Of a stretch of 50,553 bases of DNA, positions 1 to 50,553 are shown one piece after another. The position numbers were made by a program, and so were the translations under genes. The notes under the pieces were generated by a model, which saw nothing but the letters and a program-made list of their open reading frames with translations, made no database searches and was not told the DNA's origin. The stretch is from NCBI GenBank assembly GCA_015492495.1, contig WGEY01000017.1, forward strand, positions 1 through 50,553, in the 5' to 3' direction. Numbering within the stretch: position 1 is the first letter of the stretch; each line of letters begins with the position of its first letter. This DNA comes from Deltaproteobacteria bacterium. Lineage in GTDB: Bacteria; Desulfobacterota; GWC2-55-46; DRQE01.

Positions 1-63
1 ACCTAACTCCTTGACTATCTGTGCAGCTTGTGAGAAGTTCTCTATCGTGGCTCTCTGGGCCAT
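1..63 (-). CDS. 5' end of an unidentified minus-strand gene (cut by window edge)
   Basis: Only the first 21 codons are inside the window; they begin MAQRATIENFSQAAQ and run off the left edge. The start is well supported: an AAGGAGG ribosome binding site lies 7 bases before the ATG. The gene diverges from the nucleoside transporter at 222, so the two may share control elements. A role in nucleoside metabolism would be a guess from that neighbour; the visible residues do not identify a family. Confidence 0.7.
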   Translation of the reverse strand, partial: MAQRATIENFSQAAQIVKELG

Positions 64-64
64 A

Positions 65-114
65 GGGGTACCTCCTTATAGTTGGTATAGTTGGACCGCT
101 ATAAATGGTACCCC
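65..114. promoter_or_regulatory. Divergent control region with 8-bp inverted repeat and tandem 9-mer
   Basis: GGGGTACC (65-72) and its exact complement GGTACCCC (107-114) flank the leader of the leftward gene, 34 bases apart. Between them, read on the minus strand, CCAACTATA occurs twice in tandem, giving two TATA-like hexamers. The arrangement could be an operator pair or a long-looped mRNA structure covering the ribosome binding site. No regulator is identified. Confidence 0.35.
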
Positions 115-164
115 TTCCTCTTTACTGACACAAGATAAGATACATTACCCCCCGCGATCCTGTG

Positions 165-194
165 TTGACACCATTTGCAGAACCGTATTATCTT
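165..194 (+). promoter_or_regulatory. Sigma-70-type promoter for the nucleoside transporter
   Basis: A perfect -35 TTGACA at 165-170 is followed, 18 bases on, by TATCTT at 189-194 (or TTATCT after 17). It lies 28 bases before the ATG at 222, and it excludes an in-frame GTG at 162 as the real start. Confidence 0.6.
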
Positions 195-221
195 ACTTTG
201 AAGCCGTATTGCGGGGTAAGC

Positions 222-1424
222 ATGATCACGCAAAGACTGTTAAGCCTCTCGGGACTCGGTGTCTTCATCCTCATCGCGTGGCTCCTGTCGGAGGACCGCC
301 GGAGGATAAACGTGCGGCTTGTTTTATGGGGGATCGCCCTGCAGTTCTTCTTCGCCATAGTGATACTTAAGACCGCGCCAGGCCGCTACGTATTCGACAT
401 CGCGCGCATCGCGATGACAAAGGTCCTGAACTTCACGGACATAGGGGCCTCGTTCCTCTTCGGCAACCTCACCAGCGACCCGGCCATGGGGGCCATGGTG
501 GCGTTCAAGGTGCTGCCCACCATAATATTCGTGGCCTCTATCATGGGTGTCCTCTACTATTATGGGGTGATCCAGGCCGTTGTAAGGGGGATGGCGTGGA
601 TAATGAGGCGTACCATGAAGGCCTCGGGGGCCGAGGCGTTCATGGCCGCGGCGTTCGTCTTCATGGGCATAGAGGCGGTAACGGCCATAAAGCAGTACAT
701 ACGCCGGATGACGCGGAGCGAGCTGTTCACCCTAATGACAGGCTTCATGGCCACCATAGCCGGCAGCGTGATGGCTGCATACGTGAGCTTCGGCGCAAGC
801 GCGGGCCACCTCCTTTCTGCCTCGATCATGAGCGCGCCCGCGGCACTCGTCATATCGAAGATAATGATCCCTGAAAGAGATACGCCGCTTACCGCGGAAG
901 AGGGGCGGGCCGAGCTCAAGAGCGGCGATGTAAACGTCATTGACGCCGCGGCGAACGGGGCTGTTGAAGGACTCAAGCTTGCGGTGACCATAGGGGCCAT
1001 ACTACTGGCCTTTGTCTCGATCATAGGGATGCTGGACTCCTTACTCGCCTACTTCAACACATCCTTCGAGGGCATAACCGGCTATGCCTTCGCACCGGTG
1101 GCCTTCGTCATGGGAGTACCCTATGATGACTGTATCGAGGTGGGCAAGCTCCTCGGCATCAAGGTCGTCTTCAACGAGTTCATCTCCTACCAGAAGCTCA
1201 AGCACTACGTGGATGCAGGGGCCTTGAGCCCGCGCTCGGTGACCATCGCCACGTATGCGCTCTGCAGTTTCGCAAACTTCGGAAGCCTTGCGATACTCAT
1301 AGGGGGCATAGGCGGAATAGCCCCTGACAGGAAAAAAGAGGTCGTCTCACTGGGGATCCGGGCCCTTGTCGCAGGCTCCATGGCGGGCTTCATGACGGCC
1401 ACCATAGCAGGGATACTGCTCTGA
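222..1424 (+). CDS. Concentrative nucleoside transporter (CNT/NupC family)
   Basis: A 400-residue polytopic inner-membrane protein that should import nucleosides by symport with protons or sodium. It shows the CNT layout: N-terminal hydrophobic helices, a central gate region with FVFMGIEAVTAIKQYI (the conserved acidic residue sits in the substrate loop), a second gate segment ending ISAAP-like, and a C-terminal core with CSFANFGSLAILIGGIGG, which is strongly conserved in the family. The length matches the usual 390-420. I chose the ATG at 222 because a promoter covers the upstream in-frame GTG and because the hydrophobic N-terminus begins directly after it. Substrate range cannot be read from sequence. 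It stands alone; the next gene is 280 bases away. Confidence 0.9.
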   Translation: MITQRLLSLSGLGVFILIAWLLSEDRRRINVRLVLWGIALQFFFAIVILKTAPGRYVFDIARIAMTKVLNFTDIGASFLFGNLTSDPAMGAMVAFKVLPTIIFVASIMGVLYYYGVIQAVVRGMAWIMRRTMKASGAEAFMAAAFVFMGIEAVTAIKQYIRRMTRSELFTLMTGFMATIAGSVMAAYVSFGASAGHLLSASIMSAPAALVISKIMIPERDTPLTAEEGRAELKSGDVNVIDAAANGAVEGLKLAVTIGAILLAFVSIIGMLDSLLAYFNTSFEGITGYAFAPVAFVMGVPYDDCIEVGKLLGIKVVFNEFISYQKLKHYVDAGALSPRSVTIATYALCSFANFGSLAILIGGIGGIAPDRKKEVVSLGIRALVAGSMAGFMTATIAGILL

Positions 1425-1524
1425 AGGTCTCATCGATCTTACCATTACAGGCGGTATGCGGAACGCCTGGACGCATGCACCCGGCCGACGGCGGCCTTGA
1501 CACCCTACAAGGGTAGGCGTATGA

Positions 1525-1607
1525 TTTGAACTCCCTGCAGCAAGCTGCGGGAAATGCCTGCCTCTGCGGGCCGCCGCACGCAGACAGGCGCTCGCGATGC
1601 ATGTTCA
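1525..1607 (-). repeat. Dispersed two-hairpin repeat, short copy A
   Basis: Read on the minus strand it starts TGAACATGCATCGCGAGCG, runs through a long hairpin (GCCTGTCTGCG paired with CGCAGAGGCAGGC) and ends with a second hairpin TCCCGCAGC/GCTGCAGGGA and GTTCAAA. It lacks the roughly 40-base middle seen in the longer copies (3610, 14485, 14618, 45893). It fills part of the gap between the nucleoside transporter and the M23 peptidase. Confidence 0.75.
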
Positions 1608-1704
1608 GGGCCGTAACGGCGAGGTAAAAGCCCGTTTCGGCCCGTTCAATGGGAAACTTCTAAAAAGAGGTTTTTTTTCTACAGATTCGCAGCCGGGGTA
1701 AAAG

Positions 1705-2691
1705 ATGCGCTCAAAAGGTATCTTCAGCTCACAAAAGGGGCCTGACACAGGCCCGTTCAGGACCGGGCTTACGCTCATCCTGCCCGTCATCCTCCTTGTA
1801 ATCACCTTCGGTACCGGACCGGACCCCGCACACAAGAGACCTCCTGCTCTATCCTTCTCCACGGAAGGGCTCAGGCAGGGAGGTGTCGCACGCGTGGAGC
1901 TGCGCACGGACCAATGGGTCCGGTCGGTGAAAGGCAGGTTCCTTGAAAAAGAGGTGTTCTTCTTTGAATCCGGCGGCGATGGGAAAAGGACCTTCCGCAC
2001 CCTCGTCGGAACGGACCTTTCCACAAGGCCCGGCCTGCATATATTCGAGGTGATGCTGGATGGTGAAAACGGCTCCGGAAGAAGGCACTTCTATTCCGTG
2101 GTGGTGACCGAAGGAGGCTACGAGGTGGAAAGGCTCACATTGCCCGAGGCCATGGTAAAGCCCGGCGCCGGCGTGCTCAAGCGCATAGAGATGGAGAAGA
2201 AGACGGTTGAAAGGGTCGTAAACAACCCGTCGAAGGAGAGATTCTGGAGCGGACCGTTCATCATGCCTGTGGACGGCAGGATCACGAGCGGCTTCGGGCT
2301 CAAGAGGATACTCAACGGCAGGCCGGGATCGGTTCACAGCGGACTCGACATAAGGGCGCCGGTTGGAAAAGAGGTCCTTGCGTCCAACAGGGCGAGGGTG
2401 GCCCTTACAGGCGAACTCTACTTCACCGGGAAGACGGTCATACTGGACCACGGGCTGGGGCTCTTTACGCTCTACTGCCATCTTTCGGAGATAAGGGTCG
2501 AGGAAGGCGATGTCGTGGACAAGGCATCGGTCATAGGGCTTGCCGGCTCCACCGGCCGTACGACCGGACCGCACCTCCACTGGGGCGTATACCTTAACGG
2601 CTCGAGGGTCAACCCGGCCGATCTCGTGACTGTCACAGAGGCCGCCGAACGCGACACCGGAGCCGTGGTGACGGGCGCTGCGTCAGGATAA
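1705..2691 (+). CDS. M23 (LytM-type) metallopeptidase with N-terminal membrane anchor
   Basis: 328 residues. A basic N-terminus is followed by one hydrophobic segment (about residues 20-37, LTLILPVILLVITFGTG), so the protein is anchored in or exported across the inner membrane. Residues about 50-140 look like a beta-rich domain, and the C-terminal third is a LytM domain. Its zinc/catalytic motifs are intact: HSGLD (HxxxD) and HLHWG (HxH), with SGFG before them. This family cuts peptidoglycan cross-links or serves in envelope biogenesis. Unlike the EnvC-like protein at 35888, this one should be catalytically active. A GGGG stretch lies just before the ATG. No operon partner is evident. Confidence 0.88.
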   Translation: MRSKGIFSSQKGPDTGPFRTGLTLILPVILLVITFGTGPDPAHKRPPALSFSTEGLRQGGVARVELRTDQWVRSVKGRFLEKEVFFFESGGDGKRTFRTLVGTDLSTRPGLHIFEVMLDGENGSGRRHFYSVVVTEGGYEVERLTLPEAMVKPGAGVLKRIEMEKKTVERVVNNPSKERFWSGPFIMPVDGRITSGFGLKRILNGRPGSVHSGLDIRAPVGKEVLASNRARVALTGELYFTGKTVILDHGLGLFTLYCHLSEIRVEEGDVVDKASVIGLAGSTGRTTGPHLHWGVYLNGSRVNPADLVTVTEAAERDTGAVVTGAASG

Positions 2692-2783
2692 GGCCGATCG
2701 CTTCCACATTCATCTCGGGGTCGCCGCGTGCAAGGCTGGTGACACCCGCTGGAGGGGGCTTCTAAGAACCGCCGTGTATCACC

Positions 2784-2812
2784 TTGCGGAGTGTTCCATT
2801 ATCTGGTATAAG
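2784..2812 (+). promoter_or_regulatory. Promoter for the rubrerythrin-like gene
   Basis: TTGCGG at 2784-2789, 17-base spacer, TATAAG at 2807-2812. Transcription would start only about 12 bases before the ATG at 2831, which also argues against an upstream in-frame start at 2774. Confidence 0.5.
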
Positions 2813-2830
2813 ATAGCAGGGAGGCACACT

Positions 2831-3316
2831 ATGGTATTCGACCACATCGAGGAGAAGGAGGCCGTAAAGAAGGCGGCCTTGATTGAAAGGAACGGCATCG
2901 CCTTTTACACGCTCATGGCCGAGAAGATCACGGATGAACGCATAAGGCCGGTACTGAAAAGACTCGCGAGCGACGAGAAAAGGCACCTCAAGGTCATAGA
3001 AGAGAAGTTCTTCGAAGAAGCAGGCTTCGGAGACGTGATCGACGAGGAGGAGCTCGAGATAGAGAAGTATGTCGAAAGGCTCGGCACACCGGACATCTTC
3101 ACCAGGAGGATAAACATCGAAAAACTCGTAAGCGCCATAGACGAGCCCAGAAAGGCGCTCATCCTGGCCATGAACACGGAAAGGCACTCCGTGGAGTTCT
3201 TCGAAAGCATGGCCGGCAAGGCTGCCACCGAGGACGGAAAAAAGATGTACAGGGAGCTTGCAGAGGAAGAGAGAGAGCACGTAAGGCACATAGAGGATCT
3301 CCTGAGGCTGGTTTGA
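2831..3316 (+). CDS. Rubrerythrin-like ferritin-fold diiron protein
   Basis: 161 residues forming a predicted four-helix bundle. The diiron ligand pattern is visible: Glu19 in LIERNGIAFY, an ExxH pair at Glu49/His52 (DEKRHLKV), a Glu in the third helix (TERHSVEFFE) and another ExxH in the last helix (EEREHVRHIE). No C-terminal rubredoxin CxxC domain is present, so this is the erythrin-only type, linked in related proteins to peroxide or oxygen handling or iron storage. GGGAGG lies 7 bases before the ATG at 2831. It is monocistronic by spacing. The precise reaction is unknown. Confidence 0.82.
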   Translation: MVFDHIEEKEAVKKAALIERNGIAFYTLMAEKITDERIRPVLKRLASDEKRHLKVIEEKFFEEAGFGDVIDEEELEIEKYVERLGTPDIFTRRINIEKLVSAIDEPRKALILAMNTERHSVEFFESMAGKAATEDGKKMYRELAEEEREHVRHIEDLLRLV

Positions 3317-3580
3317 CGGAGACCCGCGGTGCCCCGCCGAACTGCGGCTTTAAAGGGCGTTCTCGCACCATCCTGCCGAAGGCCACCTTTCACCTTCCCC
3401 CAGCCGCACAAGCAACAAGCGTGCGTCACCAGCAAGGGTGTGGAATGCACATGCCGTGTATCCGGAGTCACGGCGCGCGACCGTGGCGGCCGGTCCCGAA
3501 CGCACAAAATCATGCGACAAAGGCCGAACCGCACAAACATTACATATCGAAACTTTTTTTACACACCTTTAATAAAATGC
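3317..3580. other. Gene-free stretch before the radical SAM promoter
   Basis: No credible coding frame with a ribosome binding site was found here. The first part is GC-rich with short self-complementary runs just after the rubrerythrin stop; the last 50 bases are AT-rich and lead into the promoter at 3581. I see no clear U-tract terminator. Confidence 0.5.
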
Positions 3581-3609
3581 TTGATTTAATCCGCCGAAAT
3601 CATTATATT
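3581..3609 (+). promoter_or_regulatory. Strong sigma-70-type promoter for the Tes-like radical SAM gene
   Basis: TTGATT (3581-3586), 17-base spacer, TATATT (3604-3609) in an AT-rich setting. The repeat copy beginning at 3610 follows immediately, so the transcript would start inside the repeat, giving a leader of about 200 bases before the ATG at 3817. Confidence 0.65.
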
Positions 3610-3728
3610 TGAAAATGCATAAAGAGCCCCATCACCGCGGTTCGCCGCATGAACGGGGTATGTCGACCCGATCGAGACTTCCTTGCATCCAAACTTCCCG
3701 GCAGTCCATGCCGCCGGGAGCTTCAAAC
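3610..3728 (+). repeat. Dispersed two-hairpin repeat, copy B, inside an mRNA leader
   Basis: Starts TTGAAAATGCATAAAGAG, then a hairpin with CCCC/GGGG base and CGCGG...CCGC arms, a spacer containing TTCCTTGCATCCAAA, and the end hairpin TTCCCGGC...GCCGGGAG followed by CTTCAAA. It aligns end to end with the copies at 14485, 14618 (inverted) and 45893. It lies wholly within the predicted 5' untranslated leader of the radical SAM gene. Confidence 0.75.
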
Positions 3729-3816
3729 GGGGTTCATTTCGTACCGATCATTGTATGTTGCTATAGAAGTTAATCTCGTCTATTCCTGTGGGCAAAAAAT
3801 ATACGGAGGTTTGACA

Positions 3817-5514
3817 ATGGGCCTGATGCAACGTTTGTTGAAGTCTAACGGAACAGCCGGTGACCTTCAAGATCAAGATCTCATATACCAGCCTGAAACA
3901 ACGTACTCGGGGACGGAAATCCCTCCGGTCAAATTCGACCTTCCCAAGGAAATAAACTCCATATGCCCCGAGTGCATGGAGATCATCAAGGCCACATTAT
4001 ACCCCGAGGGCGGCAAGGTCTGGATAAAGAAGACATGCAAGGAACATGGAGACTTCAAGGACATCTTCTACGGTGACGTAAACCTCTACTACAGGAGCGA
4101 GTCCCTCTGGTTCGGTGACGGCAGGGGCATAGAGGATCCGCCGATAAAGAACGCGACCGTATGCCCGAAGCAGTGCGGCCTGTGCAACATGCACACGAGC
4201 CACAGCGGGCTGCCCATAATGGACCTCACGAACAGGTGCAACCTGACCTGCCCGGTGTGTTTCGCCAACGCAAACGCCGCAGGCTACCTCTACGAGCCGT
4301 CATTCGACGAGGTCGTAAAGATGCTCGAAACAATAGCCAACCAGCGTCCGGTCCAGGCCAACATGGTGCAGTTCTCAGGCGGAGAGCCCACGGTAAGGCC
4401 CGACTTCCTGGACATAGTCAGGAAGGCGCGGGAGATGGACTTCTACTACATCCAGGTCAACACAAACGGCATCAAGATGGCCGACTTCGAGTTCGCCCAG
4501 GCATGCAAGGAGGCCGGTGTAGACAACCTCTACCTGCAGTTCGACGGTGTGAGCGACGATATCTACAAGAAGACCCGTTCCACTCCGCTCTTTGAGTACA
4601 AGATGAAGACCATCGAGAACTGCAGAAAGCTCAAGATGGACGTGATCCTCGTCGTAACCCTCGTCAAGACTTACAACGACCACCAGGTCGGCGACATTGT
4701 GAACTTCGCCATCCAGAACAACGACGTTGTAAGCGGCATAGCTTTCCAGCCTGTCTCCTTTGTGGGGCGCTTCAGCCAGAGCCACAGGCTCGAGAGGAGG
4801 TACACTCTGGCCGACCTCGCGCTGGATATCGAAAGGCAGACCGGCTACATAAAGGCGATGAGGGACTGGTTCCCCATATCCGTCACGCAGGCCTTCTCGA
4901 GGCTTGCGACATCGCTGAGCGGAAAACCCCGCTACACGCCGACACTCCATCCCCACTGCTCGCAGGGGACCTACCTCTACCTGGACAGGGCCGACGGCAG
5001 CGTAAAGCCGATCAGCTCGTTCATAGACATGGACGACTTCCTGAGGGAGCTCATCAGCCTCTCGAAGGAGATAAAGCCATCGAGGTTCGGCCTGCTGTCA
5101 AAGGTCAAGATACTCTACAGGCTCAAAAAGTACTACCATGCAGACAGGGCGCCCAAGGGCTTGACCTTCGAGAGGTTCCTCCAGAGCCTCGAGGGGTACC
5201 AGGACAGGAGCCTCAGGCGTATCTACATCGACGAAGAGTCGGGCAAGGATCGCCATTACGATCACGTCTTCATAGCGGGCATGCACTTCATGGACGCCTA
5301 CAACTTCAGCGAGGAGAGGGTAAGGAGGTGCGTGGTCCACTACACGGATCCGAGCGGAAAGCTCTACCCCTTCTGCGCATACAACGGCGCCCCGGTGTAC
5401 CGCAAGAGGGTGGAGAACCGCTACAAGCTCTCGCCCGAGGAGCTTAAAGAAAAGATTGTCTCCGAGGGAAGGCCCAAGGAGCTCGAGATGATCGCAAAGA
5501 AGATGGGGATATAG
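3817..5514 (+). CDS. Radical SAM enzyme of the Tes / MJ0619-like group
   Basis: 565 residues. The radical SAM cluster motif is CNLTCPVC (Cys141, 145, 148), followed by a SAM-binding SGGEPTVR. Other likely metal sites: Cys50/Cys53 with Cys74/His77 near the N-terminus (rubredoxin-like), CPKQCGLC (Cys116, 120, 123), and C-terminal cysteines in HPHCSQG, RRCVVHY and PFCAYNG. This multi-cluster layout and motif order match archaeal tetraether lipid synthase (Tes), which joins lipid tails by C-C bond formation, and the related MJ0619 group, proposed pterin methylases. In bacteria related proteins have been proposed in membrane-spanning lipid synthesis. The substrate here is unknown. GGAGG lies 8 bases before the ATG at 3817; an in-frame start at 3649 would lack the family's conserved beginning. 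It has its own promoter and a terminator at 5549. Confidence 0.85.
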   Translation: MGLMQRLLKSNGTAGDLQDQDLIYQPETTYSGTEIPPVKFDLPKEINSICPECMEIIKATLYPEGGKVWIKKTCKEHGDFKDIFYGDVNLYYRSESLWFGDGRGIEDPPIKNATVCPKQCGLCNMHTSHSGLPIMDLTNRCNLTCPVCFANANAAGYLYEPSFDEVVKMLETIANQRPVQANMVQFSGGEPTVRPDFLDIVRKAREMDFYYIQVNTNGIKMADFEFAQACKEAGVDNLYLQFDGVSDDIYKKTRSTPLFEYKMKTIENCRKLKMDVILVVTLVKTYNDHQVGDIVNFAIQNNDVVSGIAFQPVSFVGRFSQSHRLERRYTLADLALDIERQTGYIKAMRDWFPISVTQAFSRLATSLSGKPRYTPTLHPHCSQGTYLYLDRADGSVKPISSFIDMDDFLRELISLSKEIKPSRFGLLSKVKILYRLKKYYHADRAPKGLTFERFLQSLEGYQDRSLRRIYIDEESGKDRHYDHVFIAGMHFMDAYNFSEERVRRCVVHYTDPSGKLYPFCAYNGAPVYRKRVENRYKLSPEELKEKIVSEGRPKELEMIAKKMGI

Positions 5515-5548
5515 AACACCTGCGCAATACAGAAGAAGGAGACCTACG

Positions 5549-5584
5549 CCCCTTGAGGCATGCCGCCCCAAGGGGTGTTTTTTT
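5549..5584 (+). terminator. Intrinsic terminator after the radical SAM gene
   Basis: CCCCTTG (5549-5555) pairs with CAAGGGG (5569-5575), followed by TGTTTTTTT. It lies 34 bases past the stop codon, before the convergent yjbQ gene. Confidence 0.85.
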
Positions 5585-5592
5585 AAACACTT

Positions 5593-5991
5593 TCACCCGG
5601 GTATCATCTTAAGGAGCACACTCCTTGTCCTTGGCCCGTCGAACTCGGCAAGGTATATCCCCTGCCATGTGCCGAGGACAGGCCTGCCGCCTTCGATGAT
5701 AACCGTTTCGGATGCGCCGAAGAGGGACGACTTTATGTGGCCGTCCGAGTTCCCCTCTGCGTGGCGGTAATCCGGATCGTTACGGTCTATGAGCTTAGAT
5801 GTCTTAGTGGTGATGTCCCGCATCACCGAGGGGTCTGCGTTCTCATTTATGGTAATGCCCGCTGTGGTATGGGGGCAGTATATTACTACTATGCCGTCGC
5901 TCATGCCGCTCTCCAGAACGGCCTTCCTCACCTCCCCGGTGATATCCACGAATTCACACCGCCGGCTGGTGCGTACGCTCAGACGTACCAT
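5593..5991 (-). CDS. YjbQ/UPF0047 family protein
   Basis: 132 residues, the usual size. Family marks include CPHTTAGITINENADPSV, DYRHAEGNSDGHIKSSL and the C-terminal GTWQGIYLAEFDGPR. The fold is small and compact, usually trimeric; E. coli YjbQ has a weak thiamin phosphate synthase side activity but its main role is uncertain. GGGAGG lies 7 bases before the ATG. It converges on the radical SAM gene and is separately promoted. Confidence 0.93.
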   Translation of the reverse strand: MVRLSVRTSRRCEFVDITGEVRKAVLESGMSDGIVVIYCPHTTAGITINENADPSVMRDITTKTSKLIDRNDPDYRHAEGNSDGHIKSSLFGASETVIIEGGRPVLGTWQGIYLAEFDGPRTRSVLLKMIPG

Positions 5992-6413
5992 GGACGTGCC
6001 TCCCGGATCCCTGTCCGCATAAAGCAGCCGGACCCTTTCTACGACACAATATAAAACATCACAACAAAACGCGCAACCATAAACTGCAAGAACGGCATCT
6101 CATCGACATCGGTATGCCACTCCTCAATGATCGAAACATGCCGCACGGCATGGGACTATCCCGTAAGTGAAACTACTTGGAGATCCCCGTACAAGCCGCC
6201 GCACCGGAAGCAAAAAGGTGTTGAAATGAGAGAACAGATCTGTTGAAATAAAAAAGAGCTGTTTTCACGCCGTAAGGCCGCGCTCGGGGCTCTCCACATA
6301 TACCGCCCGGAGCCGCGACGGCTGACCGGTGCCTGTCACCGGAACGGAGGCATGAACAAGGTTCATAACCTGTACCGACTCTTCCGCACGGCATAAAACC
6401 CTTTCTTTCCGTA
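5992..6413. other. Divergent intergenic region, yjbQ / QueG-like gene
   Basis: No gene is supported here. It holds the yjbQ promoter near 6048-6076 and a perfect six-pair hairpin CCGGTG-CCTGT-CACCGG at 6326-6342. I found no convincing ribosome binding site for the rightward gene, so its leader and start remain uncertain. Confidence 0.5.
6048..6076 (-). promoter_or_regulatory. Possible yjbQ promoter
   Basis: On the minus strand TTGCGC, 17-base spacer, TATATT, about 57 bases before the yjbQ ATG. The -10 is good, the -35 weak. Confidence 0.4.
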
Positions 6414-6419
6414 TTGACT

Positions 6420-7259
6420 ATGGAGATGGCTTCTGAGAGATCCATAAGGTTTTCAGATATCCGGGGCCTGTTTCCCGAGGATCAATGGGATGTTGGGTAC
6501 CTATCAAAGGAACAGCTCAAGATATGCGCCTACTCCCCGATCAAGGCAAAGGCCCAGGAGTACGGCGCCGACTACACGAACAACATCCACTTCTTCTCCA
6601 TCGTCAACTCGATTGTCCTTGTAAGGCATTCCCCGGATTCCTGGGATTACACCCTCTACAGGGAGGCGCATGAGATCCTCGTAAGAAGCGGACTCAGGGA
6701 CTGGCTTCCCATCTACACCAACTTCAAGGAGGCCGCGATCCTCGCGGGGCTCGGGGTAAGGGCCAAGAACTCCCTTGTCTACAGTTACAGGTTCGGCTTC
6801 GACATGAAGATATGCGTGGTGGGATTCTTCGACGAAATCGTGGATCCACCCGTGCCCGAACGGGTGGAGCTCGGGTATTGGGAGATGTGCGACGGCTGCT
6901 CGGATTGCCGGCTGGCGTGTCCGGTCGGGGCGATCCACAACGAAAAGGAGCCCTTCTGGCTCGACAGCAGCAAGTGCGACGACTTCATAGGCTTCGGCGA
7001 TCATCCGAGGATACCTTCTATCAAAAAGTTCTGGCACAAGTATGTGCACCCGGAGGTGCCGCAGGAGGAGGTGGACAGGATGAAGAGCTGCATGGACCTC
7101 GAAAGGCAGCTCTCCTTTGACGCCAACGGCTATACGCTGGATCCGCAGACCGGGGTGCTCAAGGACGGCAAACCGGTCCCTGTTCCGTTCTGCAGGGAAT
7201 GCCAGGTGCAACCGCGCTGCAGCAAGTGGAACGGTGAATACCCCTATGACGCCGAATGA
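6420..7259 (+). CDS. QueG-like 4Fe-4S double-cluster protein
   Basis: About 279 residues. A ferredoxin-type motif CDGCSDCRLACPVGAI sits near residue 160, and more cysteines follow (SSKCDD, KSCMD, and FCRECQVQPRC near the C-terminus), enough for a second cluster in a non-standard spacing. The N-terminal half resembles the domain of epoxyqueuosine reductase QueG and related reductases (NIHFFSIVNSIVLV, ILAGLGVRAKNSLVYS). True QueG has a second regular CxxCxxCP motif, missing here, so an ordinary queuosine role is doubtful and an unknown reductive reaction is likelier. The start is unclear: an ATG at 6420, an ATG at 6426 and a TTG at 6414 are all possible, and none has a clear ribosome binding site. 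Confidence 0.75.
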   Translation: MEMASERSIRFSDIRGLFPEDQWDVGYLSKEQLKICAYSPIKAKAQEYGADYTNNIHFFSIVNSIVLVRHSPDSWDYTLYREAHEILVRSGLRDWLPIYTNFKEAAILAGLGVRAKNSLVYSYRFGFDMKICVVGFFDEIVDPPVPERVELGYWEMCDGCSDCRLACPVGAIHNEKEPFWLDSSKCDDFIGFGDHPRIPSIKKFWHKYVHPEVPQEEVDRMKSCMDLERQLSFDANGYTLDPQTGVLKDGKPVPVPFCRECQVQPRCSKWNGEYPYDAE

Positions 7260-7282
7260 ACCAACAGGCGGTCTTACCAACC

Positions 7283-7783
7283 TCAACCGCCGTCCAGGAT
7301 CCTCTCCAACTCCTTTCTCATCTCATCGCGGTGAGTGCCGGCCCAGTAGATCCTTCTGCACACCGGACACCGGGAAAAGGCCTCCTGGGTGGAGTACACG
7401 TAGGGAGGAACCTCTTCTTTTACCTCTTCCTTTTCCACATCCTCGAGAATTACGTTGCACCTCACACACCTCGTAAGAAACCTGGCTTCATCCACCCCCA
7501 AGACGGATACAACCTCCCTCAGCTGCTCCCTGAAGCGGTCGCTCTCTATGAAGATGTGGTTCTCCCTCACCCACCTTCTCTTCACAAGGAGCGTGTCGCG
7601 GGTGAGTATGATACGACCTTCCCTTCTGGCCCTCTCCACTATCTCCTCGTCGTCTATGGCCTTCTCATAGGCCACATCAAAGCCCAGTATCCTCAGCCAC
7701 AAAGCGAGCCTTCCGAGCATGGAGTCGGCAAAAAGCTTCGGCCGACCCACGCTACAACCCCCGTCCTCCGCGACACCGCTCAT
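7283..7783 (-). CDS. Mut7-C RNase domain protein with zinc ribbon
   Basis: 166 residues. The N-terminal PIN-like Mut7-C domain shows FADSMLGRLALWLRILGFD with conserved aspartates, DDEEIVERARREGRIILTRD, followed by a C-terminal zinc ribbon, CVRCN and CPVCRRIYW. Proteins of this family are presumed RNases by fold similarity to PIN domains; few have been tested. GAGGTGG lies 5 bases before the ATG. It follows the DASS transporter by 31 bases and is probably cotranscribed, though no functional link is evident. Confidence 0.9.
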   Translation of the reverse strand: MSGVAEDGGCSVGRPKLFADSMLGRLALWLRILGFDVAYEKAIDDEEIVERARREGRIILTRDTLLVKRRWVRENHIFIESDRFREQLREVVSVLGVDEARFLTRCVRCNVILEDVEKEEVKEEVPPYVYSTQEAFSRCPVCRRIYWAGTHRDEMRKELERILDGG

Positions 7784-7814
7784 TTATCCACCTCGACACA
7801 CCGTCTTTGATACG

Positions 7815-9338
7815 CTACACCCAGCCGAACAGCGGGCAGAGCACCATGAGCCCGAAGAGTATGATGAAGAACCCGCCTATGTCGAACAGTATGCCCTTCC
7901 TCACCATCGTCAGGATCGGGACCATGCCGGAGCCGTAGACTATGGCGTTCGGAGGGGTTGAAACAGGCAGCATGAAGCCGAAGCTCGCGCCGAGACACGC
8001 CCCGAGGGCAGGAGGAAGCGGTGAGACCCCCATGCCCTGCGCCACCGCAATGACCACGGGGATCACCATGTTGGCTGATGCCGTGTTGGAGGTGGTCTCG
8101 CTGAGTACTATGCCGAAGAATATCGAAACGGCCGTAATGCTCCACAGCCCGGTGGCGCCGCTGAGTCCTGTAAGGCCGTGGCCCAAGGCCTCGGCAAGGC
8201 CGGTCGAGAACATGAGTCTTCCCAGGCTCAATCCGCCGCCGAAGAGCAGTATGGTCCCCCAGTCTATCCGGGCCGCCCTCTTCCAGGTCATGGTAAAGGA
8301 CCTGTCCTTGACCGAAACCGGAAGGACAAAGAGAAAGGTCGCCGCAAGGAGGGCCACGACCCCGGCATTGAGCCTGGTGGAGAGAAACCTCGCCGCCTCG
8401 TGTTCCTTGCCCGCCACAAGCCCGACAAGGCTCGGAAGGATCCACAGGCTCACCGCCAAGCCGAAGGCAAAGGCGGTGTTCACCTCGCCCATCTTCCACC
8501 TGCCGAGCCCGGCCCTGGAGCGCTCCACGTACTCCCTGACCCCTGAAAGCTCACCCTTCGTGCGCCTGTCGAAGTAACCGAGGAGCAGGAAGAGGTATCC
8601 GAACATCACACAGGTTATCGGCAAGGCGAAGCTCATCCATTCGAAGAAGGTTATCCTGACCCCCGCAAGTGTATCTATCATTCCTATGCCTATGAGGTTT
8701 GGCGGTGTGCCTATGGGGGTGGCTATACCCCCTACCGATGCGCCGTAGGCTATCATGAGCATCATCGCCGTTGCGTAGCGGTTGTGCCTGAACCGCCCCA
8801 CGCCAGATTCCCCGCCTATGTCACGCATGGTACGGAGTATACCCATCCCTATGGGAAGCATCATGGCCGTGGCCGCGGTATTGCTGATCCACATGGAGGT
8901 GCACGCGGAGATGAGCCCGAAGGCAAGGAGCAGCCTCAGGGGGCTTCTTTCAAGAAACCTCACGGAGAGTATGGCAAAGGAAAAACGCCTATCGAGGCCG
9001 TGGCATGTTATGGCCTCGGCCAGGATGAAGCTCCCTATGAACAGGAAGACGAGCGGATGGGCGAACGGTGCAAGGACCACCTTGGCAGGCGCAACACCCA
9101 CGAGCACGCTCAGCACCGCCCCGACAAGGGCCGTTACCGGAAGCGGTACGGCCTCGGTCAGCCAGAACACCAGGACGAACCCTATGACGGCAAGGAGCCT
9201 GTGCGCCTCGACCGACAACGATGGAAAGGGTACGAACAGAAGCAGGAAAAACACCAGGGGGCCTAGGAAAAGCCCCGTGGTCTTCCTCCACCGCTCGAAG
9301 ACCTCTTCGCCGTGGCTCAGGACCTCTTTAGGCTCCAT
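7815..9338 (-). CDS. DASS (SLC13) sodium:dicarboxylate/anion symporter
   Basis: About 507 residues with a dozen hydrophobic segments. Family signatures are present: SNTAATAMMLPIGMG near the first Asn-Thr substrate motif, the GGIATPIGTPPNLIGIG sodium-binding loop, and the second repeat SETTSNTASANMVIPV with PVSTPPNAIVYGSG. It should import dicarboxylates such as succinate or malate, or possibly sulfate. The ATG at 9338 begins just before the cytosolic leader; another in-frame ATG at 9368 is possible, and neither has a strong ribosome binding site. It lies between the PFK gene and the Mut7-C gene on the same strand. Confidence 0.92.
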   Translation of the reverse strand: MEPKEVLSHGEEVFERWRKTTGLFLGPLVFFLLLFVPFPSLSVEAHRLLAVIGFVLVFWLTEAVPLPVTALVGAVLSVLVGVAPAKVVLAPFAHPLVFLFIGSFILAEAITCHGLDRRFSFAILSVRFLERSPLRLLLAFGLISACTSMWISNTAATAMMLPIGMGILRTMRDIGGESGVGRFRHNRYATAMMLMIAYGASVGGIATPIGTPPNLIGIGMIDTLAGVRITFFEWMSFALPITCVMFGYLFLLLGYFDRRTKGELSGVREYVERSRAGLGRWKMGEVNTAFAFGLAVSLWILPSLVGLVAGKEHEAARFLSTRLNAGVVALLAATFLFVLPVSVKDRSFTMTWKRAARIDWGTILLFGGGLSLGRLMFSTGLAEALGHGLTGLSGATGLWSITAVSIFFGIVLSETTSNTASANMVIPVVIAVAQGMGVSPLPPALGACLGASFGFMLPVSTPPNAIVYGSGMVPILTMVRKGILFDIGGFFIILFGLMVLCPLFGWV

Positions 9339-9407
9339 ACATTCAAGTCGGCGCCCACGACGCTGCATCCGGCCGGGCAGACGCGCACGCCACGGAACCC
9401 TGTTGCA

Positions 9408-10436
9408 TTACCCGAAGAACACACTTGCCAGCTTGTATATCTCCTTGTCCACGGTCTTGGTCTCGCCGGTCGCCTCCTTGAGGGAGACGTCCACGATCCT
9501 GTTTCCGTGGAGGGCCACCATCCTTCCGAACTTCCCCTCATGGACAAGCTCCGCGGCCCTTACGCCGTAACGGGTTGCAAGTATCCTGTCGTAGGCCGTG
9601 GGGGTGCCTCCCCTCTGCAGGTGCCCGAGCACCACGAAGCGCGTCTCAAACCCGGTCCTCTTCTCCACCTCCTCGGCAAGGAACTCACCGACCCCGCCGA
9701 GCCTTGCATGGCCGAAGGCGTCAAGCTCCTTGTCCTTTGTGATCATACCGCCGGCCTCCTTGGGATAGGCACCCTCGGCCGCGACTATGATGCTGAAGTT
9801 CTTCCCCCTGTCCTCCCTCTTCTTGACCACGCTGCAGACCTCGTCCACGTCAAACGGCTCCTCCGGGATAAGTATCATGTCGGCGCCCCCGGCAAGCCCC
9901 CCGTACGTGGCTATCCAGCCGGCGTGCCTGCCCATGACCTCCACGACCATGACCCGGTGATGAGCCTCGGTGGTCGTATGCAGCCTGTCGAGCGCCTCGG
10001 TGACAATACTCACCGCCGTATCGAAGCCGAAGGTGAAGTCAGTCGCCGAAAGGTCGTTGTCAATGGTCTTGGGCACACCCACCGTGTTGACACCCCTCTC
10101 GTAGAGCTTGGTAGCCACACCAAGGGTGTCATCCCCGCCTATGGCCACGATACAGTCCAACCGCAGCTTCTTTATGTTGCTTACAAGCCTCTCCGCGTCC
10201 TCTTCGGTCTTGAAGGGGTTGGTGCGCGAGGTTCCGAGGATCGTGCCGCCGCGCGGCAAAAGGCCTGATATCGAATCCTTGGTAAGCGGCACGAAGGCAA
10301 GGTTCAGGAGGCCCTTCCAGCCGTCCCTTATACCGATGAACCTCAGGTCAAGCTGCTGGCCCCTTCTTACAACGGCCCTGATGACCGCATTGAGCCCCGG
10401 ACAGTCACCCCCGCCGGTGAGTATGCCTACATTCAT
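9408..10436 (-). CDS. 6-phosphofructokinase, group III, predicted PPi-dependent
   Basis: 342 residues. The glycolytic phosphofructokinase motifs are complete: GILTGGGDCPGLN, GGDDTLG (residues 100-106), PKTIDNDL and EVMGRHAGWIA. Asp103 and Lys123 (PKTIDND) stand where ATP-dependent enzymes carry glycine; in characterised enzymes this pair goes with pyrophosphate as phosphoryl donor and reversible action. The sequence fits the mixed-substrate group III. AGGAGG lies ahead of the ATG at 10436, and upstream codons show no conservation. It would let the cell run glycolysis and gluconeogenesis with PPi. Confidence 0.93.
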   Translation of the reverse strand: MNVGILTGGGDCPGLNAVIRAVVRRGQQLDLRFIGIRDGWKGLLNLAFVPLTKDSISGLLPRGGTILGTSRTNPFKTEEDAERLVSNIKKLRLDCIVAIGGDDTLGVATKLYERGVNTVGVPKTIDNDLSATDFTFGFDTAVSIVTEALDRLHTTTEAHHRVMVVEVMGRHAGWIATYGGLAGGADMILIPEEPFDVDEVCSVVKKREDRGKNFSIIVAAEGAYPKEAGGMITKDKELDAFGHARLGGVGEFLAEEVEKRTGFETRFVVLGHLQRGGTPTAYDRILATRYGVRAAELVHEGKFGRMVALHGNRIVDVSLKEATGETKTVDKEIYKLASVFFG

Positions 10437-10638
10437 CTCAGACCTCCTTATAACAGCAGTTATTGAGACTTTCCGAGCCGATCTCCGTGTGAAGATGCAT
10501 TGCGAACGCATTCCCCGAAGCAGGCCACGGGGTAAGCGGGTAAAACGTATCGGATGATTTCTTACACGAAGATATCACCCGTGACCACCGTAGGTGGCAG
10601 ATCGAATGCATCCAAGGAAGCCCTGCGGTGGTGCGCCT

Positions 10639-12084
10639 TCAAGGAGGGCTGCCATGATCACCCTCCGTACCGTCATCAACAGCGAGCGGGATCCTCACCG
10701 TGAAGACGGAACCCTTCCCTGGTTCGCTCTCTACATCTATCGTGCCCCCGAAAGACTCCACGATCTCCTTGCATATGCTGAGCCCCAATCCCACTCCGCC
10801 CTGCTCCCTCGTCCTGGCCTTGTCCACCCGGTAGAAACGGTCGAAGACATAGGGAAGGTCTTCCTTGGCTATCCCGACTCCGGTGTCTTTAACCTTAAGT
10901 ATAGCCGAACCATTGTCTTGTTCAAGGCAAATTTCTACCTTCCCGCCGGGTCTGGTGTATTTTATCGCGTTATCTATGAGGTTGTATATCACCTGGCCGA
11001 GCTTTACCGGGTCCGCGGCCACGGTAAGGGGTGTGTTGCGCAGGATATCCAGCTCAACGCCCTTGTTGACGGCCAGCTTCCTGAACTGTTCGAACCGCTC
11101 CCCGAGGATCTTGTCGAACCTGACCGTAACCTTCGAGGCGATCTCCCGCTCAACATCGGCCCTCGCCAAGGTGAGGAGGTTTCTTACGATGTAGCTCATC
11201 CTGTCTATCTCCTCGAGCACGCTCAGGAGGACCTCCTTGAGCTCGTTCCTGGAGGGGTCTCCCCTGAGCGCGACCTCTATCTCGCCCTTCATTATGGTAA
11301 GCGGGGTCTTGAGCTCGTGCGAGGCGTCACCGGTGAACTGCTTTATCTGCTTGAAGGACCTCTCAAGCCGGGCTATCATCTCGTTGAGTGTTGTTGCGAG
11401 CCGCCCTATCTCGTCTTCAGGGCCCTTGATGTCTATCCTCTCGTTCAGGCTTTCGGCGCTTATTCTCCTTGCCAGACGCGTTATCTCATCGACGGGCCTC
11501 AATGCCTTGCGTGCAAGGAACCAGCCCACGCAACTGGCGATGCCTATGGAGGCGACGATGCCGAACCCGAAGATATACGCCATGTAATGGAATATCTCCT
11601 CCATCACCTCGAGCGACGCCCCTACCTGCACAACGGCCACGAGCCCGCGCTCCTTGACGACGACGGGCACGCTGACGACCCTTACCGGATGGATCCCGAA
11701 CGGCTTGACCGTCTCATAGACGGTCTCTCCCTTAAGGGCCTTGGCATAGACCTCCCTTGATACGGGCAGCTCGAACCCCTCGAGGGTCGAGCTTCTGCCC
11801 ACTATCTCGCCCTCCGGGTTTAGCACCTGTATATAGTAGTCCCGCGTCCTTATGCCGAAGAACCTCTCAAGCAGTATGTCGAAGTTCGGCGGCAGGAGCA
11901 GCTCACCGGGCGGCCTCACTATGGCGTGTGCGGTCAGGCCGGCCACCGAGTGGATCTGGCTGTCCGTGCGGACCATGTAGACCCGCGAGAGGACGTAGAA
12001 GAAGCTCAATCCGAAGACAACGAGGCTGACCGTAAGAAGGGATACGTACCACAGGGTGAGTCTTGTGCGGATGGAAAAGGTCAT
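10639..12084 (-). CDS. Membrane sensor histidine kinase (orphan)
   Basis: 481 residues. TM1 is about residues 11-33, a periplasmic sensor about 34-162, TM2 about 165-190, followed by HAMP, HisKA with phospho-acceptor His256 (ASHELKTPL), and an ATPase domain with N box (NLIDNAIKYT), G1 (DTGVGIA), F box and G2 (GVGLGLSICKEI). It resembles heavy-metal/envelope stress kinases of the CusS type. There is no response regulator beside it; the neighbours are PFK and a damaged Crp/Fnr gene 46 bases upstream, so it could once have been co-regulated with that gene. The partner regulator must be elsewhere. Confidence 0.93.
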   Translation of the reverse strand: MTFSIRTRLTLWYVSLLTVSLVVFGLSFFYVLSRVYMVRTDSQIHSVAGLTAHAIVRPPGELLLPPNFDILLERFFGIRTRDYYIQVLNPEGEIVGRSSTLEGFELPVSREVYAKALKGETVYETVKPFGIHPVRVVSVPVVVKERGLVAVVQVGASLEVMEEIFHYMAYIFGFGIVASIGIASCVGWFLARKALRPVDEITRLARRISAESLNERIDIKGPEDEIGRLATTLNEMIARLERSFKQIKQFTGDASHELKTPLTIMKGEIEVALRGDPSRNELKEVLLSVLEEIDRMSYIVRNLLTLARADVEREIASKVTVRFDKILGERFEQFRKLAVNKGVELDILRNTPLTVAADPVKLGQVIYNLIDNAIKYTRPGGKVEICLEQDNGSAILKVKDTGVGIAKEDLPYVFDRFYRVDKARTREQGGVGLGLSICKEIVESFGGTIDVESEPGKGSVFTVRIPLAVDDGTEGDHGSPP

Positions 12085-12130
12085 GACAAAAGAGGGGAAG
12101 GACCCTTGCAGGTGGTGTGTTTGGCAGATA

Positions 12131-12854
12131 TCATTCGACCCCGCCGAGCTCTGCGAGCCTGTCCAGGTGACTTATGATTATCTCTTTTCTCTTTATATCC
12201 AGGATACCCTCCTCCTTTAAGCTCTTGAGCAACCTGATGGAGGTCTCCTGCGTTATGCCGAGAAGCTCGGCGATCTCGAGCCGCGAAAGCATGAGGTTAA
12301 GCCTTATACCCTCATCGCACTCCACGCCGTACTCGTTTGCCAGCGAGTACAGAAGATGCGCCAGGTTCTCCCTTGCGTTCATGAGGCCGAGGTTGCTTAT
12401 ACGCTCATACGCGTGGTGCAGCTCCATGCCGAGGGCCACCATGATCTTTCTCGCCACCGACGGTTCCTTGTTGAGTATCTTGAAAAAGTCAGCCTTCTCG
12501 ATGAAACACAGATCCGAGTCCTCCATTGCGACGGCGCTGTTCTCATACACCCTGCCGTCATAGAAGACCTCGAGCCCTAAAAGGTCTCCGGGGGAGAGTA
12601 TCTTTATGATCTGCTCCCTTCCGTCCCGAGAGCTCCTTACCAGCTTCACCCTGCCGGTACGTACGATAGAGCCCCCTGCACTCATCCCCCTCCATGATTA
12701 TGACCTCCTTACGCCTGCGAAAGGAGGTCGTTACAACGTCCTTGAAGACACCGAGCTCGGCCTCGGTGAGGTTCGTGAACAGGGTGTTTTCCTTTATGCG
12801 GCACCTGCAGATGCCGCATATCGAATCCCGGACTTTCATACCTGTTGTGTGCAT
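12131..12854 (-). pseudogene. Crp/Fnr-family regulator split by a frameshift
   Basis: Reading from ATG 12854, the first frame gives a Cys-rich start (CGICRC), then ENTLFTNL and a cNMP-fold beginning ending GDECRGLY, and drifts out of homology at about 12667. A second frame picks up exactly there with IVRTGRVKLVRSSRDGREQI and continues through the dimerisation helix to a complete winged HTH (LSRLEIAELLGITQETSIRLL) and the stop at 12131. Family members read GLYIVRTGR; restoring two bases (TATC to TATATC) rejoins the frames. CGICRC plus further cysteines hint at an Fe-S or redox sensor of the FNR type. It may be a real lesion or a sequencing error. A promoter precedes it. Confidence 0.8.
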
Positions 12855-12994
12855 CGAATTACCTGACCGGTTGTTGCATCACGCCGTGGAGATGTGGTCC
12901 GGCGGCTGCTTACAACCTTTTTAACATACTTCCTGCATCAGGTACCGTACAGGTTCCGGTACAAAGGGACGGTGAAGACATATTCAGCATTTTT

Positions 12995-13024
12995 ATTATA
13001 CATCAAAACAGTGGCATCATACAA
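12995..13024 (-). promoter_or_regulatory. Promoter of the Crp/Fnr-family gene
   Basis: On the minus strand TTGTAT, 18-base spacer and a perfect TATAAT, about 140 bases before ATG 12854. The long leader contains GTACCG/CGGTAC arms (about 12943-12963) that could be a protein-binding palindrome. No FNR box (TTGAT-N4-ATCAA) was seen. Confidence 0.6.
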
Positions 13025-13059
13025 AAAAGAGGTATCTGAGAAGCATCGTGCCGATATGA

Positions 13060-14430
13060 CTACCAGCGGTCGAAGAGCACCTCCATGGCCTCCCTGAGTG
13101 TTGCAACACCCACGACATCCATTGAGTTGCCGCTGTAATCCAGCCCCTTCATGTTGTCCCCGGGCAGAATGCACCTCGTGAAACCCAGCTTTTCGGCCTC
13201 TTTTATCCTCGACTCTGTCCGCATCACCGCCCGCACCTCGCCTGCAAGCCCCACCTCCCCGAAGACCACGGTCTTCGGATCGATGGGCCTGTCGAGAAAA
13301 TTCGATGCCAGCGACGCCACAACCGCGAGGTCAACGGCCGGCTCGTCTATCTTGATGCCGCCCGCCACCTTGACGAAGATGTCATGGTTTACCAGCCCCA
13401 TACCGGCCTTTTTCTCAAGCACGGCAACCAGAAGGAGCACCTTGTTGTAGTCCACCCCCACGACCGTCCTTCTGGGAACGCCGAAAAGGGAGGGCGCAAC
13501 AAGGGCCTGGAGCTCGACCAGAAGGGTCCTGGTGCCCTCGAGGCTGGCCAGCACGCAGGAGCCCGACGCGCCTTCGGGCCTCTCGGCAAGGAACACCTCC
13601 GACGGGTTCCTGACCCCCTCGAGCCCGGTCTCCTTCATCTCGAAGACCCCTATCTCCATGACAGAGCCGTAGCGGTTCTTCACGGCGCGCAGTATCCGGT
13701 ATATGTGCATGGACTTGCCCTCGAAGTACAGCACCGTGTCCACCATGTGCTCGAGCACCCTCGGCCCTGCGATCGAGCCGTCCTTTGTCACGTGTCCTAC
13801 AAGGAAGAGCGGCATGTCCATGGACTTGGCCAGCGTTATGAGCCTCATCGCCGATTCGCGCACCTGACCCACGCTTCCGGCCGATGACTCAAGTGCCCCG
13901 GTATGGAGCGTCTGCACCGAGTCCACGACCATGACCTCGGGCTCGAGATCCCTGACCCTTTCCACGATGGACTCGACCGAGGTCTCGGACCACACGAGCA
14001 GCCCTTCATTTATGACGCCGAGCCTCTCACCCCTGAGCCTTATCTGGCGCATGGACTCTTCACCCGAAACATAAAGGACCTTGTGTCCCCTGCCCGCGTA
14101 TCCGCCCAGGGCCTGCAGAAGCAGGGTGGACTTTCCGATGCCCGGATCACCCCCGACGAGCACGCACGAGCCCGGGACCATACCGCCACCGAGCACATGA
14201 TCCAGCTCCTCCATGCCCGTGGGTATCCTCGCCTCGGCGCCGTCGTCCATGGACGAGATCGGGCTCGGCACGGCCCCGGGATCGAGCACAACGAGTCCCT
14301 TACCCCTGCCATCGAGGCGCCTCTCCTCGACGATGGTGTTCCACTCCGTGCAATCCGGGCACCTGCCGAGCCATCTGGATGAAGAATACCCGCAGCTCTG
14401 GCAGGTGTATACCGTCCTGGCCCTTGCCAT
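13060..14430 (-). CDS. radA: DNA repair protein RadA (Sms)
   Basis: 456 residues, full length. The order of parts is an N-terminal zinc finger (CQSCGYSSSRWLGRCPDC), a RecA-like ATPase core with Walker A GGDPGIGKST, the KNRYGS motif special to RadA, and a C-terminal Lon-like domain ending in the family's IKEAEKLGF region. It is a branch-migration helicase in recombinational repair. It reads leftward, with the repeat pair at 14485-14735 upstream, and is about 200 bases from the Crp/Fnr gene that follows. Confidence 0.97.
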   Translation of the reverse strand: MARARTVYTCQSCGYSSSRWLGRCPDCTEWNTIVEERRLDGRGKGLVVLDPGAVPSPISSMDDGAEARIPTGMEELDHVLGGGMVPGSCVLVGGDPGIGKSTLLLQALGGYAGRGHKVLYVSGEESMRQIRLRGERLGVINEGLLVWSETSVESIVERVRDLEPEVMVVDSVQTLHTGALESSAGSVGQVRESAMRLITLAKSMDMPLFLVGHVTKDGSIAGPRVLEHMVDTVLYFEGKSMHIYRILRAVKNRYGSVMEIGVFEMKETGLEGVRNPSEVFLAERPEGASGSCVLASLEGTRTLLVELQALVAPSLFGVPRRTVVGVDYNKVLLLVAVLEKKAGMGLVNHDIFVKVAGGIKIDEPAVDLAVVASLASNFLDRPIDPKTVVFGEVGLAGEVRAVMRTESRIKEAEKLGFTRCILPGDNMKGLDYSGNSMDVVGVATLREAMEVLFDRW

Positions 14431-14484
14431 CTCTTCGAGCTAAGTATGGTTTCTATTTGACAAAAAACGGGTATTTGTTAAGAT

Positions 14485-14600
14485 TGAACATGCACCGCGA
14501 GTGCGCTCCCCCGCGGCCTGGTGCGGGCTTGGTTTGCGAAGTGAAACCGCAAAATTCCGCATACAGAAGATTCTCCGCAGCCTGACGCGGTGAGCTTAAA
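14485..14600 (+). repeat. Dispersed two-hairpin repeat, copy C
   Basis: Starts TGAACATGCACCGCGAGTGC, continues with hairpin CCCCGCGGCC...GCGGG, then TTTGCGAAGTG, a middle block with AATTCCGCATACAGAAGAT, and a final imperfect hairpin ending GAGCTTAAAT. It aligns along its whole length to the copy at 45893, and forms with copy D (14618) a head-to-head inverted pair in the radA upstream region. Confidence 0.75.
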
Positions 14601-14617
14601 TACCGAGAAGTCCCTGT

Positions 14618-14735
14618 GTTTTGAAGCTCCCTGCAGCAAGCTGCAGGGAAACTTCAGATATAAGGAAGTTTGCATTATATTCGCTCGCATTCTCCGCAGC
14701 TTGCTTGCGGAGAATACGCTCGCTATGCATTTTCA
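14618..14735 (-). repeat. Dispersed two-hairpin repeat, copy D, inverted
   Basis: Read on the minus strand: TGAAAATGCATAGCGAGCG, hairpin ATTCTCCGCAAGC...GCTTGCGGAGAAT-type, then GCGAGCGAAT, a middle block AACTTCCTTATATCTGAAG, and a perfect 10-pair hairpin TCCCTGCAGC/GCTGCAGGGA (14628-14649) ending CTTCAAA. Its left end (14735) stops two bases before the ATG of the HEAT-repeat gene. Confidence 0.78.
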
Positions 14736-14737
14736 AT

Positions 14738-16324
14738 ATGAAGGCAGACCATACCAACATACTAATTGAACTGAACAGGGCTGTCAAGACACTTCACTTC
14801 TACCCCAAGGGACACCCCAACCTCGACAGGGTCCTGAGCCAGTTCTACTCACTCCTTAAGGACGCCACAAAGGAAAACGGCGAGATAAAGTGGAAGATAG
14901 ACGCAAAGGGCATCTTCGAGGCGGACAAGCCCATAGCGCCTAAACACGCGGCAACTACCGCGCTCGCAAAGCAGCTGTTCCTGAGAAAGGTCAACTCCAT
15001 AACATTCCTTCCATCCATGACATCCGACGACATAAAGGGTTTCCTCAAGATCCTCACCATGGAGCCGCAGGAGATATTCGCCCAGGGCGGGGCCGTTGCC
15101 GTGCTGGCAAGAAACGGCACAACCGGCATACTCCTGAACGAAACCACCTACGAGGAGCTCGTGGAGCTTAAGAAGCGGATGGAAGAGGAGGAGCGGCTGA
15201 GAGAGGCCTGCGACGGACAGGAGCACGCAGAGGGCGGGGTGCAGCCGGAAGAGGCGGCTCAACCGGAAAATGAGGCCGAAGCCCGCGAAGAAAGCCCCCC
15301 TGAAGCCGAAGAGGAACCAAGCCTTGCAAGCCTGCTCAAACTGCTCGCCAAAGAAACGGATACCATAAGATACAACGACCTTTCCTCCCGCGTAGCGGAA
15401 AAGGTCCAGGGGCTCATGGAAGGCGGTCTTTATGACGAAGCGCTGCCGGCGCTCCTCCTCTTCCTGAAGCATACCCTTGCAAGGTACGTCCAGAAAGCAG
15501 AGATAAGAAAGAGGGCCTGGGAGTGCCTGGCACCGTTCCTTACGAGGGACCTCATTTTGCACCTCATAAAAAGGATCGGCGAGAGGGATGAGCCGAACCG
15601 TCCGGCGATCCAGTACATGCTGTTGAAGGCCGGAGACGAAGCGGTGGGGCTTCTGCTCGACGCCCTCGTCGAAACGACGGAGGCGCACGCCAGACGGCAG
15701 ATCTTCAACACCCTGGTAAGATTCGGAGAAAGGATAAGGCCGCACATCGAAGATAGGCTCGACCACGGGGAATGGTACGCCGCAAGGCAGATGGTGGCGC
15801 TTTTAGGGGAACTGGGCGGAGAGGCATCGCTCGATGCACTCGAGAGGGCCTATGCCATGGACGACGTAAGGGTCAAGAAAGAGGTGCTCAAGAGCCTGGG
15901 GCGCATACCGTCGGAACGTTCGTCCCGCATACTCGTATCGGCGATCAGGGACGGCGAGCGGGCCCTCATGGGACAGGCCATAATATCCCTCGGCATGCTC
16001 AAGGATTCTTCTTCGGTCGACCTGCTCGGCGAAATAGCCGTAAAGAAGGAGACCTTCTCAGACAACCTCGAACTCAAGAAGGAGGCCGTAAAGGCGCTGG
16101 GGATCACCGGTGACAAGAGGGCTGTACCGTACCTGAAGAAGGTCCTCTCCAGGAAGGCATGGTTCGGGAAAGGGGCCAATGAAAACCTCAGGACCCTTGC
16201 CGTACTTTCACTGGGCAAGATAGGCGGCCAGGAGGCGCTCGAGGCCGTCAGAGAGGTCTACAGGGACTCCACAGGGAACCTGTACAATATATGCAGAAGG
16301 ATACTCGAAGGGAGCGGTAAATGA
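14738..16324 (+). CDS. HEAT-repeat protein with shared N-terminal domain
   Basis: 528 residues. The first 130 or so residues form a domain with LHFYPKGHPNLDRV and a conserved ILTME near its end; the HD-GYP protein that overlaps this gene by four bases carries a similar domain. A charged, Glu/Pro-rich linker follows (about residues 145-200), then armadillo/HEAT-type helical repeats to the end (e.g. LLGELGGEASLDALERA, KKEAVKALGITGDKRAV). The protein is soluble, with no signal peptide. A role as scaffold or receptor for the HD-GYP enzyme is plausible from the overlap but unproven. The ATG at 14738 has no clear ribosome binding site, the leader being occupied by repeat D. Confidence 0.78.
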   Translation: MKADHTNILIELNRAVKTLHFYPKGHPNLDRVLSQFYSLLKDATKENGEIKWKIDAKGIFEADKPIAPKHAATTALAKQLFLRKVNSITFLPSMTSDDIKGFLKILTMEPQEIFAQGGAVAVLARNGTTGILLNETTYEELVELKKRMEEEERLREACDGQEHAEGGVQPEEAAQPENEAEAREESPPEAEEEPSLASLLKLLAKETDTIRYNDLSSRVAEKVQGLMEGGLYDEALPALLLFLKHTLARYVQKAEIRKRAWECLAPFLTRDLILHLIKRIGERDEPNRPAIQYMLLKAGDEAVGLLLDALVETTEAHARRQIFNTLVRFGERIRPHIEDRLDHGEWYAARQMVALLGELGGEASLDALERAYAMDDVRVKKEVLKSLGRIPSERSSRILVSAIRDGERALMGQAIISLGMLKDSSSVDLLGEIAVKKETFSDNLELKKEAVKALGITGDKRAVPYLKKVLSRKAWFGKGANENLRTLAVLSLGKIGGQEALEAVREVYRDSTGNLYNICRRILEGSGK

Positions 16325-17658
16325 CCACGGACAACAGAGAACTGATACTGAGATCTTTAAACGCCGCGCTGCACAGCAAGAAGCTGTACCCGCCGGGGCA
16401 TCCCTCGGTGGCAGCCCCTGCCAGAAAGGCCTGCCAGCTTCTGTCGAACCACCTTGACGACAGGGGTGAGGTCGGGCTGCTGCTTGTGGAGGAGTCCCTC
16501 GTCTTCGACGAAATTCCCGTCGACAACGCCAGGGAGCAGTACGGAGACCTCACGGCCCACCTGGAGAAGAAGCGCATAGAGGCGATAAGGTTCAGGCAGG
16601 GGGTCACCGAAGAGGAACTCTCAGGCCTACTGGATATACTTACCATGGAAAGGACCTTCGAGCCGGACGAACTGGAGGAAGAACTGCTGAGAAGGCGTAT
16701 CACGCGCATCACCATCAGATCGGAGCCCGTGGAGAAGAGGAACATGCTCGAGGTCTACAACGACGCCGTAGGTGTAGTGAAGAACGTCATGAACGACGTC
16801 AGGATGGGCAGGATACCGAAGAGCGGCGAGGTAACGGATATAGTGGATGAGATGACCGACCTCGTATTCGCCGATACCAACGCCATGATCGGACTCGCGA
16901 TGATAAAGAGCTATGACGAGTACCTCTACAACCACTCGGTGAACGTCTCGATACTCGGCATAGCCCTGGGCAGGTTCATGAAGCTTGGAAAACACGAGAT
17001 CCACATAATAGGCGTGGCGGCCCTGCTGCACGACGTGGGCAAAACCGGTGTTTCCGAGGAGATAATAAAAAAGCCGGGCGGGCTGAGCTCGGAGGAGTGG
17101 GAGAAGGTTAAACAGCACCCGGTGCTCGGCTCGCAGATAGTCGAGAGGATGGACGGAATGGAGAAGGACGTCTGCCGCATGATATACGAACACCACGTGC
17201 GCTACGACCACTCGGGATACCCCAAGATAGAGCGCTCGATCCACCCCCTGGGCATGATAATAAGCGTGGCCGACGCCTACGACGCCCTCACCACGCTCAG
17301 GGTCTACCAGAACCCGCACCAGCCGGTAGATGCCGTAAAGATACTCAAGGACCTTGCGGGCAGGCACTTTGATCCCGCGGTGGTGGATGCCTTTGAAAGG
17401 ATGATAGGGTTCTACCCGGTGGGCACCATGATAAGGCTCGACACGAACGAGGTCGGCGTTGTCATAAAGGTGAACCACGAGGCCTGCGACATGCCCACGG
17501 TCAAGATACTATACGACAGCGACGGCAACCAGCTCGAAGAGCCTTACTCGGTTGACCTCGCGGCCGAAGGGGAAAAGACACGCTCGATCATAGGCGTGGC
17601 GGATCCTTTGACGAGGAATATGGACATGGGGGCTTTCTTCCAGCAGGAGGCGGGCTGA
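16321..17658 (+). CDS. HD-GYP domain phosphodiesterase with shared N-terminal domain
   Basis: 445 residues, start overlapping the previous stop as ATGA. The N-terminal domain (about 1-130; KLYPPGHPSVAAP and GLLDILTMER) resembles that of the HEAT protein. The HD-GYP domain follows: LLHDVGK, HPVLGSQIVERM, EHHVRYDHSGYP and SVADAYDALTT. The usual HHERxDGxGYP is altered to HHVRYDHSGYP, keeping the GYP and metal ligands. HD-GYP enzymes hydrolyse cyclic di-GMP (some cGAMP). No transmembrane segment or receiver domain is present, so the N-terminal domain is the likely sensor. Converges on the HEAT gene at 17687. Confidence 0.88.
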   Translation: MTTDNRELILRSLNAALHSKKLYPPGHPSVAAPARKACQLLSNHLDDRGEVGLLLVEESLVFDEIPVDNAREQYGDLTAHLEKKRIEAIRFRQGVTEEELSGLLDILTMERTFEPDELEEELLRRRITRITIRSEPVEKRNMLEVYNDAVGVVKNVMNDVRMGRIPKSGEVTDIVDEMTDLVFADTNAMIGLAMIKSYDEYLYNHSVNVSILGIALGRFMKLGKHEIHIIGVAALLHDVGKTGVSEEIIKKPGGLSSEEWEKVKQHPVLGSQIVERMDGMEKDVCRMIYEHHVRYDHSGYPKIERSIHPLGMIISVADAYDALTTLRVYQNPHQPVDAVKILKDLAGRHFDPAVVDAFERMIGFYPVGTMIRLDTNEVGVVIKVNHEACDMPTVKILYDSDGNQLEEPYSVDLAAEGEKTRSIIGVADPLTRNMDMGAFFQQEAG

Positions 17659-17686
17659 CCGTGGGTACGTCCTCACATCCGTGAGG

Positions 17687-18250
17687 TCATGTCTCCATCA
17701 CACCGAGGGCCTTTATGGCGAGCATCCTCATGGTCCTGTTCCCCTTGACCGCGAAGTAAATCATCGCGTTCTCCGCCCTCTTGTCACCGGATCTGCCGAT
17801 CACATCGAGCGCTCTTTCCACCACACCATGGTCCTTGCTCCTGAGCATCTGCATCAAGGGACCAAGCAGGCGCTGGTCCCACAGGTTGGCAAGCGCCTCG
17901 ATGGCCACGCGCACCACGACGGGGCTCTCATCCTTGAGGCTCTCCACGACCGCCGGCAACACGCGCTTGTCGCCAATTCTTCCCAGGGATCTCAGGGCAG
18001 CCGCCCTGACATCCTCAACCGGGTCCTTGGTGGCCTTCACAAGGAGGTTCAGTACCCTCTCCCCCCTCAGGCCAGAGACCGCGTATATGGCCCTCAGCTT
18101 CTCTATCTTGTCTCCCGACTCGACGAGCTTCTCAAAGGCAGGAAGCCGCAGCCTTATCTCGAGCCTCTCGAGTGCCCCTGCCGCGGCGCTTCTTATATGC
18201 TCATCCCTATCCCTAAGTGCCTTAATTAGCACCTGTTTTCTTCTGTCCAT
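17687..18250 (-). CDS. Small HEAT-repeat protein
   Basis: 187 residues built almost wholly of HEAT/PBS-lyase-type helix pairs, e.g. DPVEDVRAAALRSLGRIGDKR and its repeats at about 30-residue spacing. There is no signal or catalytic motif. It begins nine bases after the trmFO stop, so it is probably cotranscribed with trmFO. Such repeats usually mediate protein-protein binding. It faces the HD-GYP gene tail to tail, with only 28 bases between, but is of a different layout from the long HEAT protein on the other side. Confidence 0.8.
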   Translation of the reverse strand: MDRRKQVLIKALRDRDEHIRSAAAGALERLEIRLRLPAFEKLVESGDKIEKLRAIYAVSGLRGERVLNLLVKATKDPVEDVRAAALRSLGRIGDKRVLPAVVESLKDESPVVVRVAIEALANLWDQRLLGPLMQMLRSKDHGVVERALDVIGRSGDKRAENAMIYFAVKGNRTMRMLAIKALGVMET

Positions 18251-18259
18251 AGGGCTAAA

Positions 18260-19570
18260 CTACCAAATACACCTTAAAGTTGCAAGATTTTTGTCCACCC
18301 ATTCGTCAATGGCCGAAAGCGCCCTCTCGACGGTGAGATGCCGTGTCCTTCTGGTGACTGAACCCTCGATTATTCCGAAGTTCGCGTTCATGGGCTGGAA
18401 GTCCCTGCGTCCGGATTCGGATATGTAGGCAAGCAACGCCCCGGTCATGGTCACAGGCGGGGGTGCGACCGTATCCAGCCCGTTCGCCGTCCTAAACGCG
18501 TTGATGCCGGCTATTATCCCTGATGCCGCGGACTCACAGTAACCCTCGACCCCGGTGATCTGCCCGGCGAAGAAAACGCCGGGGTCCTCTTTCAACTGGA
18601 GCGTCCTCGAAAGCAGCCTTGGCGAATCGATGTAGCTGTTCCTGTGTATGCTGCCGTAACGGGCGAACCGCACTGCCCCGAGCCCAGGAATAAGGGAAAA
18701 AACCCTCTTCTGCTCGGGATGGGTAAGCCTTGTCTGAAAGCCGACCATGCTGTACAGGGTCTCCTCCCTGTTCTCGCACCTGAGCTGCACCACCGCGTGG
18801 GGGCGTACGCCGGTACGCGGATCTGTGAAGCCCACCGGCCTGAGCGGGCCGTAGGCGAGGGTCTCAGGTCCCCTCTCGGCAAGTGTTTCAACAGGCATGC
18901 AGCCCTCGAAGAACGGTATCTTCTCGAAGGAACGAAGCGGCGTCTTTTCAGCCCCGAGGAGTTCTGCGACAAACCGCTCGTACTCTTCCCTGTCCATGGG
19001 ACAGTTTATGTAGTCCGCTCCACCCTTGCCGTAACGCGAACCCTTGAAGGCAACTCCGAAGTCTATCGAATCCCTGTAGACGACCGGCGAGATGGCGTCA
19101 TAGAAGTAGAGGTTCTCCGAGCCTATGTACGCCTTGAGCGAGGAGGCGAAGCCATCCGAGGTCAAAGGCCCCGTGGCTATGACGACCGGACGCTCCACGG
19201 GCAGCTCCGTTACCTCCTTCCTTACGACGGTCACGCCGGCCTCTTTGAGCGCCCTGGTTATGAAGGCCGAAAACCTCTCCCTGTCCACGGCAAGGGCCTT
19301 TCCGGCAGGGACCTTGGTGGCCTCTGCCGCACGTACGACGAGGGATCCGAGCCTGCGCATCTCCTCCTTGAGGAGCCCCGAGGCGTTATCGAGCGATAAG
19401 GACTTTAGGGAATTGCTGCAGACGAGCTCGCCCAGGCCTTCCAGCCTGTGGGCCGGTGAAAACTTGAGGGGCTTCATCTCGTAGAGCGTGACCCTTGCAC
19501 CTAACCTCGATGCCTGCCAGGCCGCTTCGCTCCCGGCCAGGCCGCCGCCTATGACGACTATCTCCTTCAT
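18260..19570 (-). CDS. trmFO: tRNA (m5U54) methyltransferase TrmFO (folate-dependent)
   Basis: 436 residues. It begins MKEIVVIGGGLAGSEAAW, a classic GidA-like FAD-binding start, and contains HRLEGLGELVCSNSLKSL, PAGKALAVDRERF and the C-terminal YCESAASGIIAGINAFR motif of the family. It makes 5-methyluridine at position 54 of tRNA using methylenetetrahydrofolate and FAD/NAD(P)H. I chose the ATG at 19570 because upstream in-frame codons lack any family resemblance. It is divergent from acylphosphatase. Confidence 0.96.
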   Translation of the reverse strand: MKEIVVIGGGLAGSEAAWQASRLGARVTLYEMKPLKFSPAHRLEGLGELVCSNSLKSLSLDNASGLLKEEMRRLGSLVVRAAEATKVPAGKALAVDRERFSAFITRALKEAGVTVVRKEVTELPVERPVVIATGPLTSDGFASSLKAYIGSENLYFYDAISPVVYRDSIDFGVAFKGSRYGKGGADYINCPMDREEYERFVAELLGAEKTPLRSFEKIPFFEGCMPVETLAERGPETLAYGPLRPVGFTDPRTGVRPHAVVQLRCENREETLYSMVGFQTRLTHPEQKRVFSLIPGLGAVRFARYGSIHRNSYIDSPRLLSRTLQLKEDPGVFFAGQITGVEGYCESAASGIIAGINAFRTANGLDTVAPPPVTMTGALLAYISESGRRDFQPMNANFGIIEGSVTRRTRHLTVERALSAIDEWVDKNLATLRCIW

Positions 19571-19661
19571 ATCCTGACATATTACCATACAGATCATGTC
19601 ACAATCCACCCTCCACACCCTCCTCTTGCCCTCAAGCCGATTTTGTGTTAGGTTGAGCCGT

Positions 19662-19949
19662 ATGAAGATGGCGAGGGCGAGGGTTATCGTAGAGGGACGC
19701 GTCCAGGGGGTCTTTTTCAGGGCCAATACAGCGGATGTGGCCGCAAGACACAACGTAAAGGGGTGGGTGAGAAACAACCCTGACGGCACGGTCGAGGCGG
19801 TCTTCGAGGGTGCGGAAGAGGACGTAAAAGAGCTCATCCTGTGGTGCCGCAAGGGGCCTCCCGGCGCAAGGGTCGATGACGTAAGGGTGAAGTGGGAGGA
19901 CTACACCGGAGAGTTCGACGACTTCAGGATCGATTACAGTAGGTACTGA
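19662..19949 (+). CDS. Acylphosphatase
   Basis: 95 residues, the typical size. The catalytic pair is seen: VEGRVQGVFFR (Arg) and GWVRNNPDGTV (Asn), with the usual ferredoxin-like fold end. It hydrolyses acyl phosphates such as carbamoyl or glycolytic acyl phosphates; its cell role is unsettled. The start at 19662 (or 19668, MARARV) follows family length. Confidence 0.95.
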   Translation: MKMARARVIVEGRVQGVFFRANTADVAARHNVKGWVRNNPDGTVEAVFEGAEEDVKELILWCRKGPPGARVDDVRVKWEDYTGEFDDFRIDYSRY

Positions 19950-19985
19950 CACCGGTGACCTTTCGCCTCACAGCGGAGACGGGAT

Positions 19986-20657
19986 ATGAAGCTGAAGTAC
20001 GCGGCCCTGTTTCACATACTTGTCGTGTCGATCCTTCTTGCGGGGTGCAGCCTTTCAAAGAGAGATGCAAGGCCAGAGCGCCTCTACCTTGAGCCCGTCG
20101 CGAGGGACTCAGAGGGCTATGACCGAAACGGAGAGGCGGCCGTCTTTGAGAACGAGGACATAAAGGTAACGTTGAGACCCCTCGGGGAGTGCTGCGGCCG
20201 TAAAGACGATGGGTTCCTGAAAGAGCTCTTCGACTCCAACTACGTGATACTCTCGATGGAGATCGAAAACAGGTCCTCGAAGAGGGTCATCTACAACCCG
20301 TCGCACACGATGTTGCTCGTCGGCGCGCTGGACCTCAAAAAACCGCTCGACTACACCGACCTATACGACATCGTGAGCAGGAATAAGGAGTACGCGCTGC
20401 CCGAGAGGCGGCTTTCATCCCTCAGGGGAAGGTTCTACGACCTCAATACCCGGGTGCCGCCCGGCGGCAGGACCTCGAGGCTTCTCATCTTCCATCCGCT
20501 GGCAAAGGAAAGCAGGCCGGGCACAAAGGCTGTGCTCAGGATAAACGAACTCTACGTGGGCACGGATACGATGAGGCTGGTGTTCCCCTTGAGGGTGAAG
20601 GCCATGCCCCGGGAATGGGAAAGCACGCTGCGAGGCCAGGGGGGGCCGAGCGGCTAA
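19986..20657 (+). CDS. Lipoprotein of unknown function
   Basis: 223 residues. A short basic N-terminus and hydrophobic run end at lipobox LLAGC (Cys20), so a signal-peptidase-II lipoprotein, likely anchored in an envelope membrane. A predicted beta-rich core follows (NYVILSMEIENRSSKRVIYNP, VLRINELYVG), resembling immunoglobulin-like domains of outer-envelope lipoproteins. I do not recognise a family. It lies 36 bases after acylphosphatase on the same strand and may be cotranscribed. Confidence 0.8.
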   Translation: MKLKYAALFHILVVSILLAGCSLSKRDARPERLYLEPVARDSEGYDRNGEAAVFENEDIKVTLRPLGECCGRKDDGFLKELFDSNYVILSMEIENRSSKRVIYNPSHTMLLVGALDLKKPLDYTDLYDIVSRNKEYALPERRLSSLRGRFYDLNTRVPPGGRTSRLLIFHPLAKESRPGTKAVLRINELYVGTDTMRLVFPLRVKAMPREWESTLRGQGGPSG

Positions 20658-20724
20658 TAAGGTACTCCTCTTCTGGAAGCGATCCTACTAGCCAGGCCGA
20701 TCGATGGTCAGGTGAAAAGAAATC

Positions 20725-21378
20725 TCACCCCTTCCGCTTCGACCTTCTCCTCCACAACGCAAACACCGTCAGACCTGAGTCCAGAAGAAGATACGTGGAC
20801 GGTTCAGGGACAGGACTCGCCCCGGGCGTGGTGACGCGTATATAATCGATACCGAGCGTGGTCCAGGTGCCGTCATACCACCACCGGCTCGTGACCACAC
20901 CGTCCGCATCACAGCTCGGGCATGTGGTGGAAAAGACCTGCCCCACCGTGGGATGCCCTAAGAACAGAAGCTCCGGACGGCCCGCCGGGAGGGTGGAGGT
21001 CCCGAGGACCGTGCCGTCAAGTGTCGCGGTCACGTCTGTTCCAACGACCTCGTACTTCACCACATGGTACTGCGTGTCAGGGCTCTGGCTGTAAGAGGCG
21101 GTCCCGTAACTTATGTACAAGGGGTGGCTGGAAGCCGCCCAGAATCCGATACCGGCGAAGTCATTCGTTCCGTCCAAGGCTTTGAAACCATCGCCTTTAG
21201 GCGCAAGCGAGGTATACTGAAAGCCGATCTCGAGGGTGAAGTCCCCGCTTACTGGAAAAGGGTCGGCAGCGCTGTAGACGACCGGAAAGTCCAGCGAGCT
21301 CGTCCCGGGCTGGCCGAGCTGGAGAAGTCCGCCCGAGGCCGAGACCGCAAAGGAAGGTATGTGATATGAGGTGTCTCT
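20725..21378 (-). pseudogene. PEP-CTERM-type secreted protein, 5' end lost or frameshifted
   Basis: The open frame runs 217 codons from a stop at about 21379. The body reads as a beta-sandwich (LDFPVVYSAADPFPVSGD, FTLEIGFQYTSLAPKGD, TGVxY-like strands, YISYGTASYS) and ends in a PEP-CTERM-type tail: VPEPST, a hydrophobic segment containing an Asp, then RRRSKRKG. No ATG, GTG or TTG occurs in frame before codon 68 (TTG at 21177). Just upstream another frame, from TTG 21382, encodes MKRHLISHTFLCGLGLG, which looks like the missing signal peptide; a one- or two-base indel near 21330-21360 would join them. Damage to the gene or a sequence error is likely. Confidence 0.65.
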
Positions 21379-21453
21379 TCAATGGATGAAGCTCCGTCCG
21401 CCGGGCGCACTACTTGGGCTTTCGGAGCCGCCGTGTGAACCACCGTAAAGGAC

Positions 21454-21891
21454 CTACTCCAGGTCCTGCGCCTCCCTTGTGAGCGTCTCTTCGGTCCTCT
21501 CGATGGTCTCTTCAACCTCTTTCTTGGTCCATTCGACGGTCTTCTCAACCCCCTTCTTCGTCGTCTCAACGACCCTCTTCGTCTTTTCCACGACCTCGTA
21601 CGCGCCTTCCCTGGTCCAGTCCGCCGTCCTGCGGAACCCCTCCTTCGTCCTGTCCACGGCCTTCTCCACGCCGTATTTAGTCCCCTCTATGAGCTTTACG
21701 CCGCCCTCCTTCGTCTTATCATACGTCTCGACCGCCTTTTCCTTCAGGCCGGCGGCCACCTTGTACGGCCCCTTGCCCTGTGAGCTGCCCGGACCGTGAA
21801 GCACGTCCCTTAAATACTCCATGCCGTCAAGGTTCACGAACAGGACGAAGAGCGCGAAACCAAGCACCATTCCGCAGAGTATCCTTTTCAT
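21454..21891 (-). CDS. Membrane-anchored LEA-like amphipathic repeat protein
   Basis: 145 residues. The start at 21891 has GGGAGG six bases ahead; the first 20 residues form a single hydrophobic anchor (ILCGMVLGFALFVLFVN). The rest is a highly charged helix with 11-residue-type periodicity: the motif TKEG or TKKGVEK recurs (DKTKEG, GTKYGVEK, DRTKEG, TKKGVEKTVEWTKKEVEE). Such 11-mers are typical of group 3 LEA proteins and apolipoprotein-like helices, linked to desiccation or membrane protection. Identity to a known gene was not recognised. No partner is seen; the broken PEP-CTERM gene lies downstream. Confidence 0.72.
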   Translation of the reverse strand: MKRILCGMVLGFALFVLFVNLDGMEYLRDVLHGPGSSQGKGPYKVAAGLKEKAVETYDKTKEGGVKLIEGTKYGVEKAVDRTKEGFRRTADWTREGAYEVVEKTKRVVETTKKGVEKTVEWTKKEVEETIERTEETLTREAQDLE

Positions 21892-22029
21892 GGGCATCCT
21901 CCCCGCCGCCATGCGCGATGCACGGTGAATGAATATCTTTTTTGTGACTGCATGTAGCCTGACCGCTGGCTCTCACGGCAGACACCCGCAATGCTTATTC
22001 AACTTCAAACGGATACGCCGATTACATCC

Positions 22030-22851
22030 CTAAGCACCCTTCAACTCGAGTGCCTTCCTGTATACTACGTTCCTCGGCACACCGAGCTCGGCCGCCACCT
22101 CCCTTACGGCATCCCTGACCGGGACCCCGGCGTCGAGAAGGGCCTTAAGCTTCTCATCCACCGCCTCGGACCCGGCCTCGACCTTCCCGGTCCTCAGAAC
22201 AATGGTTATCTCGCCCTTGACCTCCCTGTCTCTGAGGCGCTCCGCAACATCCGAGGTCCTGCCTCTCAGTATCTCCTCGTGGAGCTTGGTCATCTCGCGC
22301 GCAACAACGATCTCGACATCGCCGAGTATCTCCAGTATGTCGCCGAGCGTCCCCTTGAGCCTCCTCGGGGACTCATACATGATGTAGGTCGTGGCACACC
22401 CCTTGAGCGCCGCCAAAAACCTCCTTCTCCGCAACGGTGCAGAGGGGATGAACCCCTTGAAGGTGAACTCGTCGGTCGGAAGACCCGAAACGGCGAGGAC
22501 CGCTGTGAGGGCCGATGGGCCAGGGACGGTCTCGACCTCCACCGATTCCTCGTGCGCAAGGCGTACGAGCCTGTAGCCGGGGTCCGATATCCCCGGTGTG
22601 CCGGCGTCCGTAACGAGCGCAACGTCTGTGCCCTGCTTTATCCTCTCTATAAGCCGCGGCGCCTTCTCCCTCTCGTTGTGCTCGTGGTAGCTCGTGGTCC
22701 GGGTCGATATGCCGTAGTGCGAAAGGAGCTTCCTCGTATGCCTGGTGTCCTCCGCGGCTATGAGGCCCACATCCCCGAGCACCTTCAACGCCCTCAGGGT
22801 TATATCCTCCAGGTTCCCGATGGGGGTTGCAACGACGTAGAGCTTGGCCAA
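22030..22851 (-). CDS. rsmI: 16S rRNA (cytidine1402-2'-O)-methyltransferase
   Basis: 273 residues. Motifs fit the tetrapyrrole-methylase-fold RsmI: LYVVATPIGNLEDITLRAL, AAEDTRHTRKLLSHY, ALVTDAGTPGISDPGY, GPSALTAVLAVSGLP and the YESPRR signature. It 2'-O-methylates C1402 of 16S rRNA. The start is a TTG at 22851, preceded by GAGGAGG at 5 bases and coming directly after the ABC permease stop; longer in-frame readings run into the ABC genes. Confidence 0.95.
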   Translation of the reverse strand: MAKLYVVATPIGNLEDITLRALKVLGDVGLIAAEDTRHTRKLLSHYGISTRTTSYHEHNEREKAPRLIERIKQGTDVALVTDAGTPGISDPGYRLVRLAHEESVEVETVPGPSALTAVLAVSGLPTDEFTFKGFIPSAPLRRRRFLAALKGCATTYIMYESPRRLKGTLGDILEILGDVEIVVAREMTKLHEEILRGRTSDVAERLRDREVKGEITIVLRTGKVEAGSEAVDEKLKALLDAGVPVRDAVREVAAELGVPRNVVYRKALELKGA

Positions 22852-22853
22852 GC

Positions 22854-23615
22854 CTACCTCCTCGCAAAGGCCCACGCCGAAAGGAGCGTCATAACCACGG
22901 CAAAGGCGCAGACCACGGCTACATCCAGCGTCATGGAAAATTCCGCTCCGAGCCTCGCACCTTCCGGAAGGAGCACGTGCTTGAAGGAATCCACACCATA
23001 GCTCAACGGGTTTATGTACGTGAGCCAGCGAAGCGGTCCGGGCAACGCCTCCACCGGATAGAGCGCGCCGCTTAAGAAGAACATGGGCAGCACTATGAAG
23101 TTCATTATCACGTTGAATCCTTCGAGGGAGGTGAGACGCGCGGCTATGAAGAGTCCGAAGGCCGTGAGCGAGAAGGAAACGAGCGCTATCAAGAAGAACA
23201 TTACGACCAACTTTACCGCCCCTACGCTGAGCCCTACGAGGGGAGCCACCACAAGGAGGGCCATCCCCTGGAAGATAGAAAGGCTCGTTCCGCTCAGGAG
23301 CTTTCCTATCACTATGGTCACCCTCGACACCGGGGCAACGAGCATCTCCCTGAGGAATCCGAACTCGCGGTCCCACACGACCGAGATCGTGGAGAATATA
23401 GAGCTGAAAAGGATGGTCATGCCGACGACACCGGGCAGGAGGAACTGCATGTAGCTCCCCTTTGAGCCCGGCTCCACGATCTTCGTGAGCCCTGATCCGA
23501 CGATGAAGAGCCACAGTAGCGGCCTTGCTATCGTGGTAAGGAGCCTTCCCCTCTGCCGGAAGAAGCGCTTGAACTCCCTCAGCACTATCACGTAGACCGC
23601 CCTGAAGGAGATCAT
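22854..23615 (-). CDS. ABC-2 type exporter permease
   Basis: 253 residues with about six hydrophobic segments and the ABC-2 signature region SGALYPVEALPGPLRWLTYINPLSYGVDSFK. Its start overlaps the ATPase stop by four bases, so the two form one exporter. Substrate unknown; DrrB/NodJ-type permeases export drugs, polysaccharides or lipids. Confidence 0.92.
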   Translation of the reverse strand: MISFRAVYVIVLREFKRFFRQRGRLLTTIARPLLWLFIVGSGLTKIVEPGSKGSYMQFLLPGVVGMTILFSSIFSTISVVWDREFGFLREMLVAPVSRVTIVIGKLLSGTSLSIFQGMALLVVAPLVGLSVGAVKLVVMFFLIALVSFSLTAFGLFIAARLTSLEGFNVIMNFIVLPMFFLSGALYPVEALPGPLRWLTYINPLSYGVDSFKHVLLPEGARLGAEFSMTLDVAVVCAFAVVMTLLSAWAFARR

Positions 23616-24577
23616 CTCCTGAACCCCCGGACCGGCCTATCCGTACCCCCGCCCTCCACCTCGCGTATCTCCCTGCCGGTAAGGTGCAGAAAGACATCAT
23701 CAAGTGACGGCCTCTTCAGGTTGACGGACCTGACGCCGGTTGAAAGCCCGCTGAATATCCTCGGTATCACCTTCTCCCCGCTTTCCACGATGAGCGCAAG
23801 CCCGCCGCCTTCGATCCTGCGGGCCTCAAGCCCGAGCTTCTCCGAGAGCTCCCTGAGCGCCGCCTGATCATCGTCGGTCTCGAGGTATACCGTATCCCCC
23901 CTGAGCGAGCTCTTCAGCTCCTCGGGGCTTCGGCAGTCTATGATCCTGCCCCTGTCAATGATGGCTATACGGTCGCATATCTCGGCCTCGTCCATGTAAT
24001 GGGTGGTCATGAAGACCGTGCTGCCCTCCCTCTTCTTGAGCTCCTCTATGAAGTGCCACACGTGGCTTCGCGTCTGGGGATCGAGCCCGAGCGTGGGCTC
24101 GTCGAGGAAGAGGACCTTGGGCCTGTGGAGCAACCCCCTTGCTATCTCGAGCCTCCGCTTCATGCCGCCCGAAAAGCCCTTGACAAAGTCGTTCCTCCTC
24201 GGCCCGAGGCCGACCACCTCGAGCATCTCGTCGATCCTCTTTTCGGCCACGCTCCTCTGCATATTGTAGAGGTAGCAGTGAAACTTGAGGTTTTCATAAG
24301 CGGTGAGCTCGTTGTCGAGGGTAACCTCCTGGAAGACAAGGCCTATCGAGGAACGCACCCCCTTGGGATCCTTCATGCAGTCGTAACCATTGACAACGGC
24401 CGTGCCGGAGCTCGGAGAGAGGAGGGTGCAGAGGATGCTTATGGTGGTAGTCTTTCCGGCCCCGTTCGGGCCGAGGAAACCGAAGGTCTCGCCCTCCTCT
24501 ATCTCAAAAGAGACGCCCCTGACCGCCTCCAGGCCGTTGTAGCTCTTTACAAGGTCTCTTACCTCTATTATGGGCAT
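23612..24577 (-). CDS. ABC exporter ATPase, DrrA type
   Basis: 321 residues. Walker A GPNGAGKTTT, signature FSGGMKRRLEIARG, Walker B VLFLDEPTLGLDP, H-loop TTHYMDEAE; the C-terminal extension (about 80 residues) matches the DrrA/CcmA export group. Works with the permease that overlaps its stop codon. It follows phoR by 87 bases on the same strand and may be in the same transcript. Confidence 0.95.
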   Translation of the reverse strand: MPIIEVRDLVKSYNGLEAVRGVSFEIEEGETFGFLGPNGAGKTTTISILCTLLSPSSGTAVVNGYDCMKDPKGVRSSIGLVFQEVTLDNELTAYENLKFHCYLYNMQRSVAEKRIDEMLEVVGLGPRRNDFVKGFSGGMKRRLEIARGLLHRPKVLFLDEPTLGLDPQTRSHVWHFIEELKKREGSTVFMTTHYMDEAEICDRIAIIDRGRIIDCRSPEELKSSLRGDTVYLETDDDQAALRELSEKLGLEARRIEGGGLALIVESGEKVIPRIFSGLSTGVRSVNLKRPSLDDVFLHLTGREIREVEGGGTDRPVRGFRR

Positions 24578-24664
24578 CGGAATACTACCGGTGCAGATGA
24601 AGACTTACCGGTGCGGGAAGGGCTCTGGGATATGCCGGAGATAGCGTGACTCACGGGATACCAT

Positions 24665-25720
24665 CTAAACACGCTCTGCCGCCGATTTCAGGGTGAAGCT
24701 GAATGTCGAGCCCTCCGAAAGCGAGCTTTCCACCCATACCTTGCCGTTAAGCCCCTGTATGATATGTTTTACTATCGCAAGCCCCAGCCCGGTGCCTCCG
24801 AGGTCCCTGCTACGTGCCTTGTCCACGCGATAGAAGCGTTCGAATATCCTAGGGATGTCAGGGGCCGGGATACCTATGCCCGTGTCCTTCACGTCGACCC
24901 TGACGCAGCCGTCGTCGGCCGTGACAATGACGTCGACCTTGCCGCCGGACGGCGTGTACTTTATCGCGTTGTCCAGGAGGTTCACCATCACCTGCTCTAT
25001 CCTCACCCTGTCGGCGAGCACACCGGCCACGTCGTCCTCTATCCGCATCGAAAGCTCTATGCCCCTGTCCCTGGCCTGCTTGCGGAAGCCGTCTGTGATC
25101 GAACGCACAACCTCCGAGATGTCGATGGGCTCTGATACCATCGGCATCTGGTTGGATTCGAGCCTCGAGAGCACCAGGAGGTCCTCTATGAGACGGGACA
25201 TGCGGGTGGCGTGCTTGTCTATGACCTTCAGGAAGTCCCTGAGCGTGTCCTTGTCATCCATGCCCCCGTCGAGCAAGGTCTCGGAGTATCCCTTTATGCT
25301 CGCAAGCGGGGTCCTGAGCTCGTGCGAGACATTGGCCACGAAGTCCTTCTTTATCGCCTCGACCATCTTTTCCTCTGTTATGTCCTGCAGAAATAGCATA
25401 AGCGCGAAACAGTCCCCATCCTCCGCCGGCACCATGCGTATCTTGAAACACCTGTTCTTTTCGTTGACCTCGATCTCGCCGGCGGACGGCCTGTCACCGC
25501 CGTTGCCTTTCAGAAAGCCGTCGACGGCGCTCAAGAGGGCGGCGTCGCTTATCAGGGTGCCCAGGTCCCTCCCCACGACCTCCTCGACGTCGCCGTTCTC
25601 GAAGAAGGACTTCAGGAACGACGGGTTTGCATAGAGGATCCTTCCATCGCTGTCCAGGACCACCACGCCGGTGGGCATCTCGCGCGCTATGGCTCCGAGC
25701 AGGGAACCTTCGTGCATCAT
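24665..25720 (-). CDS. PhoR-like PAS histidine kinase without membrane segment
   Basis: 351 residues. A PAS domain (about 10-125) leads to HisKA (VSHELRTPLASIKG) and HATPase with N (NLLDNAIKYT), G1 (DTGIGIP) and G2 (GTGLGLAIVKHI) boxes. It shares the C-terminal architecture of PhoR but lacks transmembrane helices, so it is cytosolic. Its start overlaps the phoB-like stop as ATGA, an obligate pair. It may read phosphate status through the usual PstSCAB/PhoU contact, if those are present elsewhere. Confidence 0.9.
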   Translation of the reverse strand: MMHEGSLLGAIAREMPTGVVVLDSDGRILYANPSFLKSFFENGDVEEVVGRDLGTLISDAALLSAVDGFLKGNGGDRPSAGEIEVNEKNRCFKIRMVPAEDGDCFALMLFLQDITEEKMVEAIKKDFVANVSHELRTPLASIKGYSETLLDGGMDDKDTLRDFLKVIDKHATRMSRLIEDLLVLSRLESNQMPMVSEPIDISEVVRSITDGFRKQARDRGIELSMRIEDDVAGVLADRVRIEQVMVNLLDNAIKYTPSGGKVDVIVTADDGCVRVDVKDTGIGIPAPDIPRIFERFYRVDKARSRDLGGTGLGLAIVKHIIQGLNGKVWVESSLSEGSTFSFTLKSAAERV

Positions 25721-26412
25721 CCCTCCGTAAACCTGTATCCCACGCCCCTTACGGTCTCTATATACCTTCCGGCGCCCTTGAGCTTCATCCTCAGCCGCCT
25801 TATGTGCGTATCCACGGTCCTCGGGGTTACGTAGTAGCCTCCACCCCAGACGATGTCGAGGAGCACGTCCCTTGAGAGCACCCTGCCCTTTGCCCGGAAG
25901 ATGGCCTCGAGGAGCTTGAACTCCGTATTCGTGAGCTCAACCTCCCTGCCCTTTACGGTGACCTTGTGCCTCGAAAGGTCCAGCGTCAGATCCTTGAATG
26001 AGAGCCTTGACCCGGCGGACCGGCCCGTTTCTGCCCTTCTCTTCAGGAGGGCCTTTACCCTCAGGACGAGCTCCCTGGGGCTGAAGGGTTTTGTTATGTA
26101 GTCCTCGGCCCCGAGCTCGAAGCCCACGATCTTGTCGACCTCCTCGCCCTTGGCCGTGAGCATTATGACCGGTATGTCGGCCGTGGAATCGTCGTGTTTG
26201 AGCCTCTTGAGGACCTCGGTGCCGTCCATGTTTGGAAGCATGATGTCCAGTACCACGAGGGCGGGGTTCTTCTTCCTCGCGATCGCGATGGCCTCGGGTC
26301 CATCCTTTGCCCGCAGCACGCTGAACCCTGCCTTCTCGAGGTTGTAGCTGAGAAGGTTCAGGATATCCGCCTCGTCATCGACCACAAGAATTCCAGGCTT
26401 AAGCCCACCCAC
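25717..26412 (-). CDS. PhoB-like response regulator
   Basis: 231 residues. The receiver has VVDDE, the phospho-acceptor in VVLDIMLPN, and LTAKG; the C-terminal winged helix fits OmpR/PhoB (LSRDVLLDIVWGGGYYVTPRTVDTHIRRLR). The start is GTG with GAGGAG seven bases upstream, one base after the arsC stop. Predicted to bind pho-box-like promoters with its PAS kinase partner. Confidence 0.93.
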   Translation of the reverse strand: MGGLKPGILVVDDEADILNLLSYNLEKAGFSVLRAKDGPEAIAIARKKNPALVVLDIMLPNMDGTEVLKRLKHDDSTADIPVIMLTAKGEEVDKIVGFELGAEDYITKPFSPRELVLRVKALLKRRAETGRSAGSRLSFKDLTLDLSRHKVTVKGREVELTNTEFKLLEAIFRAKGRVLSRDVLLDIVWGGGYYVTPRTVDTHIRRLRMKLKGAGRYIETVRGVGYRFTEG

Positions 26413-26413
26413 T

Positions 26414-26818
26414 TCAAAGCTCCTCTAAAAGTGCCTTTACCCTCGCCTCTATGTCGTCTCTCACCCGCTGCATCACCTCCCACGGCCTTCCGAGCGGGTC
26501 ATCCACAGGCCAGTCGTACTTCCTGCCCTTGAAGTCCACCGGACACAGCTCGTCGGCGCTGCAGCAGCCCATCGTGACCACCACATCAGCCCACTCGAGC
26601 ATCTCGTCCGTAAGCTGGTCCGAGGTCTGCGAGCTTATGTCGATCCCCTTTTCCTTCATGGCCTCCACGGCCTGCCTGTTCACGATGCCCGATGCCGCGG
26701 TGCCGGCGCTCCTCACCTCCACCCTGCCCCTGCCGTAGACCTTGGCGAAGCCCTCGGCCATCTGGCTGCGGCAGGAGTTTCCCACACAGAGGAAAAGGAT
26801 CTTTTTCTTAGCCGACAT
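26414..26818 (-). CDS. arsC: Arsenate reductase, thioredoxin-coupled (ArsC)
   Basis: 134 residues in the low-molecular-weight phosphatase fold. The P-loop CVGNSCRSQMAEG (nucleophile Cys11, Arg), and the redox region VTMGCCSADELC with DDPLG near the end, match the thioredoxin-type ArsC, which uses three cysteines to reduce arsenate to arsenite. Directly upstream of phoB-phoR, one base apart: arsenate enters by phosphate uptake, so joint control makes sense. Confidence 0.9.
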   Translation of the reverse strand: MSAKKKILFLCVGNSCRSQMAEGFAKVYGRGRVEVRSAGTAASGIVNRQAVEAMKEKGIDISSQTSDQLTDEMLEWADVVVTMGCCSADELCPVDFKGRKYDWPVDDPLGRPWEVMQRVRDDIEARVKALLEEL

Positions 26819-26889
26819 AAGGACTACCTCTCAACGCTCAAATCATGGTCACAAAGACCTTACACGAGAAGTCATATAAGGGGCTGCCC

Positions 26890-28308
26890 CTACCACTCGC
26901 CCGTCGTAAGGTATTCATGTATGGAGTTCGCGGCCCTTCTGCCGTCTCCCATCGCAAGTATGACCGTGGCCCCGCCCCTTACGATGTCTCCGCCAGAGAA
27001 GACCCCTTTCTTGCTGGTCCTGCCAGTGTCGGGGTCCACTATGATGTTGCCCCACTTGTTGAGCCTGAGCTCCGGCGTGGTCTGCGGTATGAGCGGATTG
27101 GCCCCGTTTCCTATGGATATTATGGCCACGTCGCAATCAATGGTGAACTCCGAGCCCTTGACCGGAACGGGCCTCCTCCTTCCAGACTCATCCGGCTCGC
27201 CGAGCTCCATCCTTATGCACTCAACGGCCTTGAGCCTCCCCTCGTCGTCCCCTATAAAGCGCACCGGATTCGTAAGGAGCTGGAACTTGAGCCCCTCCTC
27301 CTCGCCGTGGTGTATCTCCTCGATCCTGGCCGGCATCTCCTCCCTTGAACGCCTGTAGACGATGGTCACCTCCTCCGGACAGAGCCTGAGTGCGGTCCTT
27401 GCGGCATCCATGGCGGTATTTCCGCCCCCTACTACCACCACCCTCCTGCCCCTTATGACCGGGGTGTCGTACTGGGGGAACTGGTAGGCCTTCATGAGGT
27501 TCACCCTCGTGAGGTACTCGTTGGCCGAGTAGACGCCCACGAGGTTCTCACCGGGTATGTTCATGAAGTATGGAAGCCCGGCGCCTGTGCCTATGAAGAC
27601 CGCGTCATAGCCGTTTGAAAGGAGCTCGTCTATGGTCTCGAGCTTGCCTATGACCGCGTTACACTCTATCTCGACACCCATGCGCTTCAGGTAATCCACC
27701 TCAGCGGCCACGATCTTCTTCGGAAGCCTGAACTCGGGTATCCCGTAGACAAGCACGCCCCCCGGCATGTGGAGCGCCTCGAAGACCGTCACCTTGTGTC
27801 CCTTCTTGACGAGGTCTCCTGCCACCGTAAGCCCCGCAGGCCCTCCCCCGATGACGGCGACCTTCTTCCCGGTCCAGTTCGGTATGTCGGGTATGGCCAC
27901 CTCGCCGTGCTCGCGTTCGAAGTCAGCGGCGAACCTCTCGAGCCTGCCTATGGAGACCGGCTCGGCCTTCTTGCCTATCACACACACCTTCTCACACTGG
28001 TCCTCCTGCGGGCATACGCGGCCGCAGACCGCTGGCAGCGCGTTCGTCTCCTTGAGCTTTCTTGCGGCCTCGACGAACTTGCCCTCTGAAATGAGCCTTA
28101 TGAACCACGGTATGTCTATGTTGACCGGGCAGCCGCCCACGCAAATGGGCTTCTTGCACTGTATGCACCTTTTGGCCTCCTCCATGGCCTGCTCGGGGGT
28201 GTAACCGTGAGGGACCTCGTAGAAGTTCTTGACCCTCTCGGCGGGGTCCTGCTCGGACATGGGCTGCCTGGGGATCTTCATCCGCTCCTTTATCTCCTTG
28301 GGGTCCAT
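26890..28308 (-). CDS. nfnB: NfnB / GltD-like NADPH oxidoreductase subunit
   Basis: 472 residues. The N-terminus is a GltD-type Fe-S region (CIQCKKPICVGGCPV, CGRVCPQEDQCEKVC). Two dinucleotide folds follow (GGGPAGLTVAGDL, GGGNTAMDAARTA) and a C-terminal GGDIVRGGATVILAMGDGRRAA. Beside nfnA this is the large subunit of NADH-dependent ferredoxin:NADP+ oxidoreductase, a flavin-bifurcating complex that balances NADH, NADPH and ferredoxin. The alternative is a glutamate synthase small subunit, but no large subunit is nearby. Starts three bases after the nfnA stop. Confidence 0.93.
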   Translation of the reverse strand: MDPKEIKERMKIPRQPMSEQDPAERVKNFYEVPHGYTPEQAMEEAKRCIQCKKPICVGGCPVNIDIPWFIRLISEGKFVEAARKLKETNALPAVCGRVCPQEDQCEKVCVIGKKAEPVSIGRLERFAADFEREHGEVAIPDIPNWTGKKVAVIGGGPAGLTVAGDLVKKGHKVTVFEALHMPGGVLVYGIPEFRLPKKIVAAEVDYLKRMGVEIECNAVIGKLETIDELLSNGYDAVFIGTGAGLPYFMNIPGENLVGVYSANEYLTRVNLMKAYQFPQYDTPVIRGRRVVVVGGGNTAMDAARTALRLCPEEVTIVYRRSREEMPARIEEIHHGEEEGLKFQLLTNPVRFIGDDEGRLKAVECIRMELGEPDESGRRRPVPVKGSEFTIDCDVAIISIGNGANPLIPQTTPELRLNKWGNIIVDPDTGRTSKKGVFSGGDIVRGGATVILAMGDGRRAANSIHEYLTTGEW

Positions 28309-28311
28309 GGA

Positions 28312-29172
28312 CTACGCTCCTCCTCTCTTCTCGTAGCATCTCGGGCCTTCATGGTATGCAAACTCCTCCATGGCCATCCTCTCCTCCTTGAGGTAGCTGC
28401 GGTTGCGGCGAATGAGCTCATCGAAGTCGACCTCGTGGCCGTCGAACTCCGGTCCGTCGACGCAGACAAAGCGCGTCTGCCCCCCTATCGTAACCCTGCA
28501 CGCACCGCACATCCCGGTGCCGTCCACCATTATGGGGTTGAGGCTCACCATGGTGTGTATGCCGTGCGGCCTTGTGACCTCGCTTACGGCCCTCATCATG
28601 GGCACCGGCCCCACGGCGAGAACGATGTCGATCTTCATACCTTCCTTTATGAGCGCATCTAGCACGTTGGTCACGAAACCGTGGTGCCCGTAGCTTCCGT
28701 CGTCCGTTGTCACGAAGAACTCGTCGCTCACCGAACGCATCTCTTCCTCGAGTATGAGTAGGTCCTTGGTCCTCGAACCTATGATGGAGACGACCCTGCA
28801 GCCGGCGTCCTTGAGGGCCCTGCCTATGGGGTACGTGACGGCGGTGCCTATGCCTCCGCCGACGCACACGGCCGTGCCGTAGTTCTCGATGTGCGTGGGT
28901 TTACCGAGAGGACCGACCACATCGAGTATGGTATCCCCCTTGCGCTTGCTCGAGAGCATGGCGGTAGTTTTACCGACCTCCTGCACGATTATGGTGATCG
29001 TGCCCTCCTCCGCGTCCGAGTCGGCTATGGTCAGGGGGATCCTTTCACCGTGCTCGTTGAGTCTGAGGACCACAAACTGTCCGGCCTTCCGTTTCTTCGC
29101 GATCCGGGGCGCCCTGATCTTTAGGAGCTTCACAAGGTGGGCAAGCTCCCTTTTCTCCGTTATCTCGAACAT
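28312..29172 (-). CDS. nfnA: NfnA-like FAD/NAD-binding subunit
   Basis: 286 residues from ATG 29172. Features: a flavin-binding beta-barrel part (AGQFVVLRLNEHGERIPLTIADS), an NAD domain with CVGGGIGTAVTYPIGRAL, and a [2Fe-2S] site (GTGMCGACRVTIGG ... FVCVDGP) near the C-terminus. It is the small subunit partner of NfnB. The region resembles dihydroorotate dehydrogenase electron-transfer subunits (PyrK), distinguished by the adjacency to nfnB. Confidence 0.93.
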   Translation of the reverse strand: MFEITEKRELAHLVKLLKIRAPRIAKKRKAGQFVVLRLNEHGERIPLTIADSDAEEGTITIIVQEVGKTTAMLSSKRKGDTILDVVGPLGKPTHIENYGTAVCVGGGIGTAVTYPIGRALKDAGCRVVSIIGSRTKDLLILEEEMRSVSDEFFVTTDDGSYGHHGFVTNVLDALIKEGMKIDIVLAVGPVPMMRAVSEVTRPHGIHTMVSLNPIMVDGTGMCGACRVTIGGQTRFVCVDGPEFDGHEVDFDELIRRNRSYLKEERMAMEEFAYHEGPRCYEKRGGA

Positions 29173-29373
29173 CTCCGTCGACTCTCCTTTCTTGTCTGAG
29201 GAATTTCCGAAAAATCGCTCCTTCGATGTCATTGCGATGGTACGTTGAATACCCGGTGATCCGGAATCCCGGACGGAGCTGCGACACAGTCTCCGACCGC
29301 CAGAGTTCATCAAAAGGTGATCCTTCGCCACACCGCAACAAATCCGGAGCCTTTCAGAGGCTCCCAAAAAATA

Positions 29374-30120
29374 TCATCCTTCAAGGCAGAGGTAAAGCCA
29401 GAACTCCCTGTTGCCCTTTGCCCCCCTTATGGGTGACTCTGTCTCGCCGAGTACCCTGAAACCCTCGGCCTCGGAAAAGGCCTTGATACCGTCCACGGCT
29501 GCACGGTGCTTCGCGGGATCCTTCACTATCCCCCCTTTGCCCACCTCTTTCCTGCCCACCTCGAACTGGGGCTTTACGAGCGCAAGCACCCTTCCTCTGG
29601 GCTTAAGGAACTCCTTAACCTTCGGTATCACCTTCCTGAGGGAAATGAACGAAACGTCTATGACCGCAAGGTCGACCTTCTCTCCCACCTCTTCTTCCGA
29701 GAGGTGGCGTATGTTCCTTCCCTCGAGGAGGTGTACCCTCTCGTCACTGCGGAGCCCGTAGTCCATAAGCCCCCTGCCGACGTCCACGGCAAAGACCCTT
29801 GCGGCCCCCCTCTTTAGGAGGCAGTCCGTGAACCCACCGGTGGACGAACCCACGTCCATGACCGTAAACTCTTTCACATCGATGCCGAAGCCGTCCAGGG
29901 CCCCCTCCAACTTGAGCCCTCCCCTGGACACGAAGGGAAGCTCTTCCTTTATGCCGACCTCGCCTTCGGGATCAACCGGTGTTCCGGCCTTGTCTATCAC
30001 CACGCCGCCCACCGTCACCCTGCCGGCCATGATCAGGGCCTGCGCCCTCTGGCGGCTCCTTGTAAGCCCCCTTTCGACAAGGAGGACGTCTATGCGAACC
30101 TTTCCCGACTTCTTCATCAA
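29374..30120 (-). CDS. TlyA-family rRNA methyltransferase / RNA-binding protein
   Basis: 248 residues. An S4-type RNA-binding domain (DVLLVERGLTRSRQRAQALI) is followed by an FtsJ-like methyltransferase domain (VMDVGSSTGGFTDCLLKRG, FAVDVGRGLMDYGL, DLAVIDVSFISL, VALVKPQFEVGR). TlyA 2'-O-methylates 16S and 23S rRNA in some bacteria. It starts 25 bases after the dxs stop and likely shares its transcript. Confidence 0.95.
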   Translation of the reverse strand: MMKKSGKVRIDVLLVERGLTRSRQRAQALIMAGRVTVGGVVIDKAGTPVDPEGEVGIKEELPFVSRGGLKLEGALDGFGIDVKEFTVMDVGSSTGGFTDCLLKRGAARVFAVDVGRGLMDYGLRSDERVHLLEGRNIRHLSEEEVGEKVDLAVIDVSFISLRKVIPKVKEFLKPRGRVLALVKPQFEVGRKEVGKGGIVKDPAKHRAAVDGIKAFSEAEGFRVLGETESPIRGAKGNREFWLYLCLEG

Positions 30121-30145
30121 CCGACCGCAGGGCGACGTAGCGGCA

Positions 30146-32041
30146 TCATGACGCCGCGCTCGTGTGCTTGCCGCCCTCGCCGAGGAAGAGCCTTACGGAT
30201 TCTACCACACCGTCGCAGTCAAGGCCCAGCTCTGATCTGAGCTCGGCCTGCGTGCCGTGGCCGATGAACCTGTCGGGCACACCTATCCTCTTCACCTCGC
30301 ACCTGAGGTTGTGCTCCTCGAGGAGCTCGAGCACGGCGCTGCCGAAGCCGCCCTGCAGCGCATTCTCCTCAAGTGTGACGAGCCTTCCCGTCCGTCCGGC
30401 CAGATCGAGTATCGTTGTGCCGTCGAGCGGCTTTACGAAGCGCGCGTTCACCACGCATGCATCTATGCCGTGATTCATGAGCCTCTCCGAGGCCTCAAGG
30501 GCCGGGTGCACCATGTTGCCGATGGCAAGCAACGTAACGTCGGTGCCGTACTTGAGCACCTCGGCGCGCCCCAACGGTATGCTCCCGCCACCCTCCGGCA
30601 TCGCGGAGTCGGGGCATGCGCCCCTCGGATACCTTATGGCCACCGGACCCTCGTATCCGACCGCAGACCTCAGGAGGCTCCTCAACTCCGCGCCGTCCTT
30701 GGGAGCAGCGACCACCATGTTTGGCAGGTGCCTGAGATACGAAATGTCAAAGAGTCCGTGGTGTGTGGGGCCGTCTGCCCCCACAATACCGGCCCTGTCG
30801 ATGGCCAGTATCACGTGCAGCCCGTCGAGGCATACATCGTGGAAGAGCTGGTCGTACGCCCTCTGCAGGAAGGTGGAGTAGATGGCCGCAACCGGTATGT
30901 AACCGCTCCTTGCAAGGCCAGCGGCGAATGTCACCGCATGCTGCTCCGCGATACCCACGTCAAAGAACCTGTCGGGGTACCGGGCAGCGAACTTCACAAG
31001 CCCTGTGCCCTCTGGCATCGCGGCGGTGATGGCCACCACCTTCTCGTTCTCTTCGGCAACCTCTATGAGCGAGGAGCTGAAGACCTGCGTGTAGGTGAGC
31101 TTCGATGACCTCTGCGGCTCTCCCGTCGCCGCGTCGAACGGGCCTATGCCGTGAAACAAAGACGGCCTTTTTTCGGCGGGCTGATAGCCCTTTCACTTCT
31201 TCGTGAGCGCGTGTATGAGCACGGGGCCCTTAAGGTGGCTCGAATCCTTAAGTGTATCTATGAGCTCGCCTATATCGTGTCCGTCTATGGGGCCTATGTA
31301 GTGGAAACCGAGCCCCTCGAAGAGCATCCCTGGCGTGAGAAAGGTTATCAGCGAGTCCTCGGCCTTCTTCACTATGCTCGCAAGCCCGCGGCCTATCCTC
31401 GGGATAGACTCTACAAAGGACTCTATCTCGTTTTTGACCTTGGTGGCGAAGCGGCCGGTGATCTTGCGGCTCAAGAACGTGGAGAGCGCACCCACGTTCC
31501 TTGATATGCTCATCTCGTTGTCGTTGAGGACCACTATGATGTCCTTGTCGAGGTGTCCGGCCTGGTTTAGCCCCTCGAAGGCGATACCCGCGGTCATGGA
31601 GCCGTCACCTATGACGCACACGACCTTGTAGTCCTCGCCCCTGAGGTCCCTTGCCACGGCCATGCCCAGGCCGGCCGATATGGATGTGGACGAATGCCCA
31701 GACACCACCGTATCGTAAGGGCTCTCTGAGGGCTTGGTAAAGCCGCTTATGCCGCCGAGCTGCCTCAGGGTGTGGAACCTGTCCTTCCTGCCGGTAAGTA
31801 TCTTGTGGGCATAGGCCTGGTGCCCCACGTCCCAGATGAGCTTGTCCCGCGGCGTATCAAAGACGTAATGCAGCGCAATGGCGATCTCCACCGCACCGAG
31901 GCTTGAGGCGATGTGCCCGCCGGTCTTCGAGACGGTATCCACTATGAGCTCCCTTATCTCGGGGGCCAGCAGTTGAAGCTCCCGGAGGGAGAGTCCTTTC
32001 AGATCACCGGGACCGCTTATCCTGTCCAGTATCCTTTTCAT
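30146..32041 (-). pseudogene. dxs: 1-deoxy-D-xylulose-5-phosphate synthase, in-frame TGA
   Basis: Read straight through, the frame is 631 codons, the full length of DXS, the first step of the MEP isoprenoid pathway. The first part carries the thiamine diphosphate motifs ([21 protein letters not shown] ... LNDNEMSIS); the second carries [17 protein letters not shown] and [18 protein letters not shown]. Between LTHALTKK-type and KGYQPAEK a TGA lies at 31193-31195, where family members have Gly (TKKGKGY). A single change from GGA to TGA explains it. Nearby genes end at TGA, so the code is standard. It may be a nonsense mutation or read error, or two polypeptides: TTG 31159 (AAGG six bases before) could restart. 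Confidence 0.85.
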
Positions 32042-32077
32042 GTCTCGTCCTTTGCCAAGGGGTAGCGGGTCGAGGGC

Positions 32078-32959
32078 TCAGCTCCTACGGTCGACGACGA
32101 ACCTGGCGAGCGCCCTCAACGGGTCCGCCTTCTCGTCGAAGAGGTCGAGGCTGCGGAGCCCCTTTTCCACCAGTTCACAGGCGAGCCTCCTCGACTCCTG
32201 TACCCCGATCAACGCGGGATAGGTCGCCTTCTTTCTCCTTAAGTCGGAGCCGGCCGGCTTGCCCAGCTCCTCGTCCGTGCCCTCTATGTCAAGTATGTCG
32301 TCGGCTATCTGGAAGGCGAGCCCAAGGGCCTCGCCGTACTGCGTGAGGGCCTTCATCCGGCGCTCGTCGGCCCCGGCGATGATGCCGCCGCACCTCACCG
32401 CGGCCAGGATCAACGCGCCGGTCTTGTGTATGTGGATGTGCTCCAGCATGGGAAAGGGGATTTCCCTGCCCTCGGATTCGATATCCACCATCTGGCCGCC
32501 GATCATGCCGGCGTATCCCGCACCGTGGGCGAGCTCGCCCACGACCCTCAGAAGCCTCTCGCAGTCGACCCCCTTGGTATCCGCTATGAGCTTGAAGGCC
32601 ACCGTGAGAAGGGCGTCTCCGGCGAGTATCGCGGTTGCCTCGCCGAAGGCCTTGTGGCAGGTGGGCTTACCCCTCCTGGTGTCATCGTTGTCCATCGCCG
32701 GCAGGTCGTCGTGAATCAGGGAATAGGTGTGTATGCACTCGAACGCACAGGCCGTTGTCAAGGCATCCTCCGGCCTTCCCCCGGCTGCTTCGCAGGAGGC
32801 GAGGACCAAAACCGGACGGACCCTCTTGCCGCCGGCAAAGACACTGTAACGCACGGCGCTGTGGAGGTTCTTGTGGTATCCCTCTTCACGCGGAAGAAGC
32901 CGGTCAAGCGCGCTGTTGACCAGGCCGGCCTTCTCCTCTATATACTGCTCTAAGTTCAA
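32078..32959 (-). CDS. ispA: (2E,6E)-farnesyl diphosphate synthase (polyprenyl synthase)
   Basis: 293 residues. First aspartate-rich motif DDLPAMDNDDTRRG and second DDILDIEG fit short-chain IspA-type synthases that make farnesyl (or geranyl) diphosphate for quinones, undecaprenyl carrier and hopanoids. It precedes dxs by 36 bases on the same strand, so product pathway and transcript go together. A promoter lies upstream. Confidence 0.94.
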   Translation of the reverse strand: MNLEQYIEEKAGLVNSALDRLLPREEGYHKNLHSAVRYSVFAGGKRVRPVLVLASCEAAGGRPEDALTTACAFECIHTYSLIHDDLPAMDNDDTRRGKPTCHKAFGEATAILAGDALLTVAFKLIADTKGVDCERLLRVVGELAHGAGYAGMIGGQMVDIESEGREIPFPMLEHIHIHKTGALILAAVRCGGIIAGADERRMKALTQYGEALGLAFQIADDILDIEGTDEELGKPAGSDLRRKKATYPALIGVQESRRLACELVEKGLRSLDLFDEKADPLRALARFVVDRRS

Positions 32960-33015
32960 ACTCCCTCCATAAGAAACCGGCGAAATACGCGGCCGTATTG
33001 ATCAACGAATATCCA

Positions 33016-33044
33016 ATCATAACAAAATCTTAAACCAATTACAA
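33016..33044 (-). promoter_or_regulatory. Promoter of the ispA-dxs-tlyA unit
   Basis: On the minus strand TTGTAA, exactly 17-base spacer, TATGAT, about 57 bases before the ispA ATG in an AT-rich stretch. Confidence 0.6.
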
Positions 33045-33095
33045 CAACCTGGGCAACGTGTCTCGCACCCCTCTCGGGCACATACACGATCCCAT

Positions 33096-33140
33096 AAAAA
33101 AACCCCTTGCCCGCATGAAACACGGCAAAGGGTTTTTTTC
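33096..33140. terminator. Bidirectional intrinsic terminator after the cold-shock gene
   Basis: AAAAAAACCCCTTGCC pairs with GGCAAAGGGTTTTTTT (one mismatch) around a 12-base loop, so it has T-runs on both strands. It ends the cold-shock transcript on the minus strand. Confidence 0.85.
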
Positions 33141-33211
33141 TGCTCCGTTAATGCCCGGTAGCAAAGCGCCGGCTCTCTGCCGGCCCCTGGCGCGGCTCAA
33201 CAACAAAGGTT

Positions 33212-33415
33212 CTATAAGGACCTCACCACGTTGGAGGCCTGAGGGCCTTTGGGTCCCTGCACTATATCGAACTCAACCTCTTCACCCTCTTTGAGGGTCT
33301 TGAAGCCTTCACCGGTTATCGCGGTATAGTGGACAAAGACCTCCTCGCCGGACTCCTGCTGGATAAAACCAAAACCCTTTGTTTCGTTGAACCACTTTAC
33401 CTTGCCTTTCGCCAT
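33212..33415 (-). CDS. Cold-shock protein (CspA family)
   Basis: 67 residues. It starts [18 protein letters not shown] and contains the RNP-1 and RNP-2 RNA-binding motifs (KGFGFI, EEVFVHY), ending SNVVRSL. It is a nucleic-acid chaperone binding single-stranded RNA/DNA. GGAGG lies nine bases before the ATG. The upstream ATG-like extension is not conserved. Confidence 0.97.
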
Positions 33416-33461
33416 CTCGTCAGATCCTCCTTCTTTTGTTAACACCAAAATTATTAGTGCA

Positions 33462-33506
33462 TAAAAAAAGGCCTTGGAAGGTTACTCCGCCCTTCCAGGG
33501 CCTGAT
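33462..33506 (-). terminator. Terminator after the yibQ gene
   Basis: On the minus strand AGGCCCTGGAAGGG and CCTTCCAAGGCC form a hairpin with a slip of one base, followed by TTTTTTT. It closes the ftsEX-envC-ctpA-yibQ unit before the cold-shock gene. Confidence 0.8.
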
Positions 33507-33591
33507 AACCGCCTGCTGCCATTGTATATGTCCCCACCTTTGTGAAAATCCTATCAAGTAAGAAAAAGTCTGTCAAGCCTTTTCTGAGGCG

Positions 33592-34434
33592 TCACTCCAT
33601 GAGCTCGGAGACGCTGACAACCTCTATCCCCTCATCCTCCAGTGAGCCCAGAGCCTCCTTCAGAACGCTTATGGTCTCGGGGTACGGGTGCCCTATGGCG
33701 ATCGCCCTACCCCTCTTTCTCGCGACCCTGAGAAGCTCCTCGAACTGTCCCCTTATATACTCCTTTTCACGTTTGTTGTCAAGGAAAACATTCCGTGATG
33801 CCGATCTCACCCCGAACTCGTGTGCGAGCTTCAAGGCGATGGAACGCGGGGATGTGCGGCTGTCGAGGAAGAAAAAGCCCCTTTGGCTCAGGACCTCGAA
33901 GACAACCCTCATACCCCTTTCATCCTCTGTGAACCTGGAACCCATGTGATTGTTGACACCGCTGAGGTAGGGAATGGATTCTATGTCAGCCAAGAGAAGG
34001 CTGCGTATCTCATCGGTTGGCATGCCGGTAAAGAGGGCGCCGTCTCCGGGGTTGTTGACCGTGGGGTTTATAGGCTCCATCGGCAGGTGCAGCATGACCT
34101 CGAGCCCGCTTGCATGGGCCATCTCGGCCACATCCCTCGAATGCCTGAGATGGGGCAGAACTGACACGGTGACCGGGACATCGAGATCGATGAGGCTTTC
34201 GAGCTTCCCCAGATCCGTACCCATGTCGTCGATCACTATGGCCACCCTTGCAACCGGCTCAGGCACAGGGATCGACGGAGGCTCCTCCTTCGTCACCGTG
34301 ACCTCGCCGGTCCGCCTCTCCAGCCCTGTGTAACCCTTGAGGAGCACGACAAGAAGGGCACCTGCCGCGAATGAAAAAACAAGGAGGGCGACCACGAGGA
34401 TCCGCCCTCCACCCTGCCTGTTCCCGTTCTTCAT
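33592..34434 (-). CDS. Divergent polysaccharide deacetylase family protein (YibQ-like)
   Basis: 280 residues with an N-terminal membrane segment (about 11-32) and then a periplasmic NodB-like fold: VAIVIDDMGTDLG, LPMEPINP, NNHMGSRFT and FLDSRTSP. The family (PF04748) often lies next to envC and ctpA. Its substrate is unknown; a peptidoglycan role is inferred by context. It starts 38 bases after the ctpA stop. Confidence 0.88.
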   Translation of the reverse strand: MKNGNRQGGGRILVVALLVFSFAAGALLVVLLKGYTGLERRTGEVTVTKEEPPSIPVPEPVARVAIVIDDMGTDLGKLESLIDLDVPVTVSVLPHLRHSRDVAEMAHASGLEVMLHLPMEPINPTVNNPGDGALFTGMPTDEIRSLLLADIESIPYLSGVNNHMGSRFTEDERGMRVVFEVLSQRGFFFLDSRTSPRSIALKLAHEFGVRSASRNVFLDNKREKEYIRGQFEELLRVARKRGRAIAIGHPYPETISVLKEALGSLEDEGIEVVSVSELME

Positions 34435-34471
34435 CTGTCCCTTGAGGTTCCCTCAATGAACCGCGCCGTTC

Positions 34472-35770
34472 CTATATCGCCTCTTTCATCGTCTCCTGGA
34501 AGATGAGCCAGCTCTTGAGGTAATCCAGGGCCCTCTTGAGCTGTATGTCCTCCACATCCTCCGGGACCTTCTCCTCTTTAACGATTATCCGCTGCTCCTC
34601 CTCGTCCGACGGTTCGGCCTCCTCCTCGAGGTGCCCGGCGAGATCCTTCTCCTTGAGGTGGTTGCCAACGCTCGTGCCGACTATGATGTCCGGTGTGATA
34701 CCCTTGGCCTGTATGGACCTGCCAGAAGGGGTGTAGTACTTGGATGTGGTTATCCTCACGGCCGAGCCGTCCGCAAGCGGGATTATGGTCTGCACCGAGC
34801 CCTTGCCGAATGTAGGGGTTCCGAGTATGACGGCCCTCTTGTGATCCTGCAGGGCCCCTGCGACTATCTCCGATGCGCTCGCGCTGCCCTCGTTTACGAG
34901 TACCACCATAGGATAGTACGGGTGCGTCCCGAACCTGTCGGCCGTGAACTCCATCGTCTGCCCGCGGATCCTTCCCCTGGTGGAGACGATGACACCGCTC
35001 GATATGAACTTGTTGGCGACGGAGATGGCCTGCGGAAGGAGCCCGCCCGGGTTGTTTCTCAGGTCAAGTACCAGCCCCTTAAGCTTTCCGCTGCGCGAGC
35101 CGAGCTCCGTGAGGGCCTTCTCCAGGTCATCGGTGGTCTTCTCCTGGAACTGGGTGATCCTGACGTAGCCGAATCCGTCCTCCAGCTCCCTCCACTTGAC
35201 GCTCTTGATCTTTATGATGTCCCTCACTATCTCGAAGGGCTTGGGCGCATTGAAGCCCTTCCTCATGATCCAGAGGGTCACCGGGGTCCCCTTCTTTCCC
35301 CTGATCAACTTCACGGCGTCGCTCAGGGAGAGGTCCTTCGTGGGCTTGTCCCCTATCTTCACTATTATGTCCTTTGCCTTGACCCCGGCCTTGTATGCGG
35401 GTGTATCCTCTATGGGCGAGACCACCGTCAACATACCGTCCCTCACGCCTATCTCGATACCCACTCCTCCGAAGGCGCCCTTTGTATCGATCTGCATCTC
35501 CCGGTAGTCATCCGGTGTGAGAAACGATGAATGCGGGTCCAGCCCCTTAAGCATACCCTTCACCGCGTCGTAGACGAGGTCGTTTATGTCCACCTCGTCG
35601 GTGTAGTTCTCCTGGATGATTCCGAGAACGTCGGTGAATATCCTTAGACTCTCGTACTCGTTCGTGGCTACGGCCCCGGCCTTGCGGTTTGAACCGGACA
35701 CGGGAAGCACCAGCAGGGAGGCCAGCACCGCCACAAGAACGAGCCACTTTACTGTCGATCTCTTAAGCAT
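34472..35770 (-). CDS. ctpA: C-terminal processing peptidase (S41, CtpA/Prc)
   Basis: 432 residues. An N-terminal hydrophobic export signal (about 7-25), a PDZ domain (GVGIEIGVRDGMLTVVSPIED), and the S41 core with VNEGSASASEIVAGAL (Ser) and GTPTFGKGSVQ (Lys) seen in order. It cleaves periplasmic protein C-termini and regulates peptidoglycan hydrolases. The ATG at 35770 follows GGAGG at 8 bases; upstream in-frame residues are not family-like. Confidence 0.95.
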   Translation of the reverse strand: MLKRSTVKWLVLVAVLASLLVLPVSGSNRKAGAVATNEYESLRIFTDVLGIIQENYTDEVDINDLVYDAVKGMLKGLDPHSSFLTPDDYREMQIDTKGAFGGVGIEIGVRDGMLTVVSPIEDTPAYKAGVKAKDIIVKIGDKPTKDLSLSDAVKLIRGKKGTPVTLWIMRKGFNAPKPFEIVRDIIKIKSVKWRELEDGFGYVRITQFQEKTTDDLEKALTELGSRSGKLKGLVLDLRNNPGGLLPQAISVANKFISSGVIVSTRGRIRGQTMEFTADRFGTHPYYPMVVLVNEGSASASEIVAGALQDHKRAVILGTPTFGKGSVQTIIPLADGSAVRITTSKYYTPSGRSIQAKGITPDIIVGTSVGNHLKEKDLAGHLEEEAEPSDEEEQRIIVKEEKVPEDVEDIQLKRALDYLKSWLIFQETMKEAI

Positions 35771-35887
35771 TCCTGTCTTCCTCCATGATAATCTACAAGT
35801 TAATATAATAACCTTAAATTGAAAACCAATCAAATCTATCTTGCACCGGGGTGGTCTTCACCCGGCGGCGTTCGGCTGCTCAGCAGA

Positions 35888-37063
35888 TCACCTGCCGCGC
35901 CGCCGCCCGGCGTCAAGCCACACAAGCGGGTCCTTCGGTATGCCGCGATAGCGTACCTCAAAGTAGAGTCCCGCAACGTCATGCGGGCCCGAATCACCGA
36001 CAAGGCCCACCACCTCGCCCTTCTCCACCCTATCACCCTTCTTCTTCAATACCTCCGAGAGGTAGGCAAAGAGGGTATAGAACCCGCCGCCGTGGTCCAT
36101 TATGAGGACCTGGCCGTACCCCTTGAGCCAGCCGACGTATATCACGTTGCCGTCGTAGACGCTCTTCACCCCGGTGCCGAACGGGGCCTTTATGACGATG
36201 CCGTTGTTGAAGGTCACGGTCTTGAACCTGGGGTGGGTCACCTTCCCGTAAAAGGAGACGATCCTTCCATCGACGGGCATCGCAAGCCGCCCTCTCATGG
36301 CGGCAAAGCCGCTTCCGCCGTATGCGGCCTCCTCTCTCCTGAGCCTCTCTATCACCTCGAGGAGCCCTGCCTGGGCCTCTTCGAGCTCTTTGGCGAGCCT
36401 GAGATAGTTGTCCTTCCTCCTCCTTATACTCGCAAGAAGCGTCCTCCTCTTCCTGAGCGCGGCCTCGGCCTCCCTCTTTTTGAGCTTCGCCTCCTTCCTG
36501 GTAGAGTAGAGCCTCTGCTGCAGGACCTTGAGCCTCCTCCTCTCGTCGGCAAGCTCGGCGAGGTTCCTCTGCGCGTCTTCGAGGAGCCTTCTGTCAGCGT
36601 CCATGACGGCCGACAGGTACTTGTACCTCCTGCCGGTATCCCCCGACCCTGCGGCTGAAAAGAGTGCAGGGACCATTGCGCCGGACCGCATCTTGTACAT
36701 AGCGCGCAGCCTCGCAACAAGGCGCCTGTCAAGCCTGGCCTTCTCCTTCCTGAGTATCCCTATCTTCCGGTCGGTTACGGTTATCTCGCTGTTTATCCTG
36801 CTCAAGGACGCATCGAGCCTTTTAAGTTCATCCCTCTTCGCCTTGAGGGCTCTGTCCATCCTTTCGAGCTCTTCCAGTATGCCCGTCTCTTTTCTTGATA
36901 TCTCCTTTATCGAACTCTTCGTCTCCCTGAGCCTCTTTCTTAAATCCTCCAGCTTCTTCTCCTTGGTTACAAGCTCCCTCGTGTCAGCAGCCCGGCAGTC
37001 CGAGACGAAAACCACGGCAAAGACCGAGGCAAGCATGATCGAAACCATCAGGGTTCTTCTCAT
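35888..37063 (-). CDS. envC: EnvC-like murein hydrolase activator (degenerate M23)
   Basis: 391 residues: signal peptide (about 1-25), a long coiled coil (about 30-250; KKLEDLRKRLRETKSSIKE), and a C-terminal LytM domain. The zinc ligands are missing: where active enzymes read HxGxD and HLHxE, it has NNGIVI and LYFEVR. Thus it should be inactive as a hydrolase and activate amidases instead, as E. coli EnvC does, recruited by FtsEX. It starts three bases past ftsX. Confidence 0.93.
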   Translation of the reverse strand: MRRTLMVSIMLASVFAVVFVSDCRAADTRELVTKEKKLEDLRKRLRETKSSIKEISRKETGILEELERMDRALKAKRDELKRLDASLSRINSEITVTDRKIGILRKEKARLDRRLVARLRAMYKMRSGAMVPALFSAAGSGDTGRRYKYLSAVMDADRRLLEDAQRNLAELADERRRLKVLQQRLYSTRKEAKLKKREAEAALRKRRTLLASIRRRKDNYLRLAKELEEAQAGLLEVIERLRREEAAYGGSGFAAMRGRLAMPVDGRIVSFYGKVTHPRFKTVTFNNGIVIKAPFGTGVKSVYDGNVIYVGWLKGYGQVLIMDHGGGFYTLFAYLSEVLKKKGDRVEKGEVVGLVGDSGPHDVAGLYFEVRYRGIPKDPLVWLDAGRRRGR

Positions 37064-37066
37064 GGA

Positions 37067-37960
37067 CTACACCTTGAGAAACCGGCCCATGGATATGAGG
37101 CTTCCCGCCCCGCCCAAGACCAGGCCGGAAGCTACGAATATGAGAAGGAGCAGGCCGGGAGAGAAAGGGTTATCCAGCAGGAAACCGAAGTAGGGCGGTA
37201 TGTAGGCGCCCAGCATGTGCCGTCCTGCAAAGAGAATGCCCAAGGCAAGGACCCCGCCCAGGACCCCCTCTGCAACACCCTCCATGAAGAAGGGTATCTT
37301 TATGAAGAGGTCAGGCGCTCCCAGATACCTCATTATCTCTATCTCTTCCCTTCTCGCGTATACGGTGAGCCTTATGGTGTTTGATATGATGAACACGGTC
37401 GCCGCCACGAGGAAGACGCCTACAAAGAGCGCCGATACCTCTACGAAGCGCAGGAAGGCCGAGAACTTCTCGACCCATTCGCTTCCGTACTGCACGTCAT
37501 CGACCCATCCGAACATCCCGAGCCTGTTCACGATGGAGCGTATGTCCGACGGGTTTATGAACCCAGGATCCAGGCTTATCTCGAACGACGCAGGCAGTAT
37601 GCCGGGCTCCACCCCGTCGAGTACGCCAGCATTCCCACCGAGCTCCTTTTTGAGGATCTCCAGGGCCTCCTTCTTTGAAACGTACCTTACATCCCTTACG
37701 CCCGGGATCTCCCTTATACCGGCCTCGAGGAGATCCACCCCCTTTTTCAGCGCGCCGTCCTTTATGTAGACCGCGATACGCGTCCTGTCCCCCCAGCTCC
37801 CGGCTGCTGCGTTCAGGTTCACAAAAAGTGTCAGGAAGAGACCGAATATGGCAAGGGTGAACGCGACCGTAAACGCCGAAAGAACGGTTGTAGCGAGGTT
37901 CCCCCTAAGGCTCCTTGCTGCGTCGGAAAAGGCGTAGATGAGGCCGAACCCCCGGGACAT
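37067..37960 (-). CDS. ftsX: Cell-division protein FtsX
   Basis: 297 residues with an N-terminal TM, a periplasmic loop of about 120 residues (about 50-170) and three C-terminal TMs; LTVYARREEIEIMRYLGAPDLFIKIPF is the FtsX/MacB-like signature. It couples ATP use by FtsE to EnvC outside the membrane. The start overlaps the ftsE stop by one base (TGATG). Confidence 0.95.
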   Translation of the reverse strand: MSRGFGLIYAFSDAARSLRGNLATTVLSAFTVAFTLAIFGLFLTLFVNLNAAAGSWGDRTRIAVYIKDGALKKGVDLLEAGIREIPGVRDVRYVSKKEALEILKKELGGNAGVLDGVEPGILPASFEISLDPGFINPSDIRSIVNRLGMFGWVDDVQYGSEWVEKFSAFLRFVEVSALFVGVFLVAATVFIISNTIRLTVYARREEIEIMRYLGAPDLFIKIPFFMEGVAEGVLGGVLALGILFAGRHMLGAYIPPYFGFLLDNPFSPGLLLLIFVASGLVLGGAGSLISMGRFLKV

Positions 37961-38613
37961 CAGCCGACGAGCCTCCCCGACTCAAGTGCTATGGTGCGCC
38001 CGCCGAGCCTCTTTATCATGCCCTGATCGTGCGTGGCCACGACCACCGTCGTTCCCTTCGAGTTCACCTCCCTGAAGAGCTCCATCATCTCAACGGCCAG
38101 CTCCGGGTCGAGGTTGCCGGTGGGCTCGTCGGCAAGCAGTATCGTGGGTTCCTTCACAAGGGCCCTTGCCACAGCCACCCTCTGCTGCTCACCGCCGGAT
38201 AGGCTCAGCGGGTTGAAGTTGGCGCGGTGCTGAAGCCTCACATAGGAGAGGGCCCTGGCAACCCTCTTTCTCACCTCGGCGGGCCTGACCCCGGTTATCC
38301 TCAGCGACAGGGCCACGTTCTCGAAGACCGTCCTGTTCGTGAGGAGCTTGAAGTCCTGGAATATGAAGCCTATCTTTCTCCTGAGACGCGGGATCTCGTA
38401 TGCGGGTATCCTCGCGTAGTTTCTTCCGTCGACGATGGCCTGGCCGCCCGTGGGCGCCTCCAGGCCGAAGATTATCTTCAGGAGAGTGGACTTGCCGGCC
38501 CCGCTCGAGCCGGTTATGAAGACGAACTCGCCCTTGGCTATCTTCAGGGTGATGTCCGTCAGCGCGGGCACGCCGCCGTCGTAGTTCTTGTAGACATGAA
38601 AGAGCTGGATCAT
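37960..38613 (-). CDS. ftsE: Cell-division ATP-binding protein FtsE
   Basis: 217 residues. Walker A GSSGAGKSTLL, signature LSLSGGEQQRVAVARAL, Walker B ILLADEPTGNLDP, H-loop VVVATHDQ. With FtsX it controls septal peptidoglycan hydrolysis via EnvC. It leads the ftsE-ftsX-envC-ctpA-yibQ unit. ATG 38613 matches the family start. Confidence 0.96.
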   Translation of the reverse strand: MIQLFHVYKNYDGGVPALTDITLKIAKGEFVFITGSSGAGKSTLLKIIFGLEAPTGGQAIVDGRNYARIPAYEIPRLRRKIGFIFQDFKLLTNRTVFENVALSLRITGVRPAEVRKRVARALSYVRLQHRANFNPLSLSGGEQQRVAVARALVKEPTILLADEPTGNLDPELAVEMMELFREVNSKGTTVVVATHDQGMIKRLGGRTIALESGRLVG

Positions 38614-38731
38614 CGGGGCAGATGGAGTGCACGGAGAACGCCGCCACGCCTGCCGCAGGAGGCCCCGTCCACTCCCTGTTAACACGGCTGCACCGGACCA
38701 TGCAGCGCAAAAAGTATAAGAATCATCAAAT

Positions 38732-38760
38732 ATTATCCCAGCTGGGTGGTCCCGTGTCAA
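38732..38760 (-). promoter_or_regulatory. Promoter of the ftsEX-envC unit
   Basis: On the minus strand perfect TTGACA, 17-base spacer, GATAAT; it lies about 120 bases before the ftsE ATG. Confidence 0.65.
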
Positions 38761-38806
38761 GGGTTTAAGCGCCGGGCTCCGGCAACTAACTACGGGTGAA
38801 GGATCC

Positions 38807-38855
38807 GCTCCTTCGGCCGAAGGAGCCTTTTGAGCCGCCGCCTCAGGCGGCCCGC
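38807..38855. repeat. Two GC-rich palindromes upstream of ftsE
   Basis: GCTCCTTCGGCCGAAGGAGC at 38807-38826 is a perfect 20-base palindrome; directly after it GCCGCC-GCCTCA-GGCGGC forms a second hairpin (about 38834-38852). They lie between the ftsE promoter and the tRNA terminator. On the plus strand the first is followed only by CTTTT, so a terminator is weak; a binding site or insulator is possible. Confidence 0.55.
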
Positions 38856-38911
38856 CGTGCCCACGAGCGAAAAACCTTTCCAAAGGCCGCCACACAAAGG
38901 GCATAGGGGGC

Positions 38912-38954
38912 AAAAAAGAACAGGGGACCGCCTTTTAAAGGCTCGTCCCCTGTT
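38912..38954 (-). terminator. Terminator after the tRNA-Asp gene
   Basis: AACAGGGGAC pairs with GTCCCCTGTT, with an inner GCCTTT/AAAGGC stem, and on the minus strand is followed by TTCTTTTTT. It closes the Val-Asp tRNA transcript. Confidence 0.85.
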
Positions 38955-38966
38955 TTATAATGAAAA

Positions 38967-39043
38967 TGGCGGAGCCGACGGGACTCGAACCCGCGCCCTC
39001 CGGCGTGACAGGCCGGCGTTATAACCAACTTAACTACGGCTCC
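38967..39043 (-). tRNA. tRNA-Asp (GTC)
   Basis: Minus-strand cloverleaf: acceptor GGAGCCG/CGGCTCC, D-loop AGTTGGTTA, anticodon loop CTGTCAC (GTC), T-loop GGTTCGAGTCC and encoded CCA. It is 77 bases with CCA, next to tRNA-Val and probably cotranscribed with it. Confidence 0.97.
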
Positions 39044-39100
39044 GTTGTGTAACCATGCAACGGGTGCATCCCATCCCAGGCACCCTCATGCAGTCTTCAC

Positions 39101-39176
39101 TGGTAGGCGGAACAGGGATCGAACCTGTGACCTCAGCCTTGTAAGGGCTGCGCTCTCCCAACTGAGCTATCCGCCC
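39101..39176 (-). tRNA. tRNA-Val (TAC)
   Basis: Minus-strand cloverleaf: acceptor GGGCGGA/TCCGCCT, anticodon loop CTTACAA (TAC), T-arm CAGGTTCGATCCCTG and encoded CCA; 76 bases. Confidence 0.97.
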
Positions 39177-39237
39177 GCTCTGTTCCAGACCCATGGAAGG
39201 ACCGCCGTCCGTGCCTTGTGACAACGGCCGACTTCAT

Positions 39238-39266
39238 TGTTTAGCAGCTTTCACGTGCGATGTCAA
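39238..39266 (-). promoter_or_regulatory. Possible tRNA-Val/Asp promoter
   Basis: Minus-strand TTGACA with TAAACA after 17 bases, about 60 bases before tRNA-Val. The -35 is perfect, the -10 poor. Confidence 0.4.
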
Positions 39267-39288
39267 GGATATTGTGTACAGCGACGGG

Positions 39289-41703
39289 TCAGTGCGTCAC
39301 AACCGCGTCATCGCTCTTGACGGACTCGCTCCCGGTGTCCTCGAGGTAATCCTCCTTGTGCTCCCTGAATATGTTCTGCTTCCTCTTCAACTTCAGGGCC
39401 TTTACGAGCACCTGGTCCATGTGCTCCACGGTCACCACGTCCACCTTCTTGAGCACCTGTGCCGGTATATCCTTTAGGTCCTTCTCGTTCTCCTTGGGTA
39501 TGATGACCTTCGCGATCCCGCCCCTGTGCGCCGCGAGTATCTTCTCCTTGAGCCCGCCTATGGGCAGGACCTTGCCCCTGAGCGTTATCTCTCCGGTCAT
39601 GGCGATGTCCTTGCGCACGGGTATCCTCAGAAGGGCCGACGCGATGGCCGTGGCCATGGTGATGCCGGCCGAAGGGCCGTCCTTGGGTATGGCCCCTTCG
39701 GGCACGTGTATGTGTATATCGAGCTTCTGGTAGAAGTCCTTGGCGAGGCCGAACCGCTCCGCCCTGCTCCTGATGTAGGTCATGGCGGCATGCGCGCTCT
39801 CCTGCATCACGTCACCGAGCTTTCCGGTTATCGTGAGCTTGCCCTTGCCCGGCATGAGGGCCACCTCTGTGGCGAGAAGATCGCCCCCGGCCTCGGTCCA
39901 GGCAAGCCCAACGGCCACGCCGATCTCGTCCTTGGTCTCGACCCTGCCGTAACGGTACCTCGGCGTGCCAAGGTACTTCGCGACGTTCCTCGACGTTATC
40001 TTGACCTTGGTGTCCCTGCCCTTCTTTAGGACCTCCCTGGCCACCTTCCTCAGGATGGCCGCTATCTGCCTTTCGAGGTTCCTCACGCCGGCCTCCTTGG
40101 TGTACCGCCTTATGATGTTCAGGACGGCCGACCTCACGAAGACTATGTTATCGGGGCTGAGCCCGTGGTACTTAAGCTGCTTGGGTATCAGGAACTTGGT
40201 CGCTATGTGCAGCTTCTCAAGCTCCGTGTACCCGGGTATCCTTATTATCTCCATCCTGTCCAGCAGCGGATACGGTATGCCCTGCATGGAGTTCGCCGTG
40301 GTTATGAACATGACCTTGGAAAGGTCGTAGTCGCAATCGAGGTAGTGGTCGTTGAAGGTATGGTTCTGCTCCGGATCGAGGACCTCGAGGAGCGCGCTTG
40401 CAGGATCCCCCCTGAAGTCGTGGCTCATCTTGTCGACCTCGTCAAGGAGTATGAGCGGGTTGCCGGAGCCGGCCTTCTTTATGGACTGGATGATCTTTCC
40501 GGGCATGGAGCCGATATACGTCCTCCGGTGCCCCCTTATCTCGGCCTCGTCCTTCACGCCTCCGAGCGACACCCTCACGAAGTTACGGCCGGTGGCCCTG
40601 GCCACGGACTTCGCAAGCGAGGTCTTCCCAACACCAGGAGGGCCCACAAGGCAGAGTATAGGCCCCTTCATCTCGTCGACCAGCCCCCTGACGGCAAGGT
40701 ACTCCAGTATCCTCTCCTTCACGTTCTTCAGCCCGTAGTGGTCCTCTTCGAGCACTCGCTCGGCCTCCCTTATGTCCTTCTTCTCTTCGGTCATGTGCCC
40801 CCATGGGAGGGCCGTGAGCCAGTCGATGTAGTTTCTTACGACCGTGGCCTCGGCGGACATGGGCGACATGAGCTTGAGCTTTTTAAGCTCCTGGCGGGCC
40901 TTTTTCGTGGCCTCCTTGCTCATCTTCTTCTGCTTTATCTTCTCCTCGAACTCCTGTATCTCGCTCTTGAACTCGTCCTTCTCACCGAGCTCCTTCTGTA
41001 TGGCCTTCATCTGCTCGCTGAGGTAGTACTCCTTCTGGGTCTTCTCCATCTGCTTCTTGACCCTCTGCCTGACCCTCTGCTCTATCTCGAGTATCTCGAT
41101 CTCGCCTTCGAGGAGCGAGTACAGGCGCTCGAGCCGCTTGGTCGGATCCTCGGTCTCCAGGAGCTTCTGCTTCTCCTCGAGCTTCACCGTAAGGTGCGTG
41201 GAGATCGTGTCGGCGAACCTGCCCGGGTCGTCTATGGACGTAGCGCTCATGATCATCTCGGGCGGGACCTTCTTGTTGAGCTTGACGTAGGTCTCGAAGG
41301 CCTTGAGCACGGACCTCATCAACGCCTCGGTCTCCATGGTCTCTTCGTGGACGTCCTCGACCTCCTCGATCCTGACCATGAAGAGCTCTTCCTCCTCGAC
41401 GTACTCCTTTATCCTCGCCCTGCGCTTGCCCTCGACAAGGACCTTGACCGTCCCGTCGGGAAGCTTCAGCAACTGGAGTATGGTACCCATGGTGCCCATG
41501 GTATAGATGTCCTCTGCGAGCGGATCGTCCGTCTTGGCCTGCTTCTGCGCAACGAGCAGTATGCTCTTGTCGTTGCCCATAGCATGGTCGAGCGCCCTTA
41601 TGGACTTCTCCCTGCCCACGAAAAGGGGCACCACCATGTGCGGGAATATGATTATGTCCCTGAGGGGTATGAGCGGCACTATTTCTCTATTATTGTATTT
41701 CAA
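39289..41703 (-). CDS. lon: ATP-dependent protease Lon
   Basis: 804 residues: Lon substrate-binding N-terminus ([22 protein letters not shown]), AAA+ core with GPPGVGKTS and [10 protein letters not shown], and the serine protease domain with catalytic Ser in KDGPSAGI and Lys in [13 protein letters not shown]. The start is a TTG at 41703, preceded by GGGAGG eight bases upstream; upstream in-frame codons to 41811 lack conservation. It degrades misfolded and regulatory proteins and stands third in the tig-clpP-clpX-lon series. Confidence 0.95.
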
Positions 41704-41821
41704 TATCTGATCCTCCCTGGCAACCGGAATTAAGGTATACCTGCTTATGTGAAAGCCGGGGCGGGAAAAGCCCCTCCCCGGCTCGTCGTAAACCGCCTGT
41801 TCGGGCGACAAAGGACACGGC

Positions 41822-43090
41822 TCAGGCCGTCCCCACCTCCTTGCTGTTCTCGTATATTAGTATGGGGTTGCCCTTGCCGAGTATCACGTCCTCGTTTATG
41901 ATGCACTCCTTCACATTGGGCTGGGAAGGAAGCTCGTACATCGTATCGAGCATCGAGGTCTCCAGTATGGACCTGAGACCCCTTGCACCCGTCTTGCGCT
42001 TCATGGCCTCCTTGGCGAGCGCATTAAGCGCACCGTCGGTGAACTTGACCTTCACGTTCTCGAGCTCGAAGAGCTTCTGGTACTGCTTCACAAGGGCATT
42101 CCTTGGCTCCGTGAGTATCCTCACCAGGCTCTTCTCGTCGAGCTCGTCGAGCACGGCAACGACAGGAAGCCTTCCCATGAACTCGGGTATCAGGCCGTAG
42201 CGCATGAGGTCCTCGGGCTCCACCAGGTGGAGGAGCTCGGAAAGGTCCTTCTTCTCCCCGCTCCTGTCGGCCGACTGGTGCGCATTGAAGCCGAGCGTCT
42301 TTTTTCCGACCCTCTGGCTTATTATGTTCTCGAGGCCCGTAAAGGCGCCTCCGCAGATGAACAGTATGTTGGTCGTATCCACCTGCAGGAACTCCTGCTG
42401 GGGATGCTTTCTTCCGCCCTTGGGCGGCACGTTGGCGACCGTACCCTCTATTATCTTGAGGAGCGCCTGCTGCACCCCCTCGCCCGATACGTCCCTGGTA
42501 ATCGAGGGGCTGTCGCTCTTCCTGGATATCTTGTCTATCTCGTCTATGTAGACTATGCCCTTCTGGCACTTCTCGACATCGTACTCGGCGTTCTGCAGAA
42601 GCCCCAGTATGATGTTCTCAACGTCCTCTCCGACGTAGCCGGCCTCGGTCAGCGTGGTTGCGTCGGCTATGGTGAAGGGCACGTTCAGGATCTTCGCAAG
42701 CGTCTGCGCAAGCAGTGTCTTGCCCGAGCCGGTCGGCCCCAGAAGGAGTATGTTGCTCTTCTGAAGCTCGACGTTCCCCAAAGAGACCTTGCTCTCTATC
42801 CTCTTGTAGTGGTTGTATACGGCAACGGACAACACCTTCTTTGCATAGTCCTGTCCGATGACATACTCGTCAAGGATCCTCTTTATCTCGGCAGGCTTGG
42901 GAATGGACTGCGTCTTCTTCTTGTAGTCGTCCTTCTCGTACTCCTCGGCAATGATGTCGTTGCACAGGCCTATGCACTCGTCGCATATGTAGACCATGGG
43001 GCCAGCGACGAGCTTTCTGACCTCGTCCTGCCGCTTCGAGCAGAACGAACACGTCAGGTATCCATCGCCTCTTTTCTTGTCTCCCGCCAT
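41822..43090 (-). CDS. clpX: ATP-dependent Clp protease ATPase subunit ClpX
   Basis: 422 residues. N-terminal zinc domain (CSFCSKRQ ... CDECI), Walker [13 protein letters not shown], Walker [11 protein letters not shown], the IGF-type loop region and sensor [10 protein letters not shown]. It unfolds substrates for ClpP. GGAGG lies eight bases before the ATG. Confidence 0.97.
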
Positions 43091-43125
43091 TTATGGTACC
43101 TCCGAATATAATATGCATTGGATGG

Positions 43126-43707
43126 TCATTTTCTCTTCTTTATGACCTCATCAATTATACCATATTCTTTGGCCTGTTCGCCAGTCATAAAGAAGTCCCT
43201 TTCGGTATCCCCGTAGACCTTGTCGAACGGCTGGCCGGTGTGTTTGGAGAGTATCGAGGTCAGCTCCTCCCTGAGCCTTAGTATCTCCTTTGCCTGTATG
43301 TCTATGTCAGTTGCCTGTCCCTGCGCTCCGCCGAGCGGCTGGTGTATGAGGATCCTTGCATTGGGCAGGGCGAACCTCTTCTTCGGGGCACCGCCGGCAA
43401 GGAGCAGCGCACCCATGCTGGAGGCCTGCCCCATGCATATGGTCGACACATCCGGTCTCACGTACTGCATGGTGTCGTAGATCGCAAGCCCGGCGCTCAC
43501 GAGACCGCCCGGCGAGTTGATGTACAGGTGTATGTCCTTTTCTGGGTCCTCTGATTCGAGAAACAGCATCTGGGCGATAACGAGGTTCGCCACGTTGTCG
43601 TCCACCTGCGTGCCCAGAAAGACTATGCGGTCCTTCAGGAGCCGGGAGTAGATATCGTACGCCCTCTCGCCGCGGCCTGTCTGTTCTACAACCATTGGGA
43701 TCAGCAT
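43126..43707 (-). CDS. clpP: ATP-dependent Clp protease proteolytic subunit ClpP
   Basis: 193 residues. The catalytic triad is seen as [10 protein letters not shown] (Ser), [11 protein letters not shown] (His), and the Asp near TDIDIQAKE. The ATG at 43707 has AGAGGT seven bases before; a GTG at 43716 is also possible. Precedes clpX by 35 bases. Confidence 0.96.
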
Positions 43708-43742
43708 GATCAACACCTCTTTCCGGTTTTATGGTCCGGAGC

Positions 43743-45029
43743 TCAGGCTCCAGGCACCACTATCTTCTTTTCCTCGAGCAGCATGTCGAAGACCTTGTTC
43801 CTCCTTATGCTGTCCCTGAGGGCCGCCATCGCACCCTTCTGCTCCTCGAACCTCGCCCTGATGGCCTCGGCGGACTCGCCGCGCACCGAGGCCATCTCCT
43901 CTATGGCCTTGTTCACATCCTCGTCGGTGGCCTGTATATCCTCCCTGTCCGCTATGGCGTCGAGGACTATGTCACCGCGGGCCTGCTTTTCGGCCATCTC
44001 GCGGTACCTCTTCTTGGACTCGTCGGATATCACGTCGATCCCCATGGGATTGATCAGCCCCTTGCGCACGCCGTCCAGCACGTTGTTCATGACCTGCACG
44101 TAATACCTGTCCACCAGGGACTCCGGAACATCAAAGGGATTGCGCTCCTCGATCTTTTCGAGCACCTCCTTCTGAAGCCTCTCCTTTTCGGCCTTCTCCT
44201 TTACGCGCCTGATCTCTTCCCTGACCTTGTCCTTCAGCTCATCGAGGCTCTCGCACATCAGGTCCTTTGCGAAGTCGTCGTCGAGCGCTGGCAGGACCTT
44301 CTCCTTGACGGACTTGATCCTCACGCTGAAGACCGCGTCCTTGCCGGCCACCCTCTTGTCATGGTAGGTGGCCGGGAACGGCTTTGTGAACTGGCGCACC
44401 TCACCGGCCTTTGCGCCCTTCGCCACCTCCTCGAACTCAGGCAGTATCGCGCCTTCGTCGCCTATGATGAACCTGTAGTCCTTGCGGCCCGCTCCCTTGA
44501 GCGGTTCGCCGTCGACCGAGCACTCGAAGTCGACCGTCACCAGGTCTCCCGTGCCAGCGCCCCTGTCTGCGTCCTTGAACTGCCCGTTACGCTCCCTCAG
44601 CATGTCGAGGTTCCGCTCCATCTCCTCCTCTGTCACCTCCACCGGCTCCCTCTTGACCTCGATGTTCCTGTAGGTCTCAGGGTCTATATCCGGCATTATG
44701 TCGACTATGGCGCTGTAGACGAGCGCGGACCCTTCGCTGAGGTTCTTTATGTCCACATCGGGCATGCCGATGACCTTGAGCCCGCTCTCCTTGACCGCAT
44801 CGGGGTAGGTCCTCTCAATCAGCCTTCTTGCCACGTCACCGAGGACCTGCTTTCCGAACTTCTGCCTGAGGATGTGCTCTGGCACCCTGCCCTTGCGAAA
44901 GCCCTGGACCGAGGCCTCCGGCCTCAGGGCGTCATACTCCTTTTTTACCGCAGCGGAGAACTCATCTTCCGGAACCTCCACCTTGAGCATCTTTTTTAAG
45001 GGTCCTAACTCCTCTACCTCTACCTTCAT
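43743..45029 (-). CDS. tig: Trigger factor
   Basis: 428 residues. It has the ribosome-binding N-terminus (VQGFRKGRVPEHILRQKFG), the FKBP-like PPIase domain (GDLVTVDFECSVDGEPLKG), and the C-terminal chaperone helices. It is a ribosome-bound folding factor and head of the clpP-clpX-lon set. AGGTGAG lies before the ATG. Confidence 0.96.
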   Translation of the reverse strand: MKVEVEELGPLKKMLKVEVPEDEFSAAVKKEYDALRPEASVQGFRKGRVPEHILRQKFGKQVLGDVARRLIERTYPDAVKESGLKVIGMPDVDIKNLSEGSALVYSAIVDIMPDIDPETYRNIEVKREPVEVTEEEMERNLDMLRERNGQFKDADRGAGTGDLVTVDFECSVDGEPLKGAGRKDYRFIIGDEGAILPEFEEVAKGAKAGEVRQFTKPFPATYHDKRVAGKDAVFSVRIKSVKEKVLPALDDDFAKDLMCESLDELKDKVREEIRRVKEKAEKERLQKEVLEKIEERNPFDVPESLVDRYYVQVMNNVLDGVRKGLINPMGIDVISDESKKRYREMAEKQARGDIVLDAIADREDIQATDEDVNKAIEEMASVRGESAEAIRARFEEQKGAMAALRDSIRRNKVFDMLLEEKKIVVPGA

Positions 45030-45065
45030 CTACGCTCACCTTTCCTTTTTTTATTTACTGGACAC

Positions 45066-45159
45066 TTCGCTCACTAACCCCGAAGCGCAAGCTTCGGGAA
45101 ATGCGCTAACTATGTTTGAAGCCCCCTGCAGCGCGCAAGAGGGGAATCTGATCGCTCGC
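45066..45159 (-). repeat. Dispersed two-hairpin repeat, degenerate copy E
   Basis: Minus-strand reading: GCGAGCGATCAGATTCCCC, hairpin CTGCAGGGGGCTTCAAA, then a piece of a second unit with CCCGAAGC-TTGC-GCTTCGGG and GTGAGCGAAGTG. Parts match the copies elsewhere, but the order is rearranged. Confidence 0.55.
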
Positions 45160-45237
45160 CTGCCGCAAAACACACCGCTCGACGCCTCCCGGCGCCTCGC
45201 CCGCCGCTTGAGGCCACGGCGCAACGCCTTGCTCAAC

Positions 45238-45264
45238 GCATTCTGGTGCGAGAGGGGGGAGTCG
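45238..45264. repeat. Duplicate of the tRNA-Leu 3' end
   Basis: The 27 bases are identical to 45451-45477, which comprise 21 bases of tRNA-Leu 3' end (including CCA) and six flanking bases. It is 213 bases away, in the same orientation, without the rest of the tRNA. Looks like an attachment-site-type relic or a local duplication. Confidence 0.75.
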
Positions 45265-45456
45265 GTCTGCGCTCGGCTACTCCCGTAGCCTCGCTTCGAC
45301 ACCGGCCGCCCTCGCTTACGTCCGCACTCCCGTGCGGACTCTTCCTCGCTCATCGCTCGGCGCTCCGGCGTCGTTCGACTCCCGCCGGCGCTCGACGCCT
45401 CCCGGCGTCTCGCTCCGTTTATAGGGCTCCAACCGTGCGCCCACTCTCCGGCATTC

Positions 45457-45539
45457 TGGTGCGAGAGGGGGGAGTCGAACCCCCACGGTTGCCCACCAGA
45501 TCCTAAGTCTGGCGCGTCTGCCTGTTCCGCCACTCTCGC
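45457..45539 (-). tRNA. tRNA-Leu (TAG)
   Basis: Minus-strand cloverleaf with acceptor GCGAGAG/CTCTCGC, anticodon loop ACTTAGGAT (TAG), a class II variable arm (TGGGCAACCG), T-arm GGGGGTTCGACTCCCCC and encoded CCA; 83 bases. Confidence 0.96.
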
Positions 45540-46209
45540 GAGGCCACAGCGGTTCGGATGTTAACCACGGCTAGGTCACGGCATCCTCTGCGAATGCACA
45601 ATACCTGTGAAAGGGGACAAGCCTATCATGCAGGGCTTTTGAAATCCATGAAATCACTTGTAATTATTATAATTAATAAACCCAGGCCATGCAACAAAAA
45701 TATACCCGCTTTTCGGCACAGGGCCTCCCCTGCGTTGGCCAAGGACGGCGGCATGGACTGTTTTGTCTGGAAAATCTTCGGCTTCCCCAATTCCAAGACA
45801 AATACACCGCCACCCCACAAACGGTGTAGAACCTTCAGATGCAGGTAATAAATACTTCCTTAAAATGTTCCCACGGGCCTCAAACAGGCTTCTGAACATG
45901 CATCGCGAGTGCTGACCCCGGAGCCCGCTTCGGGGTTGGCGAGCGAAATGTAATTGTATAATTCCTTACATGAGAAGATTCCCTGAGCCCACTGCAGGGA
46001 GCTTCAATCCGCCTGTAACAGGTTGTGGGCGGTGGGGGCACCGGCTGTTCATCTTCATGAAGTCGAGCGTCAGGGACCGCTTCGAGACCAAGGCCAGCCT
46101 AACCCATTTTCAGGCGCAGCTGATAAACATGGACAAACATGTCATACTGATACAGAAAAGCAAGACGAACCGATGGAGGTAAAACATATCTTTGGTAATC
46201 ATATCGTCC
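45540..46209. other. Gene-poor, AT-richer region
   Basis: No protein gene is convincing here. An AT-rich run (TAATTATTATAATTAATAAA near 45660) stands out from the GC-rich surroundings, followed by the repeat copy at 45893. Short open frames exist (e.g. ATG 45754) but lack a ribosome binding site, family motifs or codon bias. No known RNA was recognised. Confidence 0.5.
45893..46008 (+). repeat. Dispersed two-hairpin repeat, copy F
   Basis: Starts TGAACATGCATCGCGAGTG; hairpin ACCCCGGAGC...GCTTCGGGGT; GGCGAGCGAAATG; middle block ATAATTCCTTACATGAGAAG; end hairpin TCCCTGAGCC...CTGCAGGGA and GCTTCAAT. The best-preserved copy; it aligns base by base to copies C and D. Confidence 0.78.
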
Positions 46210-46404
46210 ATGGGTAAGCTCGCCATACCCGGGGAGGTGCGCGAAGCCCTCTCGATATAATCGGACCAAAAGGTCTTCCTCAAGGGGAAGGCCGTGCAGA
46301 GATCATACCGTTCCGAAGACCCGGTCAAAGGCTTTGCGGTATCTTCAAAAAGGATCATCGCTTGCGAGGTAGCTCCTCGGGCGAAAGGATGGGACGAGAC
46401 CTGA
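46210..46404 (+). pseudogene. Possible decayed small gene, AbrB-like fragment
   Basis: ATG 46210 opens MGKLAIPGEVREALSI, then TAA (46258), then 47 more sense codons in the same frame (SDQKVFLKGKAVQRSYRSED...) to TGA. The first stretch resembles an AbrB/SpoVT DNA-binding domain (IPxEVREALGI), but the following does not clearly continue it. No ribosome binding site. A weak, tentative call. Confidence 0.25.
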
Positions 46405-46511
46405 AGAAAAAAAGATTGCTTGGCTCCTTTGCGATACTTGCATACCTGAAATTTGATCATCGACTAAAGGCACGGGCCTTCTTCAAAGAGCGGACGGCAC
46501 CTCAAAAAAAC

Positions 46512-46550
46512 AAAAAAGAGGGGCGGTTTGATACCCGCCCCTCTTTCGTT
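46512..46550 (-). terminator. Terminator after the porin gene
   Basis: AAAAAAGAGGGGCGG and CCGCCCCTCTTT form a hairpin around TTTGATAC; the minus-strand transcript is followed by TTTTTTG and T-runs. It lies about 26 bases past the porin stop. Confidence 0.9.
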
Positions 46551-46575
46551 ACATACGTATCTACGAGACCGGACC

Positions 46576-47973
46576 TTAGAAGTTCGCGGTGAGCATCACG
46601 TACGCATAGTCCAAGTCCTCTGTGTCGCTGGCCGTTCCTGCGGCACCGTTCTTCTCCCAGTAATCCTCCATGCGTTCGCCCGCGAAGAAGCGGGAAACCC
46701 CGGCCAGGAAGGTCACGGCGCTGTTGTACTTGTACTTCACGGTGAGGTCTATCTCGCTTCCGACCTCGTCAGAGCAGGTGGCTCCCGTGGTGGTGGTGCA
46801 ACCCGCGGCACGGAGCCCTGAAGGAGCGGCCATGTTCCAATGGCCTGCGCCGTACCAGCCGTCCTTTGCCTCGTCGAGCTCGAAGTTCCAGTAGTCGAGC
46901 TTGACGAAGGTCTTAGGGGTGACCTTTGCGCTGGCGTAGAGGTTCCATGCCTTGACGTTCCTCCACCCCTGCTGGTCTGCGTAACCATAGTGGCCGTGGT
47001 TCGTGGGGAAGAGGTTCGAGAAGGTCTCTATGTCGTTGTCCGATGAGTTACCGTCACCCGATGCAACGGTGTACTCGCCGCCCACCCTGAGGCCCATCGG
47101 GGCGCCCGGGATTGCGGCGCCTGCCCTTATGGCCAGTGCGTCGGCGTCAATGTCATAGTCATTTGTAGTGGTGTTTATCTCACCGGTCTGCTTGGCGTAC
47201 TCGACGGTGTAGTCGACGATCCCTGCCTTGCCCTTGAGCCTTGCACCATAGGTCCAGAGCTTCTGGGCCTCGTCAATGGTGCCTGAAACAGTGTTGTTGT
47301 TGGCGATCATCTGCGTGGAGCTACCGTCCCTCAGGAGGAGCAGGTAGAGGTCAAGCGCGTTGTTGGGTATGGTCTTTACCGTAGCGTATGCGCCGTAGAA
47401 GTCCTGGTCATTGTCGTCCTTGACCGATGTGGCGTTGTTCTCATTTATCTTCGATGTCCAGAAGTCGACATCTAGCAAGTCGCTCCTGTACATGGCCTTA
47501 ACCGCGTCGAAGCTCCTGCCGTTGTTCGACCATCCGAAGGAGCCTATGAGCCTCTCGTCTCCGTAGACGAGCTCCTGGCGGCCGACCTTTAAGGCAAAGG
47601 GCGTGCCGAAGACGCTGTCGATCAGGACGTAGGACTCGTGGAGGTCAAGAGTGTTGACGCCTGTATCCGTCAGGTTGGGGCCGCCTTGCCCTGCCTGGTT
47701 AGCCCCCCAGTTCCTCGTATCCTGTATGGTTATCTTCACGGTCACGTCGTCCGTGGGCTTGGCAACACCCCAGAGCCTCACCCTCTGGCCCCAGAAGCCA
47801 AGCTGGTCTTTGTCAGCCGAACTTGCGCGAGCGTTATCGTCTGCAAAGTCCGTGTTACTCTTCTGTTCGGCCCTCAGCCGGTACTGGCCGCCGAATTCGA
47901 CCCCGGCCTCGGAGGGCATGGTCCACACCAGAAGTGCGGCAAATGCAATAAACAGTGCCCAGAGCTTTTTCAT
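46576..47973 (-). CDS. Alginate-export-type outer-membrane porin
   Basis: 465 residues. A signal peptide (about 1-23, cut after SEAGVEFGG), then alternating beta-strands to a terminal Phe, the usual mark of outer-membrane barrels. Strand-like pieces include GVEFGGQYRLRAEQKS, KVGRQELVYGDERLIG and VGGEYTVASGDGNSSD. The domain resembles the alginate export family (PF13372), which in many anaerobes means a generic porin, not alginate. GGAGG lies seven bases before the ATG. It has its own promoter and terminator. Confidence 0.9.
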   Translation of the reverse strand: MKKLWALFIAFAALLVWTMPSEAGVEFGGQYRLRAEQKSNTDFADDNARASSADKDQLGFWGQRVRLWGVAKPTDDVTVKITIQDTRNWGANQAGQGGPNLTDTGVNTLDLHESYVLIDSVFGTPFALKVGRQELVYGDERLIGSFGWSNNGRSFDAVKAMYRSDLLDVDFWTSKINENNATSVKDDNDQDFYGAYATVKTIPNNALDLYLLLLRDGSSTQMIANNNTVSGTIDEAQKLWTYGARLKGKAGIVDYTVEYAKQTGEINTTTNDYDIDADALAIRAGAAIPGAPMGLRVGGEYTVASGDGNSSDNDIETFSNLFPTNHGHYGYADQQGWRNVKAWNLYASAKVTPKTFVKLDYWNFELDEAKDGWYGAGHWNMAAPSGLRAAGCTTTTGATCSDEVGSEIDLTVKYKYNSAVTFLAGVSRFFAGERMEDYWEKNGAAGTASDTEDLDYAYVMLTANF

Positions 47974-48128
47974 TACTCGCCTCCTTCGTTTGTTGTTCTT
48001 CGGTGGTTCAAAAGCTTGAGTCAGCCGGGCATGGAGGCCCGGTCGCTTCTTCCCTTCACCTGCCTTTCCTCGAAAATTTTACGATGTAGTAGTTCACCAA
48101 GGCCTTGTAGGGCCTTAAATTCCTCATG

Positions 48129-48158
48129 ACTCTATCATCAGGAAAATCCCCTTGTCAA
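48129..48158 (-). promoter_or_regulatory. Porin promoter
   Basis: On the minus strand perfect TTGACA, 18-base spacer, TAGAGT; about 155 bases before the porin ATG, so the leader is long. Confidence 0.6.
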
Positions 48159-48231
48159 GTCTTTTTTTGCACTTCTTTACATTTATGTTGTTTTTTCTTA
48201 AGGGGCACTCGAAGGCCCAGTCCCGAGGCGT

Positions 48232-49215
48232 TCATATCACCCCGGCCTTTATGAGGTCGTGGAGGTGCACTACCCCCACTATGTCGTCTGAGCCGCCGCC
48301 TGAGTGCACGAAAAGCGCGGTTATGGAGTGCTCCTCCATCTTCCTCAACGCGGCCTCCGCAAGGGCATCGGCGGATACGAGCTTTGGGTTCGATGTCATG
48401 ACCTCGCCGGCCTTCCTTTCGAAGACCCCCATGCCCTTCTCAAGCGCCCTCCTGAGGTCGCCGTCCGTTATGACACCCACGAGCCTTCCATCCTCGAATA
48501 CACCGGTTATGCCGAGCCTCTTTGCGGTCATCTCGAGGATCGCCTCCTTCATCTCGGTCGACGGCGTGACGGCCGGGATGTCCTCTCCCGCGTGCATGAG
48601 CTCCCTTACCTTCATGAGCCTTCGGCCGAGGCTTCCCGCAGGGTGGAGCGTTGCGAAGTCCTCCTCCCTGAAGCCGCGCCTTTCAAGGAGCACCACGGCC
48701 AGGGCGTCCCCCATGGCGAGGGTGGCGGTGGTGGAGGCGGTCGGGGCAAGGCCCAGCGGGCAGGCCTCCTCCCTTACGCCAACGTCTATGACCACGTCGG
48801 CGTAGCCCGCAAGCGTGGAGCCTGTCCTTCCGGTCATGACTATCATGCCCACTCCGAGCCTCTTTACCGCCGGGAGCATCCTTATGATCTCCTCGGTCTC
48901 GCCCGAGTTGGAGACCGCAAGCAGTATGTCGCCCCTTGTGAGCATGCCGAGGTCGCCGTGGGCACCCTCGGCCGGGTGGAGGAAGAAGGCCGGCGTGCCG
49001 GTGGAGGCGAGCGTGGAGGCGATCTTCTGGCAGATGATCCCGCTCTTGCCCATGCCCGTTACGACCACCTTGCCCCGGGTCTCGAGGATGAGGTCCACGG
49101 CCCTCGTGAAGCTTGCATCAAGCCTGTCCTTCAGCGAAGAGACGGCCTCGGCCTCTATCTCTATAACACGCCTTGCGGCCTCGATGGATATGTCTTCCTT
49201 CATGCCGGTTCCCAT
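48232..49215 (-). CDS. kdsD: Arabinose-5-phosphate isomerase (KdsD)
   Basis: 327 residues: an SIS domain (VVVTGMGKSGIICQKIASTLASTGTP, SNSGETEEI, HPAGSLG) and two C-terminal CBS domains (ITGVFEDGRLVGVITDGDLRRAL, ADALAEAALRKMEEHSITAL). It turns ribulose-5-P into arabinose-5-P, the first step of Kdo synthesis. Start at 49215 or 49203. It follows kdsA by 21 bases. Confidence 0.95.
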   Translation of the reverse strand: MGTGMKEDISIEAARRVIEIEAEAVSSLKDRLDASFTRAVDLILETRGKVVVTGMGKSGIICQKIASTLASTGTPAFFLHPAEGAHGDLGMLTRGDILLAVSNSGETEEIIRMLPAVKRLGVGMIVMTGRTGSTLAGYADVVIDVGVREEACPLGLAPTASTTATLAMGDALAVVLLERRGFREEDFATLHPAGSLGRRLMKVRELMHAGEDIPAVTPSTEMKEAILEMTAKRLGITGVFEDGRLVGVITDGDLRRALEKGMGVFERKAGEVMTSNPKLVSADALAEAALRKMEEHSITALFVHSGGGSDDIVGVVHLHDLIKAGVI

Positions 49216-49236
49216 TGAAAAGCCACTTCCCTCCGA

Positions 49237-50076
49237 TCACCCGGCAAGCGGGGATACGGTCTGTCTTACGAGATCGTCTATCTCCTTGAGCCTTCCAAGC
49301 AGCCCCTCCACGTCCCCGAGCGCTATCGAGTTCGGTCCGTCGGAGAGCGCCCTTTCGGGGTCAGGGTGCACCTCCATGAATATACCGTCAATGCCGACCG
49401 CGGCAGCGGCCCTTGCAAGGTAGCCCACCATGCGCCTGTCGCCACCCGAGGAGGTGCCCCTCTCTGACGGGAGCTGCACGCTGTGGGTCGCGTCGAAGAC
49501 GACCGGGAAGCCTGTCTCCCGCATGAGCGGAATGGACCTGAAGTCGACAACAAGGTTGTTGTAACCGAATGATGTGCCGCGCTCGGTGAGTATCACCCTG
49601 TCGTTGCCCGTGGAAAGCACCTTCCTTGCGGCCTCCTTCATGGCCGCCGGGGCCATGAACTGGCCCTTCTTTATGTTCACCGGAAGGCCGGTCCTTCCGG
49701 CCTCCACTAAAAGGTCCGTCTGACGCGAGAGGAAGGCGGGGATCTGGATGCAGTCGACGACCTCCGAGACCGGTCCGCACTCGTGCCTGCAGTGCACGTC
49801 CGTGAGAACGGCGACACCGTACTCCTCCCTGATCCGCCTTAAGAGCCCGAGGCCCTTTTCCATGCCCGGCCCCCTGTAGGAGTCCACCGATGTCCTGTTG
49901 GCCTTGTCGTACGAGGCCTTGAAGACAAAGGGTATCGAGAGCCTCTCCGTGACCTCCAAAAGTGTCTCGAGTGTAACGAGCGTGGTCTTCTCATCCTCTA
50001 TGACACAGGGGCCGGCGAAGACGACCATCGCGTTGCCGCCTACCGTGACATCTCCTATCCTTATCTTCTTCACCAT
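49237..50076 (-). CDS. kdsA: Kdo-8-phosphate synthase (KdsA)
   Basis: 279 residues from ATG 50076. It condenses arabinose-5-P and PEP. Family motifs: FAGPCVIEDE, KASYDKANRTSVDSYRGPG, VLTDVHCRHE and VEVHPDPERALSDGPN. Cysteine in GPCVIE is where metal-dependent KdsA binds its ion; the E. coli metal-independent form has Asn, so a metal-dependent type is predicted. The start is set by family length: longer reading runs into a repeat at 50128. Confidence 0.95.
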   Translation of the reverse strand: MVKKIRIGDVTVGGNAMVVFAGPCVIEDEKTTLVTLETLLEVTERLSIPFVFKASYDKANRTSVDSYRGPGMEKGLGLLRRIREEYGVAVLTDVHCRHECGPVSEVVDCIQIPAFLSRQTDLLVEAGRTGLPVNIKKGQFMAPAAMKEAARKVLSTGNDRVILTERGTSFGYNNLVVDFRSIPLMRETGFPVVFDATHSVQLPSERGTSSGGDRRMVGYLARAAAAVGIDGIFMEVHPDPERALSDGPNSIALGDVEGLLGRLKEIDDLVRQTVSPLAG

Positions 50077-50127
50077 AAGTAGTAATACTGTGTCGCCACC
50101 TCCCTTCACGCCGGGGGAGCAAAAGAG

Positions 50128-50163
50128 GAGATTGCTTCGGGACTTCGTCCCTCGCAATGACGT
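50128..50163. repeat. Short interspersed repeat of the GATTGCTTCG / CGCAATGAC type
   Basis: GAGATTGCTTCGGGACTTCG with CGCAATGACG after TCCCT: short palindromic unit. Similar motifs recur at 50297, 50401 and 50455. Such repeats are widespread in Nitrospirota, Desulfobacterota and other anaerobe genomes. Confidence 0.7.
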
Positions 50164-50400
50164 GAAAGGGGCATCGGCGTTTTCTTTATCATTGCAAAGC
50201 GGAGCACCGTGTTGATAGAACGTACGAAGCAACCTTACCGGGGAGGAGGTGCTTTTCGATCTCCTCCAATCCCAGGAAGCTTCGAGGCAGAAATAGGTGA
50301 TTGCTTCAGGTCTTAGGCCTCCGCAATGGCCTCAATATATAATAACCGCATGCGAAGCGGTCCAGCGATTCATTAGGAAAACACTGATTTATTACCTGTC

Positions 50401-50475
50401 TCGTCATTGCGAGCGCAGCGAAGCAATCTCGTTTTTAGTAAAATCAAACACTTAGAGATTGCTTCGTCGCTTAGC
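50401..50475. repeat. Facing pair of CGTCATTGCGAG-type repeats
   Basis: CGTCATTGCGAGCGCAGCGA (50402-) and AGCAATCTC form one unit, and an inverted AGAGATTGCTTCGTCGCT (50455-) faces it, so the pair can fold together. Confidence 0.6.
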
Positions 50476-50553
50476 TCTGTTAGACGAATTAATCAGAGTT
50501 TCCTTAGAAATTGATTGACCGCCTCCACCGCACCCGGGACCCTGAAGCCCCAC

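Follow-up and report, generated by a model that had tools for sequence, protein, structure and literature searches.

A full-length tetraether lipid synthase (Tes) homologue from a groundwater deltaproteobacterium and its probable role in coupling bacterial lipid tails

MJ0619 of Methanocaldococcus jannaschii is the crystallised tetraether lipid synthase (Tes, or GDGT-MAS; PDB 7tol and 7tom). It cleaves SAM twice, abstracts hydrogen from two lipid tail ends, carries a tail carbon on a sulfur of its C-terminal cluster and forms a Csp3-Csp3 bond (PMC9433317). E. coli phosphatidic acid, a bacterial ester lipid, was present in its pocket (PMC9433317), so ether bonds are not strictly required for binding to MJ0619. 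Among bacteria, 456 Tes homologues were listed in 2022 by Zeng et al. (PMC8941075), where the iso-branched termini of C15 chains in bacteria were argued to be like phytanyl ends, and a 2025 Black Sea survey found homologues in 281 bacterial MAGs, including 10 of 262 from Desulfobacterota (PMC11868695). A Tes/PlsAR/Grs route has been proposed for the brGDGT producer Solibacter usitatus, which has homologues of all three (PMC10087280); PlsA converts an ester to the vinyl ether of plasmalogens, and Ger converts an ester to an alkyl ether (PMC11604127, PMC11868695). Bacterial Tes activity is described as unconfirmed (PMC11868695), and the papers found here contain no demonstrated case. The confirmed bacterial enzyme for the tail-coupling step is Mss (PMC11604127), known from Thermotoga maritima, which resembles Tes in product type, fatty acyl chains coupled tail-to-tail. 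A control search of the T. maritima genome found nothing matching the Tes model at E<=1e-80 or the TrsS model at E<=1e-60; the former sets Mss apart as no close relative of Tes.

The protein described here (P0001) adds an intact member to a family whose bacterial homologues were already known (2022, 2025). Its gene lies in the window, by which we mean the whole 50,553-nucleotide stretch analysed (contig WGEY01000017.1 of assembly GCA_015492495.1), with the following features:

3805..3809, + strand: ribosome-binding site GGAGG, 7 nt 5′ of the ATG (sequence)
3817..5514, + strand: tes, tetraether lipid synthase homologue, 565 aa plus stop (NF045702, PDB 7tol/7tom, AF2 model)
3964..4047, + strand: rubredoxin-like iron site C50xxC53...C74xxH77, equivalent to MJ0619 C9, C12, C33 and H36 (residue map)
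4162..4194, + strand: N-terminal auxiliary [4Fe-4S] site C116xxxC120xxC123 plus H126, equivalent to MJ0619 C73, C77 and C80 plus His (residue map)
4237..4260, + strand: radical SAM CX3CX2C motif, C141/C145/C148, equivalent to MJ0619 C98, C102 and C105 (motif, residue map)
4957..4959, + strand: C381, equivalent to MJ0619 C338, presumed ligand of the C-terminal auxiliary cluster (from invariance)
5281..5376, + strand: C-terminal auxiliary cluster segment with M489, C505, Y509 and C520 (residue map)
5564..5577, + strand: terminator-like hairpin with T-run, 3′ of tes (consensus match)

The open reading frame at 3817-5514 (+, 565 aa) was recovered with exactly the coordinates first noted. A longer frame starts at 3649; this start is unlikely, because GGAGG precedes 3817 (the sequence before that ATG is ATACGGAGGTTTGACA) and the N-terminus of the protein agrees with those of its relatives (MGLMQRLLKSNG / MSLIQRLWKSNG / MGLIQRLLRTNG). 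Codon comparison with four relatives gave dN of ~0.15-0.19 against dS of ~0.94-1.3 (dN/dS ~0.12-0.17), as for a real gene under purifying selection. It is present as a single copy in the window's genome, which is rated 100% complete. The layout is monocistronic, with no lipid-gene neighbours, bearing out the original prediction that tes has no operon partner: a rubrerythrin-like gene ends 500 bp upstream at 3316, and a convergent UPF0047 gene (5593-5991) follows downstream, with the hairpin between, although such hairpins by consensus numbered 5 in the region against 2.8 expected. Elsewhere in the window (30149-32959, − strand) a transketolase-type gene lies near a polyprenyl synthetase gene (32081-32959); these are ordinary bacterial isoprenoid genes unlinked to tes.

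P0001 is a full-length Tes family protein. It scores 550.7 bits against the NCBIfam equivalog model for tetraether lipid synthase Tes (NF045702; cut-off 450 bits), matching profile positions 2-484 of 486. Its best PDB sequence match is 7tol (E=1.9e-121), the two proteins being 41% identical across ~490 residues, and it is 48% identical to a Solibacteraceae homologue (L059). Pfam Zn_ribbon_HMPTM matches residues 43-83, over the rubredoxin-like site. By alignment mapping, all the MJ0619 metal ligands named in PMC9433317 are present, and M489 and Y509 correspond to the labile Met439 and active-site Tyr459 described there. Together with C381, C505 and C520, these two are invariant or nearly so across 44 homologues; C381/C505/C520 (MJ0619 C338/C455/C470), the invariant cysteines that remain, presumably ligate the C-terminal cluster. 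SAM contacts are kept at MJ0619 positions Y239, D243, V279, T281, Q311, S314 and R318, the sole change being T273 to V316. The protein thus has its domains in the same order as MJ0619 and keeps the labile Met, the active-site Tyr, the rubredoxin-like site and all three [4Fe-4S] sites; it differs in the residue change just named, in ~40 extra N-terminal residues, in a bacterial host lacking GGGPS and in a substrate that is presumably fatty-acyl derived. A natural ligand variant was noted in a relative from the window's order (L019, G028:C67), whose Tes has Asp in place of the rubredoxin-site His equivalent to H77 (CEKDG versus CKEHG).

An AlphaFold2 model built from 44 homologues (pLDDT 89.1, pTM 0.90) recovers the MJ0619 fold. 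Against 7tom it gives TM 0.80/0.91, next-ranked proteins reaching at most 0.39 when normalised to the query, and Z 44.2 over 486 residues with an rmsd of 2.4 Å; the second-best structural match is MoaA, at Z 19.3.

In a 78-row tree P0001 groups, with full support, among bacterial proteins from groundwater MAGs of 'Deltaproteobacteria' and Nitrospirae, and Dadabacteria are the sister lineage; this clade is apart from that of Acidobacteria Tes, and MJ0619 and the other archaeal Tes group separately. One row (L073) is a wrong-frame ORF on a long branch, and its placement was disregarded. When the tree was rooted with eight TrsS-like proteins from the window's phylum, all Tes formed one clade (SH-aLRT 99) containing both MJ0619 and P0001, and the 31 bacterial Tes formed a clade (99) nested in archaeal Tes, nearest to Thermoplasmatota (node 100). 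This nesting suggests transfer of tes from archaea to bacteria, judged from a quickly built tree whose support is SH-aLRT only (83-100) and which may shift with more archaeal rows. Distribution is patchy: Tes above the cut-off was found in 14 of 39 relatives from the window's order and 3 of 9 in the family, and two of the order's genomes (G028 and G034) have a second tes paralogue from another bacterial clade. We also observed an archaeal-type Tes in a Patescibacteria-labelled MAG (L110:440-1909), possibly mis-binned, and a tes frame split into two ORFs by a frameshift or assembly error (L050:242-1922, the same gene as L023 and G030:C129).

Curated HMM, PDB sequence match, ligand conservation, predicted fold and rooted phylogeny agree on the Tes identity offered in the original prediction. 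The motifs on which that identity had leaned (CPEC...CKEHG, CPKQCGLC, CNLTCPVC and the C-terminal cysteines) are all present and lie on MJ0619 ligand positions, the predicted structure has MJ0619 rather than another protein as its counterpart, and the gene is placed with MJ0619 in the Tes clade and with no unrelated radical SAM group.

We examined the neighborhood of tes in other genomes, and found in the window's own clade no gene family that reliably adjoins it; other downstream genes there include a murein transglycosylase and MoeA. An HpnJ-like B12-binding radical SAM gene lies directly 3′ of tes at two loci (L041, L043) and was rejected as a partner, since it occurs in 37 of 39 relatives and the copy in the window's genome (65% identity) is on a contig (C42) other than that of tes. 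The recurrent neighbors at another locus (L044) are NADH:quinone/Mrp antiporter subunits, unrelated to tes. Two arrangements in other bacteria involve lipid genes:

L071:7971-14056, L081:811-6195, L082:3899-9835 and L094:2938-9542: tes with a PlsA/Ger-like gene (Acidobacteria, Glassbacteria, Phycisphaerae)
L088:4222-15865 and L079:4406-15784: acyltransferase-tes-LolA cluster of the tes paralogue clade, from the window's order

The activase/reductase genes of the first arrangement (BcrAD_BadFG twice plus DUF2229), beside or near tes, plausibly form with it a tetraether or diether gene pair. The second, a run of LpxL-like acyltransferase, tes and LolA in the second bacterial tes clade, is found also at L085 and L102; the cluster in which most genes were scanned (L088) has in addition MMPL exporter, ABC transporter and ketoacyl-synthase genes, and a VTT-domain family occurs at L083, L088 and L102. 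This LpxL-like/tes/LolA/MMPL cluster looks like an outer-membrane specialised-lipid export system with Tes inside. Placement beside plsA/ger-like genes or in lipid-export clusters supports a lipid role for the family; the window's own Tes clade lies outside the LpxL-like/LolA clusters. In the Solibacteraceae MAG mentioned above, the tes-family gene at L059:7983-9596 is followed in tandem by a second one, an ORF of 541 aa, which fits the report of two Tes homologues in Solibacter usitatus.

A PlsA/Ger-like protein is also encoded in the window's genome, by a 1427-aa frame on contig C68, and is 43-44% identical to the tes-adjacent ones. Such a gene is present in 38 of the 39 relatives, with or without tes and so with no co-variation, which makes it a sign of potential and of no linkage to tes; it may instead act in plasmalogen formation or as another kind of acyl-CoA activase. 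GGGPS (PF01884) was not found in this genome, and the sole match in a search for the G1PDH family (PF13685) is 3-dehydroquinate synthase. The PlsA/Ger-type reductase homologue and the lack of GGGPS make a brGDGT or diabolic-acid type of product more likely than an isoprenoid lipid.

Very probably, then, the product of this gene is a bacterial tetraether synthase that couples two lipid tails by MJ0619-type chemistry, on bacterial tails. We take the chemistry from the biochemistry of MJ0619 and infer the substrate: the enzyme most likely joins two (iso-branched) glycerolipid tails, either fatty-acyl or alkyl, at their methyl ends. SAM would be cleaved at the C141/C145/C148 cluster and hydrogen abstracted from the terminal methyl carbon of the first tail, whose carbon would be held by one of the sulfur atoms in the C-terminal [4Fe-4S] cluster (C381/C505/C520, with labile M489); a second SAM would then give a second tail radical that attacks the held carbon, forming the Csp3-Csp3 bond of a membrane-spanning (or macrocyclic) lipid. 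The tails would be bacterial, either iso-branched fatty-acyl chains or alkyl ethers from the genome's PlsA/Ger-like reductase, and the expected product iso-diabolic acid or a branched tetraester or tetraether (brGDGT-type), with no isoprenoid GDGT. The bacterium likely makes membrane-spanning lipids, and the brGDGT role proposed here is like that proposed for earlier bacterial Tes homologues.

Two other readings keep the Tes fold and change the lipid. A substrate of another kind, giving an outer-membrane or specialised lipid or macrocyclic diethers and no transmembrane brGDGT-type core lipid, is unlikely for this protein, although it is what the clusters around the second tes clade (the paralogue of G028 and G034, in the same order) would suggest, and the patchy distribution of tes is in keeping with it; the window's own clade is outside such clusters, and P0001 retains every catalytic and cluster residue, Met489 and Tyr509 among them. 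That the organism makes archaeal-type isoprenoid GDGT in a mixed membrane is very improbable: bacterial Tes does nest in archaeal Tes, and there is a polyprenyl synthetase in the window, but polyprenyl synthetases are ordinary in bacteria, and a genome rated complete with no GGGPS, and with only a dehydroquinate synthase for the G1PDH family, makes an isoprenoid substrate unlikely.

Readings with a role outside lipids are less credible still, and we give both almost no weight. The first places P0001 in TrsS, a radical SAM (seleno)protein family, or in some other radical SAM family related to Tes. The N-terminal zinc-ribbon, auxiliary-cluster and radical SAM portions of TrsS are homologous to those of Tes; the N-terminal 300 residues are common to TrsS and P0001, and TrsS-like proteins do occur in the window's phylum. 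Against the TrsS model (NF045646; cut-off 490 bits) P0001 nevertheless scores 344.4 bits, under that cut-off and over the one for Tes. The TrsS-like proteins, ~400-510 aa in the members examined, match only the first two thirds of the Tes profile (1 to ~304-330, 277-337 bits, versus 471-587 bits for full-length Tes) and separate from Tes on the tree at 99. A pterin (methanopterin) methylase, named as the main alternative in the original prediction, descends from an older annotation of MJ0619 that survives in the Pfam name Zn_ribbon_HMPTM. This alternative falls away, since MJ0619 itself is Tes and the choice between the two is no real one: MJ0619 has a long hydrophobic lipid pocket and makes GDGT in vitro, and the authors of that work were unable to confirm the pterin results and regard the annotation as wrong (PMC9433317). 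Heterologous expression of tes leads to GDGT in both Methanococcus maripaludis and E. coli (PMC8941075, PMC12042123).

A coupling of bacterial tails by Tes remains our preferred account. By itself the window locus adds one protein to the family and does not amount to a new type of system. Bacterial brGDGTs serve as temperature and pH proxies. Their enzymes and producers are unsettled, so that an intact Tes clade in groundwater bacteria provides candidate producers, and the tes-plsA/ger neighbors in other bacteria a concrete, testable pathway. As a wider and tentative proposal, membrane-spanning ether lipids of bacterial type may be made in this uncultured groundwater lineage by a Tes of archaeal origin acting with PlsA/Ger, independently of Mss, after a single transfer of tes from archaea (near Thermoplasmatota) to bacteria and its subsequent spread among bacterial phyla. 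If true, the lineage would be an unrecognised source of branched GDGTs.
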